Assembly (NCBI RefSeq): GCF_003260095.1
Contig: NZ_PTPX01000002.1
Location: 116,330-180,329, forward strand
Length of the DNA: 64,000 nt
Source of the DNA: Glaesserella australis
Lineage (GTDB): Bacteria; Pseudomonadota; Gammaproteobacteria; Enterobacterales; Pasteurellaceae
Direction of reading: 5' to 3'
Shown: positions 1 to 64,000 of the stretch, in pieces
Layout of the letters: each line of letters begins with the position of its first letter
Position numbering within the stretch: the stretch's first letter is position 1
Notes under the pieces: model-generated
Databases searched by the model: none
Told to the model about the DNA's origin: nothing
What the model saw: the letters and a program-made list of their open reading frames with translations, nothing else
Translations under genes and position numbers: made by a program

Positions 1-1
1 G

Positions 2-1171
2 GGTTGGGTTGTAGGCGTTAAAGATAACGAGTATGTAGATACAGTTAAGAACGCAAACAAAGTTGAGTTTATCGGCGGTGATGGTGTTGATGTAGTAGGT
101 AAAACGAATGCAACATCAGGTGTTCGTGAGATCACAGTTCAAATTGATAAAGGTAATATCAGTGCGAATACAACAACAGGCGTTGCAGAAGGCGATATTA
201 CGCCAAATAAAGTGGCAACAACTGCTGAGGTGATCGATACCATCAACAATACTGGTTGGACAACGAAACCAACAACAGTAATTGATGCAGATGGCAACAA
301 AGTTGAAAACCCAACTGCACAAGTTATTAACCCAGGTGATGCTGTGAATTACGTAAATGGTAATGGTACAACAGCAAATGTAACTGTAGTACAAGGTAAA
401 GATGGTCAACCAGATACCTTCAACGTAAGTTACGATGTGAATACCACAACATTAGGCGATAGCACAACACCAAATGGCGTTAATACAGATGGTTCAGTGG
501 CAGCACCAGTAAATGGTGATAGCTTCTTAAATGCAACTACTGTTGTAAATGCAATTAACAACGCACACTGGAATGTGAATTCATCAACAGTAGCAGATTC
601 TGTAAACAGTAAAGTTATTGGTGATACAACATCAGCACCAGTGAAAGCAGGTGATACTGTAAATGTAAATGCAGGTAACAACATTGAAATTACACGTAAT
701 GGTAAAGACATTGCGATTGCAACTTCAATGACTCCAACCTTTACGACAGTACAAGTTGGTGGCAATACAGGTCCAGTTATCAGCAGCGACAATGGTGATG
801 TGAAAATTGCTAAAGCGGATGGTTCTGCAGCGAAAATTACTAATGTAGCAGCAGGTACAGCGGATAATGACGCAGTGAACTATAGCCAATTGAAACAAAC
901 GGCTGGCGATATTCACAATAAGATCAACCGTAGCAACAAAGACTTACGTGCAGGTATCGCAGGTGCAAACGCAGCAGCAGGTTTACCACAAGTTTATATT
1001 CCAGGTAAATCAATGGTTGCAGCAGCAGCGGGTACATTCAAAGGTCAATCAGCAGTGGCAGTGGGTTACTCACGTGCTTCTGACAACGGTAAGCTAATCC
1101 TTAAATTACAAGGTAACGCGAATACCCGTGGTGATGTTGGTGGATCTGTTGGTGTAGGTTACCAATGGTAA
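2..1171 (+). CDS. Trimeric autotransporter adhesin (YadA/Hia type), C-terminal part
   Basis: The reading frame is open from base 2, so the 5' part lies outside the window; 389 codons are visible. This is the end of a surface adhesin: low-complexity T/N/V/G-rich stalk with two Trp-containing repeats (a GW near residue 79 and an HW near 189), a YadA-type neck (ADNDAVNYSQL near residue 290), then a roughly 70-residue membrane anchor ending in GVGYQW. The terminal aromatic residue is the usual outer-membrane barrel signal. In this family three chains assemble one beta-barrel and export the stalk and head. The binding head is not visible, so the ligand cannot be guessed. An ATG at 212 is internal and not the real start. 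Confidence is high for the family and low for any specific name. Confidence 0.93.
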   Translation, partial: GWVVGVKDNEYVDTVKNANKVEFIGGDGVDVVGKTNATSGVREITVQIDKGNISANTTTGVAEGDITPNKVATTAEVIDTINNTGWTTKPTTVIDADGNKVENPTAQVINPGDAVNYVNGNGTTANVTVVQGKDGQPDTFNVSYDVNTTTLGDSTTPNGVNTDGSVAAPVNGDSFLNATTVVNAINNAHWNVNSSTVADSVNSKVIGDTTSAPVKAGDTVNVNAGNNIEITRNGKDIAIATSMTPTFTTVQVGGNTGPVISSDNGDVKIAKADGSAAKITNVAAGTADNDAVNYSQLKQTAGDIHNKINRSNKDLRAGIAGANAAAGLPQVYIPGKSMVAAAAGTFKGQSAVAVGYSRASDNGKLILKLQGNANTRGDVGGSVGVGYQW

Positions 1172-1223
1172 TAACTGCTTAACTAGCGGTTTTATGTAGT
1201 ACTTACACAACTCTTCATTTAAC

Positions 1224-1243
1224 GGGTGGGGATAACCCCACCC
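1224..1243. other. G/C-rich hairpin behind the adhesin gene
   Basis: Perfect 8-bp arms GGGTGGGG / CCCCACCC with a 4-base ATAA loop, 52 bases after the adhesin stop. It has no T-tract, so it is more likely an mRNA-stabilising or REP-like hairpin than the terminator itself, which follows at 1300-1329. Confidence 0.5.
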
Positions 1244-1299
1244 CTATGTGAATTTTCGAGTTTGGTGTAACTATTGCATGATATCGTGACTTAATATTA

Positions 1300-1329
1300 A
1301 ATCCCCCTCTCTGTAGGGGGATTTTTTTT
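1300..1329 (+). terminator. Intrinsic terminator of the adhesin gene
   Basis: Arms AATCCCCC and GGGGGATT around an 8-base loop, followed directly by a run of T to 1329. It sits between the adhesin and queF on the same strand and so isolates the two transcripts. Confidence 0.85.
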
Positions 1330-1387
1330 GTTTGTAGAATTTGTTTTTTACGGTAGGATTATTTCTTTTTCGCAATAAAGGAAAACC

Positions 1388-2227
1388 ATGAATTACAATG
1401 ATGAAAGTTTAGCCCATTTAACTTTAGGACAAAAAACAGAGTATAAAAGTAGCTACGATCCACATTTACTTCAAGCTGTGCCGAGAAAGTTAAATCGTGA
1501 TAGCCTTGGTATTACGGAGCAACAACCCTTTAATGCTGGAGCTGATATTTGGACGCTCTATGAATTATCATGGTTAAATCTCAATGGTGTACCACAAGTT
1601 GCGATTGCCGATGTGTCGATTGATTTCCGTAGCCAAAATTTAATTGAGTCAAAAAGTTTTAAACTATATTTAAATAGTTTTAATCAAACTCGTTTTGCAT
1701 CAATGAATGATGTTCAGCAACGTTTGCAACATGATTTAAACCAATGTGCAAGCGGTCAGGTTAGCGTGAATATTTACAAATTATCAGACTTTACCCATCA
1801 ACCTATTGCGGACTTTGATGGAGAGTGTATTGATGACCAGGATATTTGTATTGATAGCTATCAATTCTCTACATCATACCTAAATGATATTGCATCAGGT
1901 GATATGGTGGAAGAAACACTTGTAAGTCATTTACTTAAGTCAAATTGTTTAATTACTTCTCAACCAGACTGGGGGAGTGTTCAGATTCACTATGTTGGTA
2001 AGCGGTTAGATCGTGAAAAACTTTTACGCTATTTAGTTTCTTTCCGTGAACATAATGAATTTCATGAGCAGTGTGTAGAACGTATTTTTTGTGATTTAAT
2101 GCAGTTTGCCACCCCTGAAAAATTAACGGTTTATGCCCGTTATACAAGGCGTGGTGGATTGGATATTAATCCTTTTCGTTCGAATTTTGAAACATTGCCT
2201 GAAAATAGAAGAATGGCAAGGCAATAG
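1388..2227 (+). CDS. queF: NADPH-dependent 7-cyano-7-deazaguanine (preQ0) reductase
   Basis: QueF reduces the nitrile of preQ0 to preQ1 in queuosine tRNA modification; it is cytoplasmic. At 279 aa this is the long, two-lobed QueF type found in gammaproteobacteria. The QueF motif ESKSFKL lies at residues 87-93. The catalytic cysteine that forms the thioimide is Cys187 ([11 protein letters not shown]), with the partner Asp at 194, the same spacing as in the E. coli enzyme. An AAGGAAAA ribosome site lies just before the ATG. It is monocistronic, between two terminators. A second queuosine gene, queA, lies about 35 kb away in this window. Identification is near certain. Confidence 0.97.
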
Positions 2228-2230
2228 TAA

Positions 2231-2252
2231 TAAAGCTCGCTTAGGCGAGCTT
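2231..2252. terminator. Bidirectional terminator between queF and the phosphoethanolamine transferase gene
   Basis: Perfect 9-bp arms AAAGCTCGC / GCGAGCTTT with a 4-base loop, starting 3 bases after the queF stop and 16 bases from the stop of the convergent gene. The outer A and T triplets give short U-tracts on both strands. Confidence 0.75.
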
Positions 2253-2267
2253 TATACATTATACGAG

Positions 2268-3803
2268 CTATGGAATAGGGACTGCAGGATCAATTTCTCC
2301 TTCAAAAGAATCAATCAGTTTTTTCAAACCATAATCATCTTTGTCAGGTGTTGGGCTAAATAAATCAATATTGCTATTTAGTTTTGGGTTACTTATTCCA
2401 ACCCATTTTGCAATGCCATCGGTAAAATTTAAGCCTGATTTCATCGCTTTATACACTTTTCTTTCGGTGTCATCACTTGAGATTTTAAAGAGTGGAATAT
2501 CAAAGTGAAGTTTACTTTTGCCACTACTGTTATGAATCGCAATTTCTTCTTTACTCATGTCATGGGCTAAACCATGATCAGAGAAGTAAACCATGGAGAA
2601 CAAGCGGTGCGATTCTTGCTGATTTTTACGAAGTTCTTCGTATAGCCGTTTTAGCATTTCATCTGTTTTCTTAATGCTTGAAACATAGCAATTTACATTG
2701 GCATATTTTTTACCGATTTTTTCATCATCAAACATTTTCGGATAGTCAGTTAAGCGGTCACAACTGATTGGGTGTGAGCCGTATAAATGAACGACAATAA
2801 AGCGTTTTCCCGTTGCTTTTTGTTTAAGGATCTCTGTAAATTTCGGTAATAAATCAAAATCACTGATATTTTGATTAAAGGAATCGCCAGATTTTAAGAA
2901 AAATGTCTCATCACTTTTATTCGCTAAAGATGAAACTGGCGTATCAAAAGTACCAATATAGCCTTGGTTAGAGAGCCAATAGGTTTTAATACCAGCGGAT
3001 TTCACAAGATCAACCATGCTTAACCCATATTCACCTTCCCACTTTTCTGTATCTGGTTTGGTGAGCATTAATTTAAGTGATGCAATCGTATTGGTTCCAC
3101 CTGCGGTTAAGCCGTCTATCAAGACACCATTTGCAGAACTCATAAAAGGGGTATTTGGCGCAGGGTAGCCATAAGCGTGGTGGTAGTCTTTGCGAGCGCT
3201 TTCGCCGATGACTAAAATATAATCATCATAACGGCTCTCCGTGGTAAGTTGTGATGTTCCCCATTGGCTTTCGATTGACATACTGTTGAGTCTATCAAGT
3301 TCTGTTTTTACCTTGACTATCGAATCCATACCTTCTTTAATAAATTTAAAGGGGGGCGTAGAGATAAAGACTAATGCGATACCTAATCCTAATAAGGTTT
3401 TATTTCGATGATATTCAACTTCCCATTTTTGACTTATCCAGCGAAAACTTAATAACGCAATCACAATACCAAAACAAGCGACAAAATTTATCCATGGGAT
3501 TTGGCTAAAGAACTCTTTGCTTTCTTGCATATCTGTTGCGAATACCGATGCTACATATTGGTAGGATGGTGGACCAAAGGTTAAGCCAACAGGGGTATAA
3601 AGGGCATATAAAATCGCAATAGGTAACAAGATAAAATAGAAAGCTTTTTTAGATGCATTGGCGACTAAGATGACAAGTGTGAGAAGCAATACATTGCTGA
3701 TCTCAGGTGATGGAAAAAATCCTGAACCAAGTAGCATTAAATAGCTTACTAAGTAAGCTAAACCAAAGCCAATTAAGGTAGCGATATATTTTGAAATATT
3801 CAT
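2268..3803 (-). CDS. Phosphoethanolamine transferase, sulfatase superfamily (EptA/CptA-like)
   Basis: Inner-membrane enzyme of the family that moves phosphoethanolamine from phosphatidylethanolamine to lipid A or LOS core sugars. Seen: about five hydrophobic segments in residues 1-155, then a periplasmic sulfatase-type domain. The metal/nucleophile motif is [11 protein letters not shown] with Ser202 in the position where EptA has Thr; YFSDHG and a later histidine-containing segment ([15 protein letters not shown]) supply further metal ligands. Length 511 aa fits the family. It is divergent from pyrH, an arrangement I recall from H. influenzae (HI1064-HI1065). Whether lipid A phosphate or a core heptose is the acceptor cannot be told from sequence. 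Such genes often affect polymyxin and host-peptide susceptibility. Confidence 0.88.
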
Positions 3804-3944
3804 GAAATCGTGCTCGAAAGTAAAGGGATGGCGATTTTACAAAAAATAAAAGGGAAATTCTATTGCCTTTACTACTTTGCTCTACATTTAAGATCATCTA
3901 TAATAATTCGATTTTTTCCCAAAAACCGTTATACAGAGGTCAAA

Positions 3945-4658
3945 ATGAGCAATCCAATTTATAAACGTATTTTGTTAAAGTTAAGTGGTGAAGCATTACA
4001 AGGCGATGAAGGCTTTGGTATTGATCCTTCTATCTTAGATAGAATGGCATTGGAGATCAAAGAATTACTTGCAATGGGCGTTGAAGTCGGTGTTGTACTC
4101 GGTGGCGGTAACTTATTCCGTGGTGCAAAATTGGCAAAAGCGGGTATGAACCGTGTTGTTGGTGACCATATGGGAATGCTTGCAACCGTGATGAATGGTT
4201 TGGCAATGCGTGATGCTTTACACCGTGCGGATGTCAATGCGAAATTAATGTCTGCATTCCAATTAAATGGGATTTGCGATACATATAACTGGTCTGAAGC
4301 AATTAAAATGTTAAGAGAAAAACGTGTGGTGATTTTCTCTGCCGGAACAGGTAGTCCATTCTTTACAACAGATTCTGCAGCATGTTTGCGTGGTATCGAA
4401 ATTGAAGCAGATGTTGTATTAAAGGCAACGAAAGTAGATGGTGTATATGATAAAGACCCTGCAAAATATGCGGACGCAAAACTGTATCAAAACTTAACCT
4501 ATGCAGAAGTGATCGAAAAAGAGCTACAAGTGATGGACTTAGCGGCTTTCACCCTAGCGCGTGACCACGGTATGCCGATTCGTGTCTTTAATATGGGTAA
4601 AGCTGGCGCATTAAAACAAGTCGTGACAGGTACAACAGAAGGTACAACGATTTCTTAA
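3945..4658 (+). CDS. pyrH: UMP kinase
   Basis: Phosphorylates UMP to UDP, the committed step to UTP and CTP; hexameric and cytoplasmic. The start at 3945 ([17 protein letters not shown]) is preferred over an in-frame ATG 135 bases upstream because the family begins with this motif and an AGAGGT ribosome site lies 5 bases before it. The product is then 237 aa, the normal length. Conserved features include LKLSGEAL near the N-terminus, GGGNLFRG for nucleotide binding and the TDSAA segment. It is followed by its own terminator, so it appears monocistronic, divergent from the phosphoethanolamine transferase gene. Confidence 0.97.
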
Positions 4659-4680
4659 TTTAGTCGTTTTCTTATTCTAT

Positions 4681-4721
4681 AATCCAACTTAATCAATTGG
4701 GCTATTAAGTTGGATTTTTAT
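4681..4721 (+). terminator. Intrinsic terminator of pyrH
   Basis: Arms AATCCAACTTAAT and ATTAAGTTGGATT (perfect 13 bp) around a 10-base loop, then a T-rich tail. It lies 22 bases past the pyrH stop. Confidence 0.88.
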
Positions 4722-4764
4722 TTTATCAATGCCATTTTTTCATTCTTATATCTAACTAAATAAT

Positions 4765-5589
4765 ATGTTAAAAAAATTATTCCCTTACTTGTTTTGTTTG
4801 CCTTCTCTTGCCATAGCACAATCTTACGTTGTCTATGATTTTACCCATGATAGAGTGCTAGAAAGTCGCGCAGCAAATCATGTTCAGCCTATTGCATCAG
4901 TAACCAAACTGATGACTGCAATTATTTTTTTAGAAAATAATGAAAGAAAAAATTGTGCAATGGCTATTTCGAGTGAAGATACGGACTATATAAAAGGAAC
5001 GGGCACAAAACTACCTAAAAATACGCCAATCGCCTGCAATGAATTATTGACAGCAATGTTGGTTCATTCAGACAACTATGCAGCTCATGCTTTAGCTCGA
5101 GCAACAGGGATGAGTCGTACTCAATTTATTCAAAAAATGAATGTAAAGGCAGCGCAGTTAGGCATGAAATCTACGCGTTTCCATGATAGCTCAGGTTTAT
5201 CTAGTCTAAATATCTCGAGTGCGGCTGATTTGGTGAAACTGACAAAATATGCAATGAACTATCCACAAATTCACGTTTTATCCAATACAAGAGCCGCTTA
5301 TATTAAAGCAGGTAGACGTAATGTCTTTGTGCAAAATACAAATAGATTAGTACGTGAAGAAATTTTTGATGCAGCTATCAATAAAACAGGCTATATCCGT
5401 GAGTCAGGTTATAACCTTGTTTTTGTGAATAAACATCAATGTAATAATGCCATTATTGGTGTGATTAGTCTAAATAATAGTAGTTCGGCAACACGTTCAA
5501 ATTTCACAAAAAGAAAGTTAGAACAGCATGGATGTACAGCGTTAAATCCAGATCACTTTAACGGGAATGAGCGGGATGAAAATTTATAA
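4765..5589 (+). CDS. pbpG: D-alanyl-D-alanine endopeptidase (PBP7 type)
   Basis: Low-molecular-weight penicillin-binding protein, S11 serine peptidase family, which cuts D-Ala-meso-DAP crosslinks in periplasmic peptidoglycan. A signal peptide spans about residues 1-18 (FCLPSLAIA). The three active-site motifs are intact: SVTK at 45-48 (Ser45 nucleophile), SDN at 102-104 and KTG at 207-209. At 274 aa there is no room for the PBP5-type C-terminal domain with amphipathic anchor, which argues for PbpG rather than DacA. No strong Shine-Dalgarno precedes the ATG, so translation may be weak. Terminators flank it on both sides. Confidence 0.9.
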   Translation: MLKKLFPYLFCLPSLAIAQSYVVYDFTHDRVLESRAANHVQPIASVTKLMTAIIFLENNERKNCAMAISSEDTDYIKGTGTKLPKNTPIACNELLTAMLVHSDNYAAHALARATGMSRTQFIQKMNVKAAQLGMKSTRFHDSSGLSSLNISSAADLVKLTKYAMNYPQIHVLSNTRAAYIKAGRRNVFVQNTNRLVREEIFDAAINKTGYIRESGYNLVFVNKHQCNNAIIGVISLNNSSSATRSNFTKRKLEQHGCTALNPDHFNGNERDENL

Positions 5590-5590
5590 T

Positions 5591-5616
5591 AAAGAGGGGA
5601 TTATCCCCTCTTTTTT
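5591..5616 (+). terminator. Intrinsic terminator of pbpG
   Basis: Perfect 9-bp arms AAGAGGGGA / TCCCCTCTT with a 3-base loop and a six-T tail, starting 2 bases after the pbpG stop. The tail abuts the candidate TyrR box at 5616. Confidence 0.9.
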
Positions 5617-5633
5617 GTAAACAAAAATTTCCA
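5616..5633 (+). promoter_or_regulatory. Candidate TyrR box upstream of tyrR
   Basis: TGTAAA-CAAAAA-TTTCCA matches the established TyrR box TGTAAA-N6-TTTACA at 11 of 12 defined positions. It sits 81 bases before the tyrR start in the only intergenic space ahead of the tyrR-sap gene string. This suggests autoregulation. It is a single site read by eye, without a clear -35/-10 pair assigned. Confidence 0.55.
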
Positions 5634-5714
5634 ATTCATGTTTTTCAGAGTATCATAGCATATTAAAAGCGGTCAGATTTCTCGTTAATTTTACAACGGA
5701 TAAGGCAGGGAATA

Positions 5715-7313
5715 ATGAGATTTTCGATAGAGTGTATTGAGCGTGTTGGCGTAGCTCAAGATATTTTAAGTTTATTAGCAACCCAGGGTATTAATTTAGA
5801 AGGCATTGAGTTAGAGAAACAAGATGAAAAAGGCTTAGTCTATTTACGTACGGAAACTATGGACAATGCCCAAACAGTCGATTTTGTTAAACAACTTAAA
5901 AAGATTCCTGGCATTACAGCGGTACAGAAAATTCATCATCTACCTCAAGAACGGAAAAATCTTGAATTGCGCGCATTGCTTGAAGCATTGCCAAACCCCG
6001 TTCTATCTTTAGATCTTAATGGCAAAATTGCTTTTGCTAACTCCCAAGCTTGTAAAGTTTTATTACCAGTTTATCGGCAGTCATTACCTAAGAAGAAACA
6101 AGAACAGCTCGTTTCTCTTGAAGGTATTGCGCTTAATGAAATTATTGTTAATCTGAACAGAACTAAATGGTATCAATGGGTTTTACAACAAGGAAATTCC
6201 TTATTACCGACCACATTACAGCCCGTCTCTCATCCTATCCAATTTAATGAGCAAGTTTGGCGAATGGACTTATTACCGATTGAATTATGGGAATCTTCTC
6301 GTAATCGTCCTTTAGGCTATGTAGTTACATTACAGTCACAGCAAGCGATGCAGTTGGATTTACGTCAATTTATGGCGAATCAAAATAGTGACTTTGATCA
6401 TATTCTGACGAAAAGCGTCAAAATGAAAGCGGTTATAGAACAAGCGAAAAAGTTCTCTACACTAAATGTGCCTCTACTTATTCAAGGAGAGACAGGAACA
6501 GGTAAAGATTTATTGGCAAAGGCTTGTCATCAATTTAGTTTTCGTCGTGACCAAAAATTCATCGCGGTTAACTGTGCGGGACTACCTGCGGAAGAAGCCG
6601 AAAGTGAAATGTTTGGACGCCACGGCAGTGAGCGTGCAAATGTTGGATTCTTTGAATATGCTAATGGCGGGACAGTATTGTTAGATTCCATTTCGGAATT
6701 ATCCCTGGAAATGCAAGGGAAGTTGTTACGTTTTCTTAATGATGGCTCGTTCCGACGAGTCGGTGAAGATAATGAAATTCACGTGGATGTTCGAGTGATT
6801 TGTACATCACAAAAACCATTAGCAACCCTTGTAGCAGAAGGTAAGGTACGCGAAGATCTTTATCACCGTTTGAATGTACTTACCTTGAATCTTCCACCAT
6901 TGAGAGAACGCCAAGGCGATTTAACATTATTGACGGATTATTTTGTCGCGCAAATTAGTCAGCAACTGGGTATTCGTACGCCGAGTTACGATGAGCAATT
7001 TATTAAGGCATTACAAGGCTATCACTGGCCTGGCAATTTACGTGAACTATATAATGCGATTTATCGTGCTTGTTCATTAGTCACCGATCAATTACGTCCT
7101 GCAGATTTGAATTTACCTGAAGTGGCAACAAATCAGTTTGAAATTACTCATTTAGAACAAGGATCTTTAGATGAGTTAGTCAATCGATTTGAAGCTTCGT
7201 TATTACGTAAGTTTTATGCGGAGTTCCCGAGTACAAGAAAATTGGCTCAGCGCCTAGGGGTTTCTCATACAGCGATTGCAAATAAACTACGATCTTATGG
7301 GATCAGTAAATAA
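5715..7313 (+). CDS. tyrR: TyrR transcriptional regulator of aromatic amino acid genes
   Basis: DNA-binding regulator responding to Tyr, Phe, Trp and ATP. Domains in order: N-terminal ACT-like domain (1-75), PAS domain (about 80-190), AAA+ domain with Walker A GETGTGKD at 258-265, and a Fis-type helix-turn-helix at the end (STRKLAQRLGVSHTAIANKL). The GAFTGA loop of sigma-54 activators is missing, as in known TyrR proteins working at sigma-70 promoters. The Walker B segment reads VLLDSI, so the usual Glu after Asp is Ser. Length is 532 aa against 513 in E. coli. Its TAA overlaps the sapA ATG by one base, so tyrR and sapA are probably translationally coupled. Confidence 0.95.
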   Translation: MRFSIECIERVGVAQDILSLLATQGINLEGIELEKQDEKGLVYLRTETMDNAQTVDFVKQLKKIPGITAVQKIHHLPQERKNLELRALLEALPNPVLSLDLNGKIAFANSQACKVLLPVYRQSLPKKKQEQLVSLEGIALNEIIVNLNRTKWYQWVLQQGNSLLPTTLQPVSHPIQFNEQVWRMDLLPIELWESSRNRPLGYVVTLQSQQAMQLDLRQFMANQNSDFDHILTKSVKMKAVIEQAKKFSTLNVPLLIQGETGTGKDLLAKACHQFSFRRDQKFIAVNCAGLPAEEAESEMFGRHGSERANVGFFEYANGGTVLLDSISELSLEMQGKLLRFLNDGSFRRVGEDNEIHVDVRVICTSQKPLATLVAEGKVREDLYHRLNVLTLNLPPLRERQGDLTLLTDYFVAQISQQLGIRTPSYDEQFIKALQGYHWPGNLRELYNAIYRACSLVTDQLRPADLNLPEVATNQFEITHLEQGSLDELVNRFEASLLRKFYAEFPSTRKLAQRLGVSHTAIANKLRSYGISK

Positions 7314-8965
7314 TGAAAAAATATCTACAAGCGGTAGGATTGAGCAGTTTTTTTGCAATATTTTTGGGTTATTCATCCGCTTATGCATCGCCTAAAATTC
7401 CACAACCTTTATTAAATGATAGCTTAGTATATTGTACAAGCGCATCAGGCTTTTCATTTAATCCGCAAAAAGCAGATGCGGGTTCAAATATTAATGTGGT
7501 AACAGAACAAATTTACGACAAATTGATTGAATTTGACCCAGAGCAAAATCGCTTAAAACCTGCCTTAGCTGAGCGATTTGAAGTGAGTGATGACGGTTTG
7601 ACGCTCACCTTTTATTTGAGAAAAAAGGTGTCATTTCACCATACCAAATGGTTTACACCAACACGTTATTTAACCAGTGAAGATGTTGTTTTTTCCCTAA
7701 ATCGTGTGTTAGGGAAGGTAGATGATTTACCTGAATTAAATCGGGAAGTGGTCAAAAAAATACAATCGCCATTGCTCGCTGATCGTGCGTATTTTTCTTA
7801 TTTTGAGAGCATCGATTTAAGTAACAAAATTGTGTCGGTGTCTGCGCCTTCTGCCCATGTTGTTACAATCCAACTCACTCAGCCAGATAGTTCTATTTTG
7901 GCACATTTAGCAAGTCAATATGCCGTGATTTTATCGAAAGAGTATGCGCTACAGCTTAATGCCGATGAGAATTTGGTGCAGCTAGATATTTTACCAATTG
8001 GCACCGGGGTTTATCAGTTAGAAAATTATGTACAGAATGATTTTGTGCGTTTACAACCTAACGGTCGTTATTGGGGTGATAAAGCGAAAATAACCAATAT
8101 GGTTGTTGATTTTTCTACATCGGGTACAGGGCGAATGGCGAAGTTTATGAATCGGGAGTGCGATATTGCGGCATTTCCTGAACCGAGCCAACTTTCTGCT
8201 TTGCAAACAAATCAGGGATATATTGTTGAAACAGATGGCGCTAATTTAGCTTTCTTGGCGTTTAATTTTCAGAAAGAGAAGATGAAGGATCCACTGTTGC
8301 GTCAGAAAATTGCTCAGAGTATTGATCGAGACAGACTTGCTCGTATTTTGTTTTATGGTGTAGCCGACGTCGCGCAGAATGTATTGCCAAAGGCGTTATA
8401 TGCCGAAGCCAACCTAGATGGTTATCCTTATCAGCCTGAAATTCGTAAAAAAAATGAAGTATCTGACCGCTTGATCCTATGGGTGATTGATGAAAAGCGG
8501 GTTTATAATTTACATCCGTTAAAAATGGCGGAATATCTTCGTTCAGAATTAGCAAAAGCAGGGATTGAGATTGAAGTAAAGCAAGTGAGCCGAGCTTATT
8601 TAGTTCAGCAACTTGAACAAGGTAATGCAGAGTACGATTTAATTTTAAGTGGTTGGTTGGCGCATAATTTTGACCCAAATAGCTTTCTTTCGTCTATTCT
8701 GAGCTGTCGGTTAAAGGATAAGGTGACCAATTTATCAAATTGGTGCAGTTTAGAGTTTGATGAGTTATTAAATCAGGCAGAAAAGGAAAGTGATCCACAA
8801 AGACGTTTAGCCTATTATCAGCAAATCCAAGCATTGCTTGAAGAACGTTTGCCCTTATTGCCACTGCTAAATGTGAAGCGATTGTTAGTGGTGAATAATA
8901 CGGTTGAGCATGTCAAAATCAGTCCTTTTGGGCAGGTCGAATTATCTAAGATTAAGGTGAAATAA
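7313..8965 (+). CDS. sapA: SapA periplasmic solute-binding protein
   Basis: Binding protein of the Sap ABC importer, extracellular solute-binding family 5. In Haemophilus, SapA is reported to bind antimicrobial peptides and haem. A signal peptide spans about 1-26 (SSAYAS). No lipobox cysteine is visible there, so it should be soluble in the periplasm. The body is collinear with DppA/OppA-like proteins, including the VTEQIYDKL and NPNSF-like segments (FDPNSFLSSIL). At 550 aa it matches E. coli SapA (about 547). It starts inside the tyrR stop codon and ends one base before sapB. An uptake signal (ACAAGCGGT, 7327-7335) lies inside the signal-peptide coding region. Confidence 0.93.
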   Translation: MKKYLQAVGLSSFFAIFLGYSSAYASPKIPQPLLNDSLVYCTSASGFSFNPQKADAGSNINVVTEQIYDKLIEFDPEQNRLKPALAERFEVSDDGLTLTFYLRKKVSFHHTKWFTPTRYLTSEDVVFSLNRVLGKVDDLPELNREVVKKIQSPLLADRAYFSYFESIDLSNKIVSVSAPSAHVVTIQLTQPDSSILAHLASQYAVILSKEYALQLNADENLVQLDILPIGTGVYQLENYVQNDFVRLQPNGRYWGDKAKITNMVVDFSTSGTGRMAKFMNRECDIAAFPEPSQLSALQTNQGYIVETDGANLAFLAFNFQKEKMKDPLLRQKIAQSIDRDRLARILFYGVADVAQNVLPKALYAEANLDGYPYQPEIRKKNEVSDRLILWVIDEKRVYNLHPLKMAEYLRSELAKAGIEIEVKQVSRAYLVQQLEQGNAEYDLILSGWLAHNFDPNSFLSSILSCRLKDKVTNLSNWCSLEFDELLNQAEKESDPQRRLAYYQQIQALLEERLPLLPLLNVKRLLVVNNTVEHVKISPFGQVELSKIKVK

Positions 8966-8966
8966 T

Positions 8967-9926
8967 ATGTTGCTTTCTTTAATTCGTAAGCTTTTTCTCG
9001 TCATTATTTCATTGCTGATTTTGTCTTGTATTAGCTATTGGATTTTGCTTAGAAATCCACATTATGCATCTATGGCTCAGGGCATTTCAGGTTATTGGAT
9101 CTATCTTCAACAACTTTTGGCGGGTAATTTGGGTTTTAGTGAAATGACAGGAGAACCTTTAACCAAATTAATTTTGAGTGTGTTCCCCGCCACCATTTCA
9201 CTGTGCTTATCTGCGTCTATTCTTTCTTTGATTTTAGGTATTCCTTTAGGCTTTTTTGCAGCAGTTCAGCGAAAAAATATGATAGGGAAGCTGATGGGGA
9301 CATTAGGCTCTTTAAGCCTTGCTGTGCCTGTGTTTTGGCTTGCTATTGTGTTACTTGCTTATGCATCAAGTCATCATTGGGCAATTTCAGCGGTAGGGGA
9401 GTTGCATCCTATTTATGATGTCCCCGTTATTACAGGGGTGAAAACGCTAGATATTTTTTTATCAGACTCGCCCTATAAATTAAAGATGTTACAGAGTGCT
9501 TTGCATCATCTTGCTTTGCCAACGTTGGTGTTAGCTGTTCCGGCAACACTTGAAATGATGAGAATCACGAAATTACGCACAGAATATGTTCTACAACAAA
9601 ACTATGTGAAAGTTGCTCGAATACGAGGTTGGTCTCCACTTAAAATTTGGTGGGTACATATTCTTAGAAACACATTGCCACCACTTATTCCAAGTATTGC
9701 CCGTAATGTGACGTTAATTTTTGCCTTTGCTATGTTAATTGAGAATGTGGTTAGCTGGGGAGGCGTGGGGCGTTGGATGATCAATGCGCTCGCGATAAAG
9801 GATTACCATGCAATTTCTGCAGGGGTTTTGGCAATTGGTATTTTTGTCTTGAGTGTGGATTTATTAGCCAGCTTACTCACGAATTTGTTAGACCCTTCTC
9901 ATAAGAAAGATTGGTATAACAAGTAA
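8967..9926 (+). CDS. sapB: SapB inner-membrane permease
   Basis: One of two membrane subunits of the Sap importer, binding-protein-dependent transport (BPD_transp_1) family. There are about six hydrophobic segments and the cytoplasmic EAA-type loop ARIRGWSPLKIWWVHILRNTLPPL, which docks the ATPase. Length 319 aa agrees with E. coli SapB. The ATG follows the sapA stop after one base. In the usual order sapC follows directly; here an unrelated ATPase gene intervenes. An uptake signal (ACAAGCGGT) lies at 9926-9934, immediately after the stop. Confidence 0.93.
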   Translation: MLLSLIRKLFLVIISLLILSCISYWILLRNPHYASMAQGISGYWIYLQQLLAGNLGFSEMTGEPLTKLILSVFPATISLCLSASILSLILGIPLGFFAAVQRKNMIGKLMGTLGSLSLAVPVFWLAIVLLAYASSHHWAISAVGELHPIYDVPVITGVKTLDIFLSDSPYKLKMLQSALHHLALPTLVLAVPATLEMMRITKLRTEYVLQQNYVKVARIRGWSPLKIWWVHILRNTLPPLIPSIARNVTLIFAFAMLIENVVSWGGVGRWMINALAIKDYHAISAGVLAIGIFVLSVDLLASLLTNLLDPSHKKDWYNK

Positions 9927-9940
9927 CAAGCGGTCTTTTT

Positions 9941-10018
9941 TTGACTGTTTTATACAAAATTATATTTATTATGTATAATTATATTTGGGGAATATAATTT
10001 TATATAAAGGAAAAAGAG
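9941..10018 (+). promoter_or_regulatory. Very A/T-rich promoter-like leader of the inserted ATPase gene
   Basis: The 78 bases before the ATPase gene are almost pure A/T and hold several -10-like hexamers (TATAAT at 9974-9979, ATATAATT near 9992-9999) and a -35-like TTGACT at 9941-9946. No single pair has ideal spacing, so I give a region. An AAAGGAAAAAGAG ribosome site ends it. It suggests the ATPase gene can be transcribed independently of sapAB. Confidence 0.4.
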
Positions 10019-11113
10019 ATGAAAACTGTTGATGCACTTTATTTTCCAAGAACCGAGCTTGCCACTCGTTTACTTTCATCGCTAGACATTGGGATTACGC
10101 ATGCTTTTACCCTTTTTGCCCCGCGTCGCATGGGGAAAACACAGTTTCTTTTGAATGATATTAAACCAATGGCAGAGCAGATGGGGTTCCATGTTTTTTA
10201 TTTCAGTTTTATGGAACAACACAACTACACCATGCAAACATTTACGCATGAGTTAGTCGCCTTTTTAGATAAAATCTCGAAAGGTTCTAGTAAACTTTTA
10301 GATAAACTTAAACAGGTTAGTGGTATTGATTTGTTTGGTGTGGGTATTGAGTTAGCTCAGAAATCGGAAACGCCATTAATCACCGTGAGTACGATTATTT
10401 CTGAGATTGCACAGCGAAGCGATAAACCTATTTTAATGTTATTAGATGAAGTTCAAGAATTAGCACGTATAAAAGGCGCTAATGGGTTTATTCGTTCTTT
10501 GCGGACAGGGCTTGATATTAACCAAAATAAAGTGAAAGTGATTTTTACAGGAAGCAGTACAAATGGATTGCGAGCAATGTTTAATGATAATAAGGCGCCA
10601 TTTTTCCACTTTGCTCATCCGTTAGATTTCCCGAATTTGACTAAAGCATTTACGGATTTTTTAGCCGATATTTATTATCAACGTACCCAAAAGCAGATTG
10701 ATAAAGACATATTTTTTGCGTTATTTAAGCAGGTGAATTTTACACCGCTTTATCTAAGAGCCATTACGCAAGATATGATTGTTAATCCTGATCTCAGTTT
10801 ATCGGCTGCAGCACAATATCGATTAGCACAATTTGATGAGCAATCAGATAATTATGCTGTTTGGCAAACATTAAGTGAGTTAGAACATTTGCTATTAAAA
10901 TATATCGCAGGTGGAAATTTATCTGTTTATAGCAAAGCATTTCGTACGATGTTGGCAGAACAATTAGGGGTGAATGATATTTCTGCAAGTACCATTCAGG
11001 GTAAGCTTCGAAAACTAGAAAAGCATGAGTTGATTACTCGTAATTTAGATAATCATGTTGAAATCAATAATCCACACTTTAAAACTTGGATTATTGAGAA
11101 TAAACAAGATTAG
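10019..11113 (+). CDS. AAA/STAND-type ATPase inserted in the sap operon
   Basis: P-loop ATPase resembling the archaeal-ATPase (ATPase_2) group, 364 aa, soluble, function unknown. Walker A is the variant APRRMGKT (34-41), Walker B is MLLDEVQE (Asp143-Glu144), and a sensor-like FTGSS lies at about 176-180. The last 60 residues look like a winged helix (STIQGKLRKLEKHELI). Proteins of this layout are common accessory genes; some act in DNA-related or conflict functions, but nothing here fixes a role. It sits between sapB and sapC, where E. coli has nothing, behind its own A/T-rich leader. It might be a passenger or a Sap-linked regulator; I favour passenger. The Walker motifs are intact, so it should be active. 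Confidence 0.85.
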   Translation: MKTVDALYFPRTELATRLLSSLDIGITHAFTLFAPRRMGKTQFLLNDIKPMAEQMGFHVFYFSFMEQHNYTMQTFTHELVAFLDKISKGSSKLLDKLKQVSGIDLFGVGIELAQKSETPLITVSTIISEIAQRSDKPILMLLDEVQELARIKGANGFIRSLRTGLDINQNKVKVIFTGSSTNGLRAMFNDNKAPFFHFAHPLDFPNLTKAFTDFLADIYYQRTQKQIDKDIFFALFKQVNFTPLYLRAITQDMIVNPDLSLSAAAQYRLAQFDEQSDNYAVWQTLSELEHLLLKYIAGGNLSVYSKAFRTMLAEQLGVNDISASTIQGKLRKLEKHELITRNLDNHVEINNPHFKTWIIENKQD

Positions 11114-11139
11114 GCGTTTTCTTATTAATGTAAAAGACA

Positions 11140-12030
11140 ATGTTATTTAACCGAGATCCAGAACAATTCCGAGAGTCTGCGTATTTACGTCAATTTTGGA
11201 TAGAATTAAGAAAAGATACCTTTGCACTGATTAGTGTTAATTTCTTTTTATTGCTCATAGGTTTAGTTTTCTTTGGCTATTTTGTCGCGCCTTATCATGC
11301 AGATACCCAGTTTATTGGTCGAGAACTTATGCCGCCGTCGTGGAGTGATAATGGGCAGATTATCCACTTCTTTGGTACAGACGATTTAGGGCGGGATATT
11401 TTCAGCCGTATTCTTTATGGTTTTTATTATACGGTGGGATCGGCGTTGATCATCACCTTAGCGATCGCTTTGTTAGGCGGCGTTATTGGCGTGATTGCAG
11501 GAACAAAGAAAGGCGGTTCTATTTTTATTTTAAGCCACTTATTTGATACCTTTTTATTTACGCCAATTTTGTTGATCGCCATTATTATTGCGACCTTAAT
11601 GGAGCCTTCTTTGGTGAATGCGATGTTAGCCATTTTCCTTGCTATGTTGCCCCATTTTATTCATAAAATTTATCAAATGACGCAGCGGGAACTTGCTAGA
11701 GAATATGTGGTGACATTAAAGCTAGAAGGGGCGAGAAAACGAGATTTAATTCGAGAAGTGGTTTTGCCGAATTTAACTGTGATTGCGGTGAAAGAACTGT
11801 CTCATATTTTTGTGATTGCGATTCTTGATATTAGTGCTTTGAGTTTTATTTCGTTAGGTGCAACAAGCCCAATGCCTGAATGGGGGGTGATGATTCGAGA
11901 TTCTCTTGAGTTAATTTATATTGCGCCTTGGACGGTTATTTTACCCGGTATGGCTATCATTTTTTCTATTTTAATCATCACGATGCTAGGGAACAGCATT
12001 GTGCGTGTCCTTGAAAAATATCGTTATTAG
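11140..12030 (+). CDS. sapC: SapC inner-membrane permease
   Basis: Second membrane subunit of the Sap importer. It has an N-terminal cytoplasmic stretch, a first membrane segment at about 30-50, the periplasmic motif LMPPSW...[16 protein letters not shown] typical of DppC/SapC proteins, and an EAA loop [18 protein letters not shown]. Length 296 aa equals E. coli SapC. The start is 26 bases after the inserted ATPase gene and its ribosome site is weak, so expression may depend on read-through. sapD follows after 8 bases with a GGGGA ribosome site. Confidence 0.93.
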
Positions 12031-12038
12031 GGGAAGAT

Positions 12039-13076
12039 ATGGCATTACTCGATATTCGACATTTAAGTATTGAAATCAATACACCAAATGGACGCATTAA
12101 AATGGTCGATGATATCAACTTAACTCTTGATAATGGAGAAATTTGTGGGTTGGTTGGAGAGTCAGGCTCAGGGAAAAGTTTAATTGCCAAGGTCATTTGT
12201 GGATTAGTAAAAGAAGAGTGGATTATTACTGCTGATCGCTTTCGTTTTAACGATGTGGAACTGTTAAAACTTTCTCCTTCACAACGGCGTAAAATCGTTG
12301 GCGACGATATTTCGATGATTTTCCAAGATCCATTATCTTGTTTAGATCCCAGTGAAAGAATTGGTAAACAATTAATGGAAACTATCCGCTTTAAAGGCAA
12401 GTGGTGGGAACGTTTAGGTTGGAAAAAACGCCGAGCGATTGAGTTATTACACCGGGTTGGGATTAAAGATCATAAGGATATCATGCAGAGCTACCCGAGC
12501 GATATTACTGAGGGGGAAGCACAGAAAGTGATGATTGCGATGGCGGTTGCGAATCAGCCACGCTTGTTGGTTGCAGATGAACCGACCAATACCATGGAAG
12601 CGACCACACAGCTACAAATTTATCGTTTACTCTCAAGTATGAATAAAAATCTGGGTACATCCATTATTTTAGTCAGCAATGATATGCTGAGCGTGCATAA
12701 ATGGGTTGATTCTTTTAATGTACTTTATTGTGGGCAGACTGTTGAAATTGCGAGTAAGGAAACCATTATGGAAACGCCTTATCACCCTTATACCTCTGTT
12801 CTATTGCACAGTGTGCCAGACTTTTCTAAGCCTTTACCTTTTAAAGGACGGCTGAATACGCTAAAAGGAACTGTGCCTATGTTGCAGGATATGCCGATTG
12901 GTTGTCGGCTTGGCCCACGTTGTCCTTTTGCGCAGAAAAAATGTGTCGTAAAACCCCCGCTACGTAAATTCCGACAACATGAATTTGCTTGCCATTTTCC
13001 GATCAACTTTAGAGAACAGAACTTCCTACGCAAAGAAGAATTTATTCCCGTGGTGGTCAATGAGAAGGTGGAATAA
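12039..13076 (+). CDS. sapD: SapD ATPase of the Sap importer
   Basis: ABC ATPase that powers SapBC; in E. coli SapD also supports Trk potassium uptake. Walker A is GESGSGKS near residue 42. The signature is the SapD-specific ITEGEAQKV instead of LSGGQ, and Walker B is LLVADEPTN. The C-terminal oligopeptide-transporter extension carries a Cys-rich segment ([15 protein letters not shown]) that in related ATPases binds an iron-sulfur cluster. Length is 345 aa. The usual last gene, sapF, does not follow: the next 280 bases hold a repeat element, then a convergent LysR gene. Confidence 0.95.
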
Positions 13077-13148
13077 GGTTTGCTGTTCTATGTAGCAAAT
13101 TAACTTGGATAACGTTCGTTTAAAAATTACAACTGTTTGTAACATTCC

Positions 13149-13281
13149 CTTCCCCCGTTTACGGGGGAAGGTGCCGAAGGCGGAAGGGGGGATTGCAATA
13201 AGGTTGCACATGATATTGCATTTATATGGCTTATCTCCCTCCCATCAGCCTTCGGCAGCTCCCCCCGCAAGCAGGGGGAGC
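13149..13281. repeat. REPIN-like palindromic element, copy 1
   Basis: Two G/C-rich hairpins in inverted orientation enclose about 45 unrelated bases. The left one has arms CTTCCCCCGT / ACGGGGGAAG; the right one has GCTCCCCC / GGGGGAGC. Each is flanked on its inner side by the shared word TGCCGAAGGC (read inward). The first 50 and last 37 bases are identical to the copy at 55311-55456 while the middle differs. It occupies most of the 282-base gap between sapD and the LysR gene. No ORF or transposase is associated. Confidence 0.85.
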
Positions 13282-13358
13282 TAATGTTAGGGAAATTTGT
13301 AAATGATATTTGGGTTGTATAAATGCTAAAAAATCACCGCTTGTTTGTCTCAGCGTCA

Positions 13359-14249
13359 CTATAAAAAATCTTTTTGCTCTTTCATTAATTGTGTAAAAAA
13401 TTCAATCGCCACTTTGACTTTCGGGGAAAGATAGCGACGATTTGGGTAGAGCAGGCTAATATCAAGTGGCTCTTGTTCAACATGATGTAGAATAGGAATC
13501 AGCTCTTGAGTCGCCAATTCATCTTTAATCAAAAACTTCGGAATATTAATTATTCCTTGTCCTGCTTTTGCCATTTGTACTAAGGCGTAGCCATTGTTGC
13601 TGTAAACTTGTCCTTGCGGTTTAAATTTAATTTGATGACCGTTTTCATTAAACTGCCAAAAGTGCTGTGTTTCATACAACAGACATTGATGTTCTTGTAG
13701 CTCTAATGCCGTTTGTGGCGTGCCAAATTTCGCTAAATAATCGGGAGAAGCGACGACTAAGTGATGTGCTTGTGCAATTCGTTTTGCCACAATGGAACTA
13801 TCTTCCAGCTTGCCGATACGCAACACTAAATCATAACCTTCTGACACCACATCTACACGGCGATCATTAAATTCTAAATTTAGCTGTAAATGGGGATAGG
13901 TTTCGGTAAATTGACTTAAATGTGGGGCAATAAAGCGAGAGCCAAAATCCATGGGTAAAGACATAGTAAGTTTGCCATGTAAGCTGGATGTTACATTGGT
14001 CACACAATCTTCCGCTTCTTTTAGCTCATTTAAAATCGGTAAACAACGTTGATAAAAAAGTAAGCCTGCTTCCGTCGGGCTAATTCGGCGTGTGGTGCGT
14101 TGTAGCAAGCGGACGTTAAGGTGTTCTTCCAACTGTGCGACCAATTTACTTGCCATTGCTAACGAGATCTGTTCTTGCTGTGCCGCTTGGGTAAAACTTT
14201 GGGTTTCGATTACTTTACAAAAGAGATTTATTGCGTTGAGTTTATCCAT
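13359..14249 (-). CDS. LysR-family transcriptional regulator
   Basis: It has an N-terminal winged helix-turn-helix (residues 1-60, SFTQAAQQEQISLAMASKLVAQLEEHL, split around ARLLQRTTR) and a type-2 periplasmic-binding effector domain (about 88-290). At 296 aa it is standard, and closest by eye to the group of short LysR regulators with the N-terminus MDKLNAINLF seen next to oxidoreductase or efflux genes. No divergent target gene lies beside it: upstream is a repeat and topA, downstream convergent sapD. The effector and regulon are unknown. It is probably monocistronic. Confidence 0.9.
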   Translation of the reverse strand: MDKLNAINLFCKVIETQSFTQAAQQEQISLAMASKLVAQLEEHLNVRLLQRTTRRISPTEAGLLFYQRCLPILNELKEAEDCVTNVTSSLHGKLTMSLPMDFGSRFIAPHLSQFTETYPHLQLNLEFNDRRVDVVSEGYDLVLRIGKLEDSSIVAKRIAQAHHLVVASPDYLAKFGTPQTALELQEHQCLLYETQHFWQFNENGHQIKFKPQGQVYSNNGYALVQMAKAGQGIINIPKFLIKDELATQELIPILHHVEQEPLDISLLYPNRRYLSPKVKVAIEFFTQLMKEQKDFL

Positions 14250-14383
14250 TGAAACCTTCTTTATATTGTCTTTTCAGAAAATGCTTGCTATTGTTACAAG
14301 AATTTTGAGTGAGTTCAAATAAATGTTTACTTTAAGGAAATAGTTTTTTATTTTCTTTCTTCATTTTTCTTTTAAAAGAAAAA

Positions 14384-14449
14384 GTAGGGTGGGTCTTGAC
14401 CCACCGCTAACGAATGCAATTTTTAATGGTGGGTCAAGACCCACCCTAC
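14384..14449. repeat. Inverted pair of TAGGGTGGG-type palindromes
   Basis: A perfect 22-bp inverted repeat occupies 14384-14405 and 14428-14449; each arm is itself a palindrome (GGTGGGTC-TT-GACCCACC). The 22-base centre is unrelated. It lies in the 225-base space between the LysR gene and topA. A shorter relative sits at 44442-44471. Nested palindromes of this kind are typical of REP/REPIN sequences. Confidence 0.8.
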
Positions 14450-14474
14450 AACCATATATTTTTAGGTGTTTTCA

Positions 14475-17087
14475 ATGGGAAAATCATTAGTAATTGTCGA
14501 GTCGCCAGCTAAAGCTAAAACAATTAATAAATATTTAGGCAGTGACTTTGTGGTGAAATCCAGTGTCGGACATATCCGCGACTTGCCAACCAGTGGCGTA
14601 GAAAAAGAGGAAAAAGCGGAAAAGGCAAAACCGATTTCGACCAAAGGAATGTCCGCTGAGCAAAAAGCGTTGGTAAAATCGGAAAAAGAACGTACCGCTT
14701 TAGTCAAGCGTATGGGGGTCGATCCTTACCACGATTGGCAGGCGAACTACCAAATTTTACCGGGTAAGGAAAAAGTCGTTTCTGAACTGAAATCCCTTGC
14801 CAAAAAAGCCGATCATATCTATCTCGCAACCGACTTGGATAGAGAGGGAGAGGCGATTGCGTGGCATTTGCGTGAGATGATCGGCGGTGATGAAGCTCGT
14901 TTTAGCCGTGTGGTGTTTAATGAAATTACCAAAAATGCGATTAAACAAGCCTTTGAAAAGCCTGAACAACTCAATATGGATAGAGTAAACGCTCAACAAA
15001 CACGCCGTTTCTTAGATCGTGTGGTGGGCTTTATGGTGTCGCCGTTACTGTGGAAAAAAGTCGCTCGAGGCTTGTCCGCTGGGCGTGTGCAATCGGTGGC
15101 GGTGAAATTGTTGGTGGAGCGTGAGCGTGAAATCAAAGCGTTTCAGCCGGAAGAATTTTGGGAAATTTTAGCGAAAACATCGGCGAAAAAAGGTGAGTTG
15201 GCTTTAGATTTAGTGCAATTTAAGGGCAAAAAATTCTCGGCGAAAAATCAAAAAGAGGCGGAACAAGCGGTCAGATCCTTGCAAAATTCTGCATTTATTG
15301 TTACCGAAATCGACAAAAAACCAACATCGTCCAAAGCCAAAGCCCCGTTTATTACTTCAACCTTGCAACAAACGGCAAGCACCCGTTTAGGCTTTAGTGT
15401 GAAGAAAACAATGATGTTGGCACAGCGTCTGTACGAAGCAGGTTACATCACCTATATGCGTACCGATTCGACCAACTTAAGCCAAGATGCGTTGTCAATG
15501 GCTCGTGGCTATATTGAAAAGCAGTTCGGCGAACGTTATTTGCCAAGCAAACCGAATTTCTATGCAAGCAAAGAGAAAGCCCAAGAGGCTCACGAAGCCA
15601 TTCGTCCATCTGATGTTATGGTCAAAATGCAAGATTTAAGCGGAATGGAAAAAGACGCTGAACGCTTGTACGACTTGATTTGGCGACAATTTTTAGCTTG
15701 CCAAATGACCCCAGCGGAGTACGACTCAACCAGTTTGACTGTGACCGCTGGCGATTATGAATTGAAAACCAAAGGGCGAGTGTTGCGTTTTGACGGTTGG
15801 ACGAAAGTGTTGCCAGTTCAAGGCAAAACTGCTGAAGATCAAGAGTTGCCAGAAGTTAGCCTGAAAGAAACCTTGACACTCAATGAGATCGTGCCAAGCC
15901 AACACTTCACCAAACCGCCTGCACGTTATAGCGAAGCGGCGTTGGTAAAAGAGCTTGAAAAACGGGGGATCGGTCGCCCTTCAACCTATGCGGCGATTAT
16001 CTCGACCATTCAAGAGCGTGGCTATGTACGAGTGGAAAACCGCCGTTTTTATGCAGAAAAAATGGGCGAGATCGTCACCGACCGCTTAAATGAAGCTTTT
16101 AGCGATTTGATGAATTACGATTTCACCGCCAATATGGAAGATACGCTCGACCAAATCGCATCGGGCAATAGCAATTGGAAGGACGAATTAAACCGCTTCT
16201 TTGCGGATTTTTCTGAAAAATTAACCACTGCGGAACTTGATGAGTTAGAGGGCGGAATGCGTCCAAATAACCTTGTGGAAACGGATATTCACTGTCCGAC
16301 CTGTAGTCGTAAAATGGCGATTCGCACCGCAAGTACAGGGGTGTTCTTAGGTTGCACAGGCTATGCGTTACCGCCAAAAGAGCGTTGCAAAACGACGGTG
16401 AATTTAATTCCTGAAGCAGAACTGCTCAATGTGTTGGACGAAGATTCGGAAACCAACGCCTTGATGAAACGTAAACGTTGTCCGAAATGCGATACCGCAA
16501 TGGATAGTTACGTGATTGATCCGCAACGTAAAATTCATATTTGCGGTAACAACCCAAATTGTGATGGTTATCTGATCGAAGAGGGATCATTCAAAATCAA
16601 AGGTTATGACGGACCTGTGGTCGAGTGTGACAAATGCGGGGCTGATATGCACTTAAAACTCGGTCGTTTCGGCAAATATATGGGCTGTACCAACTGCGAT
16701 AACACACGCAAAATTCTCAAAAACGGCGAAGTTGCCCCACCAAGAGAAGAGCCTGTGGCGTTCCCTGAATTGAAATGCGAAAAATCTGACGCTTATTTTG
16801 TGTTGCGAGACGGTGCAAGCGGTGTGTTTATGTCGGCACATAACTTCCCGAAATCCCGTGAAACCCGTGCGCCAAAAGTGGCAGAGCTTGCTCAATACAG
16901 TGAACGTCTGCCTGAAAAATTGCAATACCTAGCCGACGCACCACAGCAAGATCCAGAAGGCAATGAAGCTATTATCCGCTTTAGCCGTAAAGAAAAACGT
17001 CAATATGTGACTTCCGAGAAAAATGGTAAAGCAACCAAATGGATTGTCGATTATCTTGATGGGAAGTGGGTGGAACGTAAGAAATAA
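14475..17087 (+). CDS. topA: DNA topoisomerase I (type IA)
   Basis: Relaxes negative supercoils through a transient 5'-phosphotyrosine bond. The ATG at 14475 ([15 protein letters not shown]) is chosen over a GTG at 14466 because the family begins there and AGG lies 8 bases before it. The product is 870 aa. TOPRIM acidic motif DLDREGE is present, the catalytic tyrosine is Tyr327 in [11 protein letters not shown], and the C-terminal part holds Cys-rich zinc modules (CPTC, CPKC, CDKC each with a second pair) followed by a basic tail. All expected motifs are intact. It has its own terminator. Confidence 0.98.
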
Positions 17088-17090
17088 TGA

Positions 17091-17115
17091 AAAAGCGAAC
17101 TCATGTTCGCTTTTG
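17091..17115 (+). terminator. Intrinsic terminator of topA
   Basis: Perfect 10-bp arms AAAAGCGAAC / GTTCGCTTTT with a TCAT loop, 3 bases after the topA stop. Confidence 0.85.
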
Positions 17116-17128
17116 TATGCTACAACTT

Positions 17129-17186
17129 ACAAGCGGTCACTTTGTACTTAGAATTTGCAAATTTCGAGTCCAATCTGACCGCTTGT
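17129..17186. repeat. Inverted pair of DNA uptake signals between convergent topA and nth
   Basis: ACAAGCGGTCA (17129-17139) and its exact complement TGACCGCTTGT (17176-17186) form 11-bp arms around a 36-base spacer that contains GAATTTGCAAATTTC, the A/T-rich companion of extended uptake signals. Paired signals between convergent genes can also act as terminators in this family. Confidence 0.75.
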
Positions 17187-17192
17187 GTTTGG

Positions 17193-17828
17193 TTAAATCT
17201 CTGTTTTTTCTTTATATTCACATAAATCTTCAATAATACACGAACCACAGCGAGGTTTACGGGCAATGCAAGTGTAGCGTCCGTGTAAAATTAACCAGTG
17301 GTGAACATCGACCTTAAACTCGTCAGGCACGACTTTCAGTAGCTTTTCTTCCACTTTAACCACATCTTTCCCTGGGGCAAAATTGGTGCGGTTAGAGACA
17401 CGGAAAATATGGGTATCCACCGCAATGGTCGGCTGTCCAAAAGCAGTATTTAGTACCACATTGGCGGTCTTTCTACCTACGCCAGCAAGAGCTTCAAGTT
17501 CTTCACGAGTTTGTGGCACTTCACCGTTATGCTTTTCGATAAGATCTCGGCAAGTTTTAATAATGTTTTCGGCTTTGCTGTTAAATAAGCCGATGGTTTT
17601 GATGTACTCTTTTAAGCCATCAACACCCAAGTCTAAAATCGCCTGTGGCGTATTTGCTACAGGGTAGAGCTTCGCCGTGGCTTTATTAACACCAACGTCC
17701 GTTGCTTGAGCAGATAAAATTACCGCAATCAACAACTCAAATGGATTGGAATAATTGAGTTCCGTGGTCGGATGCGGATTTTCGTTGCGTAAGCGAGTTA
17801 AAATTTCAATACGTTTTTCTTTATTCAT
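17193..17828 (-). CDS. nth: Endonuclease III
   Basis: Bifunctional DNA glycosylase/AP lyase for oxidised pyrimidines in base-excision repair. The start at 17828 (MNKEKRIEILTRLR) gives 211 aa, identical in length to E. coli Nth; the longer frame to 17939 would translate a palindromic repeat. The helix-hairpin-helix LAGVGRKTANVVL with catalytic Lys and the following VDTHIFRV with catalytic Asp are present. The C-terminal 4Fe-4S loop has the canonical C-x6-C-x2-C-x5-C spacing. It lies downstream of the TSUP gene on the same strand, separated by a hairpin-bearing 83-base gap. Confidence 0.97.
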   Translation of the reverse strand: MNKEKRIEILTRLRNENPHPTTELNYSNPFELLIAVILSAQATDVGVNKATAKLYPVANTPQAILDLGVDGLKEYIKTIGLFNSKAENIIKTCRDLIEKHNGEVPQTREELEALAGVGRKTANVVLNTAFGQPTIAVDTHIFRVSNRTNFAPGKDVVKVEEKLLKVVPDEFKVDVHHWLILHGRYTCIARKPRCGSCIIEDLCEYKEKTEI

Positions 17829-17845
17829 TATAAGTTCCATATTTA

Positions 17846-17901
17846 CTCTCTCCCGTTTACGGGAGAGAGACAGCTTACAAATTCGTTTAGAATTTGTAAG
17901 C
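17846..17901. repeat. Double hairpin between the TSUP gene and nth
   Basis: Two adjacent hairpins: arms CTCTCTCCCGT / ACGGGAGAGAG (17846-17869) and GCTTACAAATTC / GAATTTGTAAGC (17873-17901). The core CCCGTTTACGGG is shared with the left hairpin of the element at 13149 and 55311, so it is probably a diverged relative. It lies in the 5' leader of nth. Confidence 0.7.
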
Positions 17902-17911
17902 AGAGAGAGGG

Positions 17912-18679
17912 CTAAAAAGCAAAATACCCCTGATCCCACAACATTTTAGCAACCATCACAAATGACATAATCACGATCAACGGGCGAATAATCTGTTTGC
18001 CCTTTGTCACCACCATTCTAGCCCCAAGGGATGCACCGATAAATTGCCCAATCATCATCAAAAAGCCGACTTTCCACAAAATCGCACCGCCCAAGATAAA
18101 GAAAATCAGCGAGGCGATATTCGAAGTAAAGTTCAACACTTTGGCGTGAGCCACGCTTTGCGTTAAGTTAAAACCAAGTAACAGCACAAAAGCAAGGGTG
18201 AAAAACGACCCTGTGGCTGGACCGAATAAGCCGTCATAAAAGCCAATCCCCATTGCAGCGGTACAGGCAAACATTGGATAGCTCATTCGTTGGCGGCGTT
18301 GTTCATCGCCTAAACTTGGGCTAAATAAGAAGTAACAGCCAATAATTAAAATCAAAAAAGGCAGTACAACTTTTAGGGCATTGACATCAATTAACTGCAC
18401 CAAAATCGTACCGATTGCCGCACCGATAAAGGTCAGCACAATCAACAGCCAGATTTGTTTCAGATCCACCGCCTTTTTCCGCACAAAATAGAGTGAAGCG
18501 GAAAAAGAACCGCCACAGGCTTGTAATTTATTCGTGCCAAGAGCAACAGCAGGGGGAATGCCGACAGAAAGTAGGGCAGGGATCGTAATCAATCCGCCGC
18601 CACCTGCAATAGCGTCAATAAACCCCGCAACAAAAGCAGCGACAAAGAGAATAGCGAGAAGATCTAGTCCGAGTTCCAT
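17912..18679 (-). CDS. TSUP (TauE/SafE/YfcA) family membrane transporter
   Basis: Inner-membrane protein of the sulfite-exporter TauE/SafE family, 255 aa, with about seven or eight hydrophobic segments and the family's internal duplication (FVAGFIDAIAGGGGLITIP near the N-terminus; a second glycine-rich GATGS-type motif, FGPATGSFF, in the second half). It resembles E. coli YfcA. Substrates of this subgroup are unknown; sulfur compounds or organic anions are possible. It is followed by nth on the same strand. Confidence 0.88.
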   Translation of the reverse strand: MELGLDLLAILFVAAFVAGFIDAIAGGGGLITIPALLSVGIPPAVALGTNKLQACGGSFSASLYFVRKKAVDLKQIWLLIVLTFIGAAIGTILVQLIDVNALKVVLPFLILIIGCYFLFSPSLGDEQRRQRMSYPMFACTAAMGIGFYDGLFGPATGSFFTLAFVLLLGFNLTQSVAHAKVLNFTSNIASLIFFILGGAILWKVGFLMMIGQFIGASLGARMVVTKGKQIIRPLIVIMSFVMVAKMLWDQGYFAF

Positions 18680-18746
18680 ATATTTTCCTTGTTGTATAGC
18701 CGTTTCTTACAGATTTCGGACACACGCAGTGTGTCCGTCTATCATA

Positions 18747-19847
18747 TTAATAATGCACCACCATTTCATCTCGATGAAACACCACCGAACCAAATTCATA
18801 GCCGAGAATGGCTTCAATATCGGTTGATTTTTTGCCTTTAATTAACGCAAGAGCATCGCTGTTGTAACGGCTAATGCCAAGAGCTAATACCTTGCCGTCA
18901 AGGTTACAAATTTTGGCGACTTCCCCACGTGCGAATTGCCCTTCGATTTTCACAATACCTGCAGGTAACAGCGATTTGTGTTGTACCACAAGAGCATTTT
19001 CAGCCCCTTGATCGATAAAGATCGTACCAGCAGGAGGCGCCCCAAAGAGCCACTGTTTACGCCCTTCGATTTTGTCTAATTGAGCCAAGAAACGTGTACC
19101 GATTTCTAAGCCTTGTGCCACATCAAAAATCACATTTGGGCGTTCCCCTGACGCAATCGCCGTTTCCACACCTGAACGGGTCGCAATATCAGCGGCAGTA
19201 ATTTTGGTACTCATTCCGCCCGTGCCGAGCGTTGTGCCACTGCCCCCTGCCATTTGACGAATTTCAGGGGTAATTTTTTCTACTACAGGAATACGTTTGG
19301 CATTTGGATTTTTGCGTGGATCGCTGTCAAATAGCCCTTCCTGATCGGTCAATAAAATCAACAATTCCGCTTGAGCCAAAATCGCTACCAACGCCGATAA
19401 ATTATCGTTATCGCCGATGCGAAACTCTGCTGTTGCCACCGCATCATTTTCATTGATGATCGGGATAATTTGTTGATCAAGCAAAGCCGTGAGCGTATCT
19501 CTTGCATTTAAAAAGTGATCTTTGTTCTCAATATCGGCACGGGTAAGCAACATCTGTCCGATTTTGATGTTGTAAATGGAAAAGAGACTTTCCCACACTT
19601 GAATAAGCTGACTTTGCCCCACTGCCGCCAAAAGCTGTTTGCTGGCTAAGGTTTTCGGTAGCTCACGATGCCCCAAATAATCACGCCCAGCGGCAACTGC
19701 CCCAGAGGTAACAATGATGATACGATGCCCCTGTTGGTGCAGTTGGGCTACTTGTTTAACGATTTCTAGCATATGTGGACGGCTTAAACTTTTAGTGCCG
19801 TGGGTTAAGGTGCTAGTGCCTAGTTTGACTACGATTGTTTTTGCCAT
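18747..19847 (-). CDS. proB: Glutamate 5-kinase
   Basis: First enzyme of proline synthesis: phosphorylates glutamate to glutamyl-5-phosphate. The start at 19847 ([17 protein letters not shown]) is the family start and gives 366 aa; the frame continues 183 bases upstream into the folA promoter side and folA itself, which is not real. There is an amino-acid kinase domain (1-260) with KLGTSTL, NENDAV and GTGGMSTKI motifs, then a C-terminal PUA domain (about 275-360). proA is not adjacent. It is divergent from folA with a 79-base shared promoter region. Confidence 0.96.
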
Positions 19848-19926
19848 AATGTTGTAAAAAAAGAAAAGAAATTGACCGCTATTATCTGCTAAAATCTGCC
19901 TTATTTCAAAACGAATCAGGAACAAA

Positions 19927-20418
19927 ATGAAAATAAGTGTAATAGTTGCACGTACCTTAAATAAGGTGATCGGTAAAGGGAATGCAATGCCGTGGCATTT
20001 GCCGGTGGATTTGGCGTGGTTTCGGGCCAATACGGTGGGTAAACCCGTGATTATGGGGCGGAAAACCTATGAATCTATCGGCAGATTGTTGCCGAAACGC
20101 CCGAACATTATTCTTTCTCGTTCAGGCTTTGCGGTGGGTGGAGCTTATTCGGCAGAAAGCCTTGAACAAGCGGTTGAATTAGCTAAAAGTTTTGCAAATA
20201 GTGATGAAATCATGATTATTGGTGGGGGCGAGCTATTTAAACAAGCGATGCCATTGGCAGATAAGCTTTATCTCACTGAGATTCAAGCTAATATTGAAGG
20301 TGATACTTTTTTTGACTTTGATGAAAGCCAATGGAAGTTGGTTGAAGAGAAATGGTCGAAAATTGATGAGCAAAATGATTATATTTGTAGATTTTGCTGC
20401 TTTATTCGTAACATTTAA
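19927..20418 (+). CDS. folA: Dihydrofolate reductase
   Basis: Reduces dihydrofolate to tetrahydrofolate with NADPH; target of trimethoprim. Length is 163 aa. Seen: N-terminal strand MKISVIVA, the Met20-loop equivalent [11 protein letters not shown], the substrate-binding acid Asp28 (LPVDL), NADPH contacts [12 protein letters not shown], and MIIGGGELF. The tail ([12 protein letters not shown]) is slightly unusual and Cys-rich compared with the common ending, but the fold should be complete. Divergent from proB. Confidence 0.96.
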
Positions 20419-20477
20419 TCAACAAATGTTAAAATTTAAGTGCAAAACGTATTATTGTTAATCAAATGAGTAGAATA

Positions 20478-20497
20478 AATGTGATTAATTTCACAAA
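20478..20497 (+). promoter_or_regulatory. CRP (cAMP receptor protein) site upstream of lldP
   Basis: AATGTGATTAATTTCACAAA contains both half-sites of the CRP consensus exactly: TGTGA (20480-20484), six bases, TCACA (20491-20495). It lies about 100 bases before the lldP start, in a 174-base A/T-rich intergenic space. Expected effect is activation of lactate uptake when preferred sugars are absent. The matching -10 box is not certain. Confidence 0.8.
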
Positions 20498-20592
20498 ATG
20501 GTTATATTCTGCTTTTTTATTTTAATATTTTCTCTAGAATGCCAACTCCCATTGTTCCCCTAGGGGTGTTTTTTATTATTTAGAGGTATTCT

Positions 20593-22188
20593 GTGGCTCT
20601 ATTTCTCAGTATTTTTCCTATCGTTTTACTTATTTATTTAATGGTAAAACGTAACGCATTACCATCTTATGTCGCCTTACCGTGGATTGCGGTGGTTGTG
20701 CTTATTATCCAATTGATTTATTTCGGAACTGATATTCAAACTGTTAGTGCCAATATTGTTTCTGCATTGATTGCAGTTCAAACGCCAATTACTGTTATTT
20801 TTGGCGCAGTTCTTTTCAACCGTTTTTCAGAAGTTTCAGGTGCAACGGATATTCTGCGTAAATGGTTAGGTAACATTAACCCAAACCCTGTGGCACAGTT
20901 GATGATCATTGGCTGGGCATTTGCCTTTATGATTGAAGGTGCAAGTGGTTTCGGTACGCCTGCGGCGATTGCTGCACCAATCCTTGTGGGTATTGGTTTC
21001 CATCCACTTAAGGTAGCGATGTTAGCGTTAGTGATGAACTCTGTACCAGTTTCATTCGGTGCAGTTGGTACACCAACGTGGTTCGGTTTAGGTCCATTAC
21101 AGTTACCTGAAGAACAAATTCTTGAGATTGGTTCTATTACAGCCTTTATTCACTCTATTGCTGCGTTCATTATTCCTGTGATGGCTTTACGTTTAATCGT
21201 AAGTTGGCAAGAGATCCGCAAAAATATCGTGTTTATCTACATCAGTGTTTTTGCTTGCGTGGTTCCTTACTTCTTACTTGCACAAGTAAACTATGAGTTC
21301 CCATCACTTGTGGGCGGTGCTATCGGTATGGTGATTTCTGTTTGGGTGGCAAATAAAGGTATCGGTTTAGCTAAAGTAGATAATACCGTTGATAGCAATG
21401 CTGTGACTACTGCTCAAGTAGTAAAAGCGCTATTCCCAACAGGGTTATTAATTGCGATCTTAATCATTACTCGTATCAAGCAATTACCGTTAAAAGCAAT
21501 GATGAATGATGCAACATCTTGGTTTAGCATGCAGTTAGGTTCATTAGGTACATTTGATATTAGCCATGGTTTGATCTTTAGCTTAAAAGAAATTTTTGGT
21601 ACGACGATCAGTTCAAACTATAAGTTACTCTATGTACCAGCGCTAATCCCATTTGTGATTACCGTATTAATTGCAATTCCTGTATTTGCGGTATCGGCAA
21701 AAAATACTAAAGATATTTTTGCAAGTAGCTTAAAACAAACTAAGAATCCATTCTTTGCCCTTGTAGGTGCATTAATTATGGTGAACTTAATGCTTGTTGG
21801 TGGCGATGATTCTATGGTGAAAATCATCGGTAAAAGCTTTGCTCAAGCAACAGGAGAATATTGGACAATCTTCGCATCTTACTTAGGTGCAGTAGGTGCG
21901 TTCTTCTCTGGTTCTAATACTGTATCAAACTTAACTTTCGGTAGTGTTCAGCTTTCAACAGCAATGGAAACGGGTCTATCTGTTAGCTTAATCCTTGCGG
22001 TACAATCTGTTGGTGGTGCGATGGGTAACATGGTATGTATCAACAACATCGTTGCAGTATGTTCTGTATTGAACATTAACAACAAAGAAGGTGAAATTAT
22101 CAAACACACTGTTGTACCAATGTTTGTTTACGGTGTAATTGCGGCACTTTCCGCACTCTTTATTGTACCGTTATTCTATAATGTGTAA
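20593..22188 (+). CDS. lldP: L-lactate permease
   Basis: Proton-coupled lactate (glycolate) importer of the LctP family, inner membrane, 531 aa with about 12 or more hydrophobic segments. Typical sequences include MIEGASGFGTPAAIAAPIL in the first half and the FFSGSNTVSNLTFG segment near the end. The start is GTG at 20593, supported by AGAGG six bases before it. A small hairpin with a T-run (20547-20575) lies in the leader and could attenuate. It is followed by a terminator-like hairpin and then lutABC, so uptake and oxidation of lactate are adjacent. Confidence 0.95.
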   Translation: MALFLSIFPIVLLIYLMVKRNALPSYVALPWIAVVVLIIQLIYFGTDIQTVSANIVSALIAVQTPITVIFGAVLFNRFSEVSGATDILRKWLGNINPNPVAQLMIIGWAFAFMIEGASGFGTPAAIAAPILVGIGFHPLKVAMLALVMNSVPVSFGAVGTPTWFGLGPLQLPEEQILEIGSITAFIHSIAAFIIPVMALRLIVSWQEIRKNIVFIYISVFACVVPYFLLAQVNYEFPSLVGGAIGMVISVWVANKGIGLAKVDNTVDSNAVTTAQVVKALFPTGLLIAILIITRIKQLPLKAMMNDATSWFSMQLGSLGTFDISHGLIFSLKEIFGTTISSNYKLLYVPALIPFVITVLIAIPVFAVSAKNTKDIFASSLKQTKNPFFALVGALIMVNLMLVGGDDSMVKIIGKSFAQATGEYWTIFASYLGAVGAFFSGSNTVSNLTFGSVQLSTAMETGLSVSLILAVQSVGGAMGNMVCINNIVAVCSVLNINNKEGEIIKHTVVPMFVYGVIAALSALFIVPLFYNV

Positions 22189-22192
22189 TCTT

Positions 22193-22220
22193 AGGTGGGC
22201 GGAGCCCACCTTTCTTTTTT
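22193..22220 (+). terminator. Terminator-like hairpin between lldP and lutA
   Basis: Perfect 8-bp arms AGGTGGGC / GCCCACCT with a GGA loop and a T-rich tail, 5 bases after the lldP stop and 25 before lutA. It probably lets only part of the transcripts continue into lutABC. Confidence 0.75.
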
Positions 22221-22244
22221 AATTGATTTTTTGTTGGAGTTTTT

Positions 22245-22976
22245 ATGAACGTGAATTTTTATGTCACCTGCATTGCCGATATTGTCAAAGCAGGGGTTGC
22301 AAAAAATAGCGTACTATTATTAGAAAAATTGGGATGTAAAATTACATTTCTTGAAAAACAAGGCTGTTGTGGACAACCTGCGATTAACAGTGGGTACACT
22401 AAGCAAGCACTAGCAGGAATGAAAAATTTAGTTGAGACTTTCGAAGTTAATGACTATCCAATCGTTGCTCCAGCGGGTTCTTGCGTATATGCCATTAAAA
22501 CATACCCAGAACATTTTGCGCGTTTTGGTGAGCCAGAATGGGCAGAACGTGCTAAGAAAGTTGCTGATCGTTTTCATGATTTAACTGACTTTATTGTTAA
22601 TGTACTTGGCGTAACCAATGTTGGTGCAACTTTAACAGGCAAAGCAGTTTATCACCCATCTTGTAGCCTTTCTCGTAAATTAGGTATTGTGAATGAGCCA
22701 GTGACGTTGTTACAAAATGTAAAAGGCCTAGAGCTTTTACCTATTGCTAACCAACAAACCTGTTGTGGTTTTGGCGGGACATTCTCGGTCAAAATGGCAG
22801 AAATTTCAGGCGAAATGGTTAAAGAAAAAGTAGAACATATTGCCGAAGTTGAACCTGAGTATTTAATCGGTGCGGATGTGAGTTGCTTAATGAATATTGG
22901 CGGACGTTTAAGCCGTGAGGGAAAAAATATTAAAGTCATGCACATTGCAGAAGTTTTGATGCAGGAGGGCAAATAA
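22245..22976 (+). CDS. lutA: Lactate utilization protein LutA
   Basis: Subunit of the LutABC iron-sulfur lactate oxidation complex (YkgE in E. coli). It holds two CCG-type cysteine-rich domains like those of heterodisulfide reductase and GlcF: GCCGQPAIN near residue 42 with a downstream SCVY, and SCSLSRKL ... TCCGFGGTF in the second half. These cysteines ligate iron-sulfur clusters. Length is 243 aa. There is one base between its stop and the lutB ATG, so the pair is coupled. Together with LldP next door this gives NAD-independent oxidation of imported L-lactate to pyruvate. Confidence 0.94.
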   Translation: MNVNFYVTCIADIVKAGVAKNSVLLLEKLGCKITFLEKQGCCGQPAINSGYTKQALAGMKNLVETFEVNDYPIVAPAGSCVYAIKTYPEHFARFGEPEWAERAKKVADRFHDLTDFIVNVLGVTNVGATLTGKAVYHPSCSLSRKLGIVNEPVTLLQNVKGLELLPIANQQTCCGFGGTFSVKMAEISGEMVKEKVEHIAEVEPEYLIGADVSCLMNIGGRLSREGKNIKVMHIAEVLMQEGK

Positions 22977-22977
22977 G

Positions 22978-24384
22978 ATGTCATTAAAAACCAGCAATCT
23001 TGCCTTTAAAAAACGTGTTGACGATCAAATCCATAACGCCATGATGCGTAAGGCGGTGGTGAAAGCTCAAGAAACCATCGGGGCAAACCGTCAAAGAATG
23101 GTAGATGAACTTGGCAACTGGGAAGAGTGGCGTGATGATGCGAAACAGATCCGTAATCACGTATTAGCGAATTTAGACGCTTATCTCTATCAATTGAGCG
23201 AAAAAGTGCAACAAAACGGCGGAAAAGTCTATTTTGCAGAAACTGCCGAAGAAGCGACCGCTTACATTCGCCAAATTGCCTTAGAAAAAAATGCGAAAAA
23301 AATCGTGAAGTCTAAATCGATGGTAACGGAAGAGATTGGTTTAAACCACGTCCTTGAAAACGAGGGAATCAAAGTGGTGGAAACCGACTTAGGTGAATAT
23401 CTGTTACAAATCGTGGGCGATAAACCATCACACATCGTTGTGCCAGCGATCCACAAAGATCGCCACAAAATCCGTCAAGAATTGCACGAACAGTTAGGCT
23501 ATAACGGTTCTGAAACACCAGAAGAAATGACCGCATTTGTACGTCAAGTGATCCGTAAGGATTTCTTAGAAGCAGATATCGGTATTAGTGGTTGTAACTT
23601 TGCGGTTGCAGAAACGGGTTCAGTCTGTTTAGTAACCAATGAAGGTAACCTACGTTTAGCGACCACTGTGCCAAAAACCCATATCGCTGTAATGGGTATG
23701 GAACGTCTAGCGCCTACATTTAAGGAAGTTGACGTACTTATCACTATGTTAGCTCGTAGTGCAGTAGGGGCAAAACTGACCGCTTACAACACTTGGCTAA
23801 CAGGTCCACGCCTTGAAGGTGAAACGGATGGCCCTGAAGAGTTCCATTTAGTGATCGTCGATAACGGTCGTTCACAAATCCTTGAAAGCGAATTTAAAGA
23901 AGTATTACGCTGTATCCGTTGCGGTGCGTGCTTAAACACTTGCCCGGCTTATCGTCAAATTGGCGGACACGGCTACGGCTCGATCTATCCAGGTCCAATC
24001 GGCTCGGTGATTTCACCACTGTTAGGCGGTTACGATGAGTTTAAAGAGTTGCCTTATGCTTGTTCACTCTGTACTGCGTGTAACTCAGTATGTCCAGTGA
24101 GAATTCCATTGGCACAGTTGATCTTAAAACACCGTGAACATATCGCACAAAGTGGTATGACTCCAACGGCAGAGCGTTTATCAATCTTCGGTTTTAATTT
24201 CGCTAACTCACATCCAACTCTATGGAAAGTGGGCGTGAATATTGGAGCGAAAGTTGCTGGTAAGTTCATTAAAAACGGCAAAGCCCCAATTCAAGTGGGT
24301 GCATTAGCTGAATGGACAAAAGCCCGTGATTTACCTTCTGCTGAAGGTGAGAGTTTCCGTGATTGGTTCAATAATAGAGGATAA
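22978..24384 (+). CDS. lutB: Lactate utilization iron-sulfur protein LutB
   Basis: Main subunit of the LutABC complex (YkgF). The N-terminal two thirds is a LUD (DUF162) domain; the C-terminal part has two ferredoxin-type 4Fe-4S motifs, CIRCGACLNTCP and CSLCTACNSVCP. Length is 468 aa, normal for the family. It carries electrons from lactate toward the respiratory chain. It starts one base after lutA and ends four bases before lutC. Confidence 0.95.
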   Translation: MSLKTSNLAFKKRVDDQIHNAMMRKAVVKAQETIGANRQRMVDELGNWEEWRDDAKQIRNHVLANLDAYLYQLSEKVQQNGGKVYFAETAEEATAYIRQIALEKNAKKIVKSKSMVTEEIGLNHVLENEGIKVVETDLGEYLLQIVGDKPSHIVVPAIHKDRHKIRQELHEQLGYNGSETPEEMTAFVRQVIRKDFLEADIGISGCNFAVAETGSVCLVTNEGNLRLATTVPKTHIAVMGMERLAPTFKEVDVLITMLARSAVGAKLTAYNTWLTGPRLEGETDGPEEFHLVIVDNGRSQILESEFKEVLRCIRCGACLNTCPAYRQIGGHGYGSIYPGPIGSVISPLLGGYDEFKELPYACSLCTACNSVCPVRIPLAQLILKHREHIAQSGMTPTAERLSIFGFNFANSHPTLWKVGVNIGAKVAGKFIKNGKAPIQVGALAEWTKARDLPSAEGESFRDWFNNRG

Positions 24385-24388
24385 GCGA

Positions 24389-25090
24389 ATGGATTTACAA
24401 AATCGTGAGAATTTCTTAAACAAGTTAGCGGAAAGAATGGGCAGACCACGTCAGTTAGTGCCTGAACCGATGCCAACATTGGAAAATAACCATGCGACAA
24501 CACGTTTAACTGATCGTACTCAAGCTCAACGATTAGAAGAGTTCGTTAATTTTGCTAAAGTGATGATGACTGATGTTGCAGTTGTAAAATTGGAAAATTT
24601 AGTGACGGAAGTGAGCGCTCTTTGTGATAAATACGGCGGTGGAAGTATTATTATCAACAATGATAGCCGTTTAGCCGATTTAGGCATTACGCCTGCGCTA
24701 CAAGAAAAATACGATAGTTACGTTTGGGATCACAATGCTGAAAGCAGTCTTAATATCGACAAAGCAGAAAAAGCGAATATCGGCGTAGTATATGGCGAAT
24801 ATGGATTAACGGAGTCAGGCGGTATCGTACTATTTTCTGATAAAGAATTTGGACGTTCAGTCAGCTTGTTACCTGAAAAATCCATTGTTGTGTTAAAAGC
24901 AAGCACAGTATTACCTCGAGTAGCACAACTTGCGCAGATTCTTCATGAAAAAGCGCAACGTGGAGAAAGAATGCCTTCTTGTGTAAATATTATTTCAGGT
25001 CCAAGTGCCACAGCAGATATTGAGTTAATCAAAGTCGTTGGTGTACATGGTCCTGTAAATAAAATTTATGTTGTCATCGACGATTTATAA
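24389..25090 (+). CDS. lutC: Lactate utilization protein LutC
   Basis: LUD-domain subunit of the LutABC complex (YkgG), 233 aa. The ATG at 24389 (MDLQNRENFLNKLAERMGRP) is preferred over an in-frame start at 24326 that would overlap lutB by 59 bases, because the family starts here and GAGGATAAG precedes it. The segment ADIELIKVVGVHGP near the C-terminus is the conserved LUD ending. Third gene of the lut operon, followed by a strong terminator. Confidence 0.94.
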   Translation: MDLQNRENFLNKLAERMGRPRQLVPEPMPTLENNHATTRLTDRTQAQRLEEFVNFAKVMMTDVAVVKLENLVTEVSALCDKYGGGSIIINNDSRLADLGITPALQEKYDSYVWDHNAESSLNIDKAEKANIGVVYGEYGLTESGGIVLFSDKEFGRSVSLLPEKSIVVLKASTVLPRVAQLAQILHEKAQRGERMPSCVNIISGPSATADIELIKVVGVHGPVNKIYVVIDDL

Positions 25091-25095
25091 TTCAG

Positions 25096-25124
25096 AAAAA
25101 GTCTCACATTAGTGAGACTTTTTT
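25096..25124. terminator. Bidirectional terminator between lutC and pyrD
   Basis: Arms AAAAAGTCTCAC / GTGAGACTTTTTT, 7-bp G/C core extended by A:T pairs, loop ATTA. The right arm tail overlaps the last bases of the convergent pyrD gene (stop at 25123). Confidence 0.85.
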
Positions 25125-26130
25125 ACGTTCTAATTTCTTTTACCAGTTGGTGAATCAATGCTGGTCCTTGATAAACCATAGCAGAGTAGAGCTGTAATAA
25201 ACTTGCTCCTGCGTCGATCTTCGCTTGCCCTGATTGTACCGAGTGGATACCGCCACTACCAATAATCGGAATTCTGCCTTTTAACTCTTGCGACAGTTGT
25301 CGAATGATTTGCGTACTTAAGGTATCAAGTGGTTTGCCACTTAACCCACCTTGCTGATCAGCAAAAGGGAGTCCAGCAACGCTTTCTCGAGAAAGTGTCG
25401 TATTTCCTGCAATCACACCGTCAATTTGATGACGAATCAAGCTGTCTGCCACAGAAGCGATCTCTTCAGAAGAAAGATCAGGGGCAATTTTTAATATAAG
25501 CGGTCGGTAAACGGCAAATTTTTGCGAAAGGAGAGCTTGTTCTGCTTTAAGGGATTTAAGTAACTCATCTAAAGCATCACCATACTGCAATGAGCGCAGA
25601 TTTTTTGTGTTGGGTGATGAAATGTTTACTGTCACGTAGCTGGCGTGTGGATAGACTTTGCGCAGACAAATTTGATAGTCATCTAAGCTATTTTCAATAG
25701 GTGTGGTCGCATTTTTACCGATATTAATGCCAAGTATGCCGTTATATTTGGCTTTTTTAACATTTTCAATCAGTACATCAACACCGTGGTTATTAAAGCC
25801 GTTACGGTTAATAATGCCTTCTGCTTCAATAAGACGAAATTGACGAGGACGAGAATTACCGTCTTGAGCAACAGGGGTAACGGTGCCAACTTCAATAAAC
25901 CCAAAGCCAAGTTTAGCAAAGCCATCAATCGCTTCGCCGTTTTTATCTGCACCTGCGGCTAAACCAATCGGATTTTTAAAATGTAATCCCATTACTTCAA
26001 CAGGATTATCAGGTAGAGAGCAACTAAGGGAAAAAGGCGATTTACCGAGTAATTTTAATGATTGGATCGCAAACTGATGCGCATTTTCCGCATCAAGATT
26101 AAAAAGAAATTTTTTGATGAGTGAGTACAT
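25123..26130 (-). CDS. pyrD: Dihydroorotate dehydrogenase (quinone), class 2
   Basis: Fourth step of pyrimidine synthesis, membrane-associated FMN enzyme that passes electrons to quinones. Length is 335 aa with the class-2 N-terminal amphipathic extension ([20 protein letters not shown]). Motifs: [38 protein letters not shown] with the catalytic-serine type region, and GSGGIHS for FMN phosphate. It lies downstream of prs on the same strand but beyond a terminator. Confidence 0.96.
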
Positions 26131-26150
26131 TTTGTATTTGTAGTTAAAAG

Positions 26151-26175
26151 AAAAAACCCAACCTTTCGGTTGGGC
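26151..26175 (-). terminator. Intrinsic terminator of the lolB-ispE-prs operon
   Basis: On the minus strand GCCCAACC-GAAA-GGTTGGGT followed by a run of T; an 8-bp stem with a stable GAAA tetraloop, a few bases past the prs stop. Confidence 0.9.
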
Positions 26176-26181
26176 TTTAAA

Positions 26182-27132
26182 TTAGTGACTAAACATAGCA
26201 GAAATAGATTCTTCGTTACTAATACGACGAATTGCTTCGGCTAACATACCAGATAGGGTTAATACACGAACTTTGTTCAATGCACGAATTTCGTCTGAAA
26301 GTGGAATAGTATCTGTCACAATCACTTCGTCTAATGCATCGTTTGCTAAATTTTTCGCTGCACTACCAGAGAATACCGCATGAGTCGCATAAGCAAATAC
26401 ACGACGAGCACCACGTTCTTTTAACGCTTCAGCCGCTTTGACTAAAGTACCGCCAGTATCGATCATATCATCAACTAAAATGCAATCACGATCTGCAACA
26501 TCACCGATAATATGCATTACTTGTGCTACATTGGCTTTAGGACGACGCTTGTCAATGATTGCCATGTCGGCATCATTTAATAATTTTGCAATAGCACGTG
26601 CACGAACCACACCGCCGATATCAGGTGAAACAACGATTGGGTTAACTAAATCAGTTTTTTTCAAAATATCTTCGATTAAAACAGGAGAACCAAAAACGTT
26701 ATCTACTGGGACATCAAAGAAACCTTGAATTTGTTCAGCGTGAAGGTCACAAGTTAAAACACGATCAACACCCACACTTGAAAGGAAGTCTGCAACCACT
26801 TTTGCTGTAATTGGCACTCGAGCAGAACGTACGCGACGATCTTGGCGAGCATAGCCAAAATATGGAATAACAGCGGTAATTCGACCTGCTGATGCACGGC
26901 GAAGAGCATCAACCATGACGATTAATTCCATTAGATTGTCATTCGTTGGTGCACAGGTTGATTGCACAATAAAAATGTCACCACCACGTACATTTTCATT
27001 GATCTGTACTTGAATCTCACCATCGCTGAAACGACCTACTGTTGCATCACCGAGAGAAGTATAGAGACGTTCAGCAATTCGTTTTGCTAATTCAGGGGTA
27101 GCATTTCCAGCGAAAAGTTTAATATCTGGCAT
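26182..27132 (-). CDS. prs: Ribose-phosphate pyrophosphokinase (PRPP synthetase)
   Basis: Makes PRPP from ribose-5-phosphate and ATP for nucleotide, His, Trp and NAD synthesis. Length is 316 aa against 315 in E. coli. Seen: the conserved [16 protein letters not shown], the flexible-loop basic motif [13 protein letters not shown], the Mg/ATP motif [14 protein letters not shown], and the PRPP-binding loop [10 protein letters not shown]. Last gene of lolB-ispE-prs, the same order as in E. coli, with 23 bases after ispE. Confidence 0.98.
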
Positions 27133-27155
27133 TTTGGATAAACCTCTAGTGTAGA

Positions 27156-28001
27156 TTAGGGAGATAAATTAAGGGTTTGATGTAAAGGCGACAGGTTTTT
27201 GCCTTGAGCGACAAAGCCGTGAATATTTGTAGGCTTAAGGGCAAAAACTCGACGAGCTTCTTCTTCATCATCAAATTCGGCAAATACACAGGCACCAGTG
27301 CCGGTTAACCGAGACGGCGCATATTGTACCAACCAATTAAGCAGATCATCAACCTTTGAATACAGATCTCTAACAATTTTTTCGCAATCGTTTGCATAAG
27401 CTGTGTTGAGAAGTTCTGATAAAGGGCGTTTTGGTGTATCGCGGGTTAAATCTGGGTGATTAAAAATCGCTGCTGTGGCAATAGATTCATCTGGTTTTAA
27501 TACCACATACCATTTTTCTTTTGGCTGGCAAGGTGTCAGTTTTTCGCCAACGCCTTCAGCGAAAGCGGCAATACCATGCACAAAGATAGGCACATCAGCA
27601 CCGAGAGTGAGCCCGATTTCAGCAAGTTGTTCAAGAGAAAGCCCTGTTTTCCAAAGGACATTTAAGGCGACTAATACTGTTGCAGCATTTGATGAACCTC
27701 CCCCAACGCCTCCACCCATTGGCAAACGTTTTAGCACGCCAATTTTTGCCCCTTGCTGACAAGCGGTCTTTTCTTGCAATAATTTTGCAGCTCGGTAAAT
27801 CAAGTTCTGTTCAACAGGAACGCCGATGATTTCATTTGTGAGTTTAATATCAGGATCGTCGCTGATCTCAATATCAATCTCATCACCAAAATCAAGAAAT
27901 TGAAAGAGCGTTTGCAATTCGTGATAGCCATCTGACCGCTTGCCTGTGATATATAAAAACAGGTTAAGTTTTGCAGGGCTTGGAAAAGTGAGTTTCGTCA
28001 T
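27156..28001 (-). CDS. ispE: 4-diphosphocytidyl-2-C-methyl-D-erythritol kinase
   Basis: GHMP-family kinase of the MEP isoprenoid pathway, 281 aa. The start at 28001 ([17 protein letters not shown]) overlaps the lolB stop by one base (TAATG) and is preferred over a TTG four codons upstream. Motifs: [12 protein letters not shown], the ATP-binding [18 protein letters not shown], and [10 protein letters not shown] near the end. Two later or parallel pathway genes, ispD and ispF, lie at 41-42 kb. An uptake signal lies inside the gene near 27760. Confidence 0.96.
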
Positions 28002-28633
28002 TAGTAAGCCCAATTATCAATACGAATTTTTAAGGTTTGTGCGCCATTTTCCAATACAATCAGTTTGGGTAAATTTGGTGTACGATCTTCGTGATACTCA
28101 ACAAAGCTGGCTTTCCACACGGTTCCATTAACCGCATAATCAAATTGCGATAGTTGGCGTTTTTCATTAACGATATAGTTTGCATTTTTTTCAGGTTGAC
28201 CTTTTACCCAATAAGCGAATTGATCGATAGGGAAAGACACTCCGATGATTTCTTCCATTAATGCCGCCACATCGGCTTCTGTACGGGAGCGACCTTCGCT
28301 ATCAGAAATAGTCATTCCATAGCTGTTGCGCTGTAGTTTTAACGATTTACTGGAAAGGTTTGATGACATTGTTAAACCAAAATTGGTTGGTGTTTTGTAT
28401 TGCCAGTCAAAATGAGAGGAAAAACGTTCTTCAGGCGAAATATAGCCAAATTGTCCCTTTGCGGAATAAGCGTTGATTTTCGCTAATTGTGCAAGATGTT
28501 GCTGCCATTGTGGGTCATTATGTGGAATTTCAACGGTGGGCTTGGTGACTTCCGTCGGCGCATTTAATACCGAATTACAGCCGGTTAAAGCGAGTAACAC
28601 AGTCAGGGATAACAGTTTGGTTAGTTTTTTCAT
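28001..28633 (-). CDS. lolB: Outer-membrane lipoprotein LolB
   Basis: Receives lipoproteins from LolA and inserts them in the outer membrane. A lipoprotein signal with lipobox LTGC places the acylated Cys at residue 19; the following residue is Asn rather than Asp, so it should be sorted to the outer membrane. Length is 210 aa, matching E. coli LolB. Segments [18 protein letters not shown] and the conserved YWVKGQP are family-typical. First gene of lolB-ispE-prs. Confidence 0.94.
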
Positions 28634-28791
28634 ATTGTGAGTTTATTGCGTAATCTGATGTAATCAATGGAAGAAGTATAGCATAAATTCTAATATTCCC
28701 ATTATTTGATGCATTTCTCTTGTAATAAGCCAAAGAAATCCACAACCATTCGTCTAAATGCCGACATTCTCGGGTATTTTAAAACCCAGTG

Positions 28792-28890
28792 CCGTGGGAA
28801 TACCCACGGTTAAGCATAGAAGCATTCCTTTGGAATGCCAAACTATCCCAAAGGGATAGCTCTATGCTTAACCTAGGGTAAAACCCTAGG
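28792..28890. repeat. Multi-hairpin interspersed element, copy A
   Basis: From left to right: palindrome CCGTGGG..CCCACGG (28792-28809), TTAAGCATAG (28810-28819), hairpin GCATTCC-TTT-GGAATGC, hairpin CTATCCC-AAA-GGGATAG, CTATGCTTAA (28862-28871 region), palindrome CCTAGGGT..ACCCTAGG (28872-28890). TTAAGCATAG pairs with CTATGCTTAA, closing a three-way structure. An inverted copy lies at 60782-60881 with compensating changes in both inner hairpins. It fills the middle of the 331-base gap between lolB and glnD; nothing else was seen there. Confidence 0.88.
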
Positions 28891-28964
28891 TATCAAAAAA
28901 GATGTTCGTTATAAATGAGCGTCATCGGGGATGACGTCAATAATCAGGCTATTTATTCTTACCC

Positions 28965-31535
28965 CTATTCCAACAACGTCATCAATCTTTGTTTTAACAT
29001 TCTCTGTTCTTCATCACTTAATGCGGTATCTTGTTGATTACTTACCACAAAGAAATCTTCAACACGTTCGCCGATAGTGGTGATTTTCGCATTGAGTAAG
29101 TTAAGATGAAGTTCGCTAAAAATATAGCCAATTTGTGCCAATAAGCCTTCTCGGTCAAGGGTAAACAGCTCGAAAGCGGTTTGATTTGGCTGAGAATTTG
29201 CTAAAAAGCGGATTTTGGTTTTACGTTTAAATGATTGATGTTTAACGGGTTTTTTATTCGGGCTAAAGGCTTTATTCATGCCAACCGTCAGTGTATTCAG
29301 TAACGCTGTGCGGATCTGTTCGCTACGTTCATTATCTAAAGGCTGTCCGTTCATTTCCGTAATAATAAAGCTATCAAGTACAAAACCATTTTCACTGGTG
29401 ATAATTTGTGCATCATGAATACTGACTTTCTTCTGGCTTAGGGTTTGAGCGATACGAGCAAACAGTTGCATTTGATCGGCGCAGTGAATAAAAATTTCGG
29501 TGGCTCCCCGAGCGTACTGATTGCTGATAAGCACCATCGGTAATTGTGGATATTTAAGGTAATGCAAGGCATGCCAATATAGTTGAGTTGGGCTATTTCG
29601 GACAAAATAACTTTCGGGGCAGCCTTGCCAAAATTGTGCCAGTAAAGCGTGTTGCTCTTCTGCAATCACTTGAGTAAGCTGTGAAAACGCTGCTTGTCGA
29701 TGATCTTGGCTCAATTTTTGATGATCGAGAGCCTGTTCATCGCCTAGCTGTAATTGCTGTTCAGTGAATTGGTATAGCTTCATAAAGAGCGAGCGTTTCC
29801 AATCATTCCATAAACTTTCATTTGTAGCGCAAATATCGGCAACGGTTAAGCAGGTTAGTGCGCTTAAAGCGGTGGGATTATTCACGATTTTTGCAAAGGT
29901 TTTAACCACATCAGGATCGTGAATATCTCGGCGTTGTGCCGTGATAGACATAGTTAAATGTTCTGCAACAAGCCATGCCATATAATCCGTTTCTTCTTGA
30001 TTAAAACCATGTTGTTCAGCAAAAAGTCGCATATCAACCGCACCAACCGTGGCATGCTCGCCTTCTCTACCTTTGGCGATATCATGAAAAAGCGCAGCCA
30101 AATAGAGCAGTGGGCGTTTTGGCAAGGTCGGAAAAATGTGGCAACAAAGTGGATGTTGCCCTGCATTTTCAATTTGTAAAAAACTTTCGAGTTTCAGCAT
30201 CACTCGAATGGTGTGTTCATCAACCGTATAAATATGAAAGAGATCAAACTGCATCAAGCCTTGAATACCTTTCCATTGTGGAATATAAGCGGTGAGTACG
30301 CCTAATTGATGCATAGGCACGATGGCTCTTTTTACCACGTCAGGTTGAGAAAACAGTTGGATAAAACGAGAGCGAGCTTGCGGTATTTCGCATAATGGGC
30401 GAGATAAACTTTGTAAAGCTAAGCGTAGCTGTCGTAATGTGGTGGTTTCTGCCACGCTCTGTGCGTGTTCAGTTAAATGGAAAAAGAGATCTAAAATGCG
30501 TTCAGGTTGTTGCTTAAAAATCAATGGGTTACTACAAATTAAGGTGTTATTTTGTAAGTAAAAGTACGGATCAAGCGGTTGTTTTTGTCCATTTTTTTGC
30601 AAAGGCGATAAAACCGTTTGCTCAAAGTGATCGAGCAAAAGTTGAGTAAGCACAGAAATAGATTGCGTTGCTTGAAAGAAATCTTTCATCATCGCTTCTA
30701 CAGGTTGATTGCCTTCACCTTGATAGCCAAGCTGTTCACTTAATTGTAATTGGCGATCAAAGCGCAGACGGTTGTCGTAGCGTTTAAGTTGTAGATGTAA
30801 GGCAAAGCGCATACGAAACAGCGTGCGTTGTGCTTGCTGAAGTTCTAAAAACTCTTCAGGGTAGAGTAGCCCTTTTTCAAAGAGATCATCTAAGCTGTGC
30901 AGACCATAGTGACGTAGCATGATCCAAGAAAGCAAATGCAGGTCACGTAGCCCACCGGGACTATGTTTGAGATCGGGTTCGAGATTATAGCTCGTGTTGT
31001 GATAACGGGCGTAACGTTCTGTTTTTTCCGCTATTTTAGCTGCAAAAAAGTGCTGAATTGCCCAAAAATCTGCATGAAACAGTTGACTTATCAGTTGTTG
31101 CCAAAGCCTTTCATTCCCTGTAAGAAAACGGCTTTCTAGCATATTGGTGGCAACAGAAATTTCCGCTCTACCAATTTCAAGGCATTCTGCAATGGTTCTT
31201 ATACTTGTGCCAAGCTGTAATTTGCTATCCCACAATAAATTAAACATCGCATTGAGTTGAGATTGGCTTTGTTCGTCTAATGGCTGTTCACTTAATACTA
31301 AAATATCGAGATCAGACAGCGGAAACATCTCTTTTCGCCCATATCCCCCGACGGCAATCAAGGCAAGATCTTGGCGATCAGCAAAACCAATTTGGTGCCA
31401 TAAATCAAGCAATAGTGAGTCGTAAAAATCACTACGTTGCGTTAACAGCGCCATGATATTTTTTTCAGTAAAGCAAGATTTTTGCACTAAGGTAAATTCG
31501 GTGAGTTGGGTTTTGAGTGTTTGACTGTCGATCAT
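28965..31535 (-). CDS. glnD: Bifunctional uridylyltransferase / uridylyl-removing enzyme GlnD
   Basis: Nitrogen sensor that uridylylates PII at low glutamine and reverses it at high glutamine. Length is 856 aa. Domains: nucleotidyltransferase with GGYGRKEMFPLSDLDIL (63-79; Asp75 and Asp77 bind metal), GlnD PII-uridylyltransferase helical region, HD domain with LFHDIAKGREGEH, and two C-terminal ACT domains (the second ends the protein). Nothing is truncated. It is monocistronic: the ushA terminator lies upstream and a repeat element downstream. Confidence 0.97.
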   Translation of the reverse strand: MIDSQTLKTQLTEFTLVQKSCFTEKNIMALLTQRSDFYDSLLLDLWHQIGFADRQDLALIAVGGYGRKEMFPLSDLDILVLSEQPLDEQSQSQLNAMFNLLWDSKLQLGTSIRTIAECLEIGRAEISVATNMLESRFLTGNERLWQQLISQLFHADFWAIQHFFAAKIAEKTERYARYHNTSYNLEPDLKHSPGGLRDLHLLSWIMLRHYGLHSLDDLFEKGLLYPEEFLELQQAQRTLFRMRFALHLQLKRYDNRLRFDRQLQLSEQLGYQGEGNQPVEAMMKDFFQATQSISVLTQLLLDHFEQTVLSPLQKNGQKQPLDPYFYLQNNTLICSNPLIFKQQPERILDLFFHLTEHAQSVAETTTLRQLRLALQSLSRPLCEIPQARSRFIQLFSQPDVVKRAIVPMHQLGVLTAYIPQWKGIQGLMQFDLFHIYTVDEHTIRVMLKLESFLQIENAGQHPLCCHIFPTLPKRPLLYLAALFHDIAKGREGEHATVGAVDMRLFAEQHGFNQEETDYMAWLVAEHLTMSITAQRRDIHDPDVVKTFAKIVNNPTALSALTCLTVADICATNESLWNDWKRSLFMKLYQFTEQQLQLGDEQALDHQKLSQDHRQAAFSQLTQVIAEEQHALLAQFWQGCPESYFVRNSPTQLYWHALHYLKYPQLPMVLISNQYARGATEIFIHCADQMQLFARIAQTLSQKKVSIHDAQIITSENGFVLDSFIITEMNGQPLDNERSEQIRTALLNTLTVGMNKAFSPNKKPVKHQSFKRKTKIRFLANSQPNQTAFELFTLDREGLLAQIGYIFSELHLNLLNAKITTIGERVEDFFVVSNQQDTALSDEEQRMLKQRLMTLLE

Positions 31536-31562
31536 GGTGATAAATTAAGTGAAGTACATGCA

Positions 31563-31613
31563 AATAGAAAAAAGCGGTACATTTGCAAAAGTCAGGGCAA
31601 AATGTACCGCTTG
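31563..31613 (-). terminator. Terminator of ushA built from inverted uptake signals
   Basis: AAGCGGTACAT (31572-31582) and ATGTACCGCTT (31602-31612) are exact complements; the minus strand then runs into T-rich sequence. The spacer includes TTTGCAAAA. The arms are uptake-signal cores, so this hairpin doubles as the ushA terminator. Confidence 0.75.
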
Positions 31614-31621
31614 TAGATGAA

Positions 31622-33268
31622 TTATTTGAAGATCACATCATCTTTTGGATCATATTTTGATGCATCAATTGGTGTATTTTCTTCAAAATATTTTTTCAAC
31701 ATTTCAGCATCAATAAAGCCTGTATTTACGTAGCTTGGGTGTTTTTTCAGGATTGGATAGCCGTCACCACCTGCTGCACAATAGTCTGGCACAGAGACTT
31801 TATATTTCTTATTAAGATCAAGTGGTTTACCGCCAATTTTCACATCAGAAACTTGTTTTGCTGTGCGATCAACAACCATTGAAATACCTGCAAATTGCGG
31901 ATAAGCCCCCATATCGACTTCTTTTAACGCAACCACATTTAAGTAATCAAGTAACTCTTGACCAGTGAGATCAACTGTTGCAATCATGTTACCAAATGGT
32001 TGAACCGTCAATAGATCTTTATAAGTTACATTGCCTTCATTGATTGACGCACGGATACCACCTGAATTCATGATACCAATGTCTGCTTTAACACGCTCCA
32101 TTTGTGATTGAGCAATCAAGCGACCTAAGTTAGTTTGGTGGAAACGAATCACTTTACGATCGCCTTCTAAGATACCACCTTTCACTTCACCTACTTTTAC
32201 ATTCAAGAGTTTATCGCCTTCATCTTGGTATTTTTTCAAGTGGTCAAATACGGCTTTATCTTCAGGGATTTCTTCTTGATAGAGTTTATATTCGCTTTTA
32301 CCATCTTCCAATTTCACTTTTTGTTTTAAGTTGATTGGAATGAGTTCGTAGTTAACTAATTTAGTTTCGCCGTTCTTAAATTCAAAATCTGCACGACCTA
32401 AGAATTTACCCCATTCGCCAGCTTGAACAATCCAAGTACCGTTTTGGAAATCAGGTTTACACTCCTCGCCAGGTGTGTATTTGAGTTTAAAGACGCCTTT
32501 TTCATCCATACAAACCGTATCATGAGTATGTCCACCGATAATTAAATCTAAAGCTCCTTTATCAACACCACGAGCAAGAGAAACATCACCTGGTGCGTTC
32601 ATACCGTGTTGTTCATCAAAGTAGTAACCCATATGCGTAAGAGCAATACTCACATCTGGTTTTTCTGTTTTTTGAACTTTAGCTAAGGTTTCTTTTGCTG
32701 TTTGGATTGGGTCTTTGAAAATGACATTTTCAGTCACATCAGGGTTGCCCAATTTTGCAGTATCTTCGGTCGTTAAACCGATCACCGCAAATTTCAAACC
32801 ACCTTTATCGAAGGTAACATAAGGTTTTACTAAGGTTTTATTAGTTTTTTTGTTAATCACGTTAGCAGAGATAAATGGGAATTTTGCCCATTTTTCTTGC
32901 ATATCTAGAATTTGTAGAGGATAGTCAAACTCGTGGTTACCTAATACTGCAGCTTCAACACCTAGCATATTTAGGCCTTCAATATCTGGTTTCGCATTTT
33001 GCATATCAGATTCAGGTACACCTGTATTAAAGTCACCAGCATGAAGGAAAATGACTTCACCACCTTTTTCAGCCACTTCTTTACGGACTTTGTCAATCGC
33101 TGTTTTATTTGCAGCAAAGCCGTATTCTCCTTTATCATTTTTCCAGAAATGACCGTGTGTATCATTTAAGTGTAAAACGGTAAATTTATACGTTTTATCC
33201 GTTTCATAAGCCATAGCTGTTGTTGCACTAATACATGCAAGAGCAAGTAGAGTTTTATTAAATTTCAT
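31622..33268 (-). CDS. ushA: Periplasmic 5'-nucleotidase / UDP-sugar hydrolase
   Basis: Secreted metallophosphoesterase that dephosphorylates external nucleotides and UDP-sugars; in this family such enzymes also help process external NAD. A signal peptide spans about 1-20 (ATTAMA). Metal ligand motifs LNDTHGHF, HAGDFNTG, LGNHEFD, THMGYY and GGHTHD lie in the N-terminal domain; the C-terminal nucleotidase domain has NSGGIRASI and AAGGDGYP. Length 548 aa and near-full collinearity favour UshA over the longer NadN (about 600 aa). Confidence 0.93.
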   Translation of the reverse strand: MKFNKTLLALACISATTAMAYETDKTYKFTVLHLNDTHGHFWKNDKGEYGFAANKTAIDKVRKEVAEKGGEVIFLHAGDFNTGVPESDMQNAKPDIEGLNMLGVEAAVLGNHEFDYPLQILDMQEKWAKFPFISANVINKKTNKTLVKPYVTFDKGGLKFAVIGLTTEDTAKLGNPDVTENVIFKDPIQTAKETLAKVQKTEKPDVSIALTHMGYYFDEQHGMNAPGDVSLARGVDKGALDLIIGGHTHDTVCMDEKGVFKLKYTPGEECKPDFQNGTWIVQAGEWGKFLGRADFEFKNGETKLVNYELIPINLKQKVKLEDGKSEYKLYQEEIPEDKAVFDHLKKYQDEGDKLLNVKVGEVKGGILEGDRKVIRFHQTNLGRLIAQSQMERVKADIGIMNSGGIRASINEGNVTYKDLLTVQPFGNMIATVDLTGQELLDYLNVVALKEVDMGAYPQFAGISMVVDRTAKQVSDVKIGGKPLDLNKKYKVSVPDYCAAGGDGYPILKKHPSYVNTGFIDAEMLKKYFEENTPIDASKYDPKDDVIFK

Positions 33269-33353
33269 AATGTTTCCTTTAGTTTTTGGGTGAAAAAAAT
33301 ATGTATTTAATTGAATATAAGTAAGATATTTCCACTTAAGCCTATTAAGTATT

Positions 33354-33716
33354 TTAGTTAAATAGAATCAGTAACCAAGTTAGACCAGTAATCAGCATGG
33401 CGACAAAAACCGCCGCAGAGCCAATATCTTTCGCTCGGCCTGAAAGTTCATGGTATTCAGAGCCAATACGATCGACGACAGATTCGACAGCACTATTGAG
33501 TAATTCAGCAACAAGTACTAAAAGCACAGAGCCAACTAATAAAATTTTTTCTATAGCACCATCGCCTAAATAAAAACCGAGTGGAATCATAAAAAAAGAA
33601 AGCCACACTTCTTGACGAAATGCGGCTTCATGAATATAGGCGCTTTTCAGGCCTTTCATAGAATAGCCTGCAGCACGAATAATGCGTTGAAAATTTGCTT
33701 TGTTTTCAGGTTTCAT
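33354..33716 (-). CDS. dgkA: Diacylglycerol kinase
   Basis: Small integral membrane kinase that returns diacylglycerol to phosphatidic acid, 120 aa with three membrane helices. The signature LLNSAVESVVDRIG contains the conserved Glu and Asn of the active site; EAAFRQEVWLSFF carries the conserved N-terminal Glu and Gln. Upstream of ushA on the same strand with an 85-base gap. Confidence 0.95.
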   Translation of the reverse strand: MKPENKANFQRIIRAAGYSMKGLKSAYIHEAAFRQEVWLSFFMIPLGFYLGDGAIEKILLVGSVLLVLVAELLNSAVESVVDRIGSEYHELSGRAKDIGSAAVFVAMLITGLTWLLILFN

Positions 33717-33854
33717 TAAATTCTCGTTAAAAAATAAAAAGAAGGCTGATATTCTACCTAAACCAATCGTTTACGGAAAGGGATTGATGGAACATTTGGA
33801 TAAATATTGTAAGATATTTAGCAGAGTGAACTTTTTTAAAAAAGTTCCCAAATT

Positions 33855-33870
33855 TGTGAAAATCTTTACA
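33855..33870 (+). promoter_or_regulatory. Possible CRP site upstream of sstT
   Basis: TGTGA-AAATCT-TTACA differs from the CRP consensus TGTGA-N6-TCACA at one position. It lies 114 bases before sstT. Just upstream is a 10-bp A/T hairpin, GAACTTTTTT / AAAAAAGTTC (33828-33848). The rest of the 267-base space holds an uptake-signal core near 33878. Confidence 0.45.
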
Positions 33871-33983
33871 AAAATTACCGCTTGACTATTCCATTCTGAC
33901 ATTTTTTCCGCTAATCTCACGGTCTTTATTTAGGTGAATAGGCGACTGACCGCTTATTTTATTGTTATCTTACAGGAAATGTT

Positions 33984-35195
33984 ATGAGTAGTTCTTCATT
34001 ATCTTCTAAATTATTAGGCGGTAATCTCGTATTACGTATTGCCGTTTTTCTTGTGCTCGGTATTCTCCTAGCATTAGTTAATCCTGAATGGGCTAAAAAT
34101 GTTGGTGTTTTAGGTCAATTCTTTGTGAAATCATTACGTGCGATTGCACCGATTCTTGTATTTGTATTAGTGCTTTCAGCTATTGCAAATAAGGAAGTTG
34201 GTTCTGATGGTCGTTTAAAACCTATTCTTGTCATGTATGTTTTAGGTACATTTATTGCAGCGGTAACAGCAGTTATCTTAAGCTATATGTTCCCAACAAC
34301 ACTTGAATTAGTGACTAGCCCAGATGGTCTTGCACCACCACAAGGTGTGGGTGAAGTTTTAAAAACCGTGATTTTTAACTTAGTTGATAACCCATTAGGT
34401 GCAATCACAAACGGTAACTTTATTGGTATTTTGACTTGGGCAATTGGTCTAGGTATTGCGTTGCGTCATGCTGCACCTAGCACAAAAGTATTCTTAAATG
34501 ATCTCTCTGATGCAGTTTCATTTGTTGTGAAAGTCGTTATTGCTTTTGCTCCAATCGGCGTATTTGGTTTAGTGGCAGAAACGATGGCAACGAATGGTGT
34601 CGATGCCTTTGTTGGTTATGCACGTTTATTAGCCGTATTATTAGGTGCGATGGCAATTGTTGCTTTCATCTTAAACCCATTATTAGTGTATTGGAAAATC
34701 CGTCGCAATCCGTATCCATTAACATTCACTTGCTTGCGTGAAAGTGGTGTAACGGCATTCTTTACACGTAGTTCTGCAGCGAACATTCCTGTAAATATGG
34801 GACTTGCAAAACGTTTAGGCTTAAAAGAAGAGATCTATTCTGTTTCAATTCCATTGGGTGCAACTATTAACATGGCGGGTGCGGCAATTACAATTACCGT
34901 ATTAACCCTTGCAGCAGCTTATACACAAGGCATTACACCAGACCTTTGGACTGCAATATTATTAAGCTTTGTGGCTTCAATCTGTGCTTGTGGTGCTTCA
35001 GGTGTTGCGGGCGGTTCATTATTGTTAATCCCACTTGCGTGTAGCTTATTTAACATTCCAAATGATGTTGCAGCTCAAGTTATCGGCGTAGGTTTCATCA
35101 TTGGTGTCGTTCAAGACTCTGCTGAAACAGCGCTTAACTCATCAACTGACGTATTATTTACCGCAGCGGTAAGTATGGCTGATGAAAATAAATAA
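33984..35195 (+). CDS. sstT: Sodium/serine-threonine symporter
   Basis: DAACS-family (SLC1-like) importer of serine and threonine with sodium, inner membrane, 403 aa. Family features: glycine-rich membrane segments, [14 protein letters not shown] (serine-rich hairpin), [12 protein letters not shown], and [19 protein letters not shown] near the C-terminus. AGGAAATGTT precedes the ATG. Monocistronic with a strong terminator. Confidence 0.95.
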
Positions 35196-35214
35196 TTCAA
35201 TTTAATCGTAATGA

Positions 35215-35244
35215 AAGGGGCAATCGTAGATTGCCCCTTATTTT
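35215..35244 (+). terminator. Intrinsic terminator of sstT
   Basis: Perfect 10-bp arms AAGGGGCAAT / ATTGCCCCTT with a 5-base loop and a T tail. Confidence 0.9.
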
Positions 35245-35324
35245 TGTGATCTCCGTCGAAAAACGTCATTTTTCTACTTTTCTCTCTTTTTATCATTGGC
35301 ATACTGCAACTCTTTAGGTTGAGT

Positions 35325-37607
35325 ATGTTGATGATGTCTGTTGATCGTTTCTGTTTCGCCCTTTTTGTCGGGCTGTTGCCGTTAATGTGGCTGCCGTTTT
35401 CGTGGCTACTTTACGGGGTGGTGATTTCGCTAGTCGTGGCTTTTTGGGGGCTGGTTCGCTCTCAGGCTATGCTGTTGCTATTAGGCGGCATACTAGCAGT
35501 GAGTTATTCTCACATTTTTTATCTTGCAAAAGATCAAAAACAACGCACCGCTTTCAAGGTGCAAGAGCAGATTGAAGTCACGCAAATTTTAAAGCAACAG
35601 GATTATCAAACGGCAATCGTCAAGCGTAGTAACGGTGAACAACTTTATGCAAATTGGCAATCAGACACACCTTTGATACTAAACGCCATTTATCAGGCAG
35701 AATTATTGATCAAACCCTTATCGGCTCGCTTAAATGATGGAAATTTTGACCGTCAGCGTTGGTATTTGGCTCAAGGGATTTCAGACATAGTAACCATTAA
35801 AAATGCAAAACAAGTGAGCGAGCAGCTAAACCTGCGAACCCATTGGCTTTACCGAATGAAACAGCAGACCGAACCCTTTGTCACACAAGGCTTGTTGCTT
35901 GCATTGGCATTTGGCGAACGAGCGTGGTTAAGTCAGGAACATTGGGCGATTTTTCAGCAAACGACAACGGCACATCTTATTGCCATTTCAGGTTCGCATA
36001 TTGTGTTGGTTTATCTGTTGGCGTTTTGGATCGCGAAAATGGGGCAGTGGGTGCTGTTGCGTTTTAGGTTGTTACAAGCGGTGGGATTTTCGCTCTATTT
36101 TGCAAGGGCGGTGGGTTGGCTTTCGGCGTTGGGATACAGCTATTTGGCAGGTTTTCAGATTCCAACGGTTCGGGCAATGGTGGCGATTTCGTTGCTACTG
36201 CTAATTCAGTTTGCTCGGCGACATTATACGCCGTGGCAGTTGTGGCTTCGGGGTGTAGTGCTGTTGATTGTGCTTGATCCGCTCACCTTACTGTCCGACA
36301 GCTTTTGGCTTTCGGTGTTGGCGGTGGCAAGTTTGATTATTTGGTATCAGCACTTTCCGCTCAAGCGGTGGGATTTTGTCAAAAATTTGCAATATCGATC
36401 AGTTCGACTGCTATTAGAGCTGTTTCATTTACAGCTCGGCATTTGGCTGGTGTTTTCTCCTATTCAACTCAGCTTTTTTGACGGCACATCGCCTTTTGCG
36501 TTAGTGGCGAATATGATTGTGGTTCCCCTTTATAGTTTTATTGTTATCCCATTGATTTTATTTAGTTTATTAACAGATAACTTGTTGCAAACGTGGTGGC
36601 TTTGCCATTATATCGCTGAATGGGGTATTCACCTGATTGAACCGCTTTCGCACCATTGGATCGATTTAAGTTATGAACATCAATGGGTTTTAGTCTGTGC
36701 TAATCTGTTGATTTTATTCAGCCTTTACACTTTTCTACAACGCCTATCTTTTGCTTATTGGCTGGCAACAATTTTAGTGCCTTTTACTTTGTGGATTGGC
36801 TTTTATTTGCAAAAAGAGATCAATAAACCACCGCTTGTTAAATGGGTGAATTTTGACGTAGGGCAAGGGTTGGCAATGGGGCTAATCTATCAACAACAGG
36901 GCAAAGCCAAAGCGGTGTTGTACGACACGGGCGTGGCGTGGCAGGGTGGTTCAATGGCGGAGTTGGAAATTTTGCCCTATTTACACCGCAATGGGATTGA
37001 TGTGGAAGCCATTGTGGTCAGCCACGATGATAAGGATCACGCTGGTGGCGTGTTGCCGTTACTTCAAGCATACCCAAAGGCAAGGTTGATTTTGTCGGGC
37101 AAAAATCAGTACAACGAAAACATCGCCGAGCCTTGCATTGCAGGCAATCAGTGGCAATTTGGCAAATTTAAGTTGGAAGCTATTTATCCAATGCAGTTAG
37201 TAGAGCGAGCGAAAAACGAACATTCTTGCGTTCTATTAGTTTCTATCGGACAGTACAAATTGCTTTTAACCGGCGACAGTGGCGTGGCAGAAGAACGGCA
37301 ATATGTTCAACAAGTCGGCAAAATTGATTTTCTCCAAGTCGGACATCACGGCAGCAAAACCAGCACCAGCCAAACCCTGTTGGCTCACACCCAGCCCACT
37401 TGGGCGATCATCTCCGCAGGGCGTTGGAACCCGTGGGAAATGCCCAATAGCCAAGTTACACAACGGCTAGAGCAGTATCAAGTACAGTGGCTTAATACCG
37501 CAAAGGTGGGCATGATCCAAGTAGATTTTTATGAAAATAACTACAAAATAGCTGTGGCAAGAGATAGATTGAATCCCTGGTACCAACAGCTTTTTGGAAA
37601 TGAATGA
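35325..37607 (+). CDS. comEC: ComEC/Rec2 DNA-uptake channel
   Basis: Inner-membrane channel that brings one DNA strand into the cytoplasm during natural transformation. The ATG at 35325 is preferred over the TTG at 35319 because AGG lies 7 bases before it; the product is 760 aa (H. influenzae Rec2 is of similar size). Order: N-terminal membrane segments, DUF4131-like soluble domain (about 60-160), the competence domain with LALAFGERAWLS and LIAISGSHIVLVY, more membrane helices, then a C-terminal metallo-beta-lactamase-like domain (SHDDKDHAGG, GHHGSKTS). All motifs are intact, so the strain has this part of the competence machinery. The gene carries uptake signals of its own. It ends with no gap against convergent queA. 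Confidence 0.94.
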   Translation: MLMMSVDRFCFALFVGLLPLMWLPFSWLLYGVVISLVVAFWGLVRSQAMLLLLGGILAVSYSHIFYLAKDQKQRTAFKVQEQIEVTQILKQQDYQTAIVKRSNGEQLYANWQSDTPLILNAIYQAELLIKPLSARLNDGNFDRQRWYLAQGISDIVTIKNAKQVSEQLNLRTHWLYRMKQQTEPFVTQGLLLALAFGERAWLSQEHWAIFQQTTTAHLIAISGSHIVLVYLLAFWIAKMGQWVLLRFRLLQAVGFSLYFARAVGWLSALGYSYLAGFQIPTVRAMVAISLLLLIQFARRHYTPWQLWLRGVVLLIVLDPLTLLSDSFWLSVLAVASLIIWYQHFPLKRWDFVKNLQYRSVRLLLELFHLQLGIWLVFSPIQLSFFDGTSPFALVANMIVVPLYSFIVIPLILFSLLTDNLLQTWWLCHYIAEWGIHLIEPLSHHWIDLSYEHQWVLVCANLLILFSLYTFLQRLSFAYWLATILVPFTLWIGFYLQKEINKPPLVKWVNFDVGQGLAMGLIYQQQGKAKAVLYDTGVAWQGGSMAELEILPYLHRNGIDVEAIVVSHDDKDHAGGVLPLLQAYPKARLILSGKNQYNENIAEPCIAGNQWQFGKFKLEAIYPMQLVERAKNEHSCVLLVSIGQYKLLLTGDSGVAEERQYVQQVGKIDFLQVGHHGSKTSTSQTLLAHTQPTWAIISAGRWNPWEMPNSQVTQRLEQYQVQWLNTAKVGMIQVDFYENNYKIAVARDRLNPWYQQLFGNE

Positions 37608-38693
37608 TTAAGGAGTATCTTTTAGTGCATTCTCATTTTTGGTGATAAACATCGCATCACCGTAGCTGAAAAAGCGGTATTGGCTTTCAACGGCGTGTTG
37701 ATAAGCGTTCATACAATTTTTAAAGCCTGCAAAAGCGGAAACCAACATAATTAAGGTCGATTCGGGTAAATGGAAATTGGTGACTAACGCATCAACAATA
37801 CGGAATGTTTTACCTGGGTAGAGAAAAATAGCGGTATCTGAATAGAATGGCGCAATTAATTTCCCTTCTTTTTCAGCGGCTTGTGCGGCACTTTCAATAG
37901 AGCGAACAGAGGTCGTACCGACGCAAATTACACGTTTGCCTTTCGCTTTTGTCTCTAAAATCTTATCGACAACTTCTTGAGAAACTTCTGCATATTCAGC
38001 GTGCATTTTATGTTCTTCAATGGTTTCCACTCGCACGGGTTGAAAAGTACCTGCGCCAACATGAAGCGTAACAAAGGCAGTTTGAACGCCTTTGTCTTGC
38101 AATTTTTGTAGCATTTGATTATCAAAGTGTAAGCCAGCGGTTGGTGCGGCGACTGCGCCTAACACTTTGCTATAAACCGTTTGATAACGCTCTTGATCGG
38201 CATCTTCATCAGGGCGGTCGATATAAGGCGGTAGTGGCATGTGACCTGCTTGTTGTAATAGGTCAAAGAGTGGCTTATCCGCTTCAAATTTTAGCTCAAA
38301 TAACGCATCATGGCGGGCAACCATGATCGCTTTAAAACCATGAGCTTCACCTAATTTATCTTCGCCTAAGAAAATTTCGGCATTTTCTTTCGGGGCTTTT
38401 GATGAACGGATATGAGCAAGGCAGCGGTGTTCATCTAATACACGCTCAACTAAGACTTCTAATTTTCCGCCGCTGGCTTTACGTCCATAAAGACGAGCGG
38501 GGATTACTCGGGTATTGTTGAAAATCAGTAAATCGCCTGCGTTGATATGTTCAAGTAAATCATTAAATTGTTGATCTTGATAAACGCCAGTATTACCGTT
38601 GAGATAAAGCAAACGGCTGGCACTGCGTTCTGCCGTTGGATAACGGGCAATGAGTTCGTCAGGTAAGTCAAAATGGAAATCGGTTACACGCAC
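37608..38693 (-). CDS. queA: tRNA preQ1(34) S-adenosylmethionine ribosyltransferase-isomerase
   Basis: Transfers the ribosyl part of SAM to preQ1 in tRNA, making epoxyqueuosine. Length is 361 aa. Motifs: N-terminal [30 protein letters not shown], and the conserved [12 protein letters not shown] and [13 protein letters not shown]. It acts after queF, which is also in the window. Its stop codon directly adjoins the comEC stop, and no terminator hairpin separates the two genes. Confidence 0.97.
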
Positions 38694-38796
38694 AATAGTT
38701 CCTTAATTATTTTTGAATAAAGAAGGACACCAGCAGGTGCCCTTAGGTAAAATGGGATAATTTGTAAATTTATAGATAAATCTGACCGCTTGCAAG

Positions 38797-39861
38797 TTAA
38801 ACCTGATTTTCTTCATTGGTAGGTAGGGCATTAATAACGGCTTTGACGAGAGTTGCCAAAGGAATCGCAAAAAAAACTCCCCAAAATCCCCATAACCCAC
38901 CAAAAATTAATACCGCAATAATGATAGTAAGCGGGTGTAAATTCACGGCTTCAGAGAATAAAAATGGCACAACAAGGTTACCATCAAGCAATTGGCTAAT
39001 CACAAATGCGAGTAGCAAATAATAAAAATCGGGAGAGAGACCAAATTGAAATAGTGCCACTAATGCGACAGGAATTGTCACAATCACTGCGCCAATATAA
39101 GGTACAAGAACCGATAAACCAACTGCAACAGAAAGGAGTAGCGGATAATGTAAATCAAAGAATAAGAAGATAATATAAGTCGCTACGCCAACAATAAGAA
39201 TCTCTAAAAATTTTCCACGGATATAGTTTGCGATTTGTAACTGCATTTCTCCCCATACTCGCGTAGCAAGACGACGATTTTTAGGCATAAAACGAGAAAC
39301 GGAGCGCATAAAAAGCGTTTTATCTTTGAGTAAGAAAAAAACCATTAATGGCACAAGAAAGGCGTAAATACCTAACCCAACTAAACTAACAATAGAATTA
39401 AGAGAGAAAGCTAATAGTGAATCCCCAAAGGCAAGAATTTTAGTTTTTGTACTTGCCATTAGAGAATCTAACATAGCATAGTCAATTAATTCAGGATAAT
39501 GCTCTGGCAATGCTTCAAGCCACGCATTAAGCAGATTAAACATACTTGGTAAATCTTTCAGGAATGTCATCGCTTGACTCCATAGTGTTGGAAGCATGAC
39601 GACAAATAAAAAGACAGAAATAGAGATAAATCCGCCTAATACAATAATTAGGCTAAGTATTCTTGGAAATTTAAATTTTGTGGTAAGAAAACGAATAGGC
39701 CATTCAAGCAGATAGGCGAAAACAATAGCGATCAATAAAGGCATCAATAGATCGCTAAAGAAATAAATAATCCCAAAACCGATGATTAAGATCGCAAGTA
39801 GAGCAACAATTTGTGGATCAGTAAATTTTTGTCTATACCAATCCTTGAACATTTCGAACAT
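38797..39861 (-). CDS. AI-2E (PerM/TqsA) family membrane transporter
   Basis: Polytopic inner-membrane protein, 354 aa, with about seven or eight hydrophobic segments, an early pair at 20-80 and the family block [18 protein letters not shown] near residue 255. Known members export autoinducer-2 or act as ion antiporters, but for this PerM-like subgroup the substrate is not established. Followed by queA on the same strand after 103 bases containing an uptake signal. Confidence 0.88.
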
Positions 39862-39920
39862 AATTTTTCCTGTCGTGATTTGCGTTATTTATTGTTATTG
39901 TGGTGGATAACGTTGTGATA

Positions 39921-39950
39921 AAAAGGGTACGAATTAACGTACCCTATTTT
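39921..39950 (-). terminator. Terminator of the methyltransferase gene
   Basis: AGGGTACG / CGTACCCT arms (39924-39931, 39937-39944), loop AATTA, with A-run on the left and T-run on the right, so it can work on both strands. It stops transcription of the methyltransferase gene before the AI-2E family gene. Confidence 0.82.
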
Positions 39951-39956
39951 TTATGG

Positions 39957-40712
39957 TTATTTTTGGCTACAAACAGCAATAAATCCCAGTTGGTTTTCTG
40001 GATCATTAAAAGTTTGGAACATTTTTTTAAACGTATCGCGATTTTCAGGTTTTAAGGCATTACCGACAACTTTCATTGCCCCTAAAACACCTTCATCCTG
40101 AATTAAACCTTTTGGTGAAAGTAAACTCATTTCACCGCTAAATGTTTCTACATTACGAAAACCACAGTTTAAGAATGTCTCTTTCCAATCCTGTTTGTTT
40201 AACGGTGCGACTGTCGTATTAATTGCTTCACGAAGTTTTTCAATCACTTCATCCGCATTCTCGCCATTAACCAGTAAGTCATGAGTGAGTAATAAACCAT
40301 TTGGTTTGAGTACACGTAAGTATTCTTTAATTGCTTTTTCTTTTGCTTCTTGTGGCAACATGGTTAACATTGCTTCATTAATCACAATATCAAAACTATT
40401 GTCTTCAAAAGGTAGCTTAGTTGCATTTGCACGTTGAACTTGAACGAGTTCTTCTACTTTATGTTCTTTAATATTTTGGCGTGCTTTCTCTAACGATTCT
40501 TCATCAAGATCGATACCGATCACATGGCAGCCAAATTGTTGTGCAATTTCAATTGCTGTCGTTGCCATATTACAGGCAATCTCAAGCACTTTTTTATCTT
40601 TACGAAAATCGCCATTAGCAATAAGCCAATCTGTTGCTACTTTGCCACCCGGGCGTAAACGTGTTTTACCCAAACGAGCTAAGAAATGGTGTCCAACTTC
40701 TTCTTTTTTCAT
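39957..40712 (-). CDS. Class I SAM-dependent methyltransferase, substrate unknown
   Basis: Soluble Rossmann-fold methyltransferase, 251 aa. Motif I reads VLEIACNMATTAIEIA, so the usual GxGxG is not present, while the acidic end of strand 2 (VIGIDLDEESL) and motif after strand 4 (FDIVINEAMLTML) look normal. By eye it belongs with Methyltransf_11/UbiE-like small-molecule enzymes. Flanked by its own terminator and an uptake signal upstream, it gives no operon clue. Small-molecule or quinone-like substrates are possible; I do not assign one. Confidence 0.85.
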   Translation of the reverse strand: MKKEEVGHHFLARLGKTRLRPGGKVATDWLIANGDFRKDKKVLEIACNMATTAIEIAQQFGCHVIGIDLDEESLEKARQNIKEHKVEELVQVQRANATKLPFEDNSFDIVINEAMLTMLPQEAKEKAIKEYLRVLKPNGLLLTHDLLVNGENADEVIEKLREAINTTVAPLNKQDWKETFLNCGFRNVETFSGEMSLLSPKGLIQDEGVLGAMKVVGNALKPENRDTFKKMFQTFNDPENQLGFIAVCSQK

Positions 40713-40930
40713 ATCAACCTCATTTGTAAAAAATTGTGAATATCTGACCGCTTGAACAATAGATAGTTCGATTAGACGGAATAGCTTGATTATACTGCTT
40801 TTTTATCTGTTCTTATATACAAATACTTCGTTTTTTGGCAGAATTTGTTATCGATCTAATTAAATAGGTTGAACGGTGCAGATATCATGCCTGATATCTT
40901 ACAAAGATATTTATATAAGAAGGATAAAAA

Positions 40931-41119
40931 ATGAAAAAACAAATAAAAACAATCAGCTATGCGCATGAGCGTGGTGAAATCCAAGACAGTGCTATAAAAG
41001 CTTTGGTGACAGATAAATTATTTCGAAGTCGAGTAGAGCGTAATCGTAAAGGTAAGGGAAGTTATCAACGAAATGCGAAACATCGCAAAGGGGAAAACCC
41101 ATTTAAAAGTGTTCAATAG
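40931..41119 (+). CDS. arfA: Alternative ribosome-rescue factor ArfA
   Basis: Small protein (62 aa) that enters stalled ribosomes lacking a stop codon and recruits RF2. It matches the ArfA core: [31 protein letters not shown] (conserved D-N/S-AI-AL-D-LF-R-RV pattern and KGKGSY), then a basic tail. It lacks the hydrophobic C-terminal extension that targets full-length E. coli ArfA for degradation. An AAGAAGG ribosome site lies upstream. Its last codons form the left arm of a 15-bp hairpin that spans the stop codon, which fits the known control of arfA through nonstop mRNA and tmRNA. The leader (40881-40910) can form alternative small hairpins around GATATC words. Confidence 0.9.
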
Positions 41120-41142
41120 AATGTTTTTAAATGGGTTTTTTC
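41094..41142. terminator. Hairpin-terminator overlapping the end of arfA
   Basis: Perfect 15-bp arms at 41094-41108 (inside the arfA coding region, AAAACCCATTTAAAA) and 41125-41139, with the arfA stop codon TAG (41117-41119) in the 16-base loop, followed by T-rich sequence. It also faces the convergent ispF stop at 41147. Confidence 0.85.
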
Positions 41143-41146
41143 TTTG

Positions 41147-41623
41147 CTATTTTTTGATAAGTAGTGCAACGGCTTCGCAAGCAATGCCTTCACCACGCCC
41201 AGTAAATCCGAGCTTTTCTGTGGTTGTCGCTTTCACATTGACTTGAGAAATGTCGCAGTTGAGATCAATAGCGATCGTTTGACGCATTTGATCGATATAA
41301 GGGCGCATTTTAGGCGCTTGAGCAATGATAGTGACATCTACATTTCCTACCTTATAGCCAACTTCTTGCACTTGACGATAAGCTTCAATTAATAGTTTTC
41401 GGCTATCGGCATTTTTATACTGCATATCGGTATCAGGAAAGAGTTTGCCAATATCACCTAAAGCGACAGCACCAAGTAGCGCATCGGTTAAGGCGTGTAA
41501 TGCAACATCCCCATCGCTGTGTGCGATAAAGCCTGTATGATATGGCACAGCAACACCACAAATCATTAACGGACGATCTTGCCCGAATGCATGAACATCA
41601 AAACCGTGTCCAATTCGAATCAT
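41147..41623 (-). CDS. ispF: 2-C-methyl-D-erythritol 2,4-cyclodiphosphate synthase
   Basis: Fifth MEP-pathway enzyme; trimer with zinc site. Length is 158 aa. Metal ligands Asp9 and His11 lie in [27 protein letters not shown] and the C-terminal [17 protein letters not shown] are characteristic. Four bases after ispD in the order ftsB-ispD-ispF, as in many gammaproteobacteria. Confidence 0.97.
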
Positions 41624-41627
41624 GTTT

Positions 41628-42308
41628 TTATCCTCGTGTTAAATAAAATTCGGCAAGAGCCAAGTCTTCGGGGCGAGTAACTTTAATATTGTCACTACGT
41701 CCATTGACTAGCTGTGGATGAAACCCAGCAAATTCCATGGCAGACGCTTCATCAGTTACATTTAAACCTTTATCAAAGGCGGATTGTAACGCCTGTTGAA
41801 GTTGGGCTGTTGGGAAAAATTGTGGAGTTAATGCATGCCACAATGTTGAACGATCTTCAGTATGCGAAATTTGAGTGCCTGTTGCACGCTTCATGGTATC
41901 AATAGCTGGAGTGGCTAAAATAGCACCATGCTCATCAGTAATTTGCAAAATATTATCTAAATCTGACCGCTTAAGACAAGGTCTAGCAGCATCATGTACT
42001 AATACCCAAGAAGATTTATCTTTAATGGCATTGAGTGCATTAAATACGGAATGAGCTCGAGTTTCTCCACCAAAAACGATCTGAATTTTAGGCGATTTGA
42101 GTAATGCAATATCCCGATAATATTCATCATTTTTTGATACGGCGACAATAATTTGATTGATAGTGGGGTGATCAATAAAAGTTTGTACTGTATGCTCTAG
42201 TAAAGTTTTACCTAATAACATTAAGTATTGTTTAGGCACTGAGACATTCATTCGGCTCCCTATGCCTGATGCAGGGATGATTGCAATAATATTTCTATTC
42301 GTATTCAT
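41628..42308 (-). CDS. ispD: 2-C-methyl-D-erythritol 4-phosphate cytidylyltransferase
   Basis: Third MEP-pathway enzyme, adds CMP to MEP. Length is 226 aa. CTP loop [20 protein letters not shown], the [11 protein letters not shown] motif and the C-terminal [18 protein letters not shown] are all present; the CTP loop has Ser-Gly-Ile where E. coli has Ala-Gly-Phe, a mild variant. Its ATG overlaps the ftsB stop by one base. Confidence 0.97.
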
Positions 42309-42589
42309 TAACGTTGTTCTCTCGGGACAATACGATAGAAAACTTCATCGGGCTTGACCATTTCACGATCTAACCTAGCTCTTTCTTCTAGTGCATTGAC
42401 ACCATTCTTTAAGTCTTCAATTTCTGCTTGTATAAGCTGATTACGGGCAATGAGTTTTTCATTATCTTCTTTGAGTATTGCTACATTATTTTCAATTTGT
42501 TGATAGTCGAGTAAACCATTTTGTCCGAACCAAAAGAAGTATTGAAATATTGCAAGGATCAATGCAAGTGAAACAATTAATAATCTCAT
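42308..42589 (-). CDS. ftsB: Cell division protein FtsB
   Basis: Bitopic divisome protein that forms a complex with FtsL and FtsQ. Length is 93 aa: one N-terminal membrane helix (residues 3-20), then a coiled coil (about 28-65, [21 protein letters not shown]) and a short tail with FYRIVPRE. First gene of ftsB-ispD-ispF, divergent from pckA. Confidence 0.95.
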
Positions 42590-42768
42590 AGTGATTTCCT
42601 ATAAAAAGACAATGCTATTGTACAACGAAATATCGAAAAACTTATCTAGATCAAAAAAAATGTTTATAAATTCTTAAAAATTTGAAGTATGTAACATTTT
42701 TTTTTGGAGAAACGCTCTATAATTTGCATAGTTTTTAATTTTAATCTTTATTCATATGAGGTGATTCT

Positions 42769-44379
42769 ATGTTAAATCGAGTTGAACAAGAGCTTGCACT
42801 TTTAGGCATTACCAATGTAAAAGAGATTGTTTATAACCCAAGTTATGAACAGCTTTTTGAAGAAGAGATGAAACCTGAATTGCAAGGGTACGAGAAAGGT
42901 CGTTTAACGACTTCAGGTGCGGTTGCTGTAGATACTGGGATCTTTACTGGTCGTTCACCGAAAGACAAATTCATCGTTTTAGATGAAAACACCAAAGACA
43001 CTGTTTGGTGGACAAGTGACGAAGTGAAAAACGATAACAAACCAATGAGCCAATCAACTTGGCAAAGCATCAAAGAGCTTGTCACTAATCAATTGTCTAA
43101 CAAACGCTTATTTGTTATTGACGCATTCTGCGGTGCAAACCCAGACAGCCGTGTTGCCGTGCGTATTGTAACAGAAGTAGCGTGGCAAGCACACTTTGTG
43201 AAAAATATGTTTATTCGCCCAAGCGAAGCAGAATTAGCCAACTTCACCCCAGATTTCGTGGTAATGAACGGCTCTAAAGTCACCAACCCGAACTGGAAAG
43301 AGCAAGGCTTAAATTCTGAAAACTTTGTGGCATTCAACATCACAGAAAAAATCCAATTAATCGGCGGTACTTGGTACGGCGGTGAGATGAAAAAAGGCTT
43401 ATTCTCACTAATGAACTACTGGTTACCATTAAAAGGCATTGCGTCAATGCACTGTTCTGCAAACGTAGGTGAAGACGGCGATGTTGCAGTATTCTTCGGT
43501 TTATCAGGCACAGGTAAAACCACACTTTCAACGGATCCAAAACGTAAATTAATCGGTGATGACGAACACGGTTGGGACGATGACGGCGTATTCAACTACG
43601 AGGGCGGTTGCTATGCGAAAACCATTAACCTTTCAGAAGAAAACGAGCCAGATATCTATCGTGCAATCAAACGTGATGCGTTATTAGAAAACGTAGTAGT
43701 ACGTGAAGATGGTTCTATCGACTTCGCAGACGGTTCAAAAACCGAAAATACCCGTGTTTCTTACCCAATTTATCACATTGACAACATTGTTGAACCAGTC
43801 TCAAAAGCAGGTCACGCAACCAAAGTGATCTTCTTAACCGCAGACGCATTCGGTGTGTTACCACCTGTTTCTAAATTAACGCCAGAGCAAACCAAATACT
43901 ACTTCTTATCTGGTTTCACAGCGAAATTAGCAGGCACAGAGCGTGGTGTAACTGAGCCAACCCCAACCTTCTCTGCGTGTTTCGGTAAAGCGTTCTTATC
44001 ACTTCACCCAACACAATATGCAGAAGTATTAGTGAAACGTATGGAAGCATCAGGTGCTCAAGCATACTTAGTAAATACAGGTTGGAACGGTACAGGTAAA
44101 CGTATCTCAATCAAAGATACGCGTGGTATTATTGATGCAATTTTAGACGGTTCTATCGAAAAAACAGAAACCAAACAGCTTCCAATTTTCGACTTAGCTG
44201 TACCAACTTCATTACCAGGCGTAAATCCAGCGATTTTAGACCCGCGTGATACCTACGCAGACAAAGCTCAATGGCAAGCAAAAGCGGAAGATCTTGCAGG
44301 TCGTTTCGTGAAAAACTTCGAGCAATATGCAACCAATGACGAGGGCAAAGCATTAGTTGCGGCAGGTCCGAAACTCTAA
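42769..44379 (+). CDS. pckA: Phosphoenolpyruvate carboxykinase (ATP)
   Basis: Interconverts oxaloacetate and PEP; in Pasteurellaceae it can run in the CO2-fixing direction toward succinate. Length is 536 aa. The P-loop [11 protein letters not shown] starts at Gly244, kinase-2 motif is [16 protein letters not shown], and the substrate segment [10 protein letters not shown] is near the N-terminus. ATGAGGTG precedes the start. A TATAAT at 42718-42723 is a likely -10 box, about 50 bases before the ATG. Strong codon bias suggests high expression. Confidence 0.98.
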
Positions 44380-44395
44380 TACTGAGCAGATAGTT

Positions 44396-44427
44396 AAAAA
44401 GGCTAGGTTTAACACCTAGCCTTTTTG
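44396..44427 (+). terminator. Intrinsic terminator of pckA
   Basis: AGGCTAGGT / ACCTAGCCT arms extended by A:T pairs (AAAAA..TTTTT), 5-base loop, 17 bases after the pckA stop; usable from both sides. Confidence 0.88.
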
Positions 44428-44441
44428 TATTAGAAACAACA

Positions 44442-44471
44442 TGTAGGGTGGACATCCTTGCCCACCCTACA
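44442..44471. repeat. TAGGGTGG-type palindrome
   Basis: TGTAGGGTGG and CCACCCTACA close a 30-base imperfect palindrome. The outer word is shared with the inverted pair at 14384-14449, so both belong to one repeat family. It lies between the pckA terminator and sirB2. Confidence 0.65.
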
Positions 44472-44494
44472 CAATGTCATATCGCAACATTCTA

Positions 44495-44839
44495 CTATTT
44501 TACCGTTGCGACCATCATCACCATCATAAAACTCACCACAGAGAGAATGAAGTGTTTGATAGAAAAACGTTGCCCTTTCTTAAAAGCTTTGGTTGCAAAA
44601 TAGGTATACATCACTAAGAAGAATAATTTCGCTAAAATCCAAGGCTGAATATCAAGTCCAAAATAGATAAAAATAGTCAAGCCTGTGACAAGCAATAATG
44701 TATCTACCGCATGTGGTGCGATTTTTAACACTTTATAAGCTCGCCAATCGACCATTTTTGCAGATAAAATCCCACGAACTAATAATAATGCCAAACTCAC
44801 ATAAGCCAAAACGACGTGTGAATAAAAAAGTACTTCCAT
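44495..44839 (-). CDS. SirB2-family membrane protein
   Basis: Small integral membrane protein, 114 aa, four hydrophobic helices, start MEVLFYSHVVLAYVSLALLL. Recognised as the SirB2/invasion gene expression up-regulator family by its H-x8-S-L-x3-RG pattern and DTLLLVTGL helix. The name comes from Salmonella and the molecular role is unknown. Seven bases after darP, so the two are co-transcribed. Confidence 0.82.
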   Translation of the reverse strand: MEVLFYSHVVLAYVSLALLLVRGILSAKMVDWRAYKVLKIAPHAVDTLLLVTGLTIFIYFGLDIQPWILAKLFFLVMYTYFATKAFKKGQRFSIKHFILSVVSFMMVMMVATVK

Positions 44840-44846
44840 ATTTGTC

Positions 44847-45380
44847 CTATTCTTGTTCTACAATCACTGATTTTAGGTATTGAAAAATTTCACGGTAATT
44901 TTTCGGTGGTTTATTCGCCTGTTTCTCTTTTTGCGCCATGCGAACTAAATTACGTAAATGTTGACGATCAAGTGTTGGGTATTCATCAACCAAGTTATTG
45001 ACCGCATTGTCACCTTGCACGATTAAATCATCACGAATTAATTCAAGTTTATGCAATAACGCTTGTTGTTGATTATGGCGATTTTCCACCTTATCTAGCG
45101 CTTCTTGAATCGGCTCATGATCGACATTGCGTAATAATTTACCGATGTATTGAATTTGACGACGGCGCGCTTCTAAACGTAAACGTTGTGCGAGTTCAAT
45201 CGCTTCACGCAAGGTGTCATCAATCGGCATTTTCGCAAGATTGGCTGAATTTAATTCAATCAAACTTGCCCCTAATTTTTTTAAATGTTCCGCATCACGC
45301 TTAATTTCACTTTTGCTGACCCAGATAATCTCTTCTTCATTATCTGTCCAATCGATTTCATCACGCTGTTTTCTTGCCAT
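44847..45380 (-). CDS. darP: Ribosome biogenesis protein DarP (YjgA, DUF615)
   Basis: Helical RNA-binding factor of late 50S subunit assembly, 177 aa, rich in charged residues. Conserved: N-terminal [46 protein letters not shown], and the C-terminal FQYLKSVI. Divergent from pmbA, the same pairing as in E. coli. Confidence 0.95.
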
Positions 45381-45511
45381 GATTATTCCTTCATCTTAAT
45401 AAAAATTTGCATAGTCTAGCAGAAATTTCAGGTAGAATGACGAGATTCCATAAAAACAACGTAAATTTGCAAAAAAATGGCGGGATCTCACCGCTTGTAA
45501 AAGGAAAAATT

Positions 45512-46861
45512 ATGTCGCTTATCAGCAAAGAAGAACTTCAACAGCAAGAAAAAACATTAAGAGATGCCGTTTCGATGGCACTAGAACTGGCTCAAAAAGC
45601 AGGAGCAACGGCAGAAGTGGGTGTAACTAAAGTGGCTGGGCTTTCTGTTTCAACACGTTTAGAGCAGACAGAAAACATTGAATTTAACAATGACGGTTCT
45701 TTAGGGATTTCAGTCTATTTAGGCAAGCGTAAAGGCAATGCATCCACATCGGATTTACAGCCAAAATCCATTCAACAAGCGGTCGAATCTGCGTTAGCGA
45801 TTGCAAAATATACGTCAGAAGATGAATTTGCAGGATTGGCTGATAAAGAGCTGATGGCATTTGATGCGCCCGATCTTGACCTTTATCACCAAGCGGAGAT
45901 CGATGTCGATCAAGCGGTTGAACTAGCGATTGAAGCAGAGCATTATGCACTAAATAGCGATGAACGTATTGTCAATAGCGATGGCGCAACTTTTAATTCT
46001 CACAGTGGCATTCGAGTCTATGGTAATACCCATGGGCTACTACAAAGTTACTTATCGAGCCGTTATTCGCTGTCTTGTAGTGTGATTTCAGCCTGTGAAG
46101 ATCAGCTAGAGCGTGATTATGAATACACTATCTCTCGTCAATTTGAAAAGTTAGCCGCACCAGAATGGGTGGGTAGACAAGCAGCAATTAAAGCAGTCGA
46201 TCGCCTAAATCCACAGAAATTAGCAACGTGCGAAGTCCCTGTCATTTTTTATAATGACATTGCAACGGGATTAATGGGGCATTTGGCAGGGGCAATTAGT
46301 GGCGGAGCCTTGTATCGTAAAGCTAGTTTTTTACAAGATAAATTGGGTGAACAGATTTTGCCGTCATGGTTTGAATTAACAGAAAAACCTCATCTTTTGC
46401 GTCAGTTAGCCTCATCGCCTTTTGATAGCGAAGGCGTTTATACAAGAGATCAGCAAATTATTAAAGATGGTGTACTTCAAACTTATTTATTGACCACCTA
46501 TAGCGCAAAGAAACTAGGTATGACAACCACGGGACATGCGGGCGGTATTCATAACTGGCTAGTAAAGCCTAATCGGACTGGCGGACTTTCTGCCTTATTA
46601 AAAGAGATGGGAACAGGATTACTTGTCACGGAAATGTTAGGCAGTGCGATTAATGGGGTAACAGGGGAGTATTCTCGAGGAGCGGCGGGCTTTTGGGTAG
46701 AAAATGGTGAAATTCAATATCCAGTCGCAGAAATTACCATAGCAGGACAGTTGCAAGATATGTTTAAAAATATGGTTGCGGTGGCTGATGATATCGAACA
46801 TCGTTCAAATATTCAAACAGGCTCTATTCTGCTAGATAAGTTAAAAATTTCTGGTGAATAA
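45512..46861 (+). CDS. pmbA: Metalloprotease PmbA (TldE)
   Basis: Partner subunit of the TldD/TldE protease, which matures peptides such as microcin B17 and degrades unfolded peptides. The ATG at 45512 gives 449 aa (E. coli 450) and has AAGGAA 7 bases before it; the frame upstream to 45407 is noncoding and carries an uptake signal (45490s). PmbA lacks the zinc motif of TldD, as here (no HExxxH seen). C-terminal GLLVTEMLGSAINGVTGEYSRGAAGFWVENG is diagnostic. No TldD gene in the window. Confidence 0.95.
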   Translation: MSLISKEELQQQEKTLRDAVSMALELAQKAGATAEVGVTKVAGLSVSTRLEQTENIEFNNDGSLGISVYLGKRKGNASTSDLQPKSIQQAVESALAIAKYTSEDEFAGLADKELMAFDAPDLDLYHQAEIDVDQAVELAIEAEHYALNSDERIVNSDGATFNSHSGIRVYGNTHGLLQSYLSSRYSLSCSVISACEDQLERDYEYTISRQFEKLAAPEWVGRQAAIKAVDRLNPQKLATCEVPVIFYNDIATGLMGHLAGAISGGALYRKASFLQDKLGEQILPSWFELTEKPHLLRQLASSPFDSEGVYTRDQQIIKDGVLQTYLLTTYSAKKLGMTTTGHAGGIHNWLVKPNRTGGLSALLKEMGTGLLVTEMLGSAINGVTGEYSRGAAGFWVENGEIQYPVAEITIAGQLQDMFKNMVAVADDIEHRSNIQTGSILLDKLKISGE

Positions 46862-46922
46862 TATTTTCTTTATGAGATAGATGTTCTTGATCTTTTTTTT
46901 GACCATTTAGAATGGTGTTTTA

Positions 46923-46950
46923 TTGACTTTAAAATACATTTATTTACAAT
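46923..46950 (+). promoter_or_regulatory. Sigma-70-type promoter of the candidate small RNA
   Basis: TTGACT (46923-46928), 16-base spacer, TACAAT (46945-46950), in a noncoding stretch after pmbA. The predicted start is about 46957. Confidence 0.6.
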
Positions 46951-46956
46951 GAGCCT

Positions 46957-47057
46957 TGTTTTGTTAAGGCACTAGCTATAACAAAGCACAGTCGTTAACT
47001 AAGAAAATTTTATTCATTTTTCCTTACGCCAAACAGATTACTGTTTGGCTTTTTTAT
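46957..47057 (+). ncRNA. Candidate small regulatory RNA between pmbA and agaR
   Basis: About 100 bases run from a good promoter to an intrinsic terminator (GCCAAACAG-ATTA-CTGTTTGGC plus TTTTTTATTTT) with no ORF. Elements in order: a 5' hairpin TTTGTTA / TAACAAA (46960-46966, 46979-46985), an A/U-rich open stretch ending ATTCATTTTTCC, and the terminator. This is the usual build of an Hfq-dependent sRNA. It is not a family I recognise. The alternative is a terminated leader of agaR, but a CRP site and operator follow the terminator, so agaR seems to have its own promoter. Confidence 0.5.
47028..47056 (+). terminator. Intrinsic terminator upstream of agaR
   Basis: Perfect 9-bp arms with ATTA loop (47028-47036 / 47041-47049) and a long T tail. 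It is 166 bases after pmbA, too far to be its normal terminator, and serves the candidate sRNA. Confidence 0.85.
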
Positions 47058-47069
47058 TTTGTAAATTTA

Positions 47070-47085
47070 TGTGATCTTCATCTCA
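47070..47085 (+). promoter_or_regulatory. Probable CRP site upstream of agaR
   Basis: TGTGA-TCTTCA-TCTCA matches TGTGA-N6-TCACA except one base. It lies 114 bases before agaR, next to the candidate AgaR operator, which fits catabolite control of a sugar operon. Confidence 0.55.
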
Positions 47086-47102
47086 TTTTTTAATAATTAC
47101 GT

Positions 47103-47145
47103 TTGCTTTCGTTTTTGGGTTTAAATACAATCAATTCGAAAGCAA
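47103..47145 (+). promoter_or_regulatory. Candidate AgaR operator (inverted TTGCTTTCG)
   Basis: TTGCTTTCG (47103-47111) and its exact complement CGAAAGCAA (47137-47145), 34 bases centre to centre, about three helical turns. DeoR/AgaR-family operators are known for CTTTCG-like words. It lies 39-81 bases before the agaR start. Confidence 0.5.
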
Positions 47146-47183
47146 TCGTAGTATGCAGTGGTTGTTTTGATGTAGGAGAGAAA

Positions 47184-47945
47184 ATGAAAAGTAGTGTAGA
47201 AAGACGTTCTGATATTTTGGCTTTATTACAGAAAGCGGGGAGTCTTCGTGTTGAAGCGTTATCTCAACATTTTGGGGTTTCTACGGTCACTATCCGTTCA
47301 GATCTCAATGTGTTAGAACAACAAGGATACATTACAAGATCCCATGGTTTTGCTGTCTTAAATTCAAGATTGATTGCGGAACTTTCTATTGCTGATAAGC
47401 GCAATAATTACCCTGAACTCAAACAACGTATAGGTAAACTTGCAGCCTCTCTTTTGGAAGAAGGAGATAGAGTCATTTTAGATTCTGGTACAACAACGAA
47501 AGCAATCGTAAGTCATTTAGGAGAGCTGAATTTAACAGTTTTGACAAATGGGTTAGATGTTGCAATGGAATTAGTTGGTTGCCCGAATGTTGAAGTAAGA
47601 ATGACTGGTGGTGTGTTACGAAAAAATGCAATGTCTTTTTCAGGTATAATGGCTGACAATAATTTACATTATTATCGCTTTAATAAGGTATTTCTTGGTG
47701 TAGATGGTTTTGATTTACACAAAGGTATTACTACATTTAATGAGCAAGAAGCTCACTTAAATCGTTTAATGTGTAATGCAGCTGATCAAGTGATTGTAGT
47801 GACTGACTCAAGTAAGTTTGGTCAGTATAGTAATTTCGTTATTTGTGCAGCAAATCAGATTGATGTGTTAGTGACAGATAATAAATTACCATTGAGTTAT
47901 CAAGAGTATCTTGAAAATATGGGTGTTAAAGTGCTTATTGCGTAA
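47184..47945 (+). CDS. agaR: DeoR-family regulator AgaR
   Basis: Repressor of amino-sugar utilization, 253 aa. The ATG at 47184 (MKSSVERRSDILALLQKAG) with TAGGAGAG before it is chosen over an in-frame start 81 bases upstream. N-terminal DeoR helix-turn-helix (VEALSQHFGVSTVTIRSDLN) and C-terminal sugar-phosphate sensor domain (DRVILDSGTTTKAI; FLGVDGFDLHKGITTFNEQEAHLNR; VVTDSSKFG). Close by eye to E. coli AgaR. It heads the agaS-PTS gene set and probably controls it through the inverted repeat upstream; the effector should be a phosphorylated GalNAc or galactosamine. Confidence 0.88.
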   Translation: MKSSVERRSDILALLQKAGSLRVEALSQHFGVSTVTIRSDLNVLEQQGYITRSHGFAVLNSRLIAELSIADKRNNYPELKQRIGKLAASLLEEGDRVILDSGTTTKAIVSHLGELNLTVLTNGLDVAMELVGCPNVEVRMTGGVLRKNAMSFSGIMADNNLHYYRFNKVFLGVDGFDLHKGITTFNEQEAHLNRLMCNAADQVIVVTDSSKFGQYSNFVICAANQIDVLVTDNKLPLSYQEYLENMGVKVLIA

Positions 47946-48014
47946 TGATTACATAGTCTCTTTCATTTTCTTTCCTTGTAAATAAATTCACTATTTGTTT
48001 GTGAGGGAAGTGAC

Positions 48015-49148
48015 ATGATTCTCAATATTGCAAATCAAACGCTAGAAAAGAACAACGCATTTTGGACAGCAAAAGAAATTGCTCAACAACCAGCAACATG
48101 GCGTGAAACATTTTCTATCGTGAAATCTTCTGATGTAATTTCTTTTGCTCAACCACTTGTTGAACGAGCTAAAAAGGGTGAATTACGTATTATTTTTACA
48201 GGTGCTGGCACATCTGCCTTTATTGGAGAAGTTGTCGCACCAATCTTAAGCGAAAAATTAGGCTGTGTGATCGAAGCGATCGCGAGTACAGACCTTGTTT
48301 CTAGCCCTTATCAATATTTGTTTGAAGATAAGCCAACATTACTTGTTTCTTTCGGTCGTTCAGGCAACAGCCCTGAAAGTATCGGTGCCGTAGATCGAGT
48401 CAATGATATTGTTAAAGAGGCTTATCATTTGGCGATTACCAATAATGTCAATGGGGCATTATTTGTAAAATGTTCACAAAATCCAACCGCTTACGCTTTA
48501 GCATTGCCAGATTCAACCCACGATAAAGGTTTTGCAATGACATCAAGTGCTAGCAATATGATGATTGCAGCCTTGCTCTCTCTTGCCCCTAAATCCTTTG
48601 ATGAAAATTGGGTAGAAAGTTTTGCGACAGTGACGGAACAACTGCTTGAACAGGATTTACTTGAAATCCAACGTTTAGCCCATCTTCCATTAAAACGGAT
48701 CGTCTATCTTGGTAGTGGACATTTTCAAGGGCTTGCCCGTGAAACATCATTGAAATTGTTAGAGCTGACCGCAGGCGAACGTTTAGGCTTCTTTGAATCT
48801 TCCATGGGCTTCCGTCACGGACCAAAATCGCTTGTTCAAAATGAAACCTTAATCTTTATCTTCTTATCTCAACAACCTTATACGGCACAGTACGACCGTG
48901 ATCTTTATCAAGAATTGGTGAGAGATAAAAAGGCAAAAGAAGTGGTGTTATTGGGTGATACAAGCGGTCCGATTCGTGCAGAAATTTACAAATTAGATGA
49001 TGCGGCACGTATTTTCCCATTCTTAGTGATTGGGCAGCTCTATTCATTCTATAGTTCACTCTATCTTGGCTATACCACGGATAACCCTTGCCCGACAGGA
49101 GAGGTTAATCGTGTGGTACAAGGCGTAACCTTATATCCATACAAATAA
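48015..49148 (+). CDS. agaS: AgaS, galactosamine-6-phosphate deaminase/isomerase (SIS domain)
   Basis: Two SIS domains in 377 aa (FTGAGTSAFIGE near 55 and YLGSGHFQGLARE near 215). Known AgaS proteins convert galactosamine-6-phosphate to tagatose-6-phosphate and ammonia. Motifs SFGRSGNSPES, THDKGFAMTSSASNMM and GFRHGPKSLV are well conserved. GAGGGAAG precedes the ATG. It opens the metabolic part of the operon and is followed after 18 bases by PTS IIB. Confidence 0.93.
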   Translation: MILNIANQTLEKNNAFWTAKEIAQQPATWRETFSIVKSSDVISFAQPLVERAKKGELRIIFTGAGTSAFIGEVVAPILSEKLGCVIEAIASTDLVSSPYQYLFEDKPTLLVSFGRSGNSPESIGAVDRVNDIVKEAYHLAITNNVNGALFVKCSQNPTAYALALPDSTHDKGFAMTSSASNMMIAALLSLAPKSFDENWVESFATVTEQLLEQDLLEIQRLAHLPLKRIVYLGSGHFQGLARETSLKLLELTAGERLGFFESSMGFRHGPKSLVQNETLIFIFLSQQPYTAQYDRDLYQELVRDKKAKEVVLLGDTSGPIRAEIYKLDDAARIFPFLVIGQLYSFYSSLYLGYTTDNPCPTGEVNRVVQGVTLYPYK

Positions 49149-49166
49149 CAGAAGAAGGAGACCAAT

Positions 49167-49640
49167 ATGGCAATTTTAAACGTACGGATTGATGGACGTT
49201 TAATCCACGGACAAGTGGCAAATTTATGGACGTCTTATCTCAATATCACACGCATTATGGTTGTGGATGAAACCGCAGCAAATAATGACATTGATAAAGC
49301 AGGCTTACGCTTGGCTTGCCCTGCGGGGGTCAATTTAAGCGTTTTGACTGTGGAAAAAGCAGCCACCAACATTAACGAAGGGCGTTATGATTCTCAACGT
49401 GTGTTGTTGGTAACAAGAACCCCACAAACCATTTTGCAACTTGTGGAGGCAGGCGTAAATCTGCCAGAAGTAAATGCAGGGAATATGCCTAAAACGGATC
49501 TAACACGCCCTATCAGAAAAACAGTCCACGTGACTGAAGATGATGTGGAAGTGTTTAGAAAACTTTCTGAAAGAGGCGTGAAGCTTACCGCACAGCTTGT
49601 GCCAAATGAAGAAAAAGTCGATTTAATGAAACTTTTATAG
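49167..49640 (+). CDS. PTS mannose/GalNAc-family EIIB
   Basis: Cytoplasmic phosphocarrier of a mannose-family PTS, 157 aa. The phosphorylation site is His14 in VRIDGRLIHGQV. It takes phosphate from EIIA (encoded at 55528) and gives it to the sugar through IIC-IID. AGAAGGAG lies before the ATG. By context it corresponds to AgaB/AgaV or the EIIB next to bgaC in pneumococci. Confidence 0.93.
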   Translation: MAILNVRIDGRLIHGQVANLWTSYLNITRIMVVDETAANNDIDKAGLRLACPAGVNLSVLTVEKAATNINEGRYDSQRVLLVTRTPQTILQLVEAGVNLPEVNAGNMPKTDLTRPIRKTVHVTEDDVEVFRKLSERGVKLTAQLVPNEEKVDLMKLL

Positions 49641-49653
49641 AGGAGTAACGATT

Positions 49654-50529
49654 ATGATCGAATGGTGGCAAATACTTTTGATAACGCTCTATGCGTTCTA
49701 TCAAATCCTAGATGAAATCACGATTGTATCTAGTGCTGGTTCACCTGTGTTTGCAGGCTTTATCACAGGTTTAATTATGGGCGATTTAACAACAGGCTTG
49801 TTAATCGGTGGTTCAATGCAATTAACTATCCTTGGGGTAGGTACTTTCGGTGGTGCATCTCGTATTGATGCGAACTCTGGTACTGTAATTGCAACGGCAT
49901 TCTCTGTGTCAGCAGGAATGGATCCGCAGTTAGCCTTAACCACCCTTGCCGTGCCAATTGCAGCCTTAATGGTTTATACCGATATTTTAGCGAGAATGTC
50001 TAACGTCTTCTTCGCTCACCGTATCGACAAAAACATTCAAGACCACGCTTACAGTGCAATTACCGTGAACTATCTCTGCGGTGCAATCGCTTGGGGTCTT
50101 TCTCGTGCATTGCCAATCTTCTTAGCGTTAGTCTTCGGTGGCCCATTTGTGGCAAGCCTTGCAGAAGCAATGCAAACAGGCTTCTTGAAAATTATCGCAG
50201 ACGGCTTAACCCTTGCAGGTGGCGTATTACCAGCGTTAGGTTTCGCAATCTTACTTCGTTACTTACCGACAAAACGTCATATTGCTTACTTAATCCTTGC
50301 GTTCTCACTTACCGCAATCTTCATTACCCTATTCGGTAACATCAATGCGGTTGGTGCATCAACAGGTGTAAGCAACTCAATTAGCAGCGTACCAATGCTT
50401 GCAATGGCAGCTATCGGTTTTGCATTCGCCTACATTGTTTACCAACGTAGCGTAGAAGGTGGCTCAGCCCCAGTTGCAAAACAAAATACCACTTCTGCAA
50501 AAGGAGAAATTGAAGATGACGAACTCTAA
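49654..50529 (+). CDS. PTS mannose/GalNAc-family EIIC
   Basis: Membrane transport subunit, 291 aa, with multiple hydrophobic segments and GGSMQLTILGVGTFGGASRIDANSG, the mannose-family IIC signature region. Thirteen bases after EIIB. Its last 14 bases overlap the EIID start, so IIC and IID are translationally coupled and should be made in equal amounts. Codon use in the PTS genes is strongly biased toward optimal codons, unlike surrounding accessory genes. Confidence 0.93.
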   Translation: MIEWWQILLITLYAFYQILDEITIVSSAGSPVFAGFITGLIMGDLTTGLLIGGSMQLTILGVGTFGGASRIDANSGTVIATAFSVSAGMDPQLALTTLAVPIAALMVYTDILARMSNVFFAHRIDKNIQDHAYSAITVNYLCGAIAWGLSRALPIFLALVFGGPFVASLAEAMQTGFLKIIADGLTLAGGVLPALGFAILLRYLPTKRHIAYLILAFSLTAIFITLFGNINAVGASTGVSNSISSVPMLAMAAIGFAFAYIVYQRSVEGGSAPVAKQNTTSAKGEIEDDEL

Positions 50530-51352
50530 TCAACAAGTTGGAAACCCAAAAGGCTACAAATTAACTGATGCCGACTTCCGCCAAATTAACATTCGTAACT
50601 TATTCTTCAACCAAGTTGGTTGGAACTACGAACGTATGCAAGGTTCTGGTTACTTATGGATTTTATTACCACAACTTCGCAAAATGTATGGTGATAACAC
50701 CCCAGAATTACAAAAAATGATGGTGATGCACAACCAATTCTTCAACACCAGCCCATTCTTTAACACCATTGTTAAAGGTATCGACTTGGCACTTGAAGAA
50801 AAACAAGGGGTAAAATCTCTTGAAGCCGTTGCAGGTATCAAATCAGGTTTAATGGGGCCATTCGCCGCTATCGGTGATGCCTTATTCGGCTCACTCGTCC
50901 CAGCGATTATGGGTGCAATCGCCGCAACAATGGCGGTAAACGGCAATCCACTCGGCGTAGGCTTATGGGTCGCAGTCGCTATCGCTACAATGGTATTCCG
51001 TTGGGTACAACTCAAAATCGCTTATCGTGAAGGGGTAAACCTTGTCACCAACCTAAGCCACCGCTTGAACGCCTTAACTAACGCTGCAACAGTGTTAGGG
51101 GTATTCGTAGTCGGGGTGATGTGTGCAACGATGGTGAACGTCAAAGTACCGTTTGTTGCCACCATTGGTGAGAAAGTTGTGTCCGCCCAAGCGAACTTAG
51201 ACTTAATCTTACCAAGATTAGTCCCAGCGTTAGTGGTCTTCTTCATCTACTGGTTACTCGGCAGACCGAAAATGAACTCTAACAAAGCGATTATGATCAT
51301 CATCGCACTCTGTATCTTGCTCTCTTGGGCTGGATTGTTGGCGAAAGGTTAA
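50516..51352 (+). CDS. PTS mannose/GalNAc-family EIID
   Basis: Second membrane subunit, 278 aa. The ATG at 50516 (MTNSNQQVGNPKGYKLTDADFR) with AAAGGAG before it is chosen over an in-frame start at 50459 inside IIC. N-terminal soluble part with FFNQVGWNYERMQGSGYLW and GPFAAIGDALFGSLVPAI are IID hallmarks; the C-terminus is a membrane anchor. It completes the IIB-IIC-IID set; EIIA lies 4 kb downstream after three enzyme genes. Confidence 0.93.
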   Translation: MTNSNQQVGNPKGYKLTDADFRQINIRNLFFNQVGWNYERMQGSGYLWILLPQLRKMYGDNTPELQKMMVMHNQFFNTSPFFNTIVKGIDLALEEKQGVKSLEAVAGIKSGLMGPFAAIGDALFGSLVPAIMGAIAATMAVNGNPLGVGLWVAVAIATMVFRWVQLKIAYREGVNLVTNLSHRLNALTNAATVLGVFVVGVMCATMVNVKVPFVATIGEKVVSAQANLDLILPRLVPALVVFFIYWLLGRPKMNSNKAIMIIIALCILLSWAGLLAKG

Positions 51353-51359
51353 TATGAAT

Positions 51360-51447
51360 GGGACACGAAGCGTCGTGTCCCTACAATCGTTTTTCCCGTA
51401 AATTTTATGTTTAAGGTTATTGTAGGGACGCCACGCTTGGCGTCTCC
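51360..51447. repeat. Inverted hairpin pair (GGGACAC/GGGACGCC type)
   Basis: Hairpin 1: GGGACACGA / TCGTGTCCC, loop AGCG (51360-51381). Hairpin 2: GGGACGCCA / TGGCGTCTC, one mismatch, loop CGCT (51425-51446). Each is bordered inwardly by CTACAAT / ATTGTAG, making the halves inverted to each other around a 35-base centre. It lies between EIID and agp; a degenerate single relative lies at 52812-52836. Confidence 0.75.
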
Positions 51448-51507
51448 AACGATAACATCTCATTTAAAAATTGTAACGTCTTCATTTTCTCAATGTAAGG
51501 ATAGATT

Positions 51508-52794
51508 ATGAAAAAATTATCAATGATTTCTTTAGCATTATTAATGGGATTAAGCACAAATACATTTGCATCAAATCCAGTACAAACTTTGTCAGAAAAA
51601 GGGTATGAATTAAACGAAGTGGTTGTTTTAAGTCGCCATAACATTCGAGCACCACTATCAGGCAAAGATAGCGTTTTAGGAAAAGCAACTACACATCAAT
51701 GGATTAATTGGAGTGCAAACCCAAGCGAATTAACTTCACGAGGCGGTGTGCTTGAAAGCATTATGGGGCAGTATTTCCGTAAATGGTTAGAGAAAGAGGG
51801 CTTACTAAAAGAGAATGGCTGTTTAAATCGCGATGAATTAAATATCTATGCAAATAGTATGCAACGAACTATTGCAACAGCAGAGTATTTTAAATCAGGT
51901 TTCTTACCTACTTGTGGTGTTGAAATATCACATCGTTTCTTACCAAGCAAAATGGATCCAATTTTCTTCCCACGCCTAACAAAACTTACCCCTGAATTTC
52001 AAGAACAAGCAATGAAAGAAATTAATGCAATGGGTGGAAAAACTAGTTTAAAAGAATTAACGGAAAGTTTGAAACCGTCTTTTGAATTAATTGAAAAAGT
52101 GATGAATATGGAAAATTCTGTTGCTTGTAAAGAAGAAAAAACCTGTAAGTTAGATGATTTTGATACCAAAATGCTTTTTGTACAGGGTGCAGAGCCAAAT
52201 TTATCAGGATCATTAAAACTGGCAACTCGTATAGCAGATGCTTTAGTACTCCAATACTTTGAAGAGCCTAATGATAAAATTGCAGGATTTGGACAAGCTC
52301 TTTCTACGGAAGAATGGGAGAAAATTTCCCGTGTTAAAGATGTTTATGGTGACGTACTCTTTACTGCCCCAACCGTAGCAGCGAATGTGGCTCACCCACT
52401 ACTTGTTTATATTCGTGATGAATTGAATGCCAAAGATCGCAAATTTACTTATCTTGTTGGACACGATTCGAATATCGGTTCTGTCACAAGTGCTTTAGGT
52501 GTAGAGGAGTATTCCTTACCAAATACCATTGAAAAGAAAACACCAATCGGCTCTAAATTGCTGTTTGAAAAATGGGTAAACAAGGAAACGAAAAAAGAGT
52601 ATGTAGCTCTAAACATTATGTATCAAAGCACGGAGCAACTCAGAAATATGAGCTTAGTTGATTTGAAAAATCCGCCGATAATTTATTCCTTAAAATTCTC
52701 AGGGTTAAAACCAAATGAACACGGCTTATATGATTTTTCGGAAGTGAACACACGTTTTAAAGACGTGATTTCAAAATATGAAGCAATCAAATAG
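51508..52794 (+). CDS. agp: Periplasmic glucose-1-phosphatase (histidine acid phosphatase)
   Basis: Secreted acid phosphatase that removes phosphate from glucose-1-phosphate and related esters; related enzymes also act on inositol phosphates. A signal peptide spans about 1-21 (STNTFA). The active site RHNIRAP has nucleophile His44, and the proton-donor pair His319-Asp320 lies in VGHDSN. Four or more cysteines in the mature part suit periplasmic disulfides. Length is 428 aa. Close by eye to E. coli Agp. It interrupts the PTS gene set, separated by repeats on both sides, so it may be expressed apart. Confidence 0.93.
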   Translation: MKKLSMISLALLMGLSTNTFASNPVQTLSEKGYELNEVVVLSRHNIRAPLSGKDSVLGKATTHQWINWSANPSELTSRGGVLESIMGQYFRKWLEKEGLLKENGCLNRDELNIYANSMQRTIATAEYFKSGFLPTCGVEISHRFLPSKMDPIFFPRLTKLTPEFQEQAMKEINAMGGKTSLKELTESLKPSFELIEKVMNMENSVACKEEKTCKLDDFDTKMLFVQGAEPNLSGSLKLATRIADALVLQYFEEPNDKIAGFGQALSTEEWEKISRVKDVYGDVLFTAPTVAANVAHPLLVYIRDELNAKDRKFTYLVGHDSNIGSVTSALGVEEYSLPNTIEKKTPIGSKLLFEKWVNKETKKEYVALNIMYQSTEQLRNMSLVDLKNPPIIYSLKFSGLKPNEHGLYDFSEVNTRFKDVISKYEAIK

Positions 52795-52811
52795 TTAAGT
52801 GAAAAATGGTG

Positions 52812-52836
52812 GGGACACTATGTTTGGTGTTCCTAC
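52812..52836. repeat. Degenerate GGGACAC/GTGTTCC hairpin
   Basis: GGGACAC and GTGTTCC form an imperfect stem around about 9 bases. It resembles the left hairpin at 51360. An uptake-signal core AAGCGGTCAGAT follows near 52845. Confidence 0.45.
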
Positions 52837-52889
52837 CGTATTAAAGCGGTCAGATCCGCTCCAAACTTTACACCTAGAGGTAAAACCTA

Positions 52890-53483
52890 ATGAAAGTTCT
52901 CTATATTTTCGATTTTGACGGCACGCTTGCCGACACACTTCCATTAGCTTTTATGTGCTTTAGAGAAACCTTTTTGAAATTTAATGGCGAACTGTTAAAT
53001 AACGCTGAAATTGAACAACATTTTGGCGGTTCAGAACAGGCGATTATTGAAAAAGTCGTTAAAGGCAGCCAAGAGCAGAAGCAACAAGCGGTCGAATTTT
53101 TCTATCAACTTTACCAAACCAACCATTCGTTGTATGCACAATGTCCTGACAAAATTCGCACAATGCTTGCAAAACTCAAACAGCAAGACAAAAAAATTGC
53201 GGTTTTTACGGGCAAGGGCAGACGTAGCCTTGACTATTCGCTTAGTGCATTAGGTTTAACAGATTGTTTTGATTTAACTATCAGCGATGATGATATTGCT
53301 CATTCCAAACCAGCCCCTGACGGCTTGTTGAAGATTTTGGCTCACTTTGCGTTAGAGCCAACGCAAGCGATCTATTTCGGCGATAGCGATGCCGACCTGA
53401 TTTCAGGGCAAGGGGCAGGGGTCGAGACCCACAAAATTGAATGGATCAGCAATCCCGATTCGCCAGTCGTTTTAAAGGAGTAA
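52890..53483 (+). CDS. HAD-superfamily phosphatase (phosphoglycolate phosphatase-like)
   Basis: Cytoplasmic HAD hydrolase, 197 aa. Motif I DFDGTLADT with nucleophile Asp8 and Asp10, helical cap of subclass I (about 15-80), motif II VFTGKGR, motif III region HSKPAP, motif IV YFGDSDADL. Likely a sugar-phosphate or other small phosphomonoester phosphatase; the substrate cannot be assigned. It ends 2 bases before the GH35 gene, so it belongs to the sugar gene set; a metabolite-repair or sugar-phosphate detoxification role is plausible. Confidence 0.88.
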   Translation: MKVLYIFDFDGTLADTLPLAFMCFRETFLKFNGELLNNAEIEQHFGGSEQAIIEKVVKGSQEQKQQAVEFFYQLYQTNHSLYAQCPDKIRTMLAKLKQQDKKIAVFTGKGRRSLDYSLSALGLTDCFDLTISDDDIAHSKPAPDGLLKILAHFALEPTQAIYFGDSDADLISGQGAGVETHKIEWISNPDSPVVLKE

Positions 53484-53485
53484 TT

Positions 53486-55276
53486 ATGCCTTTCCAAATC
53501 GGTGAAAAAGAATTTTTGCTACACGGCAAACCATTTAAAATTTTATCGGGTGCAGTGCATTATTTCCGCATTGTGCCTGAATACTGGTACAAAACCCTTT
53601 ACAATCTCAAGGCAATGGGCTGCAATACCGTTGAAACCTATGTGCCGTGGAACTTACACCAACCACAGCCCGACAAATTTAACTTCAGCAAGCGGGCAGA
53701 TTTAGTCAAATTTTTGCAAACGGCGAAAGATCTCGGCTTATACGTTATTCTTCGCCCAACGCCTTATATCTGTGCCGAATGGGAATTTGGCGGCTTACCG
53801 GCGTGGTTGCTCAACATTCCAAACATTCGCCTACGCCAAAACGATCCGCTGTTTATTGCGGAAATCGACCGCTATTTTCAAGAACTCTTGCCACGAGTTG
53901 CCCCGTATCAAATTACGCAAGGCGGTAACATTTTGATGATGCAGATCGAAAATGAATACGGCTCATTTGGCAACGATAAAAATTATTTACGAGCCATTCG
54001 AGCGTTGATGTTAATTCACGGCGTAAACGTACCGCTTTTCACATCGGACGGTGCGTGGCAAAACGCCTTAGAAGCCGGGGCATTGATTGAAGACGATATT
54101 TTGCCAACGGGCAATTTTGGCTCTCGTTCCAACGAAAATTTAGACGAATTGCAACGCTATATCGACAATCACGGCAAATCTTACCCTTTGATGTGTATGG
54201 AATTTTGGGACGGCTGGTTTAACCGCTGGAAAGAGCCTGTGATCCGCCGTGATGCTCAAGACCTAGCGGATTGCACCAAAGAGCTGTTAGAGCGAGCCAG
54301 TATCAACTTCTATATGTTTCAAGGCGGTACAAACTTCGGCTTTTGGAACGGCTGTTCCGCACGGCTAGACACCGACTTACCGCAAGTAACCAGTTACGAC
54401 TACGATGCCCCTGTTCACGAATGGGGTGAGCCGTCAGAGAAATTCTATCTGTTGCAAAAAGTGTTAGGGCAATACCCTGATGCCAGCCCGATAGTCGAGC
54501 CGATTTTGCCAAAAATCACCGCTTACCCACCGCTTGCGGTGCAAAATGAAGTGTCGCTGTTCAACACCCTTGAGCCAATCAGCGACCGCTTCGACAGCCC
54601 ATTTACACAAACAATGGAGCAACTCGGGCATTATTACGGCTATGTTCTTTATCGAGCCAAACCGACCGCTTACAGCGATGAAATCAAGCTGAGAATTTAT
54701 CAAGGCAGAGACCGTATTCAGATTTTCAACGACCAACAAAAAGTCGCCACCCAGTATCAGCACGAAATCGGCAACGAAGTGATGTTACAAACGCCAAATG
54801 GTGCGTTCCAACTGGATTTACTCGTAGAAAATATGGGACGGGTCAATTACGGCGGCAAACTGCTTGCCCCAACCCAACGCAAAGGGATCGGTGCTGGAGC
54901 AGTGTTAGATCTGCATTTCCACACAGGTTGGGAGCAATACGCCATTGATTTCAACCGTTTAGATGAGATCGACTTTGACGGTGAAGCCGACCACAACTCC
55001 CCGTCTTTCTATCAATTCAAGCTCACTCTTGATGACGAACCGCAAGACACCTTTATCGACACCAGCACACTCGGCAAAGGCGTGATTGTGGTCAATGGCG
55101 AAAATCTAGGACGCTACTGGAACGAAGGTCCGACTTGCTATCTCTATCTTCCAGCTCCATTGCTACGCAAAGGCGAGAACAACATCATTGTGTTTGAAAC
55201 CGAAGGGGTGAAGATTGACGAATTAAGATTTAGCGACAAGCCGATTTATAAGGAATTGAATACGAAGAATTTGTAA
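53486..55276 (+). CDS. Glycoside hydrolase family 35 beta-galactosidase
   Basis: GH35 enzyme, 596 aa. The ATG at 53486 follows AAAGGAG and the HAD stop. The catalytic TIM barrel occupies about 1-320: acid/base Glu in IENEYG (154-159) and nucleophile Glu239 in MEFWDGW; SGAVHYFRI and NFYMFQGGTNFGFWNG are family signatures. C-terminal beta-sandwich domains (about 380-590) include VNGENLGRYW. No signal peptide or membrane helix is present. It resembles pneumococcal BgaC, which cleaves Gal-beta-1,3-GlcNAc and also lies beside a mannose-family PTS. A cytoplasmic site implies the substrate is imported first. Confidence 0.92.
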   Translation: MPFQIGEKEFLLHGKPFKILSGAVHYFRIVPEYWYKTLYNLKAMGCNTVETYVPWNLHQPQPDKFNFSKRADLVKFLQTAKDLGLYVILRPTPYICAEWEFGGLPAWLLNIPNIRLRQNDPLFIAEIDRYFQELLPRVAPYQITQGGNILMMQIENEYGSFGNDKNYLRAIRALMLIHGVNVPLFTSDGAWQNALEAGALIEDDILPTGNFGSRSNENLDELQRYIDNHGKSYPLMCMEFWDGWFNRWKEPVIRRDAQDLADCTKELLERASINFYMFQGGTNFGFWNGCSARLDTDLPQVTSYDYDAPVHEWGEPSEKFYLLQKVLGQYPDASPIVEPILPKITAYPPLAVQNEVSLFNTLEPISDRFDSPFTQTMEQLGHYYGYVLYRAKPTAYSDEIKLRIYQGRDRIQIFNDQQKVATQYQHEIGNEVMLQTPNGAFQLDLLVENMGRVNYGGKLLAPTQRKGIGAGAVLDLHFHTGWEQYAIDFNRLDEIDFDGEADHNSPSFYQFKLTLDDEPQDTFIDTSTLGKGVIVVNGENLGRYWNEGPTCYLYLPAPLLRKGENNIIVFETEGVKIDELRFSDKPIYKELNTKNL

Positions 55277-55310
55277 ATGAACATATAACTCATTGATTTG
55301 AAATCATTCT

Positions 55311-55456
55311 CTTCCCCCGTTTACGGGGGAAGGTGCCGAAGGCGGAAGGGGGGATTGCAAACGAAGTTTGCAACATTTTAGCGATGTTTAACCGCTTGTA
55401 GCTTGTTTTTCAGCCCTTCTCAGCCTTCGGCAGCTCCCCCCGCAAGCAGGGGGAGC
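55311..55456. repeat. REPIN-like palindromic element, copy 2
   Basis: Same arrangement and orientation as 13149-13281: the first 50 and last 37 bases are identical, the middle (about 59 bases here against 46) is unrelated and includes an uptake-signal core near 55391. It lies between the GH35 gene and EIIA, inside the sugar gene set, where its hairpins could separate expression of the two parts. Confidence 0.85.
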
Positions 55457-55527
55457 GAATGCATATAGAAGATTATTCAACATTTGAGTAAACAAAAAAA
55501 TTCAAAAACTACCAAAGGAGCAAAACT

Positions 55528-55914
55528 ATGAGCTTAATTTTAATCAGCCACGGCGAATTTGCCGAAGGCTTGCTAGAAACCGCCGAGATGATTTTAGGCA
55601 AAATCGACAACGCCCAAACCGTTTGCTTATATCCACACGAAGGCAGTGAAGATTTCCAAACCAAATTTGAACAAGCCCTTGCCAATGCAAGCGGTGAGAT
55701 TGTGGTATTTTGCGACATAATGGGCGGCACGCCGTGCAATGTGGCAATGCGTTACTTGCCAAAATTGGCAGGCTTATACAGCGGAATGAACTTGCCGATG
55801 GTGATTAGCTATGTGAGCGAAGAAGGCACAGACGGCTTAATTGAAAATGCCAAAGAGCAAATTCACGATGTCGGTCAGCAATTAAAAAACTTAGCGTTAG
55901 GCGATGATGAATAG
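55528..55914 (+). CDS. PTS mannose-family EIIA
   Basis: Cytoplasmic phosphocarrier accepting phosphate from HPr, 128 aa. The active-site histidine is His8 in ILISHGEFAEG; FCDIMGGTPCNVAMRYL is the second conserved block. CAAAGGAG lies before the ATG. Its natural partner is the IIB-IIC-IID set 4-6 kb upstream, since no other PTS membrane subunit is in the window. Nine bases before lacD. Confidence 0.93.
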   Translation: MSLILISHGEFAEGLLETAEMILGKIDNAQTVCLYPHEGSEDFQTKFEQALANASGEIVVFCDIMGGTPCNVAMRYLPKLAGLYSGMNLPMVISYVSEEGTDGLIENAKEQIHDVGQQLKNLALGDDE

Positions 55915-55922
55915 GAGTATGT

Positions 55923-56867
55923 ATGTCTAAACAAGATCTAATGAAAAAACTTTGCACCAAAGAGGGCATTATTGCCGCTCTTGCGATTGACCAACGTGGT
56001 GCGTTACGAAGAATGATGGGCGATGATATTACCGCACAGCAAGTGAGCGAATTTAAAACCTTGATTTCTCAAGAACTTACGCCTTATGCGTCATCTATTT
56101 TGCTCGACCCTGAATTTGGCTGGGCAGCGTCCGCAAAACGTGATGAAAACTGCGGTTTAATTATGGCGTATGAAAAAACAGGCTACGACAAAACCGCTGT
56201 TGGACGTTTCCCTGATTTGATTGACGATGTGTCCGTTTATCGCCTGAAAGAAAAAGGGGCGGAAGCGGTTAAATTGTTGATCTATTTTGATATTGACGAA
56301 CCGCACGCAATCAACGACCGCAAAGCTGCTTTTGTGGAACGTGTTGCGTCAGAATGTAACGCAGAGCAGATCCCACTGTTCTTAGAAATTCTCACTTATG
56401 ACGGCTCAAACGAAGAAAAAGTGTACAACGCTAAAGTCAAACCACGCAAAGTGATCGAAGCGATGAAATTCTTTGCGGACAAACGTTTTGGCGTGGACGT
56501 GTTGAAAGTCGAAGTGCCTGTGGTGATGAGCTATGTAGAAGGTTTTGCTGAGGGCGAAGTACTTTACAGCCAAGCAGAAGCGGCAGCATTCTTCAAAGAG
56601 CAGAGCGAAGCCACAGATTTACCGTTTATCTTCCTAAGTGCAGGCGTATCTGCCAAACTGTTCCAACAAACCCTTGAATTTGCTCACCAAGCAGGCAGCC
56701 AATTTAACGGCGTACTTTGCGGACGTGCCACTTGGGCAGGCGGTGCTGATGCCTATAAAGCTGAGGGCGTTGAAGCCGCACGCCAATGGCTCAAAACACA
56801 GGGTAAACAAAATATCAGTGAGTTGTTGGAAGTGTTAGAGCGAACAGCGACACCAATTAAGTTGTAG
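55923..56867 (+). CDS. lacD: Tagatose 1,6-bisphosphate aldolase, class I LacD type
   Basis: Splits tagatose-1,6-bisphosphate into DHAP and glyceraldehyde-3-phosphate, 314 aa. N-terminal AALAIDQRGALRRMM and the Schiff-base lysine candidate Lys195 in DVLKVEVPV mark the LacD family, typical of streptococci and staphylococci. This differs from the class II GatY/KbaY aldolases used in the E. coli aga and gat pathways. It is the last step of the route started by the PTS and AgaS. A strong terminator follows. Confidence 0.93.
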   Translation: MSKQDLMKKLCTKEGIIAALAIDQRGALRRMMGDDITAQQVSEFKTLISQELTPYASSILLDPEFGWAASAKRDENCGLIMAYEKTGYDKTAVGRFPDLIDDVSVYRLKEKGAEAVKLLIYFDIDEPHAINDRKAAFVERVASECNAEQIPLFLEILTYDGSNEEKVYNAKVKPRKVIEAMKFFADKRFGVDVLKVEVPVVMSYVEGFAEGEVLYSQAEAAAFFKEQSEATDLPFIFLSAGVSAKLFQQTLEFAHQAGSQFNGVLCGRATWAGGADAYKAEGVEAARQWLKTQGKQNISELLEVLERTATPIKL

Positions 56868-56887
56868 AAATTGATTTTCTTAAAAGA

Positions 56888-56929
56888 AAAATGCCACGTA
56901 AGAGTTTTTAACGTGGCATTTTATTTTTT
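56888..56929. terminator. Bidirectional terminator between lacD and gltS
   Basis: Perfect 12-bp arms AAAATGCCACGT / ACGTGGCATTTT, 11-base loop, with A-run on the left and T-run on the right; convergent genes stop 20 and 15 bases away. Confidence 0.9.
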
Positions 56930-56943
56930 ATGGAAATTCGAAC

Positions 56944-58164
56944 TTAGTTAGTCAAATAATTCATAAACGCCGTAATTGCCCCTAAGTTTGCGACATCGAC
57001 GAAGAATGCGCCTACAAGCGGTACGATTAAGAACGCTTTATGCGACGGTCCGAATGTTTCGGTCACTGATTGCATATTTGCAACCGCTGTTGCACTTGAA
57101 CCTAAACCAAAACCGCAGTGACCCGCAGCTAAAACAGCGGCATCGTAGTTGCTGCCCATTACTCTAAAGGTGATGAAATAGGCGTAAAGCACCATAACAA
57201 TGGTTTGTACAACAAGGATAAGTAACATTGAACCTGCAAGATCAGCTAATTCCCAAAGTTTGATACTCATTAGGGCAATCGCTAAGAATAGGCTTAATGA
57301 TGCGTTACCGAATACGTCAATTGCACGGTCGAACATATCGAACTTGAAAACGAGAGTTAAAACGTTACGCAATACTACCCCAAAACCTAATGCCCAAACG
57401 AATTGTGGTAAACCAGAGTTAGGGAAAATTTTAACCATGACAGATGAAAATGCTAAACAAGCAGCAAATAATGCCATTGTTTCAATCGCTGTAGCAGCGG
57501 TGATTAAGCGTACATTATCCACATCTTCAAAGGTATCATCGGCATATTTTGTTTCAGCGGTTTCAACTTTAACGTTGTGTTTGGACGGGCTGATTTTCAT
57601 TTTATTGATAAGGCGACGAGCTAATGGTCCACCAACTAAGCCACCTGCTACTAAACCAAAGGTTGCAGACGCCATTGCCATTTCCATTGCGCCGACAAGC
57701 CCGTGTTTTTCAGCAAAAACGGTTGCCCAAGTCGCCCCAGTGCCGTGTCCACCGGTGAGAGTAATTGAACCTGTGATTAAGCCAACAAGCGGGTCGATTC
57801 CCAATAACATTGCCAATCCGACACCAACACCATTTTGGACGAGAATAAAGAGACTCACGACGACAAGGAAAATGACTAAAGGAATACCACCTTGTTTTAA
57901 ACGGGAAAAATCTGCTGATAAGCCGATGGATGAGAAGAATGCCAACATAAAGGCGGTGCGTAGAGAACTTTCAAATTCAAAGGTGATACCTGCGAATTTG
58001 TAGAGACAGAAGATAATAGCGGCGATAAATAAACCACCTACAACTGCTTCAGGGATATTAAAGTCTTGGAAAAATTTGACTTTATTCACAAATACTCGAC
58101 CAATGAGCAACACAAGTGTTGCAGCAATGAGAGTATGATAACCGTTTAGAACGATTGGCTCCAT
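56944..58164 (-). CDS. gltS: Sodium/glutamate symporter
   Basis: ESS-family importer of glutamate with sodium, inner membrane, 406 aa, ten or more helices in two inverted halves. The start at 58164 (MEPIVLNGYHTLIAATLVLLIGR) has AGGAG 8 bases before it; the in-frame extension to 58275 lacks coding character. Signature segments GGHGTGATWATVF and the second-half AAGHCGFGLGSSATAVANM are present. Divergent from the siderophore receptor gene. Confidence 0.95.
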   Translation of the reverse strand: MEPIVLNGYHTLIAATLVLLIGRVFVNKVKFFQDFNIPEAVVGGLFIAAIIFCLYKFAGITFEFESSLRTAFMLAFFSSIGLSADFSRLKQGGIPLVIFLVVVSLFILVQNGVGVGLAMLLGIDPLVGLITGSITLTGGHGTGATWATVFAEKHGLVGAMEMAMASATFGLVAGGLVGGPLARRLINKMKISPSKHNVKVETAETKYADDTFEDVDNVRLITAATAIETMALFAACLAFSSVMVKIFPNSGLPQFVWALGFGVVLRNVLTLVFKFDMFDRAIDVFGNASLSLFLAIALMSIKLWELADLAGSMLLILVVQTIVMVLYAYFITFRVMGSNYDAAVLAAGHCGFGLGSSATAVANMQSVTETFGPSHKAFLIVPLVGAFFVDVANLGAITAFMNYLTN

Positions 58165-58518
58165 ATCATTACTCCTATAAATGATTTCAGTGAGATTTCG
58201 CATGCTATTACAAATTTTTAACATTGTCAAAAGTAGAATTGAATGTTTTGTCGTATTTAATGGTATGAAAATCAAACGATTTTAGGTTGTTTTGATCTAA
58301 ATCTATTTTCTTTGTTTTAAATCAGCTTTACTTTTCGAAAGTAGTGTATAGAGATATCAATACAGTTAAAAAATAAGTGAATAATGCTTAGTCTTTATAA
58401 GTGGATTAGTGTAAATTTTGATGTTTATTTGAGCATTAAAGTTCAATTATTGTAAATTATTCTAACTAAAACGATTTAGTGAGCGATTTTTATTTTAAAA
58501 AGAAGTATTATTTTATTG

Positions 58519-58535
58519 TTGAGAATTATTTTCAA
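58519..58535 (+). promoter_or_regulatory. Fur box upstream of the TonB-dependent receptor
   Basis: TTGAGAAT-T-ATTTTCAA is a 17-base palindrome with one mismatch and fits the iron-repressor pattern (GATAATGATAATCATTATC-like). It lies 33 bases before the receptor start. The remaining 370 bases back to gltS are very A/T-rich with no ORF or clear repeat. Confidence 0.7.
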
Positions 58536-58567
58536 TTTTGTATTTGGGTATATTTGAGAGCAAATTT

Positions 58568-60721
58568 ATGAAATTCAAGCACAGCCTTCTCTATTCTGCA
58601 TTGTTTCTTTCTCCATTTGTGATGGCAGAAGGAAAAACATCTTTATCAGAAGTTACTGTTTCAACAGCAGTAGAAACGGAAAACAATGATGGAAGTTACC
58701 AATCTCGGATGAGTAACATCGCCAATAAAGGCGCCACTCCACTCATTGATTCTCCACAAACAGTGAATGTCGTAAATAGCCAACTTATTCGAGATCGCCA
58801 GCCACAAAGTTTAGATGAAGCACTAGCGACGGTAAGTGGAACGACACAGACCAATACCCTTGGCGGTTTAATGGATGCTGTTCTTAAACGTGGCTTTGGA
58901 GCAAATCGTGATAATTCAATTTTACGCAACGGCGTTGTCGCTGGCCCTTCACACAACTTTTCAGCCACGACTGAACGTGTTGAAGTGTTAAAAGGCCCTG
59001 CATCTGTGCTTTACGGTATTCAAGATCCCGGTGGTGTGATTAATGTGGTAACCAAAAAACCACAACAAGAAGCAAAATATGTATTAGGTGGTTCTGTTGG
59101 CAATAACAACGCATGGGGCTTAAATTTTGATGCTACAGGTGCATTAGGACATGGTTTTGCATATCGCTTTATTTACGATCAAAACGATAAAGACTATTGG
59201 CGTAACTTTGGCGAAGTAAAACGTACTATGTACGCCCCATCTCTATCTTGGCAAAACGATAAAACAGAAGTTGTGCTCAGCTATGAACATCAAGAATATA
59301 CGGATCCCTTTGATCGTGGAACCTATATCATTGCCAATGGTACAGGCAAAGGCACCATTGTAAATATTCCAAAAGAGCGACGTTTAGATGAGCCATTTAA
59401 TGAAGCAACAGGGAAAATTGATGTTGTTTCACTTCAAGCTAGCCATAAATTAAATGACAGTTGGAAATTGAATGCGACCTATGGTTATACTAAAGATACA
59501 TATAACTATTGGCAAGCTCGTGTAACGACAATTAATTTGAACAAAGATAGTGTCACACGCCGTTTAGAAGGAATCCAAGGCTCAGAACAGCGTAATCATA
59601 GTGGTAGCATTAATGCAGTAGGCGAATTTGCTACAGGCGATATTGCTCATCGTATGGTGATTGGCGTAGATCTTGCTCGCACAACGTTAGATATTGCACG
59701 CTATCAAGGTAGTAACAGTTCTATTTCATTAAGCAACCCTGTTTATAACACGGCATCTGTAGCGAATATGCCATTAGCAACGAATAACGGTCATCAATTT
59801 GCTACCTTAAAAACGGCAGGTATCTATCTCCAAGATTCTGCTTATTTAACGGACAAATTAATTTTATCAGGCGGTATTCGTTATGAATATTACGATCAAG
59901 AAGCGGGGCGTGGTGGTAGAACAGTTGCGGAACGTTTATATACTGATGGACACGATGGTAAATTTTTATATCAAGGCAGAATTGTCTATAAATTTACACC
60001 AGACTGGGCTGTCTATGGTAACTACGCACAATCATTCCGTCCGCATTTAAGCCGTGCAGCCATTACGGATTCAAGCTTAAAACCAGAACAGGGTGAATCG
60101 TTTGAAATTGGCACAAAATATGAAAATGCCTTTTTCAGTACCAATTTAGCCTTATTCAACATTAATAAGAAAAATGTTGCAGACACCTATACGGGAACAG
60201 ATGGCTATAGTTATCAATACCTTGTTGGTAAAGTCAATTCACGTGGACTCGAATGGGACTTACACGGTCGTTTAACGGAAAAATTAGGCGTCACTGCAAC
60301 CTATGCTTACACTGACACAAAAACCAAAGAAAATAGCAAATACAGCTATTTCAATGGTAAGGAATTTGAAGGTGTACCACAGCATCAAGCGAGTTTATTC
60401 TTAACCTATGATTTAGGGCAATTTGCCTTTGGCAATATCCGTGTCGGTGCAGGGGTGAGATATTTAGGTTCTTGGACGGTTTATAACACCTACGATGAAG
60501 CGAATATCGAAGCGTATAAACTTCCGCACGCCGTGGTTACAGATGCGTTTATTGCTTATGAAACACAATTAAGCGGTAAAAAAGTTAGCTTACAGCTTAA
60601 CGGTAAAAATCTCGGTGATAAAACGTATTATGTATCAACACAAGGGACAAGTAACAGCGTGATTCCAATTGCCTATGGTAATGGACGTGAGTTCCTGTTA
60701 AACGCAAAAGTGGAATTTTAA
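58568..60721 (+). CDS. TonB-dependent siderophore receptor
   Basis: Outer-membrane importer of ferric siderophores, 717 aa. The ATG at 58568 (MKFKHSLLYSALFLSPFVMAEG) starts a clear signal peptide (about 1-20); the upstream in-frame start lacks one. TonB box-like EVTVST follows, then a plug (about 45-155, with DSPQTVNVV and the VEVLKGPASVLYG block) and a 22-strand barrel ending in NAKVEF. The plug sequence is that of the FhuA/FpvA-type siderophore group, not haem or transferrin receptors. The siderophore itself is unknown. The Fur box upstream indicates iron repression. The next gene is an ABC exporter/importer-like protein. Confidence 0.92.
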   Translation: MKFKHSLLYSALFLSPFVMAEGKTSLSEVTVSTAVETENNDGSYQSRMSNIANKGATPLIDSPQTVNVVNSQLIRDRQPQSLDEALATVSGTTQTNTLGGLMDAVLKRGFGANRDNSILRNGVVAGPSHNFSATTERVEVLKGPASVLYGIQDPGGVINVVTKKPQQEAKYVLGGSVGNNNAWGLNFDATGALGHGFAYRFIYDQNDKDYWRNFGEVKRTMYAPSLSWQNDKTEVVLSYEHQEYTDPFDRGTYIIANGTGKGTIVNIPKERRLDEPFNEATGKIDVVSLQASHKLNDSWKLNATYGYTKDTYNYWQARVTTINLNKDSVTRRLEGIQGSEQRNHSGSINAVGEFATGDIAHRMVIGVDLARTTLDIARYQGSNSSISLSNPVYNTASVANMPLATNNGHQFATLKTAGIYLQDSAYLTDKLILSGGIRYEYYDQEAGRGGRTVAERLYTDGHDGKFLYQGRIVYKFTPDWAVYGNYAQSFRPHLSRAAITDSSLKPEQGESFEIGTKYENAFFSTNLALFNINKKNVADTYTGTDGYSYQYLVGKVNSRGLEWDLHGRLTEKLGVTATYAYTDTKTKENSKYSYFNGKEFEGVPQHQASLFLTYDLGQFAFGNIRVGAGVRYLGSWTVYNTYDEANIEAYKLPHAVVTDAFIAYETQLSGKKVSLQLNGKNLGDKTYYVSTQGTSNSVIPIAYGNGREFLLNAKVEF

Positions 60722-60781
60722 TTTAAAGCGGTTGGATTTAGCAGAAATTTTGCAAATTTTTCGTTGGATCTGACCACTTAA

Positions 60782-60881
60782 CCTAGGGTATAACCCTAGG
60801 TTAAGCATAGAAATTTCCCTTTGGGAAATCAGTCAACACCGAAGGTGTTGTTTTATGCTTAACCGTGGGTTATACCCATGG
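60782..60881. repeat. Multi-hairpin interspersed element, copy B
   Basis: Reverse-oriented relative of 28792-28890: CCTAGGGT..ACCCTAGG (60782-60800), TTAAGCATAG (60801-60810), hairpin ATTTCCC-TTT-GGGAAAT, hairpin CAACACC-GAA-GGTGTTG, TATGCTTAA, CCGTGGG..CCCATGG (60863-60881). Inner hairpins differ from copy A on both sides of each stem, so pairing is kept. It fills the space between the siderophore receptor and the ABC gene, ending 21 bases before the latter. Confidence 0.88.
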
Positions 60882-60901
60882 CATTTTAAGTGTTATCTCT
60901 T

Positions 60902-62692
60902 ATGAACAACTGGCAAACGGAAGTCAATAACAGTCTCTACTGGTTAGCTATCGCCCTGACGTGCGTCTCACTCGGGCTATATCTCACCGGCAAATTAATC
61001 GGTCGCACCACCTTTGGACAACGATTTTGGCATATCACCAAACCTTGTTGGGATAAATCCAACAAAGTCAAAACCGTCGCATTGGTGCTACTGCTTCTGC
61101 TGATGGCACTCATGGAAGTGCGGATCAGCGTACTCAACACCTTTTTCTACAATGGCTTGTACAGCTCGCTACAAAAGCAACAAGCGGACGCTTTCTGGTT
61201 TTTTGCGATCATCAATTTGATGTTGGTGATTGTCAAAATAATCCACTCCATTATCAACTATTTTATTCAGCAGGTCTTTGAAATTCGTTGGCTTGAAAAG
61301 CTCAACCACGAAATGTTAGATCGCTGGCTGGCAAATAAAAATTACTATCTCGTCAAATACGAAAAAACCTTGCCCGACAACATCGATCAACGTATCGAAC
61401 AAGATGCGACCGAATTTATCGGCGGAACCCTTGATGTCGTGCGTGGCGTGATCAATGCGGTGGTTTCGACCATTGAATTTACCATTATCCTGTGGGGCTT
61501 ATCGGGGATCTTGGCGATCTTCGGACTGGAAATCCCAAAAGGCGTGGTGTTCTTTATCTATATTTTTATCATTGTCGCAACGTTGTTGTCGGTGATTATC
61601 GGTCGTCCACTGATTGCGTTGAATTTCAACAAAGAGAAGCTACAAGGGGATTACCGTTATTCACTTATTCGTGTGCGAGACAACGCTGAAAGTATTGCGT
61701 TCTATTCAGGGGAAGCGAAAGAGCAGGGCAACCTACGGGCGAAGTTTAATGCGGTGATTGATAATCGCTGGAAAATTGTACAAAAAATGTTGGGCTTGGA
61801 CGGTTTCAACACAGGGGTAACACAAATTGCGATGATTTTACCGCTGATGTTGCAGTCGCAACGTTTCTTTGCAGGGCAAGTGACACTCGGCGATATGCAC
61901 CAAACGGTACAATCATTTAACCGCTTGATGCGAGCCTTGTCGTTTTTCCGTCTGTTTTACGATGAATTTACCCTTTATCAAGCAAGGCTCAACCGTCTTT
62001 ACGGCTTTTTCACCACCCTTGATAACCTTGACAAAATGCCTGTTCATCAACCTTATCCATGTACCACAGGCTTTATGCTTAAAGACTTTGGCATGAAAGA
62101 TGTTAATGGTAAAATTTTGATGCAGAACATCAACATCGAGCTAAAACAGGGCGATGCTTTGCTTATTCAAGGGGCATCTGGCACAGGCAAAACGTCACTA
62201 CTTAAAGCTCTCGCAGGGATCTATCCTTTTGAAACCTTTGGTATTGCCGAACGCCCGTGTAGCGAACAGCCACTGTTCTTACCGCAACGTCCTTATATGC
62301 CACAAGGCACGTTGCGAGAAGCCATTTGTTATCCACATATTGACGCAAGCGATGAACAGATCAAACAGGCAATGGAAAAATGTTGTTTAGACAAATATAT
62401 CCACACCCTTGATCAAGATAACGACTGGCAACTCACGCTTTCACCAGGTGAGTTACAACGTGTCGCATTTGTACGGATTTTATTAAGCAAACCTGAGCTG
62501 ATTTTCTTAGATGAAACCACATCAGCCCTTGATGAACCGACGGAATCTATTCTTTACCAAACTATTCGGGAAGAGTTGCCAAATAGCACAATTATCAGCG
62601 TCGGACACCGCTGTACGCTCTACCCATTTCATAACAAACGCATTAATTTAAATATCGGCTGTTGTGGTGTAGAAGAGTGTTGTATGAAATAA
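60902..62692 (+). CDS. ABC transporter, SbmA/BacA-type membrane domain fused to ATPase
   Basis: Full half-transporter, 596 aa from the ATG at 60902 (a GTG four codons earlier is less likely). N-terminal membrane domain (about 10-330, six helices) of the SbmA_BacA group with FEIRWLEKLNHEMLDRWL and RIEQDATEF; C-terminal ATPase with Walker A GASGTGKTS, signature LSPGELQRV, Walker B LIFLDETTSALDE and H-loop SVGHR. Same architecture as E. coli YddA, H. influenzae HI0036 and mycobacterial Rv1819c, which imports hydrophilic compounds such as cobalamin or peptides. Following a siderophore receptor, it might move a siderophore, but that is inference. The C-terminal tail has an unusual Cys cluster (CCGVEECC). 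Confidence 0.9.
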   Translation: MNNWQTEVNNSLYWLAIALTCVSLGLYLTGKLIGRTTFGQRFWHITKPCWDKSNKVKTVALVLLLLLMALMEVRISVLNTFFYNGLYSSLQKQQADAFWFFAIINLMLVIVKIIHSIINYFIQQVFEIRWLEKLNHEMLDRWLANKNYYLVKYEKTLPDNIDQRIEQDATEFIGGTLDVVRGVINAVVSTIEFTIILWGLSGILAIFGLEIPKGVVFFIYIFIIVATLLSVIIGRPLIALNFNKEKLQGDYRYSLIRVRDNAESIAFYSGEAKEQGNLRAKFNAVIDNRWKIVQKMLGLDGFNTGVTQIAMILPLMLQSQRFFAGQVTLGDMHQTVQSFNRLMRALSFFRLFYDEFTLYQARLNRLYGFFTTLDNLDKMPVHQPYPCTTGFMLKDFGMKDVNGKILMQNINIELKQGDALLIQGASGTGKTSLLKALAGIYPFETFGIAERPCSEQPLFLPQRPYMPQGTLREAICYPHIDASDEQIKQAMEKCCLDKYIHTLDQDNDWQLTLSPGELQRVAFVRILLSKPELIFLDETTSALDEPTESILYQTIREELPNSTIISVGHRCTLYPFHNKRINLNIGCCGVEECCMK

Positions 62693-62718
62693 TAGTTTGC
62701 TTTATTTGTTTGTCATAG

Positions 62719-62774
62719 CAAGCGGTCTGTTGGTTATCAAAATTTGCAAATTTTTGAAGCTAACTGACCGCTTG
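62719..62774. terminator. Inverted uptake-signal pair after the ABC gene
   Basis: CAAGCGGTC (62719-62727) and GACCGCTTG (62766-62774) are exact complements, followed by TTGTTTTATC. The spacer holds AAATTTGCAAATTTT. Probable terminator made of two uptake signals, like those at 17129 and 31572. Confidence 0.6.
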
Positions 62775-62890
62775 TTGTTTTATCTAATAAAATAATAGCA
62801 ATGTATTTTTAGAAGTTTGTACCAAGCGGCCACATTAAGTAAATTTCTTACAAATCCTAAAATAACAGGCGATTTTTTGGAAAATCTCTG

Positions 62891-62896
62891 TATAAT
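62891..62896 (+). promoter_or_regulatory. -10 box of the pnp promoter
   Basis: TATAAT preceded by CTCTG, about 32 bases ahead of the leader hairpin and 145 before pnp. No good -35 hexamer is seen at 16-18 bases, so it may depend on the TG before it. Confidence 0.55.
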
Positions 62897-62927
62897 AGAC
62901 AAGTTTTATTTCTTCGCATTTAATAAG

Positions 62928-62982
62928 GCGGCTATCAAAAGTTATCTCTTTTTGAGGGAGTGAGATAATTTTTGCTAGTCGC
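62928..62982 (+). promoter_or_regulatory. Long leader hairpin of pnp
   Basis: Outer arms GCGGCTA / TAGTCGC (one G-T pair) and inner arms GTTATCTC / GAGATAAT with A/T-rich internal pairs form a nearly continuous stem. In E. coli the pnp leader stem is cut by RNase III and then degraded by PNPase, giving autoregulation. Position and shape fit that model here. Confidence 0.65.
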
Positions 62983-63040
62983 AATTTTTAGGAAATAAAA
63001 CACAAATACATTTATTCCAGAAATTCAAAGGAACATTCCA

Positions 63041-64000
63041 ATGACACCAATTGTTAAACAATTTAAATACGGTCAACATACCGTGACATTAGAAACGGGT
63101 GCTATCGCGCGCCAAGCAACAGCAGCTGTTATGGCAAGCATGGATGACACCACAGTATTCGTAACTGTCGTGGCAAAAAAAGATGTCAAAGAAGGTCAAG
63201 ACTTCTTCCCATTAACCGTGGATTACCAAGAGCGTACTTACGCAGCAGGTCGTATTCCCGGTGGTTTCTTCAAACGTGAAGGTCGTCCGTCTGAAGGCGA
63301 AACCTTAATTGCTCGTTTAATCGACCGTCCCGTTCGTCCACTTTTCCCTGAAGGTTTCTTCAACGAAATTCAAGTGATTGCAACAGTGGTTTCTGTCAAT
63401 CCACAAATCAGCCCTGATTTAGTGGCGATGATCGGTGCTTCCGCTGCATTATCATTATCAGGTGTGCCTTTCAACGGTCCAATCGGTGCGGCCCGCGTTG
63501 GTTTTATCGACAATCAATTCGTGCTTAACCCAACGATGTCTGAGCAACGTTTAAGCCGTTTAGATTTAGTGGTGGCAGGTACAGACAAAGCGGTATTGAT
63601 GGTTGAGTCTGAAGCAGATATCTTAACAGAAGAACAGATGTTAGCCGCAGTCGTATTCGGTCACGAACAGCAACAAGTGGTGATTGAAAACATCAAAGAA
63701 TTTGTAAAAGAAGCTGGTAAACCACGTTGGGATTGGGTTGCTCCAGAACCAAATACTGATTTAATCAACAAAGTGAAAGCGTTAGCCGAAGTACGTTTAG
63801 GCGATGCCTATCGTATCACGGAAAAACAAGCTCGTTATGAGCAAATCGATGTGATTAAAGCAGAGGTGATTGCCCAATTAACCGCAGAAGATGAAACTGT
63901 TTCTGAAGGTAAAATCATCGATATTATCACGGCATTAGAAAGCCAAATCGTACGTAGCCGTATCATTGCAGGTGAACCACGTATTGATGGACGTACTGTT
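63041..64000 (+). CDS. pnp: Polynucleotide phosphorylase, 5' part
   Basis: The first 320 codons of a 3'-to-5' exoribonuclease of the degradosome; the gene continues past the window (the family is about 700 aa). AAAGGAAC lies before the ATG. The first RNase PH domain carries the PNPase landmarks [33 protein letters not shown] and [18 protein letters not shown]; the following helical linker is reached at the end. rpsO, the usual upstream partner in E. coli, is absent; an ABC transporter gene precedes it. Confidence 0.97.

Follow-up and report, generated by a model that had tools for sequence, protein, structure and literature searches.

The two multi-hairpin copies in the window (the whole 64,000-nucleotide stretch of Glaesserella australis DNA analysed here) very probably belong to a dispersed, REP/BIME-like non-autonomous mobile element that lacks the GTAG tag and is run by a TnpA of subclass 1.2. 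The first-pass annotation had proposed a structured, probably mobilised element. The existence of a family, its structure and its link to a transposase gene bear this out, whereas the three-way closing stem of that annotation does not stand as a conserved pairing, and the transposase is not a classical RAYT.

Anatomy and pairing of the two-hairpin unit

The two copies lie at 28792–28890 and 60782–60881 in opposite orientation, and contain the words and hairpins that the first-pass annotation had quoted for them. The double changes reported between them are likewise real (GCATTCC/GGAATGC versus CAACACC/GGTGTTG, and CTATCCC/GGGATAG versus ATTTCCC/GGGAAAT); sequence varies among the four inner hairpins, yet each keeps its pairing. 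When folded as RNA, the copies give z-scores of −10.1 and −9.6, and no shuffled sequence folded as well. Each copy consists of two units placed head-to-head, and each unit contains, in order, hairpin A (18–25 nt), the linker TTAAGCATA followed by 3 nt, and hairpin B (7 bp with a 3-nt loop).

In element 1, unit a (28792–28838, plus strand, E = 7.3e-5) comprises hairpin A CCGTGGGAATACCCACGG at 28792–28809, the linker TTAAGCATA at 28810–28818, a spacer, and hairpin B GCATTCCTTTGGAATGC at 28822–28838; it is identical to the unit upstream of the tnpA gene on contig C21. The inverted unit b (28843–28890, minus strand, E = 4.5e-6) comprises hairpin B at 28843–28859, the linker at 28863–28871, and hairpin A (CCTAGGG..CCCTAGG) at 28872–28890, and its hairpin B is the same as the one beside the C21 tnpA. 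Element 2 has the same layout, with hairpin A CCTAGGGTATAACCCTAGG at 60782–60800, the linker TTAAGCATA at 60801–60809 and hairpin B ATTTCCCTTTGGGAAAT at 60813–60829 in unit a (60782–60829, plus strand, E = 7.3e-6), and hairpin B at 60834–60850, the linker at 60854–60862 and hairpin A at 60863–60881 in the inverted unit b (60834–60881, minus strand, E = 4.8e-6). A covariance model run over the window finds these four units and nothing else of note. Element 1 lies between two genes on the minus strand, both outside the element: glnD (PII uridylyltransferase, 28965–31535), whose stop codon is 74 bp away, and the element's downstream neighbour lolB (28001–28633), which reads in the same direction. 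The neighbours of element 2 are both on the plus strand, a TonB-dependent receptor gene (58538–60721) that stops 60 bp before it and an SbmA/BacA-like ABC transporter gene (60890–62692) whose ORF starts 8 bp past it. The window also holds a repeated hairpin containing CCCCCGTTTACGGGGG or a close variant, at 13148, 17846 and 55311.

Pairing in hairpin B was measured in 88 units (78 distinct sequences) that had been picked by hairpin A and linker only, blind to hairpin B. At a fixed offset of 12 nt, 89% of cells show canonical pairing, as against 34–45% with the frame shifted by 1–3 bases and a maximum of 61.5% over 1000 shuffles. The stem is formed by 45 distinct 5′ arms, with several pair types at every position; checked against the refuting condition of non-compensated stem changes, hairpin B proved compensated. 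An orthologous element in a congener (G002) carries double changes at three stem positions relative to the G. australis copy, at a site whose flanks are ∼89% identical. G–T and A–C cells are both rare in hairpin B, with eight of each; in these small numbers G–T is no commoner than A–C, which gives no hint of RNA-like G–U tolerance or of selection at the RNA level.

The outer stem behaves differently from hairpin B. The first-pass annotation had seen in it a conserved three-way closing stem, formed by TTAAGCATAG and CTATGCTTAA; this pairing is one unit's linker facing the inverted linker of the other unit. It contains 17 mismatches in 171 columns and is exact in eight of 19 doublets. We rejected the three-way junction as a conserved fold because its closing stem is mismatched in the other 11. 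Since hairpin B is compensated but the facing linkers are so often mismatched, the conserved module is the half-unit of hairpin A, linker and hairpin B.

Dispersal and probable mobility

A first search pattern recovered four doublets, and many half-copies came up with a relaxed word. With eleven long-type units as the basis of a covariance model, 48 unit matches at E ≤ 0.01 are found in the G. australis genome. The element is therefore not limited to two copies, and its number exceeds the twenty or more that the first-pass annotation had set as a threshold. The same model finds matches in two congeners (21 and 32) and in members of three further genera (19, 3 and 2); the remaining fifteen genomes searched with it gave none. 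No Rfam family matches the elements.

Units occur singly, as head-to-head pairs, or in tandem arrays (e.g., C20:142014-142481), nearly all of them intergenic, and one tandem array adjoins a transposase gene. Single units outnumber doublets (50 versus 19), although chance hits and half-scored doublets make up part of the singles. Among 26 elements placed relative to genes, called by a simple ORF rule, five overlap ORFs, and in those cases only short or start-extended ones or the ends of ORFs; 22 of the 26 lie between co-directional genes, and a stop codon is often no more than 10 bp away. Such placement resembles that of REPs, and would be compatible with the role at 3′ ends that had been suggested for the element.

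Several intergenic sites carry an element in G. australis and none at the orthologous position in a sister species. Two close congeners differ at one site by precisely one unit (62 bp), and their sequence at the join is otherwise unchanged; this difference may be a loss, as G. australis also has a doublet there. Most of the genomes compared belong to different species (identity about 85%); they yielded no transposition event whose ends could be placed to the base, and exact insertion ends could not be read from the empty sites.

GTAG-tagged palindromes also occur in these genomes. At 14384–14449 the window has a doublet that exactly matches the REP GTAGGGTGGGTCTTGACCCACC published for Haemophilus parasuis (PMC2817692), and further GTAG-tagged palindromes lie on one or both strands at 44443–44470 and 51360–51384 (GTAGGGTGG..., GTAGGGACACGAC...). 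GTAG REP doublets of the GGACACAC type occur at L019 172–258 and at the orthologous site in L113 and L118, with occupancy differing between congeners. One G. australis site with a two-hairpin element has a GTAG doublet instead in two relatives (G001 and G002).

The subclass 1.2 transposase genes and their flanking units

The G. australis genome encodes exactly three Y1 (HUH) transposases. A Y1 gene flanked by the same palindromes was what the first-pass annotation had advised looking for, and identical or near-identical units stand beside all three. The gene on contig C17 (L036), which from its neighbours we take to lie between hslV and hslU, is bracketed as A-linker-B-[tnpA]-B′-linker′-A′. 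Sorted by the type that flanks each gene, the units of this genome number 20, 9 and 9. The window's four units all sort with the C21 type, and one of them is identical to it.

The signature of TnpA_Y1 subclass 1.2, YIKNQK.HH (PMC6006769), is present in all three proteins, which also pass the NCBIfam cut-off for IS200/IS605 transposases. They share with that subclass the Y---Q--HH pattern, DH[IV]H and a length of about 148 aa; their HUH motif reads DHIH or DHLH, the leucine being a small departure from the survey consensus (I or V). Against the NCBIfam RAYT model NF047646 they score 19.7–27.1 bits, with a cut-off of 80, and they have YIKNQK instead of the Y---NP motif. No class 2 RAYT exceeds the Pfam cut-off in this genome. 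The proposed link to a Y1 gene is supported, and the enzyme is a TnpA_Y1 of subclass 1.2 rather than a classical RAYT. The HUH and tyrosine motifs align with those of ISDra2 TnpA, and the active-site motifs are intact in nine of nine aligned TnpA proteins. The three genes occupy separate fixed sites and are 55–56% identical to the first of them; autonomous mobile tnpA copies with identical ends were not found for any of the three. In a phylogenetic tree, the Pasteurellaceae proteins form one clade in which the three G. australis proteins sit on three branches. In this tree, built without the survey's own sequences, they fall together with Bacteroidota proteins that carry this signature and are separate from class 1.1 and class 2.

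The association between gene and unit extends beyond this genome. Eighty loci were chosen by protein search with their flanks disregarded, and were then scanned with a fixed grammar. A two-hairpin unit is present in 91 of 156 flanks of subclass 1.2 genes, versus 18 of 450 control windows elsewhere in the same loci, and the association spans other Pasteurellaceae and Bacteroidota, two phyla. At 15 other Y1 loci, six of 30 flanks have units, in windows nearly twice as long and with four of the six from copies in one genome. Across 81 Pasteurellaceae genomes, units occur in 24 of the 26 that have a subclass 1.2 gene and in 18 of the 55 that lack one, with relatedness incompletely corrected; unit and TnpA distances are correlated (Mantel r = 0.50, p = 2e-4), with shared ancestry incompletely removed. 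The 18 genomes that have units without a detectable subclass 1.2 gene imply that units persist without the gene or that another enzyme acts on them. Three of these (G033, G074 and G078) hold 41, 31 and 17 unit matches, lack the gene at E ≤ 1e-20 and encode other Y1 proteins. Several unit-rich genomes are of this kind, and a congener often has the gene.

Units beside other subclass 1.2 genes (L089, L090, L088, L201 and L208) have other linkers (TTAATCTAG, CTCGATAAACC, TTCCACAATCC), which suggests that recognition may be gene-specific. The linker pattern from Chryseobacterium occurs exactly only in two gene-flanking copies, and that pattern reveals no dispersed family. In the Bacteroidota loci (L222–L272), it is mostly hairpin A that adjoins tnpA with hairpin B outside, the reverse of the Pasteurellaceae order.

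Proposed mechanism, alternatives and known systems

We propose that the substrate is most likely the unit folded as single-stranded DNA, with its hairpins ∼12 nt apart across the conserved linker. The small HUH/Y1 transposase of subclass 1.2 would recognise folded units and cut and paste, or copy, them between sites, with binding, cleavage and strand transfer as its predicted steps; the linker may act as a guide or recognition sequence. The tnpA gene itself resides at a small number of fixed chromosomal sites and has units of the same kind on its borders, a REPtron-like arrangement. Each of the three G. australis genes, on three branches of the tree, has a unit type of its own, and the window elements match that of the C21 gene. 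Weighing against this reading are the lack of a captured transposition event with exact ends, the 18 genomes with units but no detectable subclass 1.2 gene, the incomplete correction for relatedness and the reversed unit order in Bacteroidota.

The units could instead be remnants, MITE-like and internally deleted, of a tnpA element that was once mobile; they would now be inert, having spread only through past activity or recombination. The C17 gene does sit between B and B′, where doublets have a short gap, and several genomes have units without the gene. We nonetheless consider this rather unlikely: single units exceed doublets (even if chance hits and doublets scored by half account for some of them), the tandem arrays and the sites confined to one species point to activity in recent lineages, and the active-site motifs remain intact in every aligned TnpA. 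A role purely at the RNA level, in which a 3′-UTR stabiliser, attenuator or terminator is kept for its fold and the tnpA link is incidental, would account for the compensated stems, for positions often ≤10 nt from stop codons and for the 22 of 26 elements between co-directional genes. It is very improbable, however, given that units of the same type flank tnpA in many species of two phyla, that sites are occupied or empty at orthologous positions, that G–T cells in hairpin B equal A–C cells (8 versus 8), that neither window element is followed by a T-run, and that Rfam has no match. A classical GTAG-tagged REP/REPIN mobilised by a class 2 RAYT follows the same general logic of palindrome doublets near a Y1 gene, and canonical GTAG REPs do occur in the window (14384–14449), but this reading is scarcely tenable when at most three of 88 units have GT[AG]G at the hairpin foot (GTAG/GTGG 0–2 nt 5′ of it), the unit is two hairpins and a linker, and the only three Y1 genes are all of the subclass 1.2 type and miss the NCBIfam RAYT cut-off.

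With mobilisation by the subclass 1.2 TnpA as the preferred reading, a subclass without a reported DNA partner likely gains a concrete candidate substrate. The same reading suggests that RAYTs are not the only Y1 proteins to have undergone REP-type domestication, which would also have arisen on the IS200 side of the family. The element also accounts for a set of structured repeats, found between genes in many Pasteurellaceae, which might otherwise be taken for RNA genes; several enzyme-element pairs within one genome offer material for specificity studies. We regard as evenly balanced the broader proposition that subclass 1.2 constitutes a second, general lineage of REP mobilisers across two or more phyla, with a composite two-hairpin substrate of fixed spacing, specificity set by the linker and not by a GTAG foot, and several orthogonal enzyme-element pairs per genome.

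A literature search for a Pasteurellaceae element of this two-hairpin kind, with subscription papers outside its scope, returned only GTAG REPs, and a text search for TTAAGCATA as a motif gave no relevant paper among the matches listed. Like GTAG REPs, BIMEs/REPINs and the REPtrons of RAYTs (TnpA_REP), the units are short extragenic palindromes found singly, in inverted pairs and in tandem arrays: they are dispersed, mostly intergenic and numerous (48 matches), and their inverted pairs, some in tandem (19 doublets), are of the BIME/REPIN form. As in RAYT REPtrons, they adjoin a single-copy Y1 gene and vary with it. They differ in having two hairpins and a linker starting with TTA in place of a GT[AG]G tag, and in a protein of class 1 rather than class 2. 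With IS200/IS605 elements (TnpA subclass 1.1: IS608, ISDra2), which provide the closest solved protein structures, they share the HUH, tyrosine and glutamine motifs and subterminal hairpins around the gene; here, the gene has no identical mobile copies, is far outnumbered by non-autonomous units and encodes the YIKNQK.HH signature. TIRYT genes (TIRtrons) are Y1 genes with flanking inverted repeats and no GTAG, some in dispersed families; Di Nocera et al. (2013, PMC3733652) characterise these as long terminal inverted repeats, by which description they would differ from the two-hairpin unit. As surveyed, TnpA_Y1 subclass 1.2 has the signature, the length of about 150 aa and the low copy number seen here, and it is likewise present in Bacteroidota. 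Corneloup et al. (2018, PMC6006769) recorded it as REP ‘no’ and mainly from Cyanobacteria and Bacteroidetes, using an automatic REP search that needed a GT[AG]G tag; here, its genes are flanked by two-hairpin units and are common in Pasteurellaceae.
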